From Paracoccaceae bacterium (GTDB lineage: Bacteria > Pseudomonadota > Alphaproteobacteria > Rhodobacterales > Rhodobacteraceae): a stretch of 47,138 nucleotides of DNA. The stretch spans positions 1-47,138 of the forward strand of contig JACONK010000022.1 in the NCBI GenBank assembly GCA_014323795.1, given 5' to 3'. Below are positions 1 to 47,138 of the stretch, one piece after another. Below the pieces are notes generated by a model. The model saw nothing but the letters and a program-made list of their open reading frames with translations. It ran no database searches and was not told where the DNA came from. The translations under genes were made by a program, and so were the position numbers. The stretch's first letter is position 1. Each line of letters starts with the position of its first letter.

Positions 1-233
1 TTCAGCGTGTCGTTCGCACCGCCGCCGTCCAGCACATCATTGCCGGCATCGCCGTTGAGGATATCCATGCCGGTGTCGCCGGACAGCGAATCATCGCCTG
101 ACCCGCCGTTCAGCACATCATTGCCGCCCATGCCCAGCAGCGTATCGTTGCCGGCAAGGCCGTTGATGGTGTCATTCACCTCATCAGTGCCGTTCAGGGT
201 ATCGGCACCGGCGGTTCCGTCAAGTGTTGCCAT
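1..233 (-). CDS. RTX (hemolysin-type calcium-binding repeat) protein, N-terminal part
   Basis: The gene starts at ATG 233 on the minus strand and runs off the left edge, so only about 77 N-terminal residues are visible. They are built of glycine- and aspartate-rich nonapeptides of the GGxGNDxL kind, such as [18 protein letters not shown] and [10 protein letters not shown], which form calcium-binding parallel beta-rolls. Such proteins usually leave the cell by a type I secretion system that reads a C-terminal signal, which is outside the window. There is no N-terminal signal peptide, as expected for that route. A purine-rich GAAAGGAA lies about 9 nt before the ATG and supports the start. The repeats begin almost at residue 1, so this may be a pure RTX adhesin or matrix protein, but the effector domain, if any, cannot be seen. 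Confidence 0.85.
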
Positions 234-812
234 GGGTCAGGTTCCTTTCAGGTTACAGGTTTGCAGTCGGTGGTGTGCCAAGGAAACAGTGCCTTTTGCG
301 GCCTGTCAAGGGTGCTGCGGGCATTCCCCTGCAACAGGGGCGGGGTGCGTGGCCCCGCCGCAGCCGTGGCAGCCCGTGGCCTTGACAGCCCCGGTTTTGC
401 GTACGTATTAAGCCAAGCCGCCAAGCCGCCCGACCCGTGCCCGAAGGCCGGGCAGATACGAAGGGGGCCGCAGGGGCAGTTATGCCGGCACAAAACACCA
501 TCGGCCAGCCCATACACCCCCCGGCACAGGGGTGCAAGGGAAATTATCGGGCAAAATCCCGAAAAGTTTTAAACCTGTCCTGCACCCGGCCCTGCAAAAG
601 GGATTACAGACCTGGCCGGACATCCGCATACCGCATCCTGCACCGCGCAGGGCCGGAACGTGTGCCCTGCCATTTCCCGCATCCCGGGGCCAGGGCAGAA
701 CCGGGCCCGGCACCCCATCCCCCCGGGCAGGACGGCAGGGCCTTCTGCGCCCCGGACATGTTGCCGGGGCCTGTGCCGTGAAAGGCCGGCAAGCCCTTAA
801 AGCCCGGTAAAG

Positions 813-850
813 GGGCGTTTAAACGGCGTTCAAAGCCCGTTTAAACGCCC
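813..850. repeat. perfect 14-bp inverted repeat with GTTTAAAC cores
   Basis: The arms 813-826 (GGGCGTTTAAACGG) and 837-850 (CCGTTTAAACGCCC) are exact reverse complements separated by a 10-nt loop. Each arm itself contains the palindrome GTTTAAAC. No T-run follows on either strand, so it is not a standard intrinsic terminator. It could be a protein-binding site, a cruciform or the scar of a mobile element. Confidence 0.7.
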
Positions 851-953
851 GATACGCACGGCGTCCGCCCGTATCTGCCCCTTGCGCACAGGCCGGGGGC
901 AGGCGGGCGGGGCGGGAAAGATGCAGGGCAGAACACGGATGAGTATTGCAGGC

Positions 954-980
954 TTGACTGGCTGGCGGAAGGCGTATTTT
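954..980 (+). promoter_or_regulatory. candidate promoter of the type II R-M operon
   Basis: TTGACT at 954-959 is followed after 15 nt by TATTTT at 975-980, in an unusually AT-rich patch of an otherwise GC-rich interval. It lies just upstream of the duplicated ribosome-binding site and start region of the methyltransferase. The assignment rests on sequence resemblance only, and the 15-nt spacer is short. Confidence 0.4.
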
Positions 981-991
981 ATTTGGAAAAC

Positions 992-1102
992 GGGAGGGGG
1001 TGTCCCTGCATGACGGTCACGGTTGTTTCAGGAGCCATGGGCGATAACGCGGACCCGCCCTCTGGGGAGGGGGTGTCCCTGCATGACGGTCACGGTTGTT
1101 TC
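992..1102 (+). repeat. 38-bp direct repeat duplicating the methyltransferase RBS and start
   Basis: Positions 992-1029 and 1065-1102 are identical over 38 bp, with a 35-bp spacer. Each copy contains GGGAGGGGGTGTCCCTGC followed by ATGACGGTCACGG, that is a Shine-Dalgarno sequence, a start codon and the first codons. The copies are 73 bp apart and therefore in different frames. The upstream ATG (1010) opens a 37-codon reading frame that ends at TAA 1121-1123, overlapping the start of the methyltransferase gene. Confidence 0.85.
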
Positions 1103-2483
1103 CCCGCATGGCGGTTCGGTTAAGGCACGACAGGCGCTTTCTGATCGGTTCTGTTCCCGTTTATCCACGAATGATTTCCTTAACCGGCGGGTTGTTTCCT
1201 ATCAGGGCAATCGCAAAACCCCCGGTCTGCGCTGGATGAAATATAAGGAAGGGTTTTCCGGTGCGCTTGTCGCCCACCTGATCGCACAGGAAAATCCGTG
1301 CGCTGTTCTTGACCCGTTTGCCGGAATGTGCACGGCCCCCCTGATCGCCGCCGGGCTTGGCCGCCGGGCGACGGGAATCGAAATCATGCCGGTTGGCATA
1401 CGGGCCGGGATGGCCCTTGCGCAGGCGGCGAACGGACTGTCCCGAAACGATTTTGACAAACATGCATCGGATCTCAAGAACGCAATCAGAACGGAAGATT
1501 CGGCATCGGGCCTTGCGTTTCCGCATGTGCGGATTACGAAGGGGGCGTTTTCTGACAGGACAGAACAGGAGATCGCAAGGGCGCGGCGGTTTCTGGCGAA
1601 TATGCGCGATGAAGGCGTGCGGGCCGTGCTGGATCTGGCCTGTATGTCGGTGCTGGAGGAAGCCAGTTATACGCGCAAGGATGGCCAGTATCTGCGCTGG
1701 GACCGCAGGGCGGACCGGCCGTTGAGGGCATCGGTGGATTTGGGCCATATTTCATCGTTCAACGCCGCGCTGGAACGGAAGATTGACGAGATCACGACCG
1801 ATTTTGACCGGTTGAGGGAGCAATTCGGCGGTGGCCGTCCATCTTTGGTCAACGGATCATGCCTTGAGTTGCTTAAGGATATTCCGGACGGGGAATTTGA
1901 TATGGTGATCACGTCCCCGCCCTATGCCAACCGGTATGACTATACCCGAACCTATGCGCTGGAACTGGCGTGGATGGGTTTTGGTCAGGATGCGTTTTCA
2001 GACCTCCGTCAAAAGATGCTTTCCGCCACCGTCGAAAACAAAACCAAGAGAGATGCGCTGGCAGAATTCTACGGAACGCATCGGGAGGCGTTTGACCGTG
2101 CCGTGCGCATGTATGATGGCCAGTGTGCAATACGTGAAGTACTGAACATACTTGAAGATCGGCGGGACGAGTTGAGCAACAGGAATGTTCTGAGGCTTAT
2201 TGAGCAGTATTTTTTCGAGATGGCCCTTGTTATTTCGGAACTGGGCCGCATTGTGTGCCCCGGGGGCGTTGTGATTATGGTGAATGACAACGTCCAATAC
2301 CACGGAGAAGAGCTGCCCGTGGACTTCATACTGTCGGATTTTGCCGAAATGGCCGGGTTCCGCTGCAGCACCATATGGCACCTTGCCAGGGGAAAGGGCA
2401 ATTCCAGCCAGCAGATGGCCCGATTTGGCCGCCAGGAACTGCGCAAATGCGTTTACAGGTGGGTGAGGCGCGATGACGGATGA
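1083..2483 (+). CDS. type II DNA methyltransferase (TSPPY type, probable N4-cytosine)
   Basis: The 466-residue product should transfer a methyl group from S-adenosylmethionine to an exocyclic amino group in DNA. Motif I reads DPFAGMCTA (about residues 77-85; the usual second glycine of FxGxG is replaced), and the catalytic motif is TSPPYANRYDY (about 277-287). SPPY is more typical of N4-cytosine than N6-adenine enzymes. Motif I precedes motif IV by some 200 residues, with the presumed target-recognition region between them. I chose ATG 1083 because GGAGGGGG stands just upstream; the frame is open back to a TTG at 1023. It overlaps the endonuclease gene by 11 bp. The base composition is clearly lower in GC than the flanks, which suggests acquisition as a unit. 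The target sequence is unknown. Confidence 0.85.
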   Translation: MTVTVVSPHGGSVKARQALSDRFCSRLSTNDFLNRRVVSYQGNRKTPGLRWMKYKEGFSGALVAHLIAQENPCAVLDPFAGMCTAPLIAAGLGRRATGIEIMPVGIRAGMALAQAANGLSRNDFDKHASDLKNAIRTEDSASGLAFPHVRITKGAFSDRTEQEIARARRFLANMRDEGVRAVLDLACMSVLEEASYTRKDGQYLRWDRRADRPLRASVDLGHISSFNAALERKIDEITTDFDRLREQFGGGRPSLVNGSCLELLKDIPDGEFDMVITSPPYANRYDYTRTYALELAWMGFGQDAFSDLRQKMLSATVENKTKRDALAEFYGTHREAFDRAVRMYDGQCAIREVLNILEDRRDELSNRNVLRLIEQYFFEMALVISELGRIVCPGGVVIMVNDNVQYHGEELPVDFILSDFAEMAGFRCSTIWHLARGKGNSSQQMARFGRQELRKCVYRWVRRDDG

Positions 2484-3384
2484 TGCGGTCCGGTCGCGCC
2501 TGCTGTCCGGTCTTCTGCAACAGCGGAAAGATATGCTTCAACGCCGGATCATTGATGGTGTGGACGTTGAATTGCATTTTGACCCGCCTGACAGGTTTAT
2601 GATCAGCCAATCGGCCTGGAATCATGTGCAGTCTTTGGATATTGTGCCAAAGATTGTGTTCGCGCATCCGGAGATTATTTCCGCGTATCCGACAACATCG
2701 CTTTATTACCGGGGGATGAGTCTGCTTTCCAGAAAAAGGGTTCAGCAGATGGCCGGCACTTCCGTGGCACCTTGGGAAGATGGACGGCAGAAGAAACCTG
2801 TTGAGCCCGAGAAGGCCGGGAAAGTGGCCTGCCTGTATAATTGCATGATCTCCTCGATCATTGAAGGGTCATCCGACTGGACACTGGACAACGGCTATCG
2901 CAACATTCTGGCTACAATGGGAATTATGTATGATGGCATGTTCAGAAACAGGATCGGCAAGATAGTCGAAACCGCGATCAAGGATCGTATTGTGTCATGG
3001 GTAAAGGCCAAGGGGATCGTATCAGAAGATGCGCCGGACATCGGAAGTTACAGGTTTCGTGACGGCACCATAATGAATTTCGGGGCAGAACCGGATATCG
3101 AGTTTGTAAGGGATGATCAGACAATCGCCACGATTGAAATCAAGGGCGGGCGTGACCCGGCCGGGGCATTGGAACGGCTGGGGGCCATGCGCAAGAGTTT
3201 TGAGGAAACGCCTAAAGGTTGTATCAATTTTCTGGTTGCGGGGGTGATCACGCCAGAGATGCGGGTGCGCTTGGAAAAGATGGGTGTCGTCAAGGTCTAT
3301 CTGTTTGACGATATTTCCCGGAACAAAAAGAGTTGGGAGGAGTTCGCGAAGGAGGTTTTTCATTATACGATCCGCGTTATCTGA
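2473..3384 (+). CDS. companion type II restriction endonuclease, PD-(D/E)XK type
   Basis: This 303-residue protein starts inside the end of the methyltransferase gene, the usual tight arrangement of a restriction-modification pair. A nuclease core of the PD-(D/E)XK kind can be read as AEPDIEF (Pro207-Asp208) followed by ATIEIKGG (Glu222, Lys224); these residues would bind the catalytic metal. There is no helicase or ATPase domain, so cleavage should be ATP-independent. I cannot name the specificity. Membership in the XcyI-like Pfam family crossed my mind but is not established. Like its partner it has lower GC than the surroundings. It should cut unmodified foreign DNA at the site protected by the upstream methyltransferase. 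Confidence 0.75.
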   Translation: MTDDAVRSRLLSGLLQQRKDMLQRRIIDGVDVELHFDPPDRFMISQSAWNHVQSLDIVPKIVFAHPEIISAYPTTSLYYRGMSLLSRKRVQQMAGTSVAPWEDGRQKKPVEPEKAGKVACLYNCMISSIIEGSSDWTLDNGYRNILATMGIMYDGMFRNRIGKIVETAIKDRIVSWVKAKGIVSEDAPDIGSYRFRDGTIMNFGAEPDIEFVRDDQTIATIEIKGGRDPAGALERLGAMRKSFEETPKGCINFLVAGVITPEMRVRLEKMGVVKVYLFDDISRNKKSWEEFAKEVFHYTIRVI

Positions 3385-3494
3385 CAGGAAACCGGGCCGC
3401 CGGGCCGGGATGCCCTGACAAATATCCATACCCCGATGGCCTGGCCGGGTATATATTCCGCAACAGAACCGCCGAACAGCCCCGATAGGTATTT

Positions 3495-4847
3495 ATGTCC
3501 CTTGCCGTTATCATCCTGGCCGCCGGGCATGGCAGGCGCATGCGCTCTGCCCTGCCGAAGGTTTTGCATCAGATAGGCCATGCGCCGCTGCTCCACCATG
3601 CCATGGACAGCGCGGGTGCGGTTAACCCTGACATGATCGTCGTTGTGGCCGGCCATGGCGAGGACGGGGTCGCCGAAGCCGCGCGGGCACACACGCCGGA
3701 TGCGGTGATCGTGACGCAGAAAGACCGGCTGGGCACTGGCCATGCGGTGGCCCAGGCAAAAAAGGCCCTGGGCAATTGCGCCGGCGATGTGGATGTGATC
3801 GTGCTTTACGGCGATACGCCTTTTATCAGTGCCGACAGCCTGCACCGCCTGCTCGCGGCGTACGCCGGCGGGGCGGCGGCCGTTGTGATGGGTTTTGAGG
3901 CCGCTGACCCGGGCCGGTACGGGCGCCTGAAAACCGGGGCGGACGGTATGCCTGAGGCCATAGTCGAGGCAGGGGACGCATCGGAGGCGGAACGGGCGAT
4001 CACGCTCTGCAACTCCGGCATCATGGCGGCTTCGGCCCAAACGATGTTCACCATGATCGGGCGCACAAACCGGGCAAATGCGGGCGGCGAGTACTATCTG
4101 ACCGATGTGATCGCCGAGGTACGCAAGGCCGGGATGAAAACCGCAGTGGTCACTTGTGCGGAGGCAGAGACGCGCGGCGTTAACTCCCGCGCGGACCTGG
4201 CCCTGGCAGAGGCCGTCTTTCAGGCCCGCAAACGGGCGGAGGCCATGGAAAACGGCGTGACCCTGACAGCACCGGCAACGGTTCACTTCGCCAGGGATAC
4301 CCGTATCGGCCGCGATGTGACGATCGGGCCCAACGTGGTGTTCGGCCCCGGGGTGACAGTGGACTCCGGTGCGCTGATCCGTGCGTTTTCCCACCTTGAA
4401 GGCTGCCATGTCAGCCCGCAGGCCATTGTCGGCCCCTACGCCCGCCTGCGCCCGGGGGCCGAAATTGGTTCCGGCGCACGCATCGGCAACTTCGTGGAAA
4501 TCAAGGGGGCAGTCATCGGCACCGGGGCCAGGGTGAACCATCTGTCTTACCTGGGCGACGCAAGCGTCGGCGCAGAGGCAAACATCGGTGCGGGCACAAT
4601 CACCTGCAATTATGACGGTGTCTCCAAACACGGGACCGAAATCGGCGCACGGGCTTTCATCGGGTCAAACACGGCACTGGTTGCGCCCGTGCGCCTGGGG
4701 GCCGGCGGGATGACCGGTGCCGGCTCTGTCATCACGGATGACGTGCCGGACGGGGCACTCGCCATCGCGCGGGCCGGGCAGACAAACAGGCCAAACCTGG
4801 CACGGCGCCTGATGCGCCGTCTGCGGGCGGCCAGGAAAGAGCGCTAG
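3495..4847 (+). CDS. glmU: bifunctional UDP-N-acetylglucosamine pyrophosphorylase / glucosamine-1-phosphate N-acetyltransferase
   Basis: GlmU acetylates glucosamine-1-phosphate and then joins it to UTP to make UDP-GlcNAc, the precursor of peptidoglycan and lipid A. The N-terminal uridyltransferase half opens with LAAGHGRRM and PKVLH (Lys22). The C-terminal half, from about residue 230, is a left-handed beta helix of hexapeptide repeats ending in the acetyltransferase site around HLSYLGDASVG and GTITCNYDG. The length of 450 residues is normal. It is the first gene of a tight forward run: glmS follows after 2 bp. A weak GATAGG stands before ATG 3495. The function is secure. Confidence 0.97.
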   Translation: MSLAVIILAAGHGRRMRSALPKVLHQIGHAPLLHHAMDSAGAVNPDMIVVVAGHGEDGVAEAARAHTPDAVIVTQKDRLGTGHAVAQAKKALGNCAGDVDVIVLYGDTPFISADSLHRLLAAYAGGAAAVVMGFEAADPGRYGRLKTGADGMPEAIVEAGDASEAERAITLCNSGIMAASAQTMFTMIGRTNRANAGGEYYLTDVIAEVRKAGMKTAVVTCAEAETRGVNSRADLALAEAVFQARKRAEAMENGVTLTAPATVHFARDTRIGRDVTIGPNVVFGPGVTVDSGALIRAFSHLEGCHVSPQAIVGPYARLRPGAEIGSGARIGNFVEIKGAVIGTGARVNHLSYLGDASVGAEANIGAGTITCNYDGVSKHGTEIGARAFIGSNTALVAPVRLGAGGMTGAGSVITDDVPDGALAIARAGQTNRPNLARRLMRRLRAARKER

Positions 4848-4849
4848 CC

Positions 4850-6667
4850 ATGTGCGGTATCACAGGTATCCTGGGCGTGCGGGAGGCGGCGCCCCGCCTG
4901 CTCGATGGCCTGCGGCGGCTGGAATATCGCGGCTATGACAGCGCGGGCATCGCAACGCTGCATGAAGGCCGGCTTGACCGGCGCCGTGCGGCCGGAAAGC
5001 TCGTCAACCTGTCGGCACTGCTGGCACAGGATCCGCTGCGCGGGACAGCCGGGATCGGCCATACCCGCTGGGCCACCCACGGTGCCCCAACGGTGCAGAA
5101 CGCCCACCCGCACCGGGCCGGGCCGGTGGCGGTTGTGCACAACGGCATCATCGAAAATTACCGCACCCTGCGCGACAGGCTCCGGGCCGGGGGCGCACAT
5201 TTTGAGACAGGGACGGATACGGAAACGGTTGCCAAACTCTGTGAATCCCTGCTGGCAGGCGGGCTGCCCCCGGTGGAGGCCACCCGGCAGACAGTTGCCG
5301 CGCTGGAGGGGGCCTATGCGCTGCTCTTCCTGTTTGACGGGGCGAATGACCTGCTGGTCGCAGTGTGCCGGGGCTCCCCGCTCGTCCTGGGGCATGGCAA
5401 GGGGGAAATGTTCGTGGCGTCCGACGCGCAGGCCATGGCATCGATGACCGGCCGGGTGACCTGCCTGGAAGACGGCGACCTGGCGATCATAACGCGACAG
5501 GGGGCAGAAATCCTTGATGCCGCCGGCAACCGGGCCAACCGGGAGATGCGCACAATCCCCCGGGGCGCGGAGATCATGGAAAAGGGCCCCCATAAACACT
5601 TCATGGCCCGGGAAATTGCCGAACAGCCCGAGGTGCTGGCGGCGGTGCTCCGGGCTTACGGCGTCACCGGGGCCACGGCCGCACGGCCCCATGACGGGCT
5701 GGATTTTGCGGGCATCGAACGGGTGACACTGGTTGCATGCGGCACCGCTTATCTGGCATGCCAGGTTGCCAAATACTGGTTTGAAAGCATGGCCGGCCTG
5801 CCGGCAGATGTTGATATCGCGTCGGAGTTCCGCCATCGCGCCCCGCCCCTGACGGAAAACTCCTATGCGATTTTTGTCAGCCAGTCGGGAGAAACCGCCG
5901 ATACGCTCGCCGCCCTGCGTTACACGGCAGAAAAGGTGCGCAAAACCATCGCCGTGGTGAATGTGGCCGAAAGTTCCATCAGCCGGGCCTGTGATGTGCC
6001 CCTGCCGACCCTGGCAGGGCCGGAGATCGGCGTCGCCTCCACCAAGGCGTTCACCTGCCAGCTCGCGGTGCTTCTGGCCCTGGTGCTGCGGGCCGGGCAA
6101 CAGCGCGGGCACCCGGCCATGGCAGAGGCCCGGAACCTGAAGACAGCCATGCGCGCCCTGCCAGGGGTGGTGCGGCGCGCGCTCGGCCGGCAGGAGGCGA
6201 TCCGGGCCGCATGCCAGGAATTGGCCGAGGCCCGGAACGCGCTGTTCCTCGGGCGCGGGCTGATGTATCCGCTGGCCCTGGAAGGGGCGCTGAAACTGAA
6301 GGAAATCAGCTACATCCACGCCGAAGGCTACGCCGGCGGGGAGCTCAAGCACGGCCCCCTCGCGCTGGTGGACGAACACATGCCGGTCATTGTTCTGGCC
6401 CCCGCGGGCCCGCTGTTTGACAAGAATGTCAACACTATACAAGAGGTTATGGCCCGCGGCGGGCGGATCATTCTGGTGACGGATGCCGCCGGGGCGGCGG
6501 CGGCGGGCGCAGGCGGCAGGACGATCCTTCTGCCGCCGGTGGCGGACGTGCTGGCACCGATTGTCTATGCCATCCCCGTGCAGCTTCTGGCCTATCATAC
6601 GGCGGTCATCAAAGGCACCGATGTGGATCAGCCGCGCAACCTCGCCAAATCAGTGACCGTGGAATAA
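4850..6667 (+). CDS. glmS: glutamine-fructose-6-phosphate aminotransferase (isomerizing)
   Basis: GlmS takes the amide nitrogen of glutamine to make glucosamine-6-phosphate from fructose-6-phosphate, the committed step toward UDP-GlcNAc. The product begins MCGITGILG, so the nucleophilic cysteine becomes the N-terminal residue after Met removal. It continues with a glutaminase domain (to about residue 240) and two SIS sugar-isomerase domains with SQSGETADT and ASTKAFTCQ. It ends in DQPRNLAKSVTVE, the typical C-terminal tail that closes the active site. The 605-residue length is normal. It sits 2 bp after glmU, so both steps of amino-sugar synthesis are probably made from one transcript. No glmS ribozyme-like leader is expected or seen. 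Confidence 0.97.
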   Translation: MCGITGILGVREAAPRLLDGLRRLEYRGYDSAGIATLHEGRLDRRRAAGKLVNLSALLAQDPLRGTAGIGHTRWATHGAPTVQNAHPHRAGPVAVVHNGIIENYRTLRDRLRAGGAHFETGTDTETVAKLCESLLAGGLPPVEATRQTVAALEGAYALLFLFDGANDLLVAVCRGSPLVLGHGKGEMFVASDAQAMASMTGRVTCLEDGDLAIITRQGAEILDAAGNRANREMRTIPRGAEIMEKGPHKHFMAREIAEQPEVLAAVLRAYGVTGATAARPHDGLDFAGIERVTLVACGTAYLACQVAKYWFESMAGLPADVDIASEFRHRAPPLTENSYAIFVSQSGETADTLAALRYTAEKVRKTIAVVNVAESSISRACDVPLPTLAGPEIGVASTKAFTCQLAVLLALVLRAGQQRGHPAMAEARNLKTAMRALPGVVRRALGRQEAIRAACQELAEARNALFLGRGLMYPLALEGALKLKEISYIHAEGYAGGELKHGPLALVDEHMPVIVLAPAGPLFDKNVNTIQEVMARGGRIILVTDAAGAAAAGAGGRTILLPPVADVLAPIVYAIPVQLLAYHTAVIKGTDVDQPRNLAKSVTVE

Positions 6668-6727
6668 TCGCGCAATGGCCGCATTTTCGCCTGACGGGCA
6701 GGCTGTGCTGCCCCACCCGGACCACCT

Positions 6728-7758
6728 GTGAGCACCGGTCGCCTGACCATTGATCTTGACGCCATCGCCGCCAACTGGCGCGCGCTTGACAGCGCATGCG
6801 GCGGGCGGGCGGCAGCCGTTGTGAAAGCCGACGGTTACGGCTGCCATGCGCCGGCGGTGGCACGGCGGCTGCTGCGCGAAGGGGTGCGCACCTTTTTTGT
6901 CGCCGTCGCCGAAGAGGGGGCGGAGGTGCGCCGGGCCGTCGGGCCGGGCCCGGATATTTTTATCTTTTCCGGCCCCTGCCCCGGCGATGAACCGCTGATT
7001 GCGGCTCATGCGCTGATCCCGCTGATCAACTCTCCCGCGCAGGCCCGGGATGTCCTGGGCACCGATCAGCCCTTCGGGGTGCAACTCGACAGCGGCATGA
7101 ACCGCCTGGGGCTGGAACCGGCCGAATTTGCCGCGCTGAAAGACGCGATCCTTGCGGGCAGACCGCAGCTGCTGATATCTCATCTCGCATGCGCGGATAC
7201 ACCGGAACACAGGCAAAATGCGGCACAACTGCGGGCCTTTATCACGATGACCGAAGGGACGGATGTTCCCCGATCCCTGGCGGCCACCGGCGGTATCATG
7301 CTGGGGCCGGACTATCACCTTGACATGACGCGCCCGGGCGTGGGGCTTTATGGCGGGCACCCTTTTGCCGGCGCCCGGGCCGTGTTACGGCTTGACCTGC
7401 CGGTCATCCAGACCCGCACCGTGGCACCGGGGGAGGCTGTCGGCTATGGCATGGCATGGCGGGCCGTGCGGCCGAGCGTGATTGCAACCGTCGCCGCGGG
7501 ATATGCCGACGGGTTGTTGCGGGCCATGGGGGGCGGCACACTTCGGCTGTTTGCAGATGACATCCCCTGCCCGCTTGTGGGCCGGGTGAGCATGGACCTG
7601 ATCACGGCGGACGTAACAGACGCGGCTGACCTGCCCCGAACACTGACCCTCCTGAATCACAGGCAGACCGTGGATGATCTGGCACAGGCGGCCGGAACCA
7701 TCGGGCATGAGATTCTGACCAGCCTTGGATCCCGTTATGCCCGCCTCTACAAGGGCGC

Positions 7759-7762
<4 letters not shown>
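6728..7762 (+). CDS. alr: alanine racemase
   Basis: This is a PLP enzyme that interconverts L- and D-alanine for the peptidoglycan stem peptide. The cofactor lysine lies in VVKADGYGCH (Lys33), and the catalytic tyrosine of the other face is in GEAVGYGMAW (around residue 242). The C-terminal beta domain contains GRVSMDLITADV and ends with LTSLGSRYARLY, the normal family ending. At 344 residues it is slightly short but complete. The start is GTG 6728. It is 60 bp after glmS, and its stop overlaps the start of the next gene, so cell-wall precursor and lipid-transport genes appear to form one operon. Confidence 0.95.
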
Positions 7763-8546
<784 letters not shown>

Positions 8547-8550
<4 letters not shown>

Positions 8551-9293
8551 TAACCTTCTGCGACATTCACAAATCCTTCGGGGCCAACCGCGTTCTGTGC
8601 GGCATGACCCTGGAGGTTGGTGCCGGTGAATCGATGGTGATCATCGGCGGGTCCGGCAGCGGGAAATCCGTAAGCCTCAAATGTGTGCTGGGCCTTGTGA
8701 CGCCCGACAAGGGCACCATCACCGTGCATGGCAGGGATGCCGCCGCAGGCGAGCGCGATGCGTTTCTGGCCGGGTTCGGGATGCTGTTTCAGGGCGGTGC
8801 CCTGTTTGATTCGCTTTCCGTCTGGCAGAACGTGGCCTTCCGCCTGCTGCGCGGTAAGCTGAAAAGGCCGCGGGAAGAGGCGCGGGGGATCGCGCTCAAA
8901 AAACTGCGCCGCGTCGGCCTCAGGCCGGAGGTGGCGGATCTCTTTCCGGCGGAACTGTCCGGGGGTATGCAAAAACGCGTCGGGCTTGCCCGTGCCATCG
9001 CAACGGATCCCGGGATCATCTTCTTTGACGAACCCACAGCAGGGCTTGACCCCATCATGTCCGGCGTCATCAACGGGCTGATCCGGGAAATTGTGGTTGA
9101 AACGGGTGCAACCGCCATAACGATCACCCACGACATGTTATCGGTTCGGGCCATCGCCGACAAGGTGGCGATGCTGCACGACGGCAAGGTGCAGTGGACA
9201 GGGCCGGTCGCGGATATGGACAGTTCCGGCGACCCGTATCTTGACCAGTTTGTCAACGCCCGGGCCACAGGGCCAATCAGGGCGGTGCGCTAG
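8547..9293 (+). CDS. mlaF: MlaF-type ABC transporter ATP-binding protein
   Basis: This cytoplasmic ATPase powers the MlaE permease. The product has 248 residues with Walker A GGSGSGKSVSLK, signature LSGGMQKRVGLARA and Walker B IIFFDEPTAGLDP; the GGSGSGKS form and the early FGMLFQGGALFDSL segment are typical of MlaF. I chose ATG 8547 because it overlaps the mlaE stop as ATGA; longer in-frame starts lie inside mlaE. Its stop codon overlaps the stop of the convergent ABC exporter gene in a shared CTAG, leaving no room for a terminator between them. Confidence 0.94.
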
Positions 9294-11125
9294 GCCTGCA
9301 CCGGCCCTTCGTTTTCTTCCGCCTGCTGGCTGTGCCACATATGCGCATAGCGACCGTTGCCGTGCAGAAGGGCTTCGTGGCTGCCCTGTTCGGCCACCAG
9401 GCCGTTTTCCAATACGATGATCCTGTCTGCGTCCACCACCGTGGACAGGCGGTGGGCAATGATGATGACGGAGCGGCCCCGGCGCATGTCACGCAGGGAA
9501 TCCTGGATCGACCGTTCGGTTTTGGTATCCAGCGCACTCGTCGCCTCGTCCAGCAGCAGGATCGGCGGGTTTTTCAGGAGCGTCCGGGCAAGACCCACCC
9601 GCTGCTTTTCACCGCCGGACAGTTTCAGCCCGCGTTCGCCGACCGTCGTGTCATAGGCTGTCGGCAGGCTGGCGATAAAATCATGGATTTTCGCGGCCCG
9701 GGCCGCGGCGGTGACCTCCGATTTATCGGCACCCTCCCGGCCGTAGGCAATGTTGTAGCCCACGGTATCGTTGAAAAGCACGGTGTCCTGCGGAACAATC
9801 CCGATAACCCGGTGCAGCGAATCCTGGGTCACATCCCGCAGATCCTGCCCGTCGATACGGATTGCGCCGCCTTCAACGTCATAGAACCGGAACAGAAGCC
9901 GCGCGACGGTGGATTTGCCGGACCCGCTGGGCCCTACCACCGCCACTGTCTCCCCCGGATTCACGGTCAGCGAAAGCCCATGCAGGATCCTGCGATCCCG
10001 GTCATAGCCGAAAACAACATTGTCAAATTCGATCCGCCCGCCGGAGACGGAAATATCCCTGGCACCGGGCTTGTCCACGACCTCTGCCGGCTGTTCCAGC
10101 AGATCGAACATATCCGCCATATCCACGAGCGCCTGGCGCACCTCCCGATACACCGTGCCGAGAAAGTTCAGCGGCATGGTGATCTGGATCATGTAGGCGT
10201 TGACCATCACGAAATCGCCCACCGTCAGATCACCGTTCTGCACCCCTGTGGCCGCGATCACCATGACGGCCACCAGCCCGCCGGTGATCAGAAACGACTG
10301 GCCAAAGTTCAGAAAGGCAAGGCTGTAACTTGTCCGAAGTGCGGCCCCTTCGTAGGCGCGCATGGAATCGTCATAGCGTTCCGCCTCCCGCGCTTCGGCA
10401 CCAAAGTATTTGACTGTCTCAAAGTTCAGCAGGCTGTCGATGGCCTTTTGGTTGGCGTTCGTGTCCTGGGTGTTCATCTCCTGCCGGATTTTCACCCGCC
10501 ATTCGGTGACCCTGAAGGTAAACTGGAAATAGAGCGCGAGGGTCACGACAACGACAGCCAGGTAGCGCCAGTCAAACAGAAAAAAGAGCACGGCCGCGAT
10601 CATCACAAGCTCCAGGATCAGCGGGCCGATGGAAAAGAGCAGGTAGCGCAAAAGGAAATCCACGCCCTTCACGCCGCGTTCGATGATCCGGCTCAACCCG
10701 CCGGTTTTGCGGCTGATATGATAGCGCAGCGACAGGGCGTGCAGGTGGCGGAATGTCTCCAGGGCCAGCCGCCGCATGGCACGCTGGCCCACCCGGGCAA
10801 AAATCACGTCGCGCAGCTGGTTGAAACCCACGGACATCAGCCGCAGGACGCCGTAGGCCAGTGTCAGCCCGATTGCACCCATACCCAGCAGCAGTGCGGG
10901 GGCCGCGGCATCCGCAACCGGTGCCAGGGCATCCACGGCACCCTTGTAGAGGAGCGGCGTATAGACAGAGATACCGCGCGCAATCACCAGGGCCGCCAGG
11001 GCAAGCAGCACACGCACCTTCACGCCGGGACGGCCGGGCGGCCAGAGGTATGGCACCACCTTGCGCACGACACGCATGCCGGGGCGGCGATTCATGTCTT
11101 TCTGACCGGATAAGGTTCGGGTCAC
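9290..11125 (-). CDS. Atm1/HMT1-like ABC exporter (fused permease and ATPase)
   Basis: This is a half-transporter of about 611 residues that should work as a homodimer. The N-terminal half has six predicted membrane segments, and the C-terminal nucleotide-binding domain shows Walker A VGPSGSGKST, signature LSGGEKQRVGLARTL and Walker B PILLLDEATSALD. The membrane domain (including ISRKTGGLSRIIERGVKG and MNTQDTNANQKAIDSLLNFE) matches bacterial homologues of mitochondrial Atm1, which export glutathione-linked sulfur or metal conjugates. GTG 11125 is preceded by AGGAG at a good distance and is preferred to the TTG at 11176; ATG 11095 is also possible. The actual substrate cannot be told from sequence. 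Confidence 0.88.
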   Translation of the reverse strand: MTRTLSGQKDMNRRPGMRVVRKVVPYLWPPGRPGVKVRVLLALAALVIARGISVYTPLLYKGAVDALAPVADAAAPALLLGMGAIGLTLAYGVLRLMSVGFNQLRDVIFARVGQRAMRRLALETFRHLHALSLRYHISRKTGGLSRIIERGVKGVDFLLRYLLFSIGPLILELVMIAAVLFFLFDWRYLAVVVVTLALYFQFTFRVTEWRVKIRQEMNTQDTNANQKAIDSLLNFETVKYFGAEAREAERYDDSMRAYEGAALRTSYSLAFLNFGQSFLITGGLVAVMVIAATGVQNGDLTVGDFVMVNAYMIQITMPLNFLGTVYREVRQALVDMADMFDLLEQPAEVVDKPGARDISVSGGRIEFDNVVFGYDRDRRILHGLSLTVNPGETVAVVGPSGSGKSTVARLLFRFYDVEGGAIRIDGQDLRDVTQDSLHRVIGIVPQDTVLFNDTVGYNIAYGREGADKSEVTAAARAAKIHDFIASLPTAYDTTVGERGLKLSGGEKQRVGLARTLLKNPPILLLDEATSALDTKTERSIQDSLRDMRRGRSVIIIAHRLSTVVDADRIIVLENGLVAEQGSHEALLHGNGRYAHMWHSQQAEENEGPVQA

Positions 11126-11401
11126 CTGGAAGCTCCTGAAGGCGGACAGACGGGGATGTGCCACCGAAATGGCCAACCGGACCCGCGCCCTGTGCCGGTT
11201 GCCGTTTTCCCGGTCTTTCCCGGATCTTTAATGATTCAACGGATGGTACGATACCACAGCAGCCGACACAAATACCACATTGCCGGTCGCCCCGTGCCCC
11301 GTATTTTTGCGGTTCCCGTTTCGGGGCGCAACCGGGTTACAGGGCGGTTATCCTGCCCCACGCGGCACGGGCGGGTCAGGAAACGATATAATCACACACA
11401 G

Positions 11402-12142
11402 TCAATCCAGGATTTTGATCCATTCGGGCTTAAAGCGCACCAGGCTGATGATCTGCTGCATTTCCAGCACCGGCACGTTCTTCGTGATCTGAAACCTGGT
11501 CGCCCCCGCCGGAACCGGTTCAAGGATTGTGAACTGACTGCCATGAGGCTGCCAGGTGAAGGCGTGCCGCGCACCCTCCCAGGCCTCGAGGTTCCTGTTT
11601 CTGTTCAGCCGCCACTCGAAGTTGTTGACGGGGTATTTGCTGATCTCGCGTTCTTAGATTGTGAAGCGGCGCGTTGGCATGGCGCGGATGAAGACAAGCA
11701 TGCGCAGCTCATCGTGTTCGTCTTTCGCCTGGTCGATCCGGGCGTTGTAAATCTCAATCACAGCCCGCCCTGTCGCCTGAATGTCATTGAACGGGTCGGA
11801 AATCCCCGCCGAGTACGACGGGGCATTACGGCCGGATATAAGCCGCACGCCGGCGCAGCCGTGCGGTGCCTTGTTCTTTACGGTCTTGACCGACCAGCCG
11901 ATCCCGTTCCAGGCGACATCGGCGATACCCAGCGGTGCGGCGTAGTGCATTCCACCGATGGCCCGGGCAAACATCGACGCGAAATCATTCCCGGACACGT
12001 CCGTGTGGCCAACGGCAAGATAATGGACAATGTGCTTGCCCAGAACCTGAATCACGCTTTCCGAAAACTCGCCAAGCGGCCAGGGCTCGTGCTTCCTGGC
12101 CTTACCTTGTCCGCGTATTCTGACCGGTGGCATGCAGCACAC
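11402..12142 (-). pseudogene. restriction endonuclease of the C5-methyltransferase pair, interrupted by an in-frame TAA
   Basis: The frame from ATG 12142 runs 162 codons to TAA at 11654-11656 and then stays open and convincingly coding in the same frame for 83 more codons to TGA 11402-11404. Downstream residues include KYPVNNFEWRLNRNRN and FKPEWIKILD. Thus one gene of about 246 codons is broken by a single nonsense codon (CAA to TAA would explain it). Its start overlaps the methyltransferase stop by 41 bp, which argues that it is the cognate nuclease. ADVAWNGIGWSVKTV (Asp, then SVK) could be the metal site of a PD-(D/E)XK fold. Both halves lack other recognisable domains. It is probably inactive unless the stop is an assembly error or is read through. 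Confidence 0.7.
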
Positions 12143-13076
12143 TCCTTATCACGGCACGCACCATCGGCACGGGAACCGCATTTCCCATCTGCTTGCGGAT
12201 CTGGCTGTCATTGCCAATGACGTCAAAATTTTCCGGGAAGCCTTGCAGGCGCAGCATTTCCCGAGGCGTCAGCCGCCGTGCGCCATCCACCAGCAGGTAG
12301 TTGTAGCTGGCACCGGCCCGCAGGGCACAGGAAAACGGGTGACTGGAAATGTTCCCGGCCTTGTTCTCATGCCAGATTGCCGGGTGCTGCGCCGGGCTAT
12401 GGGCAGCCATCCGCTTTGCGTAAATCCCCGCGCTCACATAATGTCGCCGGTCCGGGGTCTTTTCCAGAATGTCCGACAGGGGACGGAATGTACTTTCTTC
12501 TTCGGGCCAGGCGAAATGATGTAACCCGTCTTGCAGCCCGATGATGATTGTACGTTCCCGCTTTTGCGGCAGCCCGCATTTCAGCGCATTCATGATCGTC
12601 CAGTCGGTATCATAGCCGAGTGTTTGAAGCCCGCGCAGAACCTGCGCCAGCGGCCTGCCCGCGTCAAAGGTTGAGAACTGGCGGACATTTTCCAGAATGA
12701 CGGCCCGGGGCCGCTTCGCATCAAGGATGCGCAGGATTTCCAAAAACAGCGTCCCGCGGGAGTCCTTCATCCCGCCGCGGTCCCCCATGATGCTGAACGG
12801 CTGGCAGGGGAAGCCGGCGCACAGAATGTCGTGGTCGGGGATATGGTGCGCCTTCACGCCCGTTATGTCACCCGCCGGGCGCAGGCCGAAATTGTGCTGA
12901 TACTGTGCGCGGCACGCCTCGTCTATGTCGCTGGCGAACACGCAGCGCAGCCCGAGCGAGGCGGCGGCATAGTGAAAGCCACCGACCCCGCAGAACAGAT
13001 CGGCAAAGGCGGCAATGCCCGCCGGAGCCAGGTCTTTGGGGTGCGGGTTTCTGATCCTGATGTCTGCGCAGGTCAT
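12102..13076 (-). CDS. DNA (cytosine-5-)-methyltransferase
   Basis: The 324-residue enzyme methylates carbon 5 of cytosine in a specific DNA site. The ordered motifs are complete: I DLFCGVGGF (26-34), IV GFPCQPFS with the nucleophile Cys91, VI ENV (129-131), VIII QKRERTIIIG, IX RRLTPREMLRLQGFP and X MGNAVPVPM. The region between VIII and IX is the short target-recognition domain of a stand-alone type II enzyme. I chose ATG 13076 (GGGGCGGGG upstream); a TTG at 13136 would add 20 residues. The overlapping downstream gene is the presumed cognate nuclease, which carries a nonsense codon, so this methyltransferase may now act alone. Confidence 0.93.
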   Translation of the reverse strand: MTCADIRIRNPHPKDLAPAGIAAFADLFCGVGGFHYAAASLGLRCVFASDIDEACRAQYQHNFGLRPAGDITGVKAHHIPDHDILCAGFPCQPFSIMGDRGGMKDSRGTLFLEILRILDAKRPRAVILENVRQFSTFDAGRPLAQVLRGLQTLGYDTDWTIMNALKCGLPQKRERTIIIGLQDGLHHFAWPEEESTFRPLSDILEKTPDRRHYVSAGIYAKRMAAHSPAQHPAIWHENKAGNISSHPFSCALRAGASYNYLLVDGARRLTPREMLRLQGFPENFDVIGNDSQIRKQMGNAVPVPMVRAVIRSVLHATGQNTRTR

Positions 13077-13273
13077 TGCGATACCCCGCCCCGCTTGTTC
13101 GTGCCACAAGCATGAAGCGCAATCCCTGCGCGTCAAGTATTATGTCTTCGGTGTCAGGCCCGATTATTTTTGTGTGCCGGCGTGATTTATGGCCGGGAAA
13201 ATACGGGTGGCCAGGTCTGATTTGTTTCGGCCGGCAGAGGCGCGGATGCCCCGGCTGCCTCGCACGGCACCCG

Positions 13274-13990
13274 TCATCTGCCGGATGCGCCCTGAACCCG
13301 GGGCGTTGCGAGATTTTTCGTGATGGCACGCACGGCGGCAACCGGATCATCGGCACAAATCACCGGCCGCCCCACCACGATATGATCGGCCCCGGCACCA
13401 ATGGCATCGGCCGGGGTTGCAACCCGCCTGTGTTCGCCCGGTGCGGCACCGGACGGCCGCACGCCGGGGGTCACAATCAGTTTGCCCGCCGCCCCCGGCA
13501 GGGCGCGGAGTGCGGCAGCCTGTTTCGGGGGGGCGATCACGCCGTCCGCCCCGGCCGCCAGTGCCCGGCGCGCCCGCTCGATGACCAGCCTGTGCAGCGT
13601 ACCGCCTGTGATCATGCAGGCGTCAAGGTCTGCGCGGTCAAGGTCTGTCAGGATGGTAACCGCCAGAAGGCGCATGGGCCTGTCGCCGCGGCCTGCCACG
13701 GCGGCCCGCACCACGGGCGGGTCACCGTGCACCGTCAGAAAATCGATTTCCTGGGCCGCAATCCCCGCCACCGCCCGTTCCACTGTCGTGCCGATGTCAA
13801 AGAGCTTCATATCCAGGAACACGCGCTTGCCGCGCCCCTTCAGTTCGTTGGCCAGCGCAAATCCCCCGCCCGTCAGCATGCCGAGCCCGACCTTGTAGAA
13901 ACTGACCGCATCCCCGAGCCGGTCCGCCAGTTCAAGCCCGCCGACGATGTTTGGCACGTCGAGCGCGATAATCAGACGATCATCCGCCAT
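13274..13990 (-). CDS. pyrF: orotidine 5'-phosphate decarboxylase
   Basis: This is the last step of UMP synthesis, decarboxylation of OMP. The 238-residue TIM-barrel protein begins RLIIALDVPN and carries the catalytic array in FLDMKLFDIGTTVERAV (the D-x-K-x-x-D signature). VTPGVRPSG and GADHIVVGRPV form the phosphate-binding end. The start ATG 13990 lies 10 bp after the stop of the copper-chaperone gene, in the same direction, so pyrF is probably the distal gene of the trhO-PCuAC-pyrF run. The longer open frame upstream belongs to an overlapping frame of the neighbour and is not used. Confidence 0.95.
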   Translation of the reverse strand: MADDRLIIALDVPNIVGGLELADRLGDAVSFYKVGLGMLTGGGFALANELKGRGKRVFLDMKLFDIGTTVERAVAGIAAQEIDFLTVHGDPPVVRAAVAGRGDRPMRLLAVTILTDLDRADLDACMITGGTLHRLVIERARRALAAGADGVIAPPKQAAALRALPGAAGKLIVTPGVRPSGAAPGEHRRVATPADAIGAGADHIVVGRPVICADDPVAAVRAITKNLATPRVQGASGR

Positions 13991-14000
13991 GGGGTGCCCT

Positions 14001-14465
14001 TCAGTGGCCGCTGTGGCCATGGCCGGTGTGCCTGGGCTTTTCGACTTTGAAGACAACCTCGAGCTCCCCGGCCTTTTCGAAAACGAGCGTGGCGGGAATC
14101 GTTTCACCGGCCTCAAGCGGGTCGCCATTCAGCCCCATGAACATCACGTGATACCCGCCGGGCCCAAGGTTCACCGTCGCCCCCGCCGGGATGTCGATTG
14201 CCGGAACATGCCCCATCCGTGCGACACCTTGATCATCTACCGTGGTTTCGTGGATCATGACCTGCGGAAAATCTGCGCGCACCTCCATGAGCCTGTCCCC
14301 TGTGCCGCCGGCGTTGGCAATACGCATGAAACCGCCGCCCGACCGGGCAGTCCTGGCCGTTGCAAAGGCGACCGGGCGGTCAATCGTCAGATCGCCGAGC
14401 CTGTACTCCTGTGCCGACAGCGGGCCGGCCAGCACAAGAACTGAAAAAACAACCGCCTTGCGCAT
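14001..14465 (-). CDS. PCu(A)C periplasmic copper chaperone (DUF461)
   Basis: This is a 154-residue secreted protein that carries Cu(I) in the periplasm, usually for assembly of cytochrome oxidase. An N-terminal signal peptide (MRKAVVFSVLVLAGPLSA) precedes the mature domain. The H(M)x10Mx21HxM copper site is visible as MIHETTVDDQGVARM followed by GGYHVMFMGL. The His-rich tail HTGHGHSGH may also bind metal. ATG 14465 is one base beyond the trhO stop and has AAGGGA upstream; a longer reading through the trhO frame is an artefact. Confidence 0.92.
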   Translation of the reverse strand: MRKAVVFSVLVLAGPLSAQEYRLGDLTIDRPVAFATARTARSGGGFMRIANAGGTGDRLMEVRADFPQVMIHETTVDDQGVARMGHVPAIDIPAGATVNLGPGGYHVMFMGLNGDPLEAGETIPATLVFEKAGELEVVFKVEKPRHTGHGHSGH

Positions 14466-14466
14466 T

Positions 14467-15417
14467 TCATGATGTCCCTTGTGCGGGTTGATGCAGATAA
14501 TCGTTGTGGCCGCACGGGTCCGGCGGCACCCGGCCGCCGCAGCCCTGGCTGATACAAATTTGTCTCTGGCGCTCCCGAAAGCGGGCCTTGCGGGCCGCAC
14601 CGACTGTGCCGGCACAGTGATGGCAGGACACGCCATGCTCATATTCCGGTCGCCGGGCATCCGCGGGCAGGATCGGCCTGCGGCAGCCATGGCAGAGCAT
14701 GTGCGGCCCTGCCGCCAGACCGTGGCCAACAGACACGCGCCGGTCAAAGACAAAGCATGATCCCCGCCAGCGGCTGTCGGCCTGCGGCACATGTTCAAGG
14801 TATTTCAGAATGCCGCCTTTCAGGTGGCAGACCTGCGCCCCATGCATGATCAGGTAGCCCGCGGATTTTTCGCAGCGGATACCACCGGTGCAGAACATGG
14901 CAACCTTTTTGCCCGCGAAGCGCACAGCGTTTTCTGCCCACCAGGCCGGGAATTGGCCAAACGTCTCAATACCCGGGTCAATGGCACCGTCAAAGGTTCC
15001 GATTTCCGTCTCGTAAAAATTGCGCGTGTCAATCAGAACCACACCCGGATCATCGACCAGGGCATTCCAGTCGCCTGCTTCCACATAGCATCGCGCAGCG
15101 GCAGTCGGATCCACATCCGGCCGGCCCATGGTCACGATTTCGCGCTTCAGGCGCACTTTCATGCGTAAAAAAGGCGGCACCCTGGCGGTGCTTTCCCTAT
15201 GTTCAAGTGTCGCAAACCCGGGCAGGGCGCGCACATGCGCAAGTACCGCATCAATGCCGGCCCGTGCCCCGGCGATGGTGCCGTTGACCCCTTCCGGTGC
15301 GACAAGAAGGGTTCCCTTTACGCCCGCCCGCCCGCAGATCCTGCGCAACGGCCCCTGCACCGAAGCCGGGTCCGGCACCGGGGCGAAATGATAGAACGCT
15401 GCAACGGCATATGCCAT
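14467..15417 (-). CDS. trhO: tRNA uridine(34) hydroxylase, rhodanese-domain protein
   Basis: The family (formerly UPF0176/YceA) hydroxylates the wobble uridine of certain tRNAs, the first step to 5-methoxy- or carboxymethoxyuridine. This 316-residue copy has the N-terminal ferredoxin-like domain (EGVNGTIAG) and the rhodanese domain with the active loop CTGGIRCEKS (Cys176 and Cys182). The C-terminal part contains CHGCRRPI and VSCHHC, likely a small zinc-binding module. GGGGGG precedes ATG 15417. It heads a minus-strand run with the copper chaperone and pyrF; no functional link among the three is obvious. Confidence 0.93.
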   Translation of the reverse strand: MAYAVAAFYHFAPVPDPASVQGPLRRICGRAGVKGTLLVAPEGVNGTIAGARAGIDAVLAHVRALPGFATLEHRESTARVPPFLRMKVRLKREIVTMGRPDVDPTAAARCYVEAGDWNALVDDPGVVLIDTRNFYETEIGTFDGAIDPGIETFGQFPAWWAENAVRFAGKKVAMFCTGGIRCEKSAGYLIMHGAQVCHLKGGILKYLEHVPQADSRWRGSCFVFDRRVSVGHGLAAGPHMLCHGCRRPILPADARRPEYEHGVSCHHCAGTVGAARKARFRERQRQICISQGCGGRVPPDPCGHNDYLHQPAQGTS

Positions 15418-15521
15418 GCACCCCCCTTACCGGTGCGCCCGCCCGCCGGCAAGCGATCCCTGTCCGTTTCAGGGGGACCCGATACATTTCCCCGACAAAT
15501 TTCAGCGGCTGCGGCTTCCGG

Positions 15522-16502
15522 TCACGGGTGCAGGATGATCTTCGGTGCGGCGACGGTGCCGTGGTGGATATCCCGAAACGCCTGGCCGCCATCGGCCAGG
15601 GCCCGGTGTTCCATCCAGGCGAGATCTCCGAAGCGGCCATCGAATATCCCGGCGGCGGCGGCGTGGAAATCCTCCCTGGTGTAGCAATAGGTGCCGATAA
15701 AGGTGATTTCCTGCAGGGTCATGCGCCGGATATCGAGCCCGCCTGCCGCATCCCCCAGCCCCACGTGCACCAGCACCCCGCCGGGGGCCACCGCCGCGCA
15801 GGCGGCGCGGCGGGTGGTGCCATATCCTGCCGCGTCTATAATCAGGTCGTAGGGGCCGGTCGCGGATTCAGGTGACAGCACATCGAGGCCTTCCCGTTGC
15901 AGGGCGGCATGGCGCAGCGGATTTGGCTCTGCCACCGCGATGTCGCCCGCACCCAGTGCCCGCAGGCTCAACGCGGAACCGAGCCCGATGGCCCCGCCGC
16001 CCTGCACCAGGCAGCGTGCGGTGCCAGGGTTGCCGTGCAGCCGGCCCTGGCCCAGCCTGGCCGCATGCCAGCACACGGCCAGCGGCTCCGCCAATGCCGC
16101 CCGGGGCATATCCACGTGATCCGGTACCTCCACAAGGTTTTCGACGGGTATCGCCAGCAGTTCCGCAAAGGCCCCTTCGCGCGGCGGCATAGAGATGATC
16201 TGGCGATCAGGGCACAGGTTTTCGCGCCCTTCAGTGCTTGCCGGGCTCAGGGGATTTGTCACAAGCGGGTTCACCGTGACGCGCCTGCCGTCCAGTGCAC
16301 CGCCGCGCACACGGCCGGCAGCCTCATGGCCCAGGATCAGAGGCGGCGGGCGGCGCGGGTCATGGCCACGCCAGGCGTGCATGTCGGACCCGCAGATGCC
16401 CACGGCCTCCACCGCGACCAGGGCGTGACCGGGCGGCGGAACCGGGTCTGCAACCTGTTGGCAGGCCATGCGCATCCTGCCGGTATAAACCAGTGCCTTC
16501 AT
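15522..16502 (-). CDS. zinc-type alcohol/polyol dehydrogenase (MDR family) lacking the structural zinc cysteines
   Basis: This 326-residue medium-chain dehydrogenase resembles L-idonate 5-dehydrogenase and the Zn-dehydrogenases that accompany hpsN. The catalytic zinc site is intact: ICGSD (Cys37) and GHE (His59, Glu60). The structural-zinc loop, normally C-x2-C-x2-C-x7-C, reads Asn83-x2-Ser86-x2-Ser89-x7-Cys97, so three of four cysteines are gone. The Rossmann fold (VQGGGAIGLGSALSLRALGA) is a little irregular but present. It lies 51 bp downstream of the hpsN-like gene on the same strand, so it may oxidise dihydroxypropanesulfonate to a keto intermediate as HpsO/HpsP enzymes do. That role is inferred from context. 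Confidence 0.8.
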   Translation of the reverse strand: MKALVYTGRMRMACQQVADPVPPPGHALVAVEAVGICGSDMHAWRGHDPRRPPPLILGHEAAGRVRGGALDGRRVTVNPLVTNPLSPASTEGRENLCPDRQIISMPPREGAFAELLAIPVENLVEVPDHVDMPRAALAEPLAVCWHAARLGQGRLHGNPGTARCLVQGGGAIGLGSALSLRALGAGDIAVAEPNPLRHAALQREGLDVLSPESATGPYDLIIDAAGYGTTRRAACAAVAPGGVLVHVGLGDAAGGLDIRRMTLQEITFIGTYCYTREDFHAAAAGIFDGRFGDLAWMEHRALADGGQAFRDIHHGTVAAPKIILHP

Positions 16503-16534
16503 GGGTTTCCCATCGGTTTTCGGGGGCAGCGGAA

Positions 16535-16549
16535 CAGGCCCGGGGCCTG
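16535..16549 (-). promoter_or_regulatory. short hairpin between hpsN and the dehydrogenase gene
   Basis: CAGGCCCGGGGCCTG at 16535-16549 is a near-perfect palindrome in the 51-bp gap between the two sulfonate dehydrogenase genes. No T-run follows on the minus strand, so it would act as an RNA processing or attenuation element rather than a full terminator, if it acts at all. Confidence 0.3.
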
Positions 16550-16553
16550 ACAG

Positions 16554-17861
16554 TCAGCTTTCGGTGCCCAGATCAAAGGTTTCGCCGGGAAAGTATTTTG
16601 CCAGCCGCACGTCCGCCGTACGGGCGTGGCCTTCCATCCCTTCCAGTCGCGCAATCCGGGCCGTGGCGATGGCCACATCCCGGGTTCCTTCGCGGGTGGC
16701 GCGCTGCCAGGTGACGAGCTTCATGTATTTGTGTACGCTCAGGCCACCCGTGTAGCGCGCAGACCGGCCGGTTGGCAGCACATGGTTTGGCCCCGATGCC
16801 TTGTCGCCATAGGCCACTGTCACCTCTTCGCCCAGGAAGAGCGAACCATAACATTTCAGCCGCGCCAGCCACCAGTCAGGATCTTCGGCCTGCACCGTCA
16901 GGTGCTCCGGCGCGTAATCGTCGGATGTTGCCGCCATCTCTTCCCGGTCAGCGCAGAGTATCACCTCCGCATAATCGCGCCAGGCGGCGGCGGCATTGTC
17001 GCGGTTTGCCTCCGGCAGGTCATCGATCAGGGCAGGCACCAGGTTCATCACCTTCTGCGCCAGCACGCGGCTGTCTGTCACAAGCCAGACCGGCGAATTA
17101 TATCCGTGTTCCGCCTGGCCGACCAGATCCTGCGCAACAATCGCCGCATCCGCGCCACAATCGGCCAGGATAAGGCTGTCGGTCGGTCCGGCAATCATAT
17201 CGATCCCGCAGTGGCCAAAGAGGATGCGCTTGGCCTCTGCCACAAACTGGTTGCCCGGGCCCACAAGAATGTCTGCCTCCGGCAGGCCGAACAGGCCATA
17301 GGCCATGGCGGCCACGCCCTGTACGCCGCCCATGGCCAAGATTTTGTCAGCCCCGCACAGGTGGGCCGCATGGATGATGGCATCCGCCACCCCGTCCGCG
17401 CCCCGGGGCGGGGAACAGGCGGTGATATGGTCCACCCCCGCCACCTTCGCGGTGGTCACGGTCATCATGGCAGAGGCCACGTGGGAATAGCGCCCGCCGG
17501 GCACGTAACAGCCCGCGGCCCGCACCGGTATGGCGCGCTGGCCCGCCCTCAGGCCAGGCTGGATTTCCAGTTCCACCGGCGTCATGGCCCCCTTCTGCGC
17601 CTCCGAAAAGCGGCGGACGTTATCATGGGCAAAGGCGATGTCATCCTTCAGCTTTTGCGGCACCCGGGCAGAGGCGGCGGCGATATGGTCCGGGCCAAGC
17701 AGTGCCGGGCCCCTGTAATTGTCAAATTTGGCGGCGTAGTCCAGCGCGGCCTGTTCCCGGCGTTCCCCGATATCCGCCAGGATGCCGCGCACGGTTTTCT
17801 GCACATCGGCGCGGCCGGTCTGCGCCGTTTTCGTTGCCTTTTTCAGATACTCGCGCACCAT
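16554..17861 (-). CDS. hpsN: sulfopropanediol 3-dehydrogenase (HpsN, histidinol dehydrogenase family)
   Basis: The 435-residue protein belongs to the histidinol dehydrogenase fold. Segments such as DKASGPNHVLPT, RYTGGLSVHKYMK and AGCYVPGGRYSHVASA are the variants seen in HpsN rather than in HisD. HpsN oxidises (R)-2,3-dihydroxypropane-1-sulfonate, an abundant algal sulfonate, to sulfolactate with NAD. The zinc-binding and NAD-binding regions look complete (DILVGPGNQFVAEAK, MIAGPTDSLILAD, PEHLTVQAED). ATG 17861 has a G-run before it. The neighbouring MDR dehydrogenase fits the same pathway, but no transporter, regulator or sulfolyase gene is present nearby, so the route is incomplete here. Confidence 0.85.
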   Translation of the reverse strand: MVREYLKKATKTAQTGRADVQKTVRGILADIGERREQAALDYAAKFDNYRGPALLGPDHIAAASARVPQKLKDDIAFAHDNVRRFSEAQKGAMTPVELEIQPGLRAGQRAIPVRAAGCYVPGGRYSHVASAMMTVTTAKVAGVDHITACSPPRGADGVADAIIHAAHLCGADKILAMGGVQGVAAMAYGLFGLPEADILVGPGNQFVAEAKRILFGHCGIDMIAGPTDSLILADCGADAAIVAQDLVGQAEHGYNSPVWLVTDSRVLAQKVMNLVPALIDDLPEANRDNAAAAWRDYAEVILCADREEMAATSDDYAPEHLTVQAEDPDWWLARLKCYGSLFLGEEVTVAYGDKASGPNHVLPTGRSARYTGGLSVHKYMKLVTWQRATREGTRDVAIATARIARLEGMEGHARTADVRLAKYFPGETFDLGTES

Positions 17862-17983
17862 GGGATACCCCCCTGTGGATTTCAGGCCCGCCCCCCTTGT
17901 GGCGGATGTACCGGGCAGCCGCAAGAGTTCTGCCGGTGATATCAGGCATCAAAAGGCCGCCTTCAGGGCCGGACAGGCAAATA

Positions 17984-18589
17984 TCAGCAGGATGGCCAGC
18001 CGCCGCGGGCGCGGATGTCTGTCGAGCACAGGTCCGCCATCGGCCCGGTGACCAGGCACCAGCAGGGTGCCGGGCACCGGGGCAAGGCGGCCGCGCGGGG
18101 GGCCGCAAGGCGGGTGTGACGAAACCGTCTTGCCGCCGGGCTGACGCCTGCGGCCACCACCCGCCCCGGGCGGCCCAGCACACCGACCGGGACCATGCGC
18201 ATGATGCGGTCCCAGTCCTTCCAGCGATGGAAAGAGGCGAGGTTATCCGCCCCCATCAGCCAGACGAACCGAACGCCCGGATAGCGGGCAACAAGTTTGC
18301 GCAGCGTGGCAGCCGTGGTACGGGTGCCAAGCCGGGCCTCCACATCCGTCACGACGATGCGCGGATCCCGAATCAGCCGCCGGCAGGCCGCCATACGCCG
18401 CACCAGCGGGGCCGGGCCGCGGGCCTTCAGCGGGTTGCCCGGGCTGACCATCCACCACACCCGATCCAGCCCGAAGGACCGGAGTGCCTGGCGGGTAATA
18501 TGCACGTGTCCGGCATGGGGCGGGTCAAAGGACCCCCCCAATATGCCGATCACCTGGCCACAGGCCGCTGCCGGAAACCCCCGTTGCAC
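17984..18589 (-). CDS. nadD: nicotinate-nucleotide adenylyltransferase
   Basis: NadD couples nicotinate mononucleotide to ATP, giving deamido-NAD. The 201-residue product shows the nucleotidyltransferase motif [14 protein letters not shown] (residues 15-28) and the C-terminal STDIRARG (usual SSTxIR). The start is GTG 18589 with AGAAAGA upstream. It begins 45 bp after the first small ankyrin gene on the same strand, right behind that gene's conserved 3' tail, so the ankyrin gene looks inserted in front of it. Confidence 0.92.
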
Positions 18590-18634
18590 GTCTTTCTGCC
18601 TTTGCCCCGCACCGGGCGGCCCGGTGCCCGGTGG

Positions 18635-19084
18635 TCAGTCAAACCGGCCGTCGTGCAGAACCCAGTATACCGGGTCGTTGCGCACGGCGTCGTTACCTTC
18701 GGCAAGGTCCGCCGGCAACTCCCCGTCCTTGTCCCGCGCCCTGATGTTCGCACCCGCGTCAATAAGGGCGCGGACGGCATCCGGGGTGCCATTCCTCGCC
18801 GCCCGGTGAAGCGGTGTTTTGCCCTTTTCGTCCCGCGCCGCGACATCCGCGCCCGCGTCAAGAAGGGCGCGGATGGCCTCCGGGCTCTCGTCCGCCGCAA
18901 AGTGAAGCGGTGTCCCGCCGCCTTTGTTCCGCGCCGCGATATCCGCGCCCGCGGCGATGCAGGCTGCCACGCGCCCGGCCGGTGCCGTGTCCCAGAAGCT
19001 CTCTTCCGCCCAGTTGCAGTCATTTGCCCGGGCGGGTGGTGCAAGCATGAGTGCCGCCAGCGCGGCGGCTATCAGGTGTTTCAT
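18635..19084 (-). CDS. secreted small ankyrin-repeat protein (copy 1)
   Basis: The 149-residue protein begins with a clear signal peptide, MKHLIAAALAALMLAPPARA, cleaved before Asn-Asp-Cys. The mature part has a short Cys-containing cap (CNWAEESFWDTAPAGRVAAC, perhaps a disulfide), about two and a half ankyrin repeats (TPLHFAADESPEAIRALLDA and TPLHRAARNGTPDAVRALID) and a C-terminal cap ending VRNDPVYWVL. It should act in the periplasm or outside the cell as a protein-binding scaffold; the partner is unknown. ATG 19084 follows GGGGGAAGAC and the conserved leader. It is a close paralogue of the gene at 24208-24561, including flanking DNA. Confidence 0.85.
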   Translation of the reverse strand: MKHLIAAALAALMLAPPARANDCNWAEESFWDTAPAGRVAACIAAGADIAARNKGGGTPLHFAADESPEAIRALLDAGADVAARDEKGKTPLHRAARNGTPDAVRALIDAGANIRARDKDGELPADLAEGNDAVRNDPVYWVLHDGRFD

Positions 19085-19168
19085 CGGGTCTTCCCCCTGT
19101 CGGTTTTGCCCATCCCTGCACTGGCTGCCGCGAAAGTCAAGTGCCACGCCGGGAAAGCGGCATACCGC
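19085..19168 (-). promoter_or_regulatory. conserved ankyrin leader, copy 1
   Basis: Reading on the minus strand, TTGACT (19135-19140) is followed after exactly 17 nt by AGGGAT (19112-19117), then GGGGGAAGAC and ATG 19084. The TTGACT box begins 56 nt before the start codon. Nearly the same DNA precedes the other ankyrin genes, and homology with copy 4 extends a further 28 bp or so upstream (GCCGCTTTCCC and CGTGGCAC are shared). It is probably promoter plus ribosome-binding site. Confidence 0.6.
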
Positions 19169-19266
19169 CCGCCGGGCCTGCCGGTCCCGGCCCGTGTGGC
19201 GCGGCGCACCATCGGCCGCCCCGTCCCGATGCCCCCATTCCTGCCCCGCACCGGGCCTTCCGGATG

Positions 19267-20820
19267 TCAGTCAGGCCAGGCCTCGTGCAAATCCCGAAAC
19301 ACCGGGTCGGCACACACGGCGCTGTTATCTTTGGCAAGGTGCGCAGGCAACTTCCCGTCCTTGTCCCGCACCCTGATGTCCGCGCCCGCGTCTGTCAGGG
19401 CGCGGACGGCATCCGGGGTGCCCCACCACGCCGCAATGTGCAGCGGTGTTCTGCCGTCTTTATCCCGCGCATCGGGATTCGCGCCGGCGTCAAGAAAGGC
19501 GAGGATGGACCGCGCATGATCTCTCCATGTCGCATCGTGCAGCGGTATCCTGCCGTCCTTGTCCCGCGCATTGATATCCGCACCCGCATCTATCAGGGCA
19601 CGGATGGTCTCCGGTGCACCAAACCCCGCCGCCCGGTGCAGCGGTGTTTGGCCGTATTTGTCCCGCACCGCGATATCCGCACCCGCGTCTATCAGGGCAC
19701 GGGCGCATTTCGGGTCGCCCCCCGCCGCCTTGTAAAGCGGTGTCACGCCAGCCTTGTCCCGGGCCGCGATATCCGCACCCGCGTCTATCAGGGCGCGGAC
19801 GGTGCCCGGATACCCCCCCTCCGCCGCCAGGTGCAGCAGCGTATCGCCGGCCCGGTTCCGGGCCGCGATACGCGCACCCGCGGCGACAAGTTCCCGGACG
19901 GAACCGGGATCCCCCCCCTCCGCCGCCGCCTTGTAAAGCGGTGTATCGCCAGCCTTGTTCCGGGCCGCGATATTCGCACCCGCGTCTATCAGGGCGCGGA
20001 CGGAACCGGGATACCCCCCGGCCGCTGCCAGGTGCAGCGGTGTATCGCCAGCCTTGTTCCGGGCCGCGATATTCGCACCCGCGGCGACAAGATCCCGGAC
20101 GGAAACCGGATGCCCCGCCGCCGCCAGGTGCAGCGGTGTCACGCCATCCTCGTTTCGCACATTGGTCTTCGCACCCGCGTCAAGAAGGGTGCGGACGGAA
20201 TCCGGATAGCCCCCGGCCGCCGCCAGGTGAAGCGCCGTCATGCCATCTTCGTTGCGCGCATTGATCTTCGCCCCCGCGTCAAGAAGGGCGCGGACGCAGC
20301 CCGGCTTTCTCCCCGCCACTGCCGCCAGGTGAAGCGGCGTATCGCCAGACCATTCGACCCGCGCCGCGATATCCGCGCCCGCGTCTATCAGGGTGCGGAC
20401 GATTTCTGTACGGACATCTCTCGCCAGGGTTTTGAATTGTTTAAGCAGAACATTGTTACTTTTTGTGTGGAGCATTTGCGCACGTTCGTCATCTGTCCAG
20501 ATTCCCAAAACCATCCCCGCCGCCCTGTGCAGCGGTGTCCAGCCGAATTCATTCCGCGCCTCCGTATCCGCACCCGCGCTGATGAGTGCACGGACGGCCC
20601 CCGGCCCGGCAATCACCGCGCTGTGAAGCAGTGTGTCGCCGTATGCGTCCCGTGCATTGACATCCTCCCCTGCGGCGACAAGCGTACGGATGGCCTCCGG
20701 GTTGCCTTCCCACGCAGCCGTGTAAATTTCGGCCATGCCGTCTTCGTCCCGCCCGCACCGATGCAGGCTGCCATGCACCCGACTGTCGCCGGCACCTGTC
20801 TGTTCCGTTGTCTGTTCCAT
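19267..20820 (-). CDS. large cytoplasmic ankyrin-repeat protein (copy 2)
   Basis: The 517-residue protein is almost entirely ankyrin: I count about 13 repeats of the form GDTPLHLAAAGGYPGSVRAL followed by DAGANIAARNKA, and a C-terminal cap (KLPAHLAKDNSAV) shared with the two small paralogues. There is no signal peptide; the N terminus is MEQTTEQTGAGDSRVHG. Repeat 3 is broken by an insertion of roughly 35 residues (GIWTDDERAQMLHTKSNNVL and following) encoded by a locally AT-rich stretch around 20413-20515. ATG 20820 is preceded by AGGGAGAAGAC and the same leader. Ankyrin arrays bind proteins, and in host-associated bacteria some are delivered into host cells, but no secretion signal is visible. 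Confidence 0.88.
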   Translation of the reverse strand: MEQTTEQTGAGDSRVHGSLHRCGRDEDGMAEIYTAAWEGNPEAIRTLVAAGEDVNARDAYGDTLLHSAVIAGPGAVRALISAGADTEARNEFGWTPLHRAAGMVLGIWTDDERAQMLHTKSNNVLLKQFKTLARDVRTEIVRTLIDAGADIAARVEWSGDTPLHLAAVAGRKPGCVRALLDAGAKINARNEDGMTALHLAAAGGYPDSVRTLLDAGAKTNVRNEDGVTPLHLAAAGHPVSVRDLVAAGANIAARNKAGDTPLHLAAAGGYPGSVRALIDAGANIAARNKAGDTPLYKAAAEGGDPGSVRELVAAGARIAARNRAGDTLLHLAAEGGYPGTVRALIDAGADIAARDKAGVTPLYKAAGGDPKCARALIDAGADIAVRDKYGQTPLHRAAGFGAPETIRALIDAGADINARDKDGRIPLHDATWRDHARSILAFLDAGANPDARDKDGRTPLHIAAWWGTPDAVRALTDAGADIRVRDKDGKLPAHLAKDNSAVCADPVFRDLHEAWPD

Positions 20821-20876
20821 TCGGTCTTCTCCCTGTCGGTTTCGTTTATAATTGCGCCGGTTGCCGCGGAAATCAA
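20821..20876 (-). promoter_or_regulatory. conserved ankyrin leader, copy 2
   Basis: On the minus strand TTGATT (20871-20876) and AATTAT (20848-20853) are 17 nt apart and give the best promoter of the four copies. AGGGAGAAGAC and ATG 20820 follow. The distance from the first box to the start codon (56 nt) equals that of copies 1 and 3. The middle part (GCGCAATTATAAACG) differs from the other copies. Confidence 0.6.
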
Positions 20877-21011
20877 GAAATCAACGGCCAGGCCCTGCGG
20901 CCACCGCCGTGCGGTTCCCGGCCATGGCACGAACCCCGGCCGGCGGATTGCCAGGCCGCGCCGACGGGGCTACACCCCGCCTGTTACCGCTTCCGATAAA
21001 GGGCAGAAATC

Positions 21012-22667
21012 ATGGCAGCCTATCAATATGTCTATCACATGCACGGGGTATCCAAAACCTGTCCGGGGGGCAGGAAATGCTTTGAAAATATCTGTCTCAA
21101 CTTCCTGCCCGGCGTCAGGATTGGCGTCGTGGGGGTGAACGGGGCGGGCAAATCGACGCTGATGAGGATCATGGCGGGCATCGACAGGGATTTCAGCGGG
21201 GAGGCCCGGGCCGCCGAAGGTATCACGGTCGGCTATCTGCCGCAGGAACCGCAGCTGACCCCGGGCCTCGGCGTCCGCGAAACCGTGATGCTTGGCGTGG
21301 CGGAAAAGCGGGCCATCCTGGACCGCTACACCGAACTTGCCATGAATTATTCAGACGAAACCGCCGAAGAAATGGGCCAATTACAGGACGTGATCGATAG
21401 CCAGGACCTGTGGAACCTTGACGCCGGCATTGACATCGCCATGGAGGCCCTGCGCTGCCCGCCGGATGACGCGGATGTCGGCACCCTGTCGGGCGGGGAA
21501 CGCCGCCGCGTGGCCCTGTGCAAACTGCTGCTGGAGGCCCCGGACATGCTGCTGCTGGATGAGCCGACGAACCACCTGGATGCCGAAACCGTTTCCTGGC
21601 TGCAAAAGCATCTGATCGATTACGCGGGCACCTGCCTGATCGTGACCCACGACCGGTACTTCCTGGATACTATCACCGGCTGGATCCTGGAAATCGACCG
21701 CGGGCGGGGCATCCCCTATGAAGGCAACTATTCTTCCTGGCTGGAACAGAAGGCCCGGCGGATGGAACAGGACGCCCGGGATGACACATCACGCCGAAAA
21801 ACCCTGGAACGGGAGCTCGAATGGATCCGCCAGGGCACCAGGGCCCGGCAGACCCGGCAGAAGGCGCGGATTAACCGATACAACGAACTTGCCGGGCAAT
21901 CGGAACGCGAAAAGACAGGGCGTGCGCAGATCATCATCCCCAACGGCCCGCGGTTTGGCGACAGGGTGATAGAGGTGAAAAACCTGCGCAAGGCGTTCGG
22001 CGACAGGCTGCTGATCGAGGATCTGACGTTTTCCCTGCCCCCCGGCGGGATCGTCGGCGTGATCGGCCCGAACGGGGCAGGCAAATCAACGCTTTTTAAA
22101 ATGCTGACCGGCCAGGAACAGCCCGACGGCGGAACCGTGACCTGCGGCGACACAGTGCAGCTTTCCTATGTTGACCAGAGCCGGGACGCGCTGAACGACG
22201 ATGCAAGCGTCTGGGAAGAAATCAGTGCCAGCCAAGACATCATCAAACTCGGCGATGCGGAGGTCAACAGCCGCGCCTATTGTTCCTCCTTCAACTTCAG
22301 GGGCGGCGACCAGCAAAAAAAGGTTGGCCAGCTCTCGGGCGGGGAACGCAACCGCGTACACTTGGCGAAACTGCTGAAATCCGGCGGCAACGTGCTGCTG
22401 CTGGATGAACCGACCAACGACCTGGATGTGGAAACCCTGCGGGCACTGGAAGATGCGCTGACAGATTTTGCCGGCTGTGCCCTGGTCATCAGCCACGACC
22501 GCTTCTTTCTGGACCGCATCTGCACGCACATCCTGGCGTTTGAGGGTGCGGCGCGGACGGAATGGTTTGAAGGCAACTTTGAGGATTACGAAAAGGACAA
22601 GATACGCAGGCGCGGGCCAAACACGCCGGAGCCCGGGCGGGGGAAACACAGGAAGTTTACCACCTGA
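21012..22667 (+). CDS. ettA: energy-dependent translational throttle protein EttA (ABC-F)
   Basis: This is a soluble ABC-F ATPase that binds the ribosomal E site and gates entry into the elongation cycle according to the ATP/ADP level. The 551-residue protein has two nucleotide-binding domains: the first with GVNGAGKST (41-49) and LSGGERRRVALCK, the second with GPNGAGKST (about 354) and LSGGERNRVHLAK, joined by the charged linker that includes WIRQGTRARQTRQKARINRY. AAAGGGC stands before ATG 21012. It is divergent from the large ankyrin gene and splits the ankyrin cluster into a minus-strand and a plus-strand half. Confidence 0.96.
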   Translation: MAAYQYVYHMHGVSKTCPGGRKCFENICLNFLPGVRIGVVGVNGAGKSTLMRIMAGIDRDFSGEARAAEGITVGYLPQEPQLTPGLGVRETVMLGVAEKRAILDRYTELAMNYSDETAEEMGQLQDVIDSQDLWNLDAGIDIAMEALRCPPDDADVGTLSGGERRRVALCKLLLEAPDMLLLDEPTNHLDAETVSWLQKHLIDYAGTCLIVTHDRYFLDTITGWILEIDRGRGIPYEGNYSSWLEQKARRMEQDARDDTSRRKTLERELEWIRQGTRARQTRQKARINRYNELAGQSEREKTGRAQIIIPNGPRFGDRVIEVKNLRKAFGDRLLIEDLTFSLPPGGIVGVIGPNGAGKSTLFKMLTGQEQPDGGTVTCGDTVQLSYVDQSRDALNDDASVWEEISASQDIIKLGDAEVNSRAYCSSFNFRGGDQQKKVGQLSGGERNRVHLAKLLKSGGNVLLLDEPTNDLDVETLRALEDALTDFAGCALVISHDRFFLDRICTHILAFEGAARTEWFEGNFEDYEKDKIRRRGPNTPEPGRGKHRKFTT

Positions 22668-22793
22668 GCACGGGATCAGGCTTTCCCATCCTTTCCACGC
22701 CTCTTCCCGCACCCGTCTTGCCCGCCGCGACCCCTGGTGCGCAAGGCCGGGACTGGCGCAGGGGCGTTGCGGTGCCTGTATGGCGGGCGGCCC

Positions 22794-22849
22794 TTGATTT
22801 CCGCGGCAGCCAGTGCAAGGGTGGGAAAAACCGGCAAGGGGGAAACCGG
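22794..22849 (+). promoter_or_regulatory. conserved ankyrin leader, copy 3 (without an ankyrin gene)
   Basis: TTGATT at 22794-22799, a 17-nt spacer containing CCGCGGCAGCCAGTGC, AAGGGT at 22817-22822, then AAGGGGGAAACC and ATG 22850. Spacing and sequence match the leaders of the three ankyrin genes, but the gene behind it is the AT-rich ATPase gene. Confidence 0.6.
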
Positions 22850-22927
22850 ATGAAACACTTGGCAGCCGCCGCGCCGGCGGCAGCCATGGAAACGACAGGG
22901 GCCGGGGCGCAGAGCTTACAGAGGTGA
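22850..22927 (+). CDS. 25-codon leader ORF, remnant of an ankyrin-gene signal peptide
   Basis: The first 8 or so codons (MKHLAAAA) and the DNA up to GCAGCCATG (about 40 bp) match the signal-peptide start of the secreted ankyrin genes, after which homology ends abruptly. The h-region carries a proline (APAAA) and the peptide soon stops at TGA 22925-22927. That stop overlaps the GTG start of the next gene as GTGA. The peptide is unlikely to be functional as a signal sequence, but its translation could couple initiation of the downstream gene. It may simply be the scar of a recombination event. Confidence 0.5.
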   Translation: MKHLAAAAPAAAMETTGAGAQSLQR

Positions 22928-24003
22928 AATTGAACGGGCAGACAATCCGCATACCCAACCAGATTAACAGTTTGAAGGCTGTGGATAATGCTTTTCGCAG
23001 CCTCAATGATTTGGAGCACTGTGAAATTCTTAATTTTGATTTTCGCTGGTGCCAATTCTCTGAACCATTTGCGCTTCTCTATTTGGGGAGACGGATAACA
23101 AACATTAAGGACGAGCATGTTGCTTTAGAAACCAAAATACTCATTCCCAAACATCCGACTTCCGCCTTTTTCGGTTATGCACCGCATGTTGGCTTTTTTG
23201 ACTTCATCGGTTCCGATATTGGTCGAAAGATGGGGGAGGCACAGGGCTCACCAAACTACTTTCCGATCAGGCATTGGTGTATAGAAAAAATTCTGTCCCT
23301 GTCAAACGGTGATCCTGTGGGGGCATTTATTGACAGACAGGCCGGTAAAATAGCGAAAATTTTAATCCAGGAAGACAGTGGAGATATTTTTGCTATGGTC
23401 CAATACGCAATCCGGGAGATCGTCCGAAACTCCATTGAACATAGCAAGGGCAAATCGTGCTGGTTTTTTGGGCAATACTGGCCGAAGAAGAATTTGGCGG
23501 AAATCGTTGTTATGGATGACGGGGTTGGAATTTCTGATACCCTGATTGATAACGAATACATCGATGTTTCAACCAATCTGGCCGGAATGAAATTATCCCT
23601 GTTTCCAGGGGTAACAGGTGTGACTCGGGCTGAGCGCCTGGAGCAGGATGATACGTGGGGAAATTCAGGTTTTGGGCTTTATATTCTTAGTGAAATTTTT
23701 GGAAAATTTGGTGAATTCCATATGATTTCCGAAAATGACTATTTAAAAATTAATAAACAGGGTCAGTGTCATAAGGCGTACCCGTTCCGCGGAACCGGAA
23801 TTGCGATACGTTTTCCGGTACGCGCTCTGGAACACGCAAGAGGAGAACTTGACAGCATTAATTCCAGAGGGGAAAAACTGCGTTCCGAACTGCTGAAAGA
23901 CTTCCCTATTAAGGCTTCTGTAGCTTCAAGGATGCTAAGTTCCCACTGTTCAAAGAAAATTAAAAAGGGCCAGGATGCGATAGGGTCTCTTGGCACTTTA
24001 TAG
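22924..24003 (+). CDS. AT-rich GHKL-type ATPase protein with an N-terminal STAS-like region
   Basis: The 359-residue product contains a histidine-kinase-like ATPase fold: N-box AIREIVRNSIEHSKG (about 162-176), G1 box VVMDDGVGIS (about 195-204) and G2 box WGNSGFGLYILSEIF (about 245-259). No H-box or receiver domain is seen, so it is not an ordinary sensor kinase. The first 100 residues (ILNFDFRWCQFSEPFALLYL) recall a STAS-like fold; this is a weak impression. Sampled stretches are near 40% GC against about 65-70% around it, which points to recent acquisition. GTG 22924 overlaps the leader-ORF stop. Possible roles are an anti-sigma-type switch or part of a defence module; none is proven. Confidence 0.7.
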   Translation: MKLNGQTIRIPNQINSLKAVDNAFRSLNDLEHCEILNFDFRWCQFSEPFALLYLGRRITNIKDEHVALETKILIPKHPTSAFFGYAPHVGFFDFIGSDIGRKMGEAQGSPNYFPIRHWCIEKILSLSNGDPVGAFIDRQAGKIAKILIQEDSGDIFAMVQYAIREIVRNSIEHSKGKSCWFFGQYWPKKNLAEIVVMDDGVGISDTLIDNEYIDVSTNLAGMKLSLFPGVTGVTRAERLEQDDTWGNSGFGLYILSEIFGKFGEFHMISENDYLKINKQGQCHKAYPFRGTGIAIRFPVRALEHARGELDSINSRGEKLRSELLKDFPIKASVASRMLSSHCSKKIKKGQDAIGSLGTL

Positions 24004-24120
24004 TGAGGATGACAAGATCCATGCAAAGGTATGCACATACGCCTGATCAATCGCCGGTCCGCGGGAACAGCCCAAAGATGGCCCGGCGCGGGCCAGGAAC
24101 TGGGGGTATCATGGCGGGGC

Positions 24121-24207
24121 CGGCGATATGCCGCTTTCCCGACGTGGCACTTGATTTTCGCGGCAGCCGGTGCAGGGATGGGCAAAACCAAACAGGGGGA
24201 AGACCGG
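24121..24207 (+). promoter_or_regulatory. conserved ankyrin leader, copy 4
   Basis: TTGATT at 24151-24156 and AGGGAT at 24174-24179 are 17 nt apart, followed by AGGGGGAAGACCGG and ATG 24208, 57 nt from the first box. The upstream part (ATGCCGCTTTCCCG, CGTGGCAC) is shared with copy 1. Confidence 0.6.
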
Positions 24208-24561
24208 ATGAAACACCTGACAGCCGCCGCGCTGGTGGCAGCCATGCTTGCACCACCCGCCCGGGCAAATGACTGCAACTGGTTGGAGCAGAGCTTCTGG
24301 GACACGGCACCGGCCGGGCGCGTGGCAGCCTGCATCGCCGCGGGCGCGGATGTCGCGGCGCGGGACGAAAAGGGCAAAACACCGCTGCACCGGGCGGCGG
24401 CGCGGGGCAGAACGGAGGTCGTCCGCGCCCTTCTTGACGCGGGCGCGGACATCAGGGCCCGGACCAAAGACGGAAAGTTGCCCGCGGACCTTGCAGAGGA
24501 TAACGAGGCCGTGCGCAACGACCCGGTATACTGGGTTCTGAACGAAGCCCGGTTTGACTGA
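24208..24561 (+). CDS. secreted small ankyrin-repeat protein (copy 3)
   Basis: The 117-residue precursor has the signal peptide MKHLTAAALVAAMLAPPARA, the cap CNWLEQSFWDTAPAGRVAAC, one clear ankyrin repeat (TPLHRAAARGRTEVVRALLD) and the shared C-cap (KLPADLAEDNEAVRNDPVYW). It is nearly the 18635-19084 paralogue with one repeat fewer, and the 3' flank (GACTGACCGCCGGG and CCCGGTACGGGG) is also related. ATG 24208 was chosen for the signal peptide and the GGGGGAAGAC before it. Whatever it binds in the periplasm is unknown. Confidence 0.85.
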   Translation: MKHLTAAALVAAMLAPPARANDCNWLEQSFWDTAPAGRVAACIAAGADVAARDEKGKTPLHRAAARGRTEVVRALLDAGADIRARTKDGKLPADLAEDNEAVRNDPVYWVLNEARFD

Positions 24562-24638
24562 CCGCCGGGAACCGGACCGCCCGGTACGGGGCCTTCACAC
24601 AGGGGCCGGGGCAGGCCCTGGCCGCCTGAAGGTGTGAT

Positions 24639-25199
24639 TTGGCCCTGACAATGGATAACGACGCAGCCCGGCGGGCCATTGCCTTTCTTGAACGGGCGGA
24701 GGCATTGAAAGATACCCTGCGCACCGGCTGCACGGCTGGCGGACGGGCGGAGGATACGGCGGGCCACACCTGGCGGCTGTGCCTGTGGCTGGTGGTTTTC
24801 GGTGCCCGGGTGGAGGGCCTTGACCAGGCCCGCGCCCTGCGCATGGCGGTGGTCCATGACCTGGGGGAGGCGATATCGGGCGATATCCCGGCCCCCCGCC
24901 AGGGCCCCGGCAAACCGGCACAGGAACGGGCAGATTTCGTGGCCCTGCTGGGTGACCTGGACAACGCGGACGACCTGCTGGCCCTGCGGGACGAATACGC
25001 AGCGGGGGAAACCCTGGAAGCCCGCATCGTGAAAGGTTTTGACAGGCTGGAAACGATAGTGCAGCACACCCAGGGGCAAAACCCGGCGGATTTCAATTAC
25101 GCCTTCAACCTGGGCTACGGCACGGACCGGACGGACCGGCACCCGCTGTTGCGGCAGTTGCGCAGGATTGCGGATAACAAAACCAGGGCGCGGATGTGA
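24639..25199 (+). CDS. HD-domain phosphohydrolase (YfbR/HDDC2-like)
   Basis: The 186-residue protein has the HD signature spread as AGHTWR (His43), VVHDLGEA (His73-Asp74) and GFDRLE. This matches the small HD hydrolases that include 5'-deoxynucleotidase YfbR, which remove phosphate from nucleoside monophosphates. TTG 24639 has AAGG six bases upstream; ATG 24651 is an alternative without an obvious ribosome-binding site. It lies between the ankyrin gene and the nucleoside salvage operon; a role in nucleotide turnover would fit but is inferred. Confidence 0.82.
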   Translation: MALTMDNDAARRAIAFLERAEALKDTLRTGCTAGGRAEDTAGHTWRLCLWLVVFGARVEGLDQARALRMAVVHDLGEAISGDIPAPRQGPGKPAQERADFVALLGDLDNADDLLALRDEYAAGETLEARIVKGFDRLETIVQHTQGQNPADFNYAFNLGYGTDRTDRHPLLRQLRRIADNKTRARM

Positions 25200-25353
25200 A
25201 CCGCACCGGGGCCAGAATACCGCCCCGGCGCGGCCGGCTAAGCACCGGTGTGGCCCGGCCATGCGCGGATATGCGGGATCAGCCACGTCTTGCCACCGGG
25301 ACAGCGGGGCGGGCTTCTTTCCCGGGTTTGCCCTGCTCCAGGACTGATCGACC

Positions 25354-26238
25354 ATGATGTTCAACTTCGGCTCCATCAACATGGATCTCGTCTATCGGGT
25401 GTCGCATCTGCCCGAGGCAGGCGAAACACTGCACTGCCGATCCTTCGAACGCTTTCTTGGCGGCAAGGGCATCAACCAATCCATTGCAATGGCCCAAAGC
25501 GGTGCCCCCGTGCGCCACATCGGCTGCGTCGGTGCGGACGGGGCCTGGGTTCGTGACCGGATCAGGCAATTCGGCATCGCACTTGACGATATCGTCACGG
25601 TTGACCAACCCACCGGCCACGCCATCATCTGTGTCGACGACGCGGGTGAAAACCGGATCGTGGTCGCCGGCGGTGCAAACCATGGCTTTACCAGAGCCCG
25701 GATCGACGCAACACTTGCCACCGCCAGGGCAGGCGACTGGGTAATGCTGCAGAATGAAACAAACCTTGTTCCCCATATCGCGGCGCAGGCCAAAATAATG
25801 GGTCTGCACGTCTGCTATTCCGCCGCGCCCCTTGACGCGGACGCTGTGGCGCAGATCCTGCCACAGCTTGACATGATCGCCATCAACGAAGGGGAAGCGG
25901 CTGCCCTGGCGGCTGCCCATGGCAGAGCGGCTTCCGAGCTTGGCATCCCCTATGTTCTGATCACCCGCGGCAGGGCCGGGGCGGTGTTCCATGCAAGGGG
26001 CACAACCTTTGAACAGGCCGGTTTCCCGGTCACGCCGGTTGACACCACCGGTGCGGGCGACACATTTCTGGGCGCGTTCATGGCCCGTTTTGTGGAAACC
26101 GGCCCGCGCAACGCGCTCCGCTTTGCCGCGGCGAGCGCGGCCATACAAGTCACCCGCCCGGGGGCCGCCGCCGGCATCCCCGCAAGGGCCGATGTGGAGG
26201 CTTTCCTTGCCAATGCACAAGATCCTGATCGATACTGA
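25354..26238 (+). CDS. rbsK: ribokinase-type PfkB carbohydrate kinase
   Basis: The 294-residue kinase has the N-terminal GGKGINQSIAMAQSG sugar-binding signature and the C-terminal DTTGAGDTF (Asp230-Phe238) with the catalytic base Asp236. As the first gene of a run with a nucleoside hydrolase and a nucleoside importer, it most likely phosphorylates ribose released from nucleosides to ribose-5-phosphate. It overlaps the next gene by 26 bp, so the two are translationally linked. A related substrate such as a deoxyribose or a nucleoside cannot be excluded. Confidence 0.88.
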   Translation: MMFNFGSINMDLVYRVSHLPEAGETLHCRSFERFLGGKGINQSIAMAQSGAPVRHIGCVGADGAWVRDRIRQFGIALDDIVTVDQPTGHAIICVDDAGENRIVVAGGANHGFTRARIDATLATARAGDWVMLQNETNLVPHIAAQAKIMGLHVCYSAAPLDADAVAQILPQLDMIAINEGEAAALAAAHGRAASELGIPYVLITRGRAGAVFHARGTTFEQAGFPVTPVDTTGAGDTFLGAFMARFVETGPRNALRFAAASAAIQVTRPGAAAGIPARADVEAFLANAQDPDRY

Positions 26239-27130
26239 CCCCGGAATAGACGATGCCATGGCGATACTCTACGCCGGCCTGCATCCGGACATTGAAATTG
26301 TGGGCCTTACCGCCGTCTACGGTAATATCAACGTCGACATCGCCACCCGCAACGCGCTGGTGTTAGGCGACATGCTGGGCCGGCCGATCCCGGTTGCCCG
26401 GGGTGCGGAAATACCCCTGTTACAGAAACCAAAGCCCGTATCCGACCACGTGCACGGCAAGGAAGGCTTCGGCGAACTGCCGGCCCAAACCACGCACCGC
26501 CGGGCGGAACGCGAAGACGCCGCCGGCTTTATTTGCACGATGATCAACGAAAACCCGGGCCAGATCACCCTTGCCCCCATCGGCCCGCTGACCAACATCG
26601 CCACGGCACTTTTCAAAGACCCGTCTATTGCCGCCAAAACCAAAGGCGTCGTGCTGATGGGTGGCAGTCTTGATCGCGGAAATGTAACCAAATGGGCAGA
26701 GGCCAACATATGGAATGACCCGGAGGCGGCCAACGTCGTCTTCGCCGCCGACTGGCCGGTCACGATGGCGGGGCTTGATGTAACCACGCAGGTGCGCTGC
26801 ACCCCCGGCGATTTTGACATGCTGGCGCACCAGGCCCCGAAACTCGGCGGTTTCCTGCGCGACATCACCGGTTTTTACATGCGCTTTTACGAATCCCGAT
26901 ACGGGTTTTCCGGGGCCTGTATGCACGACCCCACGGCACTGATCGCCGTCACGAACCCGGAGCTTTTTACCGTTGAAACCACGGCGGTAGAGGTTATCGT
27001 AAGCGGCGAACGCGCCGGGCAGACAATCCGCGCCGCCGGGGCCGGCCGATGCCCCGCCAGCGTGTTGACCGGCGTAAATGCGGCGGGCGTGAAAGAGCGT
27101 TTCTTTACCACGCTCGCCACAGGCCATTAG
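26213..27130 (+). CDS. inosine/uridine-preferring nucleoside hydrolase
   Basis: This enzyme splits ribonucleosides to free base and ribose. The 305-residue product begins with the calcium-binding aspartate cluster DTDPGIDDAMA (residues 7-17). It continues with APIGPLTNIATAL, GNVTKWAEANIWNDPEAAN and CMHDPTALI, whose aspartate completes the metal site. ATG 26213 lies inside the end of the kinase gene; the much longer frame upstream is that gene's shadow. The pair of hydrolase and ribokinase supplies the salvage half of the operon, with uptake encoded downstream. Confidence 0.93.
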   Translation: MHKILIDTDPGIDDAMAILYAGLHPDIEIVGLTAVYGNINVDIATRNALVLGDMLGRPIPVARGAEIPLLQKPKPVSDHVHGKEGFGELPAQTTHRRAEREDAAGFICTMINENPGQITLAPIGPLTNIATALFKDPSIAAKTKGVVLMGGSLDRGNVTKWAEANIWNDPEAANVVFAADWPVTMAGLDVTTQVRCTPGDFDMLAHQAPKLGGFLRDITGFYMRFYESRYGFSGACMHDPTALIAVTNPELFTVETTAVEVIVSGERAGQTIRAAGAGRCPASVLTGVNAAGVKERFFTTLATGH

Positions 27131-27140
27131 GGAGAGGACG

Positions 27141-27983
27141 ATGGCGGAATTTGACGTTCTTGCACTGGGCCCGAAAGATCCGGACGCACCGGAACGCTTT
27201 GCCAAATCCCTGCGCGAAACCGGTTTTGCAGTGATCAGGGACCACGACATCGACATGGCTGAAATCCAGGCGATGTACGACCAATGGTCGGTCTACTTTC
27301 GGAATGATGCAAAACACGGCGATACAACCGAACAGGGCGACCCGGCGGGCTACTTCGGCTACAAATCCGAAAACGCCAAAGGGCGGGCGCAGAAGGATTT
27401 GAAGGAGTTCTACCACGTCTACCAGTCCCGCCACGTTCCGGCAGAGGTTGAAGAGGTGACGCGCAGGTTTCACGCAAGCCTGATCCGGCTGGGCGAAACC
27501 CTGCTCGGCTGGCTGGACGATGTGACGCCGGACAGGGTTAAATCTGAACTTTCCATGCCCTTCAGGCAAATGGTGAACGGTTCCCGGCACCACCTGCTGC
27601 GCGTACTGCACTACCCGCCCTTGCCCGATGATGTGCAACCGGGCGAGGTGCGGGCCGCCGCCCATGGCGACATCAACCTGATCACGCTGCTTGTCACCGG
27701 ATCCGAGCCCGGCCTGCAGGCACAGGATGTGAACGGGGACTGGCATGATGTGCCATGCGGCACCGGATATATCAACGTGAACGCGGGCGACATGCTGGAA
27801 CAGGCCAGCCGGAATTACTATCCGTCCACGGTGCACCGGGTGGTGAACCCGGACAAACGGGAAAACCGTTCCCGCTATTCCCTGCCGCTTTTCATGCATC
27901 CGAATCCGGATGTCCGGCTCGCCCACCAGACAGCGGGCGAATTTTTGGAAGAACGGCTTCGCGAAATCGGGCAGAACGGGTAG
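27141..27983 (+). CDS. 2-oxoglutarate/Fe(II)-dependent oxygenase, isopenicillin N synthase-like
   Basis: The 280-residue enzyme has the full iron triad His175-x-Asp177 (AAHGDINLITLL) and His232 (TVHRVV), and the 2-oxoglutarate clamp Arg245-x-Ser247 (RSRYSLPLF). The N-terminal region (FAVIRDHDID) is typical of the isopenicillin N synthase superfamily. It lies between a nucleoside hydrolase (10 bp upstream) and the nucleoside transporter genes. Since thymine-7-hydroxylase belongs to this superfamily, oxidation of a methylated or otherwise modified base or nucleoside is an attractive guess. Nothing in the sequence fixes the substrate. Confidence 0.88.
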   Translation: MAEFDVLALGPKDPDAPERFAKSLRETGFAVIRDHDIDMAEIQAMYDQWSVYFRNDAKHGDTTEQGDPAGYFGYKSENAKGRAQKDLKEFYHVYQSRHVPAEVEEVTRRFHASLIRLGETLLGWLDDVTPDRVKSELSMPFRQMVNGSRHHLLRVLHYPPLPDDVQPGEVRAAAHGDINLITLLVTGSEPGLQAQDVNGDWHDVPCGTGYINVNAGDMLEQASRNYYPSTVHRVVNPDKRENRSRYSLPLFMHPNPDVRLAHQTAGEFLEERLREIGQNG

Positions 27984-28000
27984 CATGCGCACTTAACTGC

Positions 28001-28020
28001 CGGGGGCCGTACCCCCGTTT
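28001..28020 (+). terminator. GC hairpin with short T-run between the oxygenase and bmpA
   Basis: CGGGGG (28001-28006), loop CCGTA and CCCCCG (28012-28017) form a perfect 6-bp stem followed by TTT. It is short for a strong terminator and lies within what looks like one operon, so it may set the ratio of transporter to enzyme mRNA or stabilise a processed 5' end in front of bmpA. Confidence 0.45.
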
Positions 28021-28038
28021 CAACCAGGAGAAAACCAC

Positions 28039-29043
28039 ATGAAAAAAATATGTTCGGCACTGATGGCCGGTATTATCAGCGTTGCGGCCGGGCTGGCCGC
28101 TGCGGCCGGGTTCAAGCCTGCCGTGATCTACGATATGGGCGGCAAGTTCGATAAATCCTTCAACGAAGGCGTCTACAACGGCCTGAAGCGGTTCACCGAA
28201 GAAACCGGGGTAGAGGTGATGGAATTCGAGGTCACCAATGAAACCCAGCGTCAGCAGGCGATGGAACGCATGGTGCAGCGCGGGGCGACTGTCGTGCTCG
28301 GCGTGGGGTTTGCGCAAGCCGATGCGATTTCTGCCGTGGCGGCAGCCAACCCGGATGTGAAGTTTTCTATCATCGATGTAAACTGGCTCGACCATTCAAA
28401 CCTGCGCCAATACGCATTCAGGGAAGAGGAAGGATCCTACCTTGTGGGCATGGCCGCCGCGATGGCATCCCAAACCGGCATTGTGGGCTTTGTCGGCGGC
28501 ATGGATATCCCGCTGATCTCTGCCTTTGAATGCGGCTACAGGCAGGGCGCAAGGGCCGCTGATCCGGATGTGACCATACTGGCCAACATGACCGGCACCA
28601 CGCCGGCAGCATGGAGCGACCCGGCCAGGGGTGCCGAACTGACCCAGGGCCAGATCGACCGCGGCGCGGACGTGGTGTACCATGCTGCCGGTGCCACCGG
28701 CCTGGGTGTGCTGCAGGCCGCCGCCGACGCGGGCAAAATGTCCATCGGTACGGATTCAAACCAGAACTACATTCATCCGGGTTCAGTTCTGACATCTTCG
28801 CTAAAGCGCGTGGATCTGGCCGCCTATGAAACCATGAAAGACGCGATGTCGGGCACCTTCAATACCGGGGTGCGCAGTATCGGCTTGGCCGAAGGGGGTG
28901 TCGGATGGGCACTGGATGAACACAACCGCGCCATGATCACGCCGGAAATGGAAGCGGCCATAAACGCGGCATCCGCCAGGATTGCTTCCGGTGAAATCGA
29001 GGTCCACGACTATCGTTCGGACAACACCTGCCCGGTGGAATAA
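28039..29043 (+). CDS. bmpA: BMP-family nucleoside-binding protein of an ABC importer
   Basis: The 334-residue periplasmic protein belongs to the basic membrane protein/PnrA family, which binds purine or other nucleosides. MKKICSALMAGIISVAAGLA is a signal peptide with no lipobox cysteine at the cleavage site, so the protein is soluble. Family landmarks are VIYDMGGKFDKSFNEGVYNG, GVGFAQADAI, YLVGMAAAMAS and VYHAAGATGLGVL. CAGGAGAAAAC precedes the ATG. The ATPase and two permeases of the same importer follow directly. Confidence 0.93.
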   Translation: MKKICSALMAGIISVAAGLAAAAGFKPAVIYDMGGKFDKSFNEGVYNGLKRFTEETGVEVMEFEVTNETQRQQAMERMVQRGATVVLGVGFAQADAISAVAAANPDVKFSIIDVNWLDHSNLRQYAFREEEGSYLVGMAAAMASQTGIVGFVGGMDIPLISAFECGYRQGARAADPDVTILANMTGTTPAAWSDPARGAELTQGQIDRGADVVYHAAGATGLGVLQAAADAGKMSIGTDSNQNYIHPGSVLTSSLKRVDLAAYETMKDAMSGTFNTGVRSIGLAEGGVGWALDEHNRAMITPEMEAAINAASARIASGEIEVHDYRSDNTCPVE

Positions 29044-29050
29044 GCCATCC

Positions 29051-30619
29051 ATGCCAGGGAAAAGGACCGGGGGCGGGGGCGATGCCGCGCCCCTCGCCTT
29101 GCGGCTTGAAGGGATCAGCAAATCCTTCGGGCTGGTCCGCGCCAACCGGAACATTGACCTGGATGTGAAGCCGGGGTCAATCCACGGGATCATCGGTGAA
29201 AACGGGGCCGGAAAATCCACGCTGATGAACATCATCTACGGGATGCACCGCGCCGACGAAGGCAGGATTCATGTGGCAGGCCAACCGGTGGACGTTCGTT
29301 CCAGTGCGGATGCGATTGCCTGCGGCATCGGCATGGTTCACCAGCACTTCATGCTGGTGCCAACTTTTTCGGTGCTGGAAAATGTGATGCTCGGCACCGA
29401 AGGCGGGATGTTCCTGCGCGAAGGCAGGCAGGCCGCCCGCAGACGGATCATGGAATTGTCCGAACGCTTTAGCCTTGCCGTCGATCCGGACGCCATTGTC
29501 GGCGACCTGAACGTGGGCCAGCGCCAGCGGGTGGAGATTATCAAGGCGCTCAAGGGCGGCGCGAACGTCCTGATCCTGGATGAGCCGACCGGCGTGCTGA
29601 CCCCGCAGGAGGCGGAGCAGCTTTTTGACATTATCCGTGTGCTCAGGGAACGCGGCGTGTCCGTGCTGCTGATCACCCATAAACTGGCAGAGATCATGGC
29701 GATCACCGACACGGTTTCCATTATGCGCCAGGGTAAAATGGCCGGCCACCGGGAAACCGCGCAAACCTCGCCCGAGGAACTGGCAGAATTGATGGTCGGC
29801 CGCAAGGTTCTGCTGGAAGTCGACCGAACCCCGGCCAATCCGGGAAACGTTCGCTTTTCCGCAAGCGGGCTTGGCTACACAAACCCGGCAGGAATTGTCG
29901 AACTCGCAGACATCAGTTTTGAGGTGCGGTCCGGTGAAATCCTCGGCGTGGCGGGCGTCAGCGGCAACGGCCAGACCCAGCTGATGGAAGTGCTTGCCGG
30001 CATGCGGCCTCTCACCGCCGGGACGATCAGCATCCTTGGCACCGAGATCCGCGCCGATACCGCCACCAGCCCCCGCCGCATCCGGATCCTGGGCGTGGGT
30101 CACATCCCCGAAGATCGCCACCACCACGGGCTGGTGCTGAATTTCGAAGCCCGCGAAAACATGATCCTCGGCTTCCACGACAGTGCCCTGACAGGCACCG
30201 GTTTCCTGATGGATCAGTCGGCCATGTCCTCAAATTGCCGGGAAAGGATGGCCGGTTTTGACGTGCGCCCGGGCAACCCGCGGCTCAATGCAAGGAGCTT
30301 CTCCGGCGGCAACCAGCAGAAGATGGTTATCGCGCGGGAATTCTCCGCAAACCCCGGTGTCCTGCTGGTAGGACAGCCAACCCGTGGCGTCGATGTGGGT
30401 GCCATCGAATTTATCCACAAACGCCTCCTGGCCCTAAGGGACGCAGGCTGCGCAATCCTGCTTGTGAGCGTGGAGCTTGATGAGATCATGTCTCTCGCAG
30501 ACCGAATCATGGTGCTCTGCGCCGGTCGCAATGTCGGCATCATCGATGCGGCAGCGGCGGACCGCCGGACACTCGGCCTGATGATGGCAGGCCAGCGGCA
30601 GGAGGGGGCCGTCGCATGA
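29051..30619 (+). CDS. nupA: nucleoside ABC transporter ATP-binding protein (two ATPase domains)
   Basis: The 522-residue protein has two tandem ATPase domains, as in NupA/YufO and sugar importers. Domain 1 has IIGENGAGKST, VGQRQRVEIIKAL and LILDEPTGVLTP. Domain 2 has the usual degenerate Walker A VAGVSGNGQTQLMEVL, FSGGNQQKMVIAREF and VGQPTRGVDVGA. ATG 29051 starts 8 bp after bmpA. The stop overlaps the next permease start as ATGA. Both domains look intact for their class. Confidence 0.93.
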   Translation: MPGKRTGGGGDAAPLALRLEGISKSFGLVRANRNIDLDVKPGSIHGIIGENGAGKSTLMNIIYGMHRADEGRIHVAGQPVDVRSSADAIACGIGMVHQHFMLVPTFSVLENVMLGTEGGMFLREGRQAARRRIMELSERFSLAVDPDAIVGDLNVGQRQRVEIIKALKGGANVLILDEPTGVLTPQEAEQLFDIIRVLRERGVSVLLITHKLAEIMAITDTVSIMRQGKMAGHRETAQTSPEELAELMVGRKVLLEVDRTPANPGNVRFSASGLGYTNPAGIVELADISFEVRSGEILGVAGVSGNGQTQLMEVLAGMRPLTAGTISILGTEIRADTATSPRRIRILGVGHIPEDRHHHGLVLNFEARENMILGFHDSALTGTGFLMDQSAMSSNCRERMAGFDVRPGNPRLNARSFSGGNQQKMVIAREFSANPGVLLVGQPTRGVDVGAIEFIHKRLLALRDAGCAILLVSVELDEIMSLADRIMVLCAGRNVGIIDAAAADRRTLGLMMAGQRQEGAVA

Positions 30620-31731
30620 GCACGCCGCCCCCTCTCCCGCGCTGGGCAGACCTGGTGCTGCTGCCATTCCTTAACCTTTGCGCGGCTTTCCTGATCTGCG
30701 GACTCATCGTATACGCCATCGGTGAAAACCCGTTCGAGGCGATGGGCGTGATGGTCCGGGGGGCTTTCATCTATCAGGGCGGGCTGGGCTACACGCTCTA
30801 TTACACCACCAGCATTATTTTCACCGGTCTTGCCGTGGCCGTCGCCTTTCACGCCGGGATGTTCAACATCGGCGGCGAAGGGCAGGCAACGTTCGGCGGC
30901 ATTGGCGCGGCGCTCGCCGCTTTCGGCTGCGCCTGGGCACCGGGGATTATCGCCCTGCCCATGGCAATCCTGGGTGCGGTGCTGGCGGGCGCGCTCTGGG
31001 GGGTCATACCTGGCTATCTGCAGGCCAAACGCGGCAGCCACATCGTGATAACCACGATCATGTTTAACTTCATCGCCGCCTCCGTGCTTGTCTGGCTGCT
31101 TGCCGGGCCGCTCATCCAGCCGGGCCAGTCGAGCCCGCAAACCGCCCCGCTGCCCGATCAGACATGGCTGCCCGGGATGTCAGACATGCTGGCCCGGGCC
31201 GGGGTTGAAACCGCACACACCCCGCTCAACGGCTCTTTTTTCATTGCCCTGGCCGCGCTTGGCCTGTTCTGGGCCCTGATCTGGCGCACCAGGCTCGGCT
31301 ATGAAATCCGCGCTGTGGGGCAGAATGCGGACGCCGCCCATTATGCAGGCATCAACGGGGCCCGCGTGATTATCATCGCCATGGCGGTCGCAGGGGCCTT
31401 TGCCGGGCTGCTGGCCACAAATGAGGTGCTGGGATCAAGCCACAGGGTCGTCAACAGTTTCACCGCGGGCTATGGTTTCACCGGCATCGCCGTCGCGTTG
31501 ATGGGGCGCAACCACCCCATCGGGATTTTTCTTGCAGCACTTCTGTTCGGCGCACTCTTCCAGGGCGGCGCGGAACTTGATTTTGAATACCGGACGATCA
31601 GCCGCGAAATGGTGCTGCTGATCCAGGGGATGATCATCCTCTTCTCCGGGGCACTGGCCTATATGTTTAACCCGCCTCTGGCGCGCCTGATCGCGCGGAT
31701 GGCCGCCGGACGGGAGCATTCCTGTGAGTGA
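30616..31731 (+). CDS. nupB: nucleoside ABC transporter permease 1
   Basis: The 371-residue inner-membrane protein has eight or more hydrophobic segments and the BPD_transp_2 features GMFNIGGEGQATFGG and SHIVITTIMFNFIAASVLVW. The long periplasmic loop between segments (PGQSSPQTAPLPDQTWLPGM) is typical of the larger of the two BMP-system permeases. It overlaps nupA by 4 bp and nupC by 8 bp. Confidence 0.93.
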   Translation: MSTPPPLPRWADLVLLPFLNLCAAFLICGLIVYAIGENPFEAMGVMVRGAFIYQGGLGYTLYYTTSIIFTGLAVAVAFHAGMFNIGGEGQATFGGIGAALAAFGCAWAPGIIALPMAILGAVLAGALWGVIPGYLQAKRGSHIVITTIMFNFIAASVLVWLLAGPLIQPGQSSPQTAPLPDQTWLPGMSDMLARAGVETAHTPLNGSFFIALAALGLFWALIWRTRLGYEIRAVGQNADAAHYAGINGARVIIIAMAVAGAFAGLLATNEVLGSSHRVVNSFTAGYGFTGIAVALMGRNHPIGIFLAALLFGALFQGGAELDFEYRTISREMVLLIQGMIILFSGALAYMFNPPLARLIARMAAGREHSCE

Positions 31732-32692
31732 TTTTTTCTTCCAGCTGCTGCTGATTCTTGACTCCACCCTGCGGATCGCCACCCCCCTGATGCTCTGCGC
31801 CATGGCCGGCATTTTTTCCGAACGTTCCGGCATCGTGGACATCTCGCTGGAAGGAAAAATGCTGTCCGGTGCTTTCGTTGCCGCAACCGTGGCCGCCCTG
31901 ACCGGATCCGCCTGGGCCGGGCTGTTCTGCGCCATGGGGGCAGGTGTGTTCATGTCGCTTATTCACGGGTTCGCCTGCATTACCCACCGGGGCGATCATG
32001 TCGTATCGGGCGTTGCCATTAATATTTTGGCAAGCGGGCTGACCGTTGTCCTCGGCATTGCGCTGTTCCGGCGCGGCGGGCAGACGCCGCATCTGCCGAA
32101 AGAGGACCGTTTCACCCCCATTGAATGGATCGGGGTCAGCGTCCTGGACCCGGTTCCGGTGGTCGGCGCGGTTTACCGGCAGCTGATTTCCGGCCACAAT
32201 CCGCTGGTTTACGGTGCCCTGATCGCCGTGCCGGTCTGTGCCTTTATCATCTATCATACCCGTTTCGGCCTGCGCCTGCGGGCGGTCGGCGAGGTGCCGG
32301 AAGCGGTGGACAGTGCCGGTGTTTCCGTCGCCTGGCTCCGCTATCGCGCCCTGATCGCCGGCGGGCTGCTGTGCGGGATTGCCGGTGCGTATCTGTCTAT
32401 TGCGCAAGGTGCGCATTTCGTGCGGGAAATGAGCGCGGGCAAAGGCTACATCGCGCTCGCCGCGGTGATCTTCGGCAACTGGCGCCCGATCCCGGCGTTT
32501 CTGGCCTGCCTGCTGTTCGGGTTTCTGGAAGCCTGGACCGCCCGCCTGCAAGGGACGACGATCTGGCTGTTGCAGGATATCCCGACGCCGCTTGTGCAGG
32601 CTATGCCCTACGTGCTGACGGTGCTGCTGCTGGCCGGGCTGATTGGCAGGCCAAGGCCCCCGGCGGCCATCGGGCAGCCTTACGGCAAATAG
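31724..32692 (+). CDS. nupC: nucleoside ABC transporter permease 2
   Basis: This is the second permease of the importer, 322 residues and very hydrophobic, with FSERSGIVDISLEGKMLSGA near the N terminus and AVIFGNWRPIPAFLACLLFG near the C terminus, both characteristic of the smaller BMP-system permease. It overlaps the end of the first permease gene by 8 bp and closes the transporter set. The next gene starts 103 bp on and is functionally distinct. The symbol denotes family position in an ABC system and not the unrelated E. coli NupC symporter. Confidence 0.92.
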   Translation: MSDFFFQLLLILDSTLRIATPLMLCAMAGIFSERSGIVDISLEGKMLSGAFVAATVAALTGSAWAGLFCAMGAGVFMSLIHGFACITHRGDHVVSGVAINILASGLTVVLGIALFRRGGQTPHLPKEDRFTPIEWIGVSVLDPVPVVGAVYRQLISGHNPLVYGALIAVPVCAFIIYHTRFGLRLRAVGEVPEAVDSAGVSVAWLRYRALIAGGLLCGIAGAYLSIAQGAHFVREMSAGKGYIALAAVIFGNWRPIPAFLACLLFGFLEAWTARLQGTTIWLLQDIPTPLVQAMPYVLTVLLLAGLIGRPRPPAAIGQPYGK

Positions 32693-32795
32693 GGACAGGA
32701 GGGACGCCCGCCGCAGTGTATTTTCCCGCCATGGTGTGGCCGCGTTCATGGCCCAGGGCAGGTAAACCCGCGCCGCAGAAGATGAAAGATGCCTT

Positions 32796-34820
32796 ATGAA
32801 CCCTTTTTCGGAAGACTGGACCGGGCCGTTCGGACTGCCCCCGTTTGACCGGATCAACGACAGCCACTTCGCCCCGGCCTTTGAAGCGGCCTTCAGGCAA
32901 TCCCGCGCCGCAATCAACGCGGTGGCGGACAATCCGGAACCGGCCACACTGGCAAACACCATAGACGCACTGGAAAAAACCGGCGCACTGATGGACAAGG
33001 TCGCAGGTGTTTTCTTCAACCTGTCCGGCTCCGACAGCAATGAAGCGCGCCGTGCGCTGCAACGGGAGCTGTCACCCCGGTTCGCCACATTCAATTCTGA
33101 AACGATGATGAATGAAAAGTTGTTCGCGCGTATCAGAACCCTGTTTGACACCCGCGACACCCTGGACCTGACCGACGAGCAAACCCGTGTGCTGGAACTC
33201 TATCACCGCATGTTTATCCGCGCAGGGGCAGAACTGCAGGGCAGGGCGAAAGAACGCCTGGCGGAAATCACCAAACGCCTGGCCGGGCTCGGCACAGCGT
33301 TTACGCAGAACCTGCTGGCCGATGAGGCCAACTGGTTTATGGAATTGACACAGGATGCCCTGAACAGCCTTCCCGACTTTCTGAAAGATGCGGCCCGGGA
33401 GGCCGCACGGGAGCGGGGCAGGGACGGCTGCGTCATAACCCTGAGCCGCTCGCTTATCGTGCCCTTCCTGCAATTTTCTGACCGCCGGGATTTGCGTGAA
33501 CGCGCCTTTAACGCCTGGATCACCCGCGGCGCAACCGGCGGGCAGACGGACAACCGCGCCATCGTAAAGGAAATGCTCGCCCTGCGCCATGAACGGGCAA
33601 ACCTGCTCGGCTTCGACAGTTTTGCGGAGTTCAGGCTCGCCACCGAAATGGCCAAAACGCCCGCCGCCGTGCGCGACCTGCTGATGGCGGTTTGGAAACC
33701 CGCCAAAAAGGCGGCCAACCGGGACGCGGCCCGGTTGACAGGGATGATGCACGCCGATGGCGTGAACGGCGACCTCGCCCCCTGGGACTGGCACTACTAC
33801 GCCGAAAAGCTCCGCAAGGCCGATTATGACCTGGATGAGGCGGAGCTGAAACCCTATTTTCAGCTTGATCGTATGATCGAGGCGGCTTTTGACTGCGCGA
33901 ACCGCCTCTTTGGCCTGACATTCAGGGAAATCGACGCACCGATGTACCACCCGGATGTTCGCGCCTGGGAGGTCAGGAAAGGCGACCGTCACATGGCCGT
34001 CTTCATCGGCGATTATTTCGCCCGCGCCTGCAAACGCTCCGGTGCCTGGTGCGCCCGCTTCCGGTCACAATCGGCCCTTGGGGAAGAGGTGCGCCCAATC
34101 ACGGTAAACGTGTGCAATTTCGCCAGGGCCCCTGAAGGCCGGCCATGCCTGCTGACATTCGATGATGCCCGCACACTTTTCCACGAATTCGGCCATGCGC
34201 TGCACTCGATGCTATCGGACGTGACATACGGTTTTATCTCCGGCACCTCGGTCGCGCGCGATTTCGTGGAACTGCCGAGCCAGCTCTACGAACACTGGCT
34301 CAGCGTTCCCGAAGTGCTGCAAAAATTTGCCCGCCACGCGGACACCGGCGCACCTATGCCACAGGGGCTGATCGACAAACTGCTGGCTGCCGAAAATTTC
34401 GACCAGGGCTTCGCGACTGTCGAATACATCGCCAGTGCACTTGTCGACCTCGCCTTTCATTGCGGCCGGCCACCTGCCGACCCGATGGCACAGCAGGCGG
34501 AAATACTCGCGGACATCGGCATGCCCGCTGCCATCCGCATGCGCCACGCCACCCCCCATTTTGCCCATGTGTTCGGCGGCGACGGCTACTCTGCCGGCTA
34601 TTACAGCTACATGTGGTCCGAAGTCATGGATGCCGACGCCTTTGAAGCGTTCAGGGAGGCCGGCAGCCCCTTTGACGCGACTGTGGCACGGAAGCTGCAC
34701 GACCATATCTACAGTGCAGGCGGTTCCAGGGAGGCCGAAACGCTCTACCGCGCCTTCCGCGGGGCCCTGCCAAAGGTTGATGCGCTGCTGAAAGGGCGAG
34801 GCCTGGATACGGCCGTGTGA
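32796..34820 (+). CDS. M3-family metallopeptidase (oligopeptidase A / Dcp-like)
   Basis: This 674-residue zinc peptidase degrades short peptides in the cytoplasm. The active site is HEFGH (His463 to His467) in DDARTLFHEFGHALHSML, followed by the FVELPSQLYEHW segment that supplies the third ligand region. No signal peptide is present. It is in the same direction as the nucleoside transporter but 103 bp away, so it may have its own promoter. The length matches oligopeptidase A and peptidyl-dipeptidase Dcp, between which I cannot decide. Confidence 0.92.
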   Translation: MNPFSEDWTGPFGLPPFDRINDSHFAPAFEAAFRQSRAAINAVADNPEPATLANTIDALEKTGALMDKVAGVFFNLSGSDSNEARRALQRELSPRFATFNSETMMNEKLFARIRTLFDTRDTLDLTDEQTRVLELYHRMFIRAGAELQGRAKERLAEITKRLAGLGTAFTQNLLADEANWFMELTQDALNSLPDFLKDAAREAARERGRDGCVITLSRSLIVPFLQFSDRRDLRERAFNAWITRGATGGQTDNRAIVKEMLALRHERANLLGFDSFAEFRLATEMAKTPAAVRDLLMAVWKPAKKAANRDAARLTGMMHADGVNGDLAPWDWHYYAEKLRKADYDLDEAELKPYFQLDRMIEAAFDCANRLFGLTFREIDAPMYHPDVRAWEVRKGDRHMAVFIGDYFARACKRSGAWCARFRSQSALGEEVRPITVNVCNFARAPEGRPCLLTFDDARTLFHEFGHALHSMLSDVTYGFISGTSVARDFVELPSQLYEHWLSVPEVLQKFARHADTGAPMPQGLIDKLLAAENFDQGFATVEYIASALVDLAFHCGRPPADPMAQQAEILADIGMPAAIRMRHATPHFAHVFGGDGYSAGYYSYMWSEVMDADAFEAFREAGSPFDATVARKLHDHIYSAGGSREAETLYRAFRGALPKVDALLKGRGLDTAV

Positions 34821-34886
34821 TACGGGGAGTGCGCCCGGCTGCAACCGGTCGGGGTGCGGGCAGGAATACGCCCGGTGGCTTCGGTG

Positions 34887-35600
34887 CTATTCAGGCATGA
34901 GTTCGATTAAGATGATGGCCAAAAACAATTGGTTCTTAGGGGGAAACGACGTCAAATCCATGTAGCACAGCGCGGTATAAATGCCATCCAAGACCACGAT
35001 AAGCAAGAGCCCGATTATCGTGTACATTGTCGAATTGCGAGTGAACCTGAAAGCGCGTTCTTTCTCCAGGAGATCTTTGATTAGATCGTCCTGCATTCTT
35101 TTCTTCAGACAGAACCCGTTATTTGAACAGCCTGGAAAATCCAACTGATCAAGCTGATAGGTACCTCTAAAGGCCAGAAATGTTGGAAGAATCAGCAAGG
35201 AAACAAAGGTCAGGACAAGGTTTTTTACTTGGGGAGGGAGGCTTGGTAAGGTTGGCTGAAGCAGTATTACTAAAGAAATGGTCAGGGCAAAGACCAGGAT
35301 CGTTGTGTTAACAGCACTTTTCTGTTCCACTTTCTTCAGCGTTCCAAGCAAGACTTCATGCGCCGCGGGCGGAAGGACGCCGGGACATGAAGTTTCTTTC
35401 TTACACTGACAAGAGGCTTCTGTTTCATTGCCCTTCTTCAATTCGGCATAGGCACCCATCCGGCGGCGAAAGTCTTCCTTGCGCCTTGGGAAAGCGTAAT
35501 CACACCATACGGAAATGAAATACATTGCCTCCAAAGCAAGAAAACCGATCAAAACCACGATGAATTCGTCATCAAAAAGACTTTTGATAAGCATTCGCAT
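34887..35600 (-). CDS. AT-rich membrane protein of unknown function
   Basis: From ATG 35600 the product has 237 residues and four or five hydrophobic stretches: FIVVLIGFLALEAMYFISVW, NTTILVFALTISLVILL, LVLTFVSLLILPTFLAF, MYTIIGLLLIVVLDGIYTAL and a final NQLFLAIILIEL. Between the first and second lies a charged, Cys-containing loop (ASCQCKKETSCPG). I do not recognise a family. The sampled GC is about 45%, far below the neighbours. The same frame is open farther upstream to GTG 35819 through GC-rich sequence (GEDWLQVPDPAF, RAFFEQDIRWPRRY), which looks like a remnant of another gene fused to it; the true start is therefore uncertain. Confidence 0.6.
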   Translation of the reverse strand: MRMLIKSLFDDEFIVVLIGFLALEAMYFISVWCDYAFPRRKEDFRRRMGAYAELKKGNETEASCQCKKETSCPGVLPPAAHEVLLGTLKKVEQKSAVNTTILVFALTISLVILLQPTLPSLPPQVKNLVLTFVSLLILPTFLAFRGTYQLDQLDFPGCSNNGFCLKKRMQDDLIKDLLEKERAFRFTRNSTMYTIIGLLLIVVLDGIYTALCYMDLTSFPPKNQLFLAIILIELMPE

Positions 35601-35843
35601 CCCCCCACGCGCCTTCGGCACATCCGACACACTCGACACATAGCGCCGCGGCCAGCGTATATCCTGTTCGAAGAATGCCCGCAAATCCGGGATGCCGTAT
35701 TGCAGCAGCATAATATGGCCAATGCCCAGGCAGAAGGCAGGGTCCGGCACCTGCAACCAATCCTCGCCCGCAACCGCCGCCCGATGCACGGGGCCGGAAA
35801 TGCCACCCGCAATCTGCACCGATGGGGGTATTTGTACGCTGCA

Positions 35844-36047
35844 CTAAAAGGAAGGCTGACAGGCCGCTTCAGCTTTATCACGCGCCCGTTCCACCAGTTT
35901 GACCGGCGTCAGCGGATCACCGGCCATGCGATAAGCCTTGAAGACGTGTTCCCGGCCGGCACCGGGGTTGGAAATCAGTTCGGTCGTCAATTCATTGGAA
36001 CGCAGATCAAAGGTATAGGCCGCAACCATCCGCCCGGCTTCACGACG
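35844..36047 (-). pseudogene. coding-like fragment, unknown origin
   Basis: A GC-rich frame with good codon use ends at TAG 35844-35846 and contains TRREAGRMVAAYTFDLRS and HVFKAYRMAGDPLTPVKLVE. It is shifted by one frame relative to the truncated methylase that precedes it on the minus strand, and the two frames cross where methylase homology ends. I read it as the 3' end of another gene left by a deletion. No family is recognised, and a small intact gene starting at ATG 36029 is possible. Confidence 0.4.
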
Positions 36048-36454
36048 CGTGAGCCCGGATTTATATCGCGGCCTATAGCCCGTGCACCAAGTTTGGCGGC
36101 TTCGCCGATGGTCGTGCCGCTCCCCATAAAAGGATCAAAGACAACCCGATCCCTGATCCGGACAGGTGTATGGAACGCACCGGAGATATCAGTGCCTGAT
36201 GGCGTAAGGGCACCCAGAACAATGGCGCGAAAGACTGTCCCGAGCCGCCGGGCCCACCATTTATGGATATGATAGCAGGGCCTGTTAAGCTCTTTGCGCC
36301 AGCTTTCAACTTCGGCGATGTGACTGATAAATTCGAAGGGGAATGCGTCATCTTCAAGCGCGCAGGGGCCGGAAAAGGATGCAGGCATATGTTTGGCACC
36401 GGGGCCGGTATCAAAATCAAACGTCTTTTGCATTGCGTACGCCTTAATCGCCAT
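35987..36454 (-). pseudogene. truncated DUF1156-type DNA methylase, N-terminal part only
   Basis: The 155-codon frame begins with a recognisable DUF1156/adenine-methylase N terminus: ISHIAEVESWRKELNRPCYH, IHKWWARRLGTVFRAIVLGA and DPFMGSGTTIGEAAKLGARA with the SAM-binding FMGSGT, ending in IGRDINP. Full-length members are commonly several times longer and contain a catalytic PPY motif, which is missing here. After GRDINP the frame carries unrelated residues and stops at 35987. It is therefore a remnant without catalytic motif, cut by a deletion that joined it to the fragment at 35844-36047. Confidence 0.75.
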
Positions 36455-36509
36455 CGTTCCGCCGGGTCAAAAACGGGTTGAGTGATGTTGGCGGGGCCGG
36501 GCTGCCACC

Positions 36510-36998
36510 CTAATCCCGCAGTTCATCCGCGCCGACACCCCATATCCGGGACTTCAGCACCCAGCCCGAATATCCATCGGCACTCACCTCACACCAGTCT
36601 GTCAGGCAATCGCCGAGCCGCACCAGTGCGCCACGTTCCGCATAGGCCTGCGTCGCGGCGGCACCATTCGGTTTCAGCCGCAGGGATACCCCATCTTCCT
36701 GTATCCGCACCCAACGCACACCGGACAAAAGCGAATAATGCATCCACCCGCCCTGCCCCTCGTGATCCTGAACGCGACGCCAGTGGCCGTATTCCGCCAC
36801 CACCTTCAGCGGCTGATGCCTGTGTTTGAAAATCCAGTCCACCCGATAGGTAAGAGACGGCCCGCGCCGCACGTTGCCTTCCTCCGCCTTCATGGAGACA
36901 TACCGCGGCAGGGGCAGGTTTGTCACCGGTCCGCGCTCCGCCGCCCAGGCGGCCCCCGCACTCCCCAGCATTATCAGAAAACAAATGGCCCGATGCAT
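36510..36998 (-). CDS. secreted SH3-domain protein (DUF1058-type)
   Basis: The 162-residue precursor starts with the signal peptide MHRAICFLIMLGSAGAAWA. The mature protein has two bacterial SH3-like segments: YVSMKAEEGNVRRGPSLTY to KVVAEYGHWRRVQD, and VSLRLKPNGAAATQAYAERG to WCEVSADGYSGWVLKSRIWG. Such proteins bind cell-wall peptides in the periplasm. It is divergent from the D-glycerate dehydrogenase gene, an arrangement I associate with this bacterial group. ATG 36998 is used because it gives the signal peptide. Confidence 0.88.
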   Translation of the reverse strand: MHRAICFLIMLGSAGAAWAAERGPVTNLPLPRYVSMKAEEGNVRRGPSLTYRVDWIFKHRHQPLKVVAEYGHWRRVQDHEGQGGWMHYSLLSGVRWVRIQEDGVSLRLKPNGAAATQAYAERGALVRLGDCLTDWCEVSADGYSGWVLKSRIWGVGADELRD

Positions 36999-37106
36999 AA
37001 CCGAACGGCCTCTTTGACTGTTCAACCTTCGGGGTCTTTTGCCTTGCCCCCTTATCGGGATTTTTGCCATAACGGCATGACCGAGTCCAACAAAAGGGGC
37101 CGCCCG

Positions 37107-38096
37107 ATGCCGCGCGACCGATTGAAGGTGATCGTCACAAGGCGCCTGCCAAAACCGGTGGAAACCCGTCTGGCTGAACTTTTCGATGTGACGCTCAACG
37201 AAGATGACAGGCCGATGACCCGTGCACAGCTGGCTGCGGCCCTGAAAACGGCCGATGTGCTGGTGCCCACGATTTCTGACATCATAGACGCGGGGCTTCT
37301 GGCCCAGGCAGGGGACAGCATGCGCCTGATCGCCTGCTACGGCTCCGGCGTGGACCACATTGATATCTCCACCGCCCGACAACGCGGCATACTCGTGTCG
37401 AATACGCCGGGGGTCCTGGCCGATGACACCGCCGACATCACCATGGCACTGATACTGGCTGTCATGCGCCGCATTCGCGAAGGGTCAGCCCATATGCAAT
37501 CAGGGGATTGGCAGGGCTGGTCACCGTCCGCCTTCCTTGGTGTGCGTCCGGGCGGCAAACGCCTGGGCATCCTCGGCATGGGGCAGGTTGGTACTGCCGT
37601 CGCGCGCCGCGCAAGGGCCTTTGGCATGCAGGTCCACTACCACAACCGAAAGCGGGTGCACGCGAGCCATGAGGCAGATCTCGGCGCAACCTACTGGGAA
37701 AGCCTCGACCAGATGGTCGCGCGGGTGGACGTGCTTAGCATTAATTGTCCGCACACGCCGTCAACCTTCCACGTCATGAATGCCCGCCGCCTGAAACTGA
37801 TGAAACCCACCGCCGTGATCGTGAACACTTCCCGCGGCGAAGTGCTCGATGAAAACGCCCTGACGCGGATGCTGCGCGCCGGCACTCTCGCCGGGGCCGG
37901 GCTTGACGTCTTCGAGCACGGGCAGGCGATCAACCCGCGCCTGCGCGGCCTGGAAAACGTCATGCTGCTGCCTCACATGGCTTCAGCAACCAGGGAGGCC
38001 CGAATTGAGATGGGCGAAAAGGTCATCCTAAACATCAAGACCTTTGAAGACGGCCACCGGCCACCGGACCAGGTTGTGCCGAGTATGCTGCAATGA
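37107..38096 (+). CDS. 2-hydroxyacid dehydrogenase, D-glycerate dehydrogenase type
   Basis: This is a 329-residue NAD(P)-dependent enzyme of the glyoxylate/hydroxypyruvate reductase class. The Rossmann motif is LGILGMGQVGTAVARRARAFG. The active-site Arg, Glu and His lie in VIVNTSRGEVLDENAL, GLDVFEHGQAINP and NVMLLPHMASAT. ATG 37107 has AAAAGGGG at a good distance and fits the usual N terminus (RLKVIVTRRLP); ATG 37077 would add 10 residues. It overlaps the cupin gene by 4 bp. It should reduce hydroxypyruvate or glyoxylate in C2/C3 metabolism. Confidence 0.9.
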   Translation: MPRDRLKVIVTRRLPKPVETRLAELFDVTLNEDDRPMTRAQLAAALKTADVLVPTISDIIDAGLLAQAGDSMRLIACYGSGVDHIDISTARQRGILVSNTPGVLADDTADITMALILAVMRRIREGSAHMQSGDWQGWSPSAFLGVRPGGKRLGILGMGQVGTAVARRARAFGMQVHYHNRKRVHASHEADLGATYWESLDQMVARVDVLSINCPHTPSTFHVMNARRLKLMKPTAVIVNTSRGEVLDENALTRMLRAGTLAGAGLDVFEHGQAINPRLRGLENVMLLPHMASATREARIEMGEKVILNIKTFEDGHRPPDQVVPSMLQ

Positions 38097-38494
38097 ATAT
38101 CTGGCATCCCGGCGACCGGCCCACGCAAAAGGCCCCGAACAACTATTTCACCGGTGCCGTCTGGCAGGACGCGGTTATTACCGTACCGGCACCAGGCCGC
38201 CTGCGTGCGGTTCTCGTCCGTTTCGATCCCGGTGCGCGTACCTTCTGGCATACGCACCCGCTTGGCCAAACGCTCTTCGTTACCGGGGGGTGCGGGCGCG
38301 TTGCCCTGCGCGGGGAACCGTCGCGCATAATCCGCCAGGGCGACACGGTTTTCATTCCCGAAGGGGTGGAACACTGGCACGGGGCCGGCACCGACACATC
38401 CATGACCCACCTCGCCATGCAAGAGGCAAGGAACAATTCCGTCATCACCTGGCTCGAGGAGGTTTCAGAGACCGATTACACGCGCCCCGCCTGA
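38093..38494 (+). CDS. small cupin-domain protein
   Basis: The 133-residue single-domain cupin has metal-binding motif 1 as FWHTHPLGQTLFVTGGCG and motif 2 as EGVEHWHGAGTDTSMTHLAM. This matches the conserved carboxymuconolactone-decarboxylase-like/quercetinase-like small cupins of unknown substrate. Translation is coupled to the dehydrogenase gene (ATGA overlap). A role in sugar-acid metabolism is possible from context only. Confidence 0.88.
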   Translation: MNIWHPGDRPTQKAPNNYFTGAVWQDAVITVPAPGRLRAVLVRFDPGARTFWHTHPLGQTLFVTGGCGRVALRGEPSRIIRQGDTVFIPEGVEHWHGAGTDTSMTHLAMQEARNNSVITWLEEVSETDYTRPA

Positions 38495-38568
38495 ACCATG
38501 TCTGGTCGAAAGGGTGCCGCAAACGCACCGTGCGCATCATCCCGCCGTACCGCGCCATATCGGTAATC

Positions 38569-38589
38569 GGATACCCGGCCCGGGTATCC
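38569..38589. terminator. GC-rich hairpin between convergent genes
   Basis: GGATACCCG (38569-38577), loop GCC and CGGGTATCC (38581-38589) form a perfect 9-bp stem in the 292-bp gap between the convergent cupin and MOSC genes. No T-run follows on either strand. The position suggests a bidirectional transcription stop or mRNA 3'-end hairpin. The rest of the gap shows no gene. Confidence 0.45.
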
Positions 38590-38786
38590 TGTGTGGCGGG
38601 CAACGTATCCGGGGGTGAACAGTGTGGCGCAAGGTCCGGCGCAGGGCACCTGCCGACACAGCAGGCCGCGGGCACCCCGGCGGGCGGGTGCGGGAATCCG
38701 CATCCGACACCCCCGCCGGCCGTTGCGGCAGCTTCTTTTTCTGCCCGATGTCCGGGGTATTGCGTTTTTCGGGCAGGTTTCCGGGT

Positions 38787-39341
38787 TCATATCTTTCGCA
38801 GAATATCGCCTTTGCGCACAATCCCGTCCTGTACGATCATGCACAGTGTCCCGCGCAACCGGTGAGTCCGGTTTTCAGGCCTGTTGAACCAGTCAAAACT
38901 GTCGCGTCCGTAACGCCGGATCCATTTCGGGCAGGCATCGTTGAATTTCGTTGACACCTCCAGCACTGCGGTGCCCGCCTGCAGCCGTGTGCCCGCAGGC
39001 ATGTTGTGTTCACCCAGGTCAATATCCGCAATCATCGTGTCACCGGGATGAACAGTTGTTTCCCGGTTGCGCCAGCACAGATCCAATGTGCGCCGGCCCA
39101 GTATCGACACCTGAATCCGCGGATCGGGTGATCCGTCTTTCAACCGCAGCCAGGGTGCCCTGGCCCAGCGCTCTCCGGGGATGCCATGGTCCACCGTCAG
39201 TGCCAGCGTATCGCGGAAATCCCGTTCACCAAAGTCGGGGCGAAAGCACAGGGTTTCGACCGGGGCGTTATCCCTGGGTGCGGCCAGGACATGAGCAAGG
39301 GCCGCTTCGCATTCCGCCATCGTGGTCATGGGTTCGGTCAT
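38787..39341 (-). CDS. MOSC-domain protein
   Basis: The 184-residue protein has the MOSC fold: VDHGIPGERWARAPWLRLKD near the start, VSILGRRTLDLC, TAVLEVSTKFNDACPKW with the conserved cysteine, and GTLCMIVQDGIVRKGDILRK at the end. MOSC domains bind molybdenum cofactor or carry sulfur to it. The gene directly follows moeB (1-bp overlap), another sulfur-transfer protein of cofactor synthesis, which supports a cofactor role. ATG 39341 is chosen; 39329 is also possible. Confidence 0.87.
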   Translation of the reverse strand: MTEPMTTMAECEAALAHVLAAPRDNAPVETLCFRPDFGERDFRDTLALTVDHGIPGERWARAPWLRLKDGSPDPRIQVSILGRRTLDLCWRNRETTVHPGDTMIADIDLGEHNMPAGTRLQAGTAVLEVSTKFNDACPKWIRRYGRDSFDWFNRPENRTHRLRGTLCMIVQDGIVRKGDILRKI

Positions 39342-40228
39342 CAGTTCCCGCCGCAAACCGTGCAATCCGGGCACCGCTCAATTTCCACGATTCTGCTTTC
39401 GCCGTAAAGCGCATCAAAAATCAGCATTCGGCCTGCCAGGGGATGCCCGGCACCGGTGATCCGCTTGATGGCCTCCGCCGCCATCATTGAGCCGATAATT
39501 CCGGGCAGTGCACCCATCACCCCGGCGTCCGCACAGCCGGGTCCGTTCCCGGGGGGGGTCGGAAAGACGCAGGCATAACACGGGGTGCCAGCGGCCGGGT
39601 CAAACAGGCTTACCTGCCCTTCCCACTGGCTGATCGCGCCAAAGATCAGCGGGCGGCGGGCCATGACAGCTGCCCGATTGATGAGCGACCGGGTGGTAAA
39701 ATTATCAGTCCCGTCGAGGATCAGGTCATAGTCCCTGAACAGTTCCACCGCGATGTCCCCGGTCACCTGTCGGTTGTATGGCCGAACAATAACAAAGGGA
39801 TTCTGCGCCTTTAAACCGGCCTCAGCCGCAAAGACCTTCGGCATGCCGATCTGATCATCCTTAAAAAGCACCTGCCGCTGCAAATTCGACACGGATACCT
39901 TGTCATTGTCAATCACACCGATGGTGCCCGCACCTGCCGCCGCCAAATACTGCAATACGGGGGAGCCAAGCCCCCCTGCCCCCACCATCAGCACACGAGC
40001 CTTTTTCAGCCGCTGCTGGCCCGCGCCGCCGATCTGTCGCAGCACGATGTGGCGCGCATAGCGCTCCAGCTCCGTTCTGTCCGGCTGGCCGGAGTTCAGA
40101 TCAACCTCTTCTTTCGGAACCGCACGGCGGCGCAGGATACACAACGGCTGAAAGTAATGATCGGTTATCCCTTTCAGCGGCCGGAAAGACGGCGATTCCA
40201 GGCATGATGATCGTGCCATGTGCAGCAT
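39341..40228 (-). CDS. moeB: HesA/MoeB/ThiF-family adenylyltransferase
   Basis: This protein adenylates the C terminus of a ubiquitin-like sulfur carrier (MoaD or ThiS) for molybdopterin or thiamine synthesis. The core is complete: VGAGGLGSPVLQYLAAAGAG (ATP site), DNFTTRSLINRA, GTPCYACVFPTPP with the catalytic region, and the zinc cysteines CYAC and CPDCTVC. The family usually starts near ELERYARHIVLRQIGG. Here about 50 extra residues precede it, with no better start codon downstream, so either the start is a TTG near 40144 or the extension is real. Confidence 0.88.
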   Translation of the reverse strand: MLHMARSSCLESPSFRPLKGITDHYFQPLCILRRRAVPKEEVDLNSGQPDRTELERYARHIVLRQIGGAGQQRLKKARVLMVGAGGLGSPVLQYLAAAGAGTIGVIDNDKVSVSNLQRQVLFKDDQIGMPKVFAAEAGLKAQNPFVIVRPYNRQVTGDIAVELFRDYDLILDGTDNFTTRSLINRAAVMARRPLIFGAISQWEGQVSLFDPAAGTPCYACVFPTPPGNGPGCADAGVMGALPGIIGSMMAAEAIKRITGAGHPLAGRMLIFDALYGESRIVEIERCPDCTVCGGN

Positions 40229-40353
40229 TCGATATGCCAGGGCGGTGCGCGGCGCAGACGCCGTCGCCTGTTGCAGCGATCATCAACAGCATCTGTAAAG
40301 CCTGCCATCAGCCATACCTTTTTCCAGGGATTCAGTAAAATATCAGCATGGTT

Positions 40354-40812
40354 TCAGACACCTGTCGACCCGAATCCGCCCACCCCGCGATCACTTTTGC
40401 CCGGCGCGGCCACAACATGCCAGGCCACCGACAGAACCGGTGCAAAGACCATCTGCGCGATGCGGTCGCCATGGTTAACAGTAAAGGGCACCGCTCCGCC
40501 GTTGTGCATGATCACCCCGAGCGGCCCGCGATAATCACTGTCAATGGTTCCGGGGCTGTTGGGCAGCGTGATGCGATGCCGCAGCGCAAGACCGGACCGG
40601 GGGCGCACCTGCGCCTCAAAACCCGGCGGGATTTCCAGCTGCAAACCGGTGGGGATCAGCGTGATTTCCCCCGGTGCCAGCATAACCGCCCCACGATCCC
40701 CGAAGTTGGCGCGCAGATCGAACCCGGCGGAACCTTCTGTCTGACGGGCAGGCAGGCCGAGGGTCTGATCCGCGTCCGGCAGCCAGGCGATGCGCACGGC
40801 CAGCTCAGCCAT
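40354..40812 (-). CDS. dut: dUTP pyrophosphatase
   Basis: Dut hydrolyses dUTP to dUMP, keeping uracil out of DNA and feeding dTMP synthesis. The 152-residue trimer-type enzyme has all five motifs: AGFDLRAN, PRSGLALRH, PGTIDSDYRGPLGV, GDRIAQMVFAPV and RGVGGFGSTG. The start overlaps the end of coaBC by 8 bp, a common alphaproteobacterial pairing. Confidence 0.96.
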   Translation of the reverse strand: MAELAVRIAWLPDADQTLGLPARQTEGSAGFDLRANFGDRGAVMLAPGEITLIPTGLQLEIPPGFEAQVRPRSGLALRHRITLPNSPGTIDSDYRGPLGVIMHNGGAVPFTVNHGDRIAQMVFAPVLSVAWHVVAAPGKSDRGVGGFGSTGV

Positions 40813-42004
40813 TCAGCACCTCCGCGATCCTGGTGGCAAGCCGGTGGGCTACCAGTTCTTTCGTCATGCGTGGCCAATCCTCCGTGCCTGTGCCGTGGAT
40901 CAGGGTTACATCATTTTCTGCCCCGCCCAAGATACCGGTTTCCGGCGATACGTCGTTGGCAATTATCCAGTCACACCCCTTGCGCTTACGCTTTGCGGTC
41001 GCGTTGGCAATCACATCGTCGGTTTCCGCCGCGAAACCCACGACAAGCCTGGGGCGCCCGGACGCCATCTGCGCCACGGTCGCCAGAATATCGGGGTTTT
41101 CCACAAACTCGAGGCCAGGCGGGCGGCCGGATCCGTCTTTCCTGATCTTGGACGTGGCCTGTTGCGCCACCCGCCAGTCCGCCACAGCAGCGGCAAAGAC
41201 AGCCGCGTCCGCCGGCAGCGCACCTTGCACCGCCTCCAGCATCTCCTGCGCCGTCTTTACCCGCGTCACCAGGGCACCCTCGGGCATTTCCGTGTTTACC
41301 GGCCCGGTGATAAAGCGCACCGCCGCACCAAGACCCGCCAACGCATCGGCAATTGCCCTGCCCTGTGCGCCGGACGACCGGTTGGCGATATAGCGCACAG
41401 GGTCAATCGGCTCATGCGTGGGGCCGGAGGTCACGATGATATGCCTGTTTCTGAGCGGCCCACAGACCAGCGCATGCCCGATGGCATCCACTATCTGATA
41501 CACCTCTGCCATGCGCCCCGGGCCGATTTCCCCGCAGGCCATGGGGCCCTCATTCGGCCCCGCCACCAGGACACCGTCTTCCTTCAGCGTTGCCAGGTTG
41601 CGCCGGGTCGCCGCATGGTCCCACATCCGTACATTCATGGCGGGCGCGATCATCACCCGCTTGTCCGTTGCCATCAGCAGCGTGGTTGCAAGGTCAGAGG
41701 CGATGCCATGCGCCATCTTCGCCATCAGTTCCGCCGTCGCGGGGGCGACCAGCACGAGATCTGCCGCACGGGACAGTTGAATATGGCCCATCTCCGCCTC
41801 GTCCGTCAGGTCAAAGAGATCGCGATAAACCTTCTGCCCCGCGAGCACGGAAACGGACAGCGGTGTCACAAACTCTTCTGCCGCACGGGTCATCACCGGC
41901 GTGACCGAGGCACCGCGCTCCCGCAGGCGCCGGATCAGATCAAGGCATTTGCAAGCTGCAATCCCGCCGCCAATCACAAGCAGTATTTTTTGTCCCAAGA
42001 GCAT
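40805..42004 (-). CDS. coaBC: bifunctional phosphopantothenoylcysteine decarboxylase / phosphopantothenate-cysteine ligase
   Basis: CoaBC makes 4'-phosphopantetheine for coenzyme A. The N-terminal flavoprotein (CoaC) begins KILLVIGGGIAACKCLDLIR and contains HIQLSRAADLVLVAPATAEL and APAMNVRMW. The C-terminal CTP-dependent ligase (CoaB) starts near IIVTSGPTHEPIDPVRYIAN and has VVGFAAETDDVIANA and KRKGCDWIIANDVS. The 399-residue length is normal. It heads the minus-strand block coaBC-dut-moeB-MOSC. Confidence 0.96.
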   Translation of the reverse strand: MLLGQKILLVIGGGIAACKCLDLIRRLRERGASVTPVMTRAAEEFVTPLSVSVLAGQKVYRDLFDLTDEAEMGHIQLSRAADLVLVAPATAELMAKMAHGIASDLATTLLMATDKRVMIAPAMNVRMWDHAATRRNLATLKEDGVLVAGPNEGPMACGEIGPGRMAEVYQIVDAIGHALVCGPLRNRHIIVTSGPTHEPIDPVRYIANRSSGAQGRAIADALAGLGAAVRFITGPVNTEMPEGALVTRVKTAQEMLEAVQGALPADAAVFAAAVADWRVAQQATSKIRKDGSGRPPGLEFVENPDILATVAQMASGRPRLVVGFAAETDDVIANATAKRKRKGCDWIIANDVSPETGILGGAENDVTLIHGTGTEDWPRMTKELVAHRLATRIAEVLNG

Positions 42005-42085
42005 GGGGATGGGTGTAATGCGGCCGGACCGGCCGGTAAAGGGGTAATGCCCGTGATCACCGGTAATCGTGAAGTCTGTTTCCTG

Positions 42086-42489
42086 TCATCGGATCTCACT
42101 CAGCGTCCCGTTCAGCAGGCGGCGGAAGGTGTTGGCCTCATCCCCTGGACGCGCCATCAGGTGCGCCTCATAGCGGGCAGCAGTGCCGCCATCATCGTGC
42201 GGCCTTTTTCCGACAGTTCCGGCTTCAGAAGCCGCCTGTCCGCGCCGTCCTGAATCCTGGTAATCAGGCCCGCATTCCCCGGCCGGGACGCGGCGCGGTT
42301 GACTTTGGCCCCATCTGTGGCGACGCGCCGGTGCACCTCGCGCACACTGACCGGGGCAGCCGCCCATGTATGCGCAATTACCCGCCATTCGGGCCGGCTG
42401 ATCCCGAACCGTTCCCGGTAAGGGGCCGAAAACTCCCGGCTGACGCGCTCAGCAATCACGGCCGGCTGGCAGGGCATGAAATCGTTCAT
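42086..42489 (-). pseudogene. MarR-family regulator with a frameshift, divergent from hmgA
   Basis: ATG 42489 opens a winged-helix MarR protein: VIAERVSREFSAPYRERFGI, SRPEWRVIAHTW, the recognition segment VREVHRRVATDGAKVNRAAS and the wing RIQDGADRRLLKPELSEKG. The frame ends early at TGA 42157 (110 codons). The missing C-terminal helix, RYEAHLMARPGDEANTFRRL followed by LNGTLSEIR, is found in another frame that runs to TGA 42086. The switch lies near 42165-42185. It is either a real frameshift mutation or a base error. Its position back to back with hmgA suggests it is, or was, the homogentisate-pathway repressor. Confidence 0.78.
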
Positions 42490-42545
42490 GCGTAAAATCC
42501 ACGGCTGAATCGTTGCGTTTGCACCGGCTTTCCGCAAGCCCGGGA

Positions 42546-42575
42546 TTGACTTCGTTGCACATGCAACGGTATGCC
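42546..42575 (+). promoter_or_regulatory. candidate hmgA promoter with MarR-type operator
   Basis: TTGACT (42546-42551) and TATGCC (42570-42575) are 18 nt apart in the divergent marR-hmgA interval. Between them lies the perfect palindrome CGTTGCACATGCAACG (42553-42568; 7-bp arms, 2-bp centre). An operator in the spacer would block RNA polymerase when a MarR dimer is bound, as is usual for aromatic-catabolism MarR repressors. Inferred from sequence alone. Confidence 0.55.
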
Positions 42576-42615
42576 TTGGCAAGCGATTCATCCATGCCCG
42601 CAGGAGGCGCAGCCG

Positions 42616-43980
42616 ATGAACAGGCAAACCGCTGCAAAAGATTTCATCCAGGCCACCACAAATGGCGGCATCACCGAAGGTTACATGCCGGGTTTCGGCA
42701 ATGATTTTGAAACGGAAGCCCTGCCAGGTGCCCTGCCGGTGGGCCGCAACTCTCCCCAGCGCATTGAATACGGGCTTTACGCCGAACAGCTCAGCGGTTC
42801 CCCCTTCACGGCCCCGCGCACGACGCTGGAACGGTCCTGGATGTATCGCATCCGCCCGTCGGTCAAGCACACAGGCCGGTTCCGCAGCGCGGATATGCCG
42901 TATTGGAAGACCGCGCCCCATGTGGTGAAGGATATCATCAGCCTCGGCCAGTATCGCTGGGATCCGGTGCCTTTCCCGAATGCGCCGCTGACCTTTGTCA
43001 CCGGCATGCGCACCATGACTACGGCAGGGGATGTCAGCACGCAGACGGGCATGGCTGCCCATGTCTATCTGGCGAATACCGATATGGTGGATGACCATTT
43101 CTATTCGGCGGATTCAGAACTGCTGGTCGTGCCGCAACACGGGTGCCTGAAGATCTTCACCGAATTCGGCATTCTCGACCTTGAGCCGCTGGAAATCTGC
43201 ATCCTGCCGCGCGGGATGCTCTTCCGCGTGGAACTGCCGGAGGGGGAGGCCCGCGGCTTCGTCTGTGAAAACTACGGGGCGAAATTCACGCTGCCGGGCC
43301 GCGGACCCATCGGGGCGAACTGCCTGGCCAACCCGCGTGACTTCAAAACACCCGTCGCGGCTTTTGAAGACAGCGAACGCCCCTGCCGCGTGACGGTGAA
43401 ATGGTGCGGCCGGTTTCACATCACGGAAATCCCGCAGTCCCCGCTCGACGTGGTCGCCTGGCACGGCAACTACGCGCCGTTCAAATATGATCTGCGCAAT
43501 TATGCCGCCATCGGATCGATCAGCTTTGATCACCCGGACCCGTCGATCTTTACCGTGCTGACCGCACCAACGGCAGAGGAAGGCACCGCCAACATCGACT
43601 TTGTGATTTTTCCCGAACGCTGGCTGGCGAACGAAAACACTTTCCGCCCGCCGTGGTACCACAAGAACATCATGTCAGAACTGATGGGCAACATCTGCGG
43701 CGTCTATGATGCCAAACCCAGGGGGTTCGTTCCCGGCGGCATCAGCCTGCACAACTGCATGCTGCCCCACGGCCCGGACCGCACGGCGTTTGAGCATGGC
43801 ACAACAGAAAGCTGGGAACCCGTGAAGATGAAAAACACCATGGCGTTCATGTTCGAAACACGCTTTCCCCAGCAATTGACCGGGTTCGCCGCCAAAGAGG
43901 CCCCCCTGCAGGACGATTACATCGGCTGCTGGGACGGGCTGGAAAAGAAGTTTGACGGCACACCAGGACTTAAAGACTAA
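42616..43980 (+). CDS. hmgA: homogentisate 1,2-dioxygenase
   Basis: HmgA opens the aromatic ring of homogentisate with Fe(II) and O2, giving maleylacetoacetate, in tyrosine and phenylalanine catabolism. The 454-residue protein matches the family over its length: [56 protein letters not shown], and the cupin iron region around [20 protein letters not shown] and [27 protein letters not shown] precedes ATG 42616. A terminator follows, so hmgA and fahA may be separate transcripts in spite of their shared pathway. Confidence 0.96.
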
Positions 43981-44011
43981 GGTCTTTTGAACAGCCGGTT
44001 GCTGCATATGG

Positions 44012-44051
44012 CCCGGCCCCTGATGTGATATGTACGCCGGGGCCGGGTTTT
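44012..44051 (+). terminator. intrinsic terminator after hmgA
   Basis: CCCGGCCCC (44012-44020) pairs perfectly with GGGGCCGGG (44039-44047) across an 18-nt loop and is followed at once by TTTT (44048-44051). It lies 31 bp after the hmgA stop. The loop is long, so the terminator may be only moderately efficient. Confidence 0.65.
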
Positions 44052-44085
44052 GATGCGGGCAACAGGCTGGCAGGCCCGCCACGAT

Positions 44086-44163
44086 CCTTGCCGCCGGGCC
44101 TTGCCGCCGGGCCTTGCCGCCGGGCCTTGCCGCCGGGCCTTGCCGCCGGGCCTTGCCGCCGGG
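44086..44163. repeat. six tandem copies of a 13-bp unit
   Basis: Unit CCTTGCCGCCGGG is repeated six times without a mismatch (78 bp) in the hmgA-fahA intergenic region. Thirteen is not a multiple of three and no gene spans it. Such arrays change length by replication slippage, so it could tune expression of fahA or vary between strains. There are no unique spacers, so it is not a CRISPR. Confidence 0.9.
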
Positions 44164-44223
44164 CTCTTAATTTTCAGAAACATTCCCCGCACACCATGAA
44201 CGTGCGGCCATCAGGGGGTAGCC

Positions 44224-45492
44224 ATGCCAATCAGGAAAAGCTGGATCGAGGCAGCCAATAACCCGGAAGGGAATTTCCCGCTCAACAACCTGCCCTACGG
44301 TATTTTCCTTGATGAAAACGGCACCGGGCATCCCTGCGTGGCCATTGGGGATCAGGTGCTTGACATCGGCCTTCTGGAGGCCGAAGGCGTTATCGCGGTG
44401 GCGGACGGGCCGGTTTTCGACGTGCCGTTCATCAACCGGTTCATGGAAAAAGGCCCCGCCGCCTGGGCTGCCCTGCGCGCCCGGCTGACGAGCCTGCTGG
44501 CCGAAGGGGGCAGTGATGGCCTGCGCGGCAACGTCCCCCTGCGGCAGGCAGCCCTGATGCCCATGGCCACCGTGCGGATGGGCATGCCCTTTGTCGTTGC
44601 CGAATATACCGATTTCTACGCGGGCCGAAACCACGCCCGGAATGTGGGCACGATGTTGCGCGGGCCGGAAAACGCGCTGCCGCCGAACTGGCTGCACATC
44701 CCCATCGGCTACAACGGTCGTGCATCCACGGTCGTTGTTTCCGGCACTGGCATTCACCGCCCGAACGGCCAGTTGAAAGGCCCGGCTGACACGGTGCCGC
44801 GTTTTGGCCCCTGCAAACAGCTTGATATTGAGCTGGAGATGGGCGCGGTCGTCGGTACGGCCAATACCATGGGCCAGCCGGTTTCCGTGGCGGAAGCTGA
44901 CGAAATGATCTTCGGCTACGTTATCCTGAACGACTGGTCCGCACGCGACATTCAGGCGTGGGAATACCAGCCGCTCGGCCCCTTCCAGGCAAAGGTCTTT
45001 GCCTCCACCATCTCCCCCTGGGTGGTAACCGGGGCAGCGCTCAACCCCTTCCGCACCGCCACACCGGAGCGGGAGAAGGAGCTTCTGCCCTATCTGCACG
45101 AACCGGGTCCGATGCTCTATGATATCAACCTTGAGGTTGGCCTGGCCCCCGAAGGCGGGGCGGAGTCGATCATCAGCCGCACCAACTACGACCGGATGTA
45201 TTATTCCTCTGCCCAGCAGCTGGCCCACCATGCGTCCGGCGGCTGCCGAATGCGGGTTGGCGACCTGCTCGGCTCCGGCACGATTTCAGGGCCGGGGGTG
45301 AACGAACGCGGCACACTGCTGGAAATCACCTGGGCCGGCAAGCATCCGATCACGCTGGAAGATGGACAAACCCGCACCTTCCTTGAAGACGGCGATACAG
45401 TCACGCTGCGCGGCCAGGCCAGGGGGGACGGCTACCGCATCGGTTTCGGCACCTGTGCGGGAAAGATCCTGCCCGCCGTCAGATATCCGTAA
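44224..45492 (+). CDS. fahA: fumarylacetoacetase
   Basis: This enzyme cleaves fumarylacetoacetate to fumarate and acetoacetate, the last step of the homogentisate route. The 422-residue protein has the N-terminal SH3-like domain (NNLPYGIFLDENGTGHPCVA) and the catalytic FAH domain with VVAEYTDFYAGRNHARNVGT, LDIELEMGAVVGTAN and ILNDWSARDIQAWEYQPLGP, whose acidic residues bind the metal. GGGGGTAGCC stands before the ATG. The maleylacetoacetate isomerase expected between HmgA and FahA is not in the window. Confidence 0.95.
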   Translation: MPIRKSWIEAANNPEGNFPLNNLPYGIFLDENGTGHPCVAIGDQVLDIGLLEAEGVIAVADGPVFDVPFINRFMEKGPAAWAALRARLTSLLAEGGSDGLRGNVPLRQAALMPMATVRMGMPFVVAEYTDFYAGRNHARNVGTMLRGPENALPPNWLHIPIGYNGRASTVVVSGTGIHRPNGQLKGPADTVPRFGPCKQLDIELEMGAVVGTANTMGQPVSVAEADEMIFGYVILNDWSARDIQAWEYQPLGPFQAKVFASTISPWVVTGAALNPFRTATPEREKELLPYLHEPGPMLYDINLEVGLAPEGGAESIISRTNYDRMYYSSAQQLAHHASGGCRMRVGDLLGSGTISGPGVNERGTLLEITWAGKHPITLEDGQTRTFLEDGDTVTLRGQARGDGYRIGFGTCAGKILPAVRYP

Positions 45493-45701
45493 GGTCTGTC
45501 ATATACTCAAAGTGCCCGCCTTTGCAAAACAGTTCTGCCGGATATGGGCATCCCGCTGCCCCAGGGTACACGCCTGTCAGCACCAGTCCGGATGGCGGAC
45601 GGTGCAGGCCCCTTTCCTGGTTTCCGATTTCTGTTTACAACAGCGCACAAGGTGCGGATAACTGCCCTTCCGGCAGGGATGAGACACATTTGGGCGGACA
45701 T

Positions 45702-46835
45702 ATGATGGAAGAAAGCAGTGTATCTGATTTCCCCGCTATCCGCGCCGATCTGCTGGATGAATACCGCCAAGACCATGAAAAGCCTTGGATCATCGGTTAC
45801 TCTGGAGGCAAGGACAGCACGCTGGTTGCGCATCTGGTCTTTGAGATGCTGCTTTCGCTTCCCCCGTCACAGCGTACGCGCCCCGTGCATATTCTGGCCA
45901 ATGACACGCTGGTGGAAAGCCCGCTGGTTGTGCAGCACCTTGCGACGAGTCTGGAGGAGATCAAGGGTGCGGCCAGTGCCTTTGGCTTGCCGGTCATCGT
46001 ACAGATCACACGGCCCGAATTGGCCCAATCCTTCTGGGTCAATCTGATCGGGCGCGGCTATCCCTCGCCCAATCGCTCATTCAGGTGGTGTACGGATCGT
46101 ATGAAAATCCGGCCGACGAGTCGTTATATCAAAAACCAGGTTGACGAGGCCGGTCAGGCGATCTTGCTGCTGGGCGTAAGAAGGTCGGAAAGTGCCGCCC
46201 GTGCGGCCACAGTGAAGCGTTATGACACGGGCGGAAGGCTCAATAAACATAACGATCTGGCTGGCTGCATGGTATATCGTCCAATTGTTGAGCTGGACAC
46301 CGATGATGTGTGGGAGTTTCTGGCGTCGAATGAACCACCATGGGGCGGTTCGTATTCAAAGCTGATTAGATTATACCGGAATGCAAGCGGCGGTGAGTGT
46401 CCTGTGGTCACGTCCAAGGACGATGCGCCGTCTTGCGGGACGACCTCATCGAGATTCGGGTGCTGGACATGCACAGTCGTTACCAAAGACCGTTCGCTGG
46501 AGGGATTCGTTGAAGCCGGGTTTGAGGAATTTACTCCACTGCTGGATTTTCGGGACTGGCTGGTGGCAATCCGTAATGATAAGTGGCGGAGAGAAGCTCG
46601 TCGGCGTAACGGACGAATCACCACAACAAGCACCGGGAGGTTGATTCCGGGCCCCTTTACGCTTGAAACCCGCGTTGAGATAATGGACCGCTTGCAAGCA
46701 CTTGAGGCTAGGATGGGCCAACGGCTGGTCATGGATGAAGAGGTTGCCCTTATCCAAACAATTTGGTCTGAGGACATCGCCAAACAGTGCCAAGCAAAGA
46801 CGCTTGACGTTTTCGAAATCAACAAGGTAACTTAG
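45702..46835 (+). CDS. dndC: DndC-like sulfurtransferase of a DNA phosphorothioation system
   Basis: DndC is the ATP-pyrophosphatase that activates the DNA backbone for replacement of a non-bridging oxygen by sulfur. This 377-residue protein has the PP-loop SGGKDST (residues 34-40) and a PAPS-reductase-like fold. It has the iron-sulfur ligand pattern Cys130 (SFRWCTDRM), Cys245, Cys254 and Cys257 (C-x8-C-x2-C in PSCGTTSSRFGCWTC), with an extra Cys233. It is shorter than the DndC proteins I know of (about 450-530 residues). ATG 45702 is used; the frame is open farther upstream. No dndB precedes it; a small ORF and a dndD-like gene follow immediately. Confidence 0.85.
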   Translation: MMEESSVSDFPAIRADLLDEYRQDHEKPWIIGYSGGKDSTLVAHLVFEMLLSLPPSQRTRPVHILANDTLVESPLVVQHLATSLEEIKGAASAFGLPVIVQITRPELAQSFWVNLIGRGYPSPNRSFRWCTDRMKIRPTSRYIKNQVDEAGQAILLLGVRRSESAARAATVKRYDTGGRLNKHNDLAGCMVYRPIVELDTDDVWEFLASNEPPWGGSYSKLIRLYRNASGGECPVVTSKDDAPSCGTTSSRFGCWTCTVVTKDRSLEGFVEAGFEEFTPLLDFRDWLVAIRNDKWRREARRRNGRITTTSTGRLIPGPFTLETRVEIMDRLQALEARMGQRLVMDEEVALIQTIWSEDIAKQCQAKTLDVFEINKVT

Positions 46836-47036
46836 ATGACAGGAAAAGTCGTTGTACTACTTGACAATACCCATGGCCAAGCTATGGTCAAAGACACCTG
46901 TAAAGCAAAGAGCATAGTTTTCGCAGAGTTCGAGGCGCTTGTGCAGGCTGAAGTTAAACAGATGGGAAAACAACGCCGCACGAGGCTTTGGGACGAATTT
47001 GATGATATCCTTGACCGGATAGAGCATGAAGACTAA
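46836..47036 (+). CDS. 66-residue protein of unknown function between dndC and dndD
   Basis: The gene begins directly after the dndC stop codon and ends 5 bp before the dndD-like start, so all three are surely co-translated. The product opens with KVVVLLDNTHGQAMVKDTC, perhaps a beta strand and helix, and ends in a charged helical part (RRTRLWDEFDDILDRIEHED). It has no signal peptide or membrane segment. I recognise no family. Conservation at this place in related clusters would show whether it is a true component. Confidence 0.65.
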   Translation: MTGKVVVLLDNTHGQAMVKDTCKAKSIVFAEFEALVQAEVKQMGKQRRTRLWDEFDDILDRIEHED

Positions 47037-47041
47037 AGCCC

Positions 47042-47138
47042 ATGTATATTTCCCAAATTAAACTGCGTGACTGGAAAGCCTACCAAAGTGCCACCTTTGA
47101 GTTTCCTGCACCTGACTCTTCGGGGGGGGGGGGGGGAA
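47042..47138 (+). CDS. dndD: DndD-like ATPase, N-terminal fragment at the window edge
   Basis: About 27 residues are readable before a run of 15 G: MYISQIKLRDWKAYQSATFE and FPAPDSS. This opening (strand, then K-L-x-D/N-W/F-x-x-Y/F) is that of SMC/RecF-like ATPases and fits DndD, which normally follows dndC. The Walker A motif that would prove it lies outside the window. The G-run at 47122-47136 ends the sequence and is probably an artefact, so the frame beyond it is unreliable. Confidence 0.6.
   Translation, partial: MYISQIKLRDWKAYQSATFEFPAPDSSGGGGG

Follow-up and report, generated by a model that had tools for sequence, protein, structure and literature searches.

A stand-alone STAS-GHKL gene related to CapK and VapK as a candidate kinase-like switch

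The CapK-CapS pair and the VapKSC toxin-antitoxin operons were described by Chambers et al. (EMBO J 2026; PMC13373217). In their account, CapK is activated by ssDNA and turns a damage signal into immune activation via a STAS substrate, and VapK is proposed to act likewise; CapK adjoins immune and restriction-modification (R-M) operons, and a conserved aromatic residue (W68 in CapK, F54 in VapK) is placed in the ssDNA groove (PMC13373217). The published survey of VapKSC took loci that have vapK, vapS and vapC together, together in one place (PMC13373217); loci like the one reported here would therefore have been passed over.

We describe a gene for which CapK and VapK, published in 2026 (PMC13373217), appear to be the nearest described relatives that we found, a kinship traced through other relatives that lie near DUF4325 genes. 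Its product combines a STAS-like domain with a GHKL ATPase domain, which is the VapK-type architecture. The reading that we prefer, at a probability of about 0.45, is that of a stand-alone, horizontally acquired STAS-GHKL gene related to CapK/VapK, which would encode a kinase-like switch without a STAS substrate.

Locus, ankyrin leader and start codon

Within the window (the whole stretch of DNA that was analysed, 47,138 nucleotides), the gene is an intact open frame of 359 codons that runs from GTG 22924 to TAG 24003 on the forward strand. The following features define its surroundings:

22789..22888, + strand: copy of an ankyrin-gene leader (untranslated part and 39 nt of signal-peptide coding sequence)
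22850..22927, + strand: leader ORF of 25 codons, ATG 22850 to TGA 22925-22927, left over from an ankyrin gene
22921..22927, + strand: Shine-Dalgarno-like GAGGTGA, read from the sequence, with a putative function
22924 or 22930..24003, + strand: STAS-GHKL ATPase gene (359 aa from GTG 22924; 357 aa from TTG 22930)
24208..24561, + strand: next gene downstream, for an ankyrin-repeat protein, with the same leader (start set from the leader alignment)

An earlier note on this DNA described a foreign AT-rich gene of about 40% GC in a 65-70% GC region: the low GC is confirmed, although at a corrected value of 44.1%, and the figure for the surroundings holds only locally, the rest of the window averaging 62.2%. 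GC by codon position is 0.50/0.38/0.45, as against 0.63/0.43/0.76 in the neighbouring ettA. Lower GC than the flanks also marks 57 of 62 loci of the family (mean difference, 8.8 points), and plasmid, phage and viral records all contain relatives; the gene thus looks foreign and horizontally acquired. We found no clean empty site: the ettA regions fetched from 10 genus relatives contain no ankyrin, GHKL or HD match above 60 bits, and the genes that follow ettA in the five listed genus relatives differ from those in the window. Neither a tRNA nor transposon-like ends were seen at the insertion site.

Aligned over 101 query nt, the leader shows 85% identity (E 2.6e-25) to the leader of the downstream ankyrin gene (24208); its identity to the leader of a minus-strand ankyrin gene is 83%. 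Two claims of the earlier note are borne out here, namely that the ankyrin leader was kept together with some 40 bp of signal-peptide coding sequence (39 nt are ankyrin-like), and that a 25-codon leader ORF ends in a TGA that overlaps GTG 22924. This ORF consists of the first 13 ankyrin signal-peptide codons followed by unrelated sequence; since the hydrophobic core and cleavage site have been lost, we read the leftover peptide as no longer a plausible signal peptide. The further claim, that the leader supplies a promoter, is unsupported: two sigma-70-like sites lie in 22600-24700 and none of them in the leader, with shuffled sequences averaging 1.1. Rfam gave no match at gathering score anywhere in the window.

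Another observation concerns the start codon. GAGGTGA, within which the leader ORF stops, stands 2 nt ahead of TTG 22930, and we saw by eye no spaced Shine-Dalgarno sequence for GTG 22924; for these reasons TTG 22930 is probably the likelier start. The position of a conserved IP proline, found in 101/109 family rows, leans the same way: it is residue 9 when counted from TTG 22930 and residue 11 from GTG 22924, and among the 101 rows it falls at or before residue 9 from the first possible start in 69, at residue 10-11 in 10 (the window's GTG frame being counted here) and later in 22. The GTGA overlap noted earlier exists, but its role as a start is doubtful, TTG 22930 having the better position. 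With either codon, ribosomes could re-initiate once the leader ORF has been translated.

The leader belongs to a family of ankyrin-repeat genes, of which the window holds two members with a common leader or N-terminal part, at 18635-20820 (-) and 24208-24561 (+). Further members lie on four other contigs of the same genome (C28, C37, C20 and C8), the copy on C8 looking degenerate. The gene at 24208 is paralogous to the ankyrin gene from which the leader came and is no partner of the STAS-GHKL family.

Several features elsewhere were noted in passing. At 45522-46835 (+), at some 21 kb from the STAS-GHKL gene, the window contains a DndC-like gene (PADLOC DndC, E 3.2e-120); beyond the window, on L068, there follow a PbeC/DndD-like ORF (88-2019) and an ORF weakly like mad8/DndH (2016-3572), and the cluster is apparently a phosphorothioation-type defence system. 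A type II DNA methyltransferase at 1023-2483 (+; PADLOC E 3.3e-111) overlaps a 303-aa ORF at 2473-3384 (+) that has no PADLOC match; both lie in a patch of 52-58% GC and are possibly an R-M pair. Another patch of lower GC, at 34887-36454 (-), holds two ORFs: one of 310 aa that by eye looks membrane-like, and one of 155 aa that weakly matches methyltransferases. The 3,532-bp contig C13 (L180) of the window genome carries a second ettA, 81% identical to that in the window, and may be binning contamination.

The STAS-GHKL protein and its clade

The domains and motifs of the protein are as follows:

22939..23148, + strand: N-terminal STAS-like domain, about residues 6-75 (approximate boundaries), containing EPF
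23416..23442, + strand: N box, E165 to H173 (E165, R168, N169, E172 and H173 in 84/84 sequences)
23515..23529, + strand: G1 box DDGVG (D198, G200, G202)
23662..23679, + strand: G2 box NSGFGL, residues 247-252, conserved by construction in a set found with that pattern
23791..23796, + strand: final G290-T291 of the GHKL core, from the alignment
23914..23928, + strand: C-terminal ASVAS, corresponding to the clade motif [AP]SxxS/T (S332, S335)

Pfam places HATPase_c just above its threshold (26.5 bits, cut-off 26.4) and nothing else above cut-off; no HTH was found, nor any match to HisKA with E up to 1, and PF13581 (HATPase_c_2), which we take to be the SpoIIAB-type model, scores 13.4 bits, below its cut-off of 27.4. 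NCBIfam and PADLOC returned only weak matches at chance level, so that none of the three collections assigns the protein more narrowly than to HATPase_c, in keeping with the earlier suggestion of a novel ATPase. That note had also recognised N, G1 and G2 boxes without a kinase H-box and an N terminus recalling STAS domains: the boxes and the final G-T are present, HisKA is absent by Pfam, and a STAS-like domain emerges both in the structure model and in the alignment with relatives. With its motifs intact, the GHKL domain probably binds ATP.

An AlphaFold2 model (74 sequences; mean pLDDT 88.4, pTM 0.86) comprises, from the N terminus, a STAS-like alpha/beta domain, a linker, the GHKL domain and a helical C-terminal tail; confidence in the tail is low to moderate in both structure models. 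Foldseek against the PDB gave two matches with E below 0.001, to topoisomerase VI-B (4.5e-5) and to the N-terminal domain of a DNA-repair protein (9.1e-4), each with a low TM-score of 0.19; anti-sigma factor complexes and STAS domains were non-significant (E 0.17 or worse), the former at ranks 8, 10 and 19 (E 0.17-0.76). A profile search of the sequences of solved structures yielded only weak GHKL matches (best E 0.22). By hhalign, the clade aligned with four other STAS-GHKL relatives at 99.9% (E 1.9e-34) over 272 columns, up to residue 308 and across both domains. A DUF4325 gene adjoins at least three of these four; one such DUF4325 protein matches VapS of PDB 9z7o (E 3.6e-4) and another does so at E 0.37. 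Bearing in mind that this alignment spans two domains and that three of these relatives lie next to DUF4325/VapS-like genes, we conclude that the clade has the same core as STAS-GHKL proteins of this type.

Relatives are widespread. Plasmid records contain six and phage records two, at 27-30% identity, and a six-sequence profile (E <= 1e-10) matched 15/398 genomes of a phylum sample, including the window genome and several distant matches. Pattern-led scans with a seven-sequence alignment recovered 21 relatives in viral contigs (from 54 stretches) and 125 in bacterial genomes (from 128 stretches; the best 80 of the 125 were kept); a genome-contig scan with the single protein query found none. 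In 148 genomes, mostly of the genus and family, that were searched with the protein, a full copy was present in the window genome alone. Two genomes, G020 and G088, have pieces of the gene at contig starts (in G020 beside ribosomal protein genes), and the profile search found a divergent full-length copy in G256, of the same family.

When the relatives were dereplicated at 80% identity, 84 sequences remained, and in all of these, the window's included, we found Y85, P114, E165, R168, N169, E172, H173, Q184, D198, G200 and G202. Conservation of the N and G2 blocks is partly by construction, since the loci were found via WxN[ST]G[YF]GL (viral loci also via EIxRNxxEHS). Two aromatic residues are conserved in the clade, namely F49 (92%) and Y85 (84/84). 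At the EPF positions of the N-terminal domain, P occurs in 98% and F in 92% of the clade; SpoIIAA-type STAS domains have a phosphorylated D-S-S-G at this place. Because P and F stand there instead, the clade's own STAS-like domain lacks the usual phosphoacceptor.

In a quick tree of 63 rows, made without the tail columns, a single branch (SH-aLRT 97) separates 50 clade members (dereplicated at 60%, with the window included) from 13 other STAS-GHKL relatives; three sequences were left out, the truncated L086 of the clade and L185 and L187 of the others. The rows span Pseudomonadota, Bacteroidota, Cyanobacteriota, Thermodesulfobacteriota, Myxococcota, Verrucomicrobiota and Bdellovibrionota. The window protein sits on a long branch (1.59, against a median of 0.55; several other rows are also long) and its placement was flagged as unsure by the tree tool, for which reasons it may have drifted in function. 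The clade is apparently undescribed, no description having been found in the literature searched, mostly outside subscription journals.

Among the 13 other relatives, DUF4325 lies next door or in the same stretch, according to Pfam or PF14213, at L006, L050/L066, L051/L067, L186 and L188, and was seen by eye in the sequence only at L054, L055, L056 and L058. These last four are, by eye, apparent STAS-GHKL-DUF4325 fusions in one chain, and at L186 such a fusion has a PF14213 match in an open frame. The fused DUF4325, the presumed substrate, takes the position of the serine tail in the present clade.

A further feature of the clade is this tail. The motif [AP]SxxS/T stands near the C-terminal end in 79/84 clade sequences, whereas shuffled tails give a mean of 6.5, and the sequence past the GHKL core is otherwise variable. 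Of the remaining five, one is a truncated row, two are near variants (ESSVAS and ASKSA) and two have no such motif. All 15 relatives outside the clade that were compared, some of them distant or partial, lack the motif, both within their final 60 residues and across everything beyond the matched core. We propose that the tail serines are a candidate phosphoacceptor or docking site.

Substrate, neighbourhoods and competing explanations

A census of 46 genomes with a clade member (one further locus lay outside the search) found a DUF4325 match in seven, six of them over cut-off; the other 39, including the window's, have none. In the window genome, which is 98% complete, the three Pfam models DUF4325, STAS and STAS_2 all failed to match; as a control, the same models match in 3, 10 and 7 of 14 genomes, respectively. 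A divergent STAS protein could escape all three. The genes next to the STAS-GHKL gene encode EttA, ankyrin and HD proteins. More generally, a same-strand ORF of at least 70 aa lies within -60 to +40 bp of the GHKL gene in 40 of 108 loci (103 distinct GHKL proteins) and in none of the other 68, as judged from mechanical ORFs; the coupled neighbours are diverse and unrelated in kind, and some look by eye like housekeeping genes.

One recurring gene order was noted at L156, L160, L162, L163 and L168: a gene for an AAA ATPase (about 650 aa) comes first, then the GHKL gene and then one for a DUF6638 protein, with ends that overlap or nearly so (Pfam was run on one member of each).

We envisage insertion of the gene downstream of a duplicated ankyrin leader; this leader may drive its transcription and perhaps allow re-initiation. 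Its GHKL domain probably binds ATP and, by analogy with CapK and SpoIIAB, probably has serine/threonine kinase activity that depends on what occupies the STAS/GHKL interface; by the same analogy, the signal might be ssDNA or another sign of damage. CapK and VapK have a STAS/DUF4325 substrate alongside, unlike this gene, and its own tail serines are the best candidate for a target, which the protein or a sister subunit would phosphorylate or dock. The data establish the clade to which the protein belongs, its architecture, its intact motifs, the conservation of the tail and the lack of a match to the three STAS-type Pfam models in this genome; what we infer is the kinase activity, its trigger, its target and any benefit to the host. 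The most far-reaching form of this proposal, a one-protein switch that unites sensor, kinase and target in one gene, with the [AP]SxxS/T tail as phosphoacceptor in place of a separate STAS substrate, and that responds to DNA damage or to infection by phage across many phyla, is unlikely as it stands.

Several other explanations have to be weighed against the preferred one of a stand-alone, kinase-like switch. The protein could be a kinase of the VapK/CapK type whose operon has been lost, and which now either acts in trans on a distant substrate or is a remnant in decay. It has the architecture of relatives that do lie next to DUF4325 genes, a long branch and no partner in cis, all of which would fit such a loss; on the other hand, the residues conserved in 84/84 and the tail motif are intact in the window protein, most genomes with a clade member have no DUF4325 match (39/46), and the window genome has no STAS, STAS_2 or DUF4325 match. 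We consider this explanation unlikely. We hold as quite unlikely that the protein is not a kinase but an ATPase that depends on nucleic acid and cooperates with a DEAD helicase. Such a helicase abuts or overlaps the GHKL gene in 6/108 loci, which makes it the most frequent coupled neighbour, and it does so in two gene orders (GHKL first at L062 and L151; helicase first at L144, L147, L149 and L157). The coupled helicases measure 860-910 aa in five loci (two ORFs in L147), are about 30% identical between the two orders and are related to the SngC and BrxHI models. The window genome itself holds an L151-type helicase on another contig (C37, 27243-29816; L210), between UvrB-like and RuvB-like ORFs (both by eye), with 49% identity to the L151 helicase over residues 2-857 of 862. 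This type is rare: it occurs in 1/33 genus genomes (E <= 1e-100), the window genome itself, and in 3/398 of the phylum sample (E <= 1e-60), again including the window genome. However, an in-frame TAG ahead of the ATP-binding motif means that the copy may be broken, the helicase was chosen after the neighbours had been seen, and as a general partner it was rejected, with 0/50 other clade genomes matching at E <= 1e-60 (a search that left out the coupled loci on purpose; the same query did match in the genus and phylum searches). It is a lead, not a partner.

A third group of explanations starts from the setting of the gene. The earlier note had raised a defence ATPase, which kinship makes possible, but PADLOC found no excess of defence genes around the family: 135 flanking ORFs (of 165 selected, from 35 of 42 eligible loci) were compared with 137 control ORFs (of 143, from 17 of 20 contig-start stretches, an imperfect control), and among the matches listed (the best 25 of 57 and the best 25 of 68 families) none exceeded 4/135 or 2/137. 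Genes with a single defence match occur in both sets. Individual defence neighbours were looked at for proximity, namely a type III R-M system (L061), BrxL (L082) and an N-6 methylase with DraIII (L003); L003 and L110 have a HEPN/RES-like upstream neighbour below the Pfam cut-off. That the gene is a domesticated phage counter-defence or lysogeny accessory gene we regard as improbable: 21 relatives lie in viral contigs and two in phage records, and the Streptococcus GHKL-DUF4325 relatives follow holin or lysozyme genes, a usual place for accessory genes, yet more relatives (125) come from bacterial contigs, albeit from collections that differ in size, and among the neighbours of the window gene we could identify none of phage origin. 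The ankyrin-linked system implied by the earlier note, with the leader fusion as part of its design, has the leader and leader ORF in its favour and is extremely improbable. Ankyrin repeats were found in only 1/110 fetched stretches with a relative (L096), so that the fusion looks like an incidental, local accident, and the same leader accompanies ankyrin paralogues elsewhere in the genome. Of the two traits of homologues that the earlier note had named together as evidence against itself, occurrence without ankyrin context was thus observed; membership of a well-known family was not, the nearest described proteins that we found being CapK and VapK, whose partner the clade lacks.

A large CapK/VapK-related clade that has intact motifs, a wide host range, carriage on mobile elements and no such STAS substrate would provide a test of lone kinases, and its conserved serine tail is an immediate target for mutation.

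Comparison with described GHKL proteins

SpoIIAB and RsbW are anti-sigma factor GHKL kinases that act on STAS partners; they are single-domain proteins, and the N box of SpoIIAB follows the pattern ExxxNxxxH. The present protein shares this N box and has weak fold matches to anti-sigma factor complexes, but scores far below the PF13581 cut-off and differs from their single-domain build. VcSduA (PMC12137116) and phage rIIA (PMC7824862) resemble it in having a GHKL ATPase domain in a conflict setting; in these, however, the GHKL domain is at the N terminus and is joined to a nuclease or a variable C-terminal domain, and the relevant text of the two papers does not mention a STAS domain (PMC12137116, PMC7824862).

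CapK, as described by Chambers et al. (PMC13373217), has in common with our protein the STAS-GHKL core. The latter, in contrast, has no N-terminal HTH, and its gene has neither CapS (STAS-wHTH) beside it nor an immune operon directly downstream. VapK, compared by its description in the same paper (PMC13373217), is alike in combining STAS and GHKL domains without an HTH. The differences are that no VapS, the STAS/DUF4325 protein with a conserved Ser/Thr, adjoins the STAS-GHKL gene, that Pfam shows no VapC-like PIN nuclease among the adjacent genes, and that the clade forms a separate branch and carries the [AP]SxxS/T tail, which is absent from the compared relatives.
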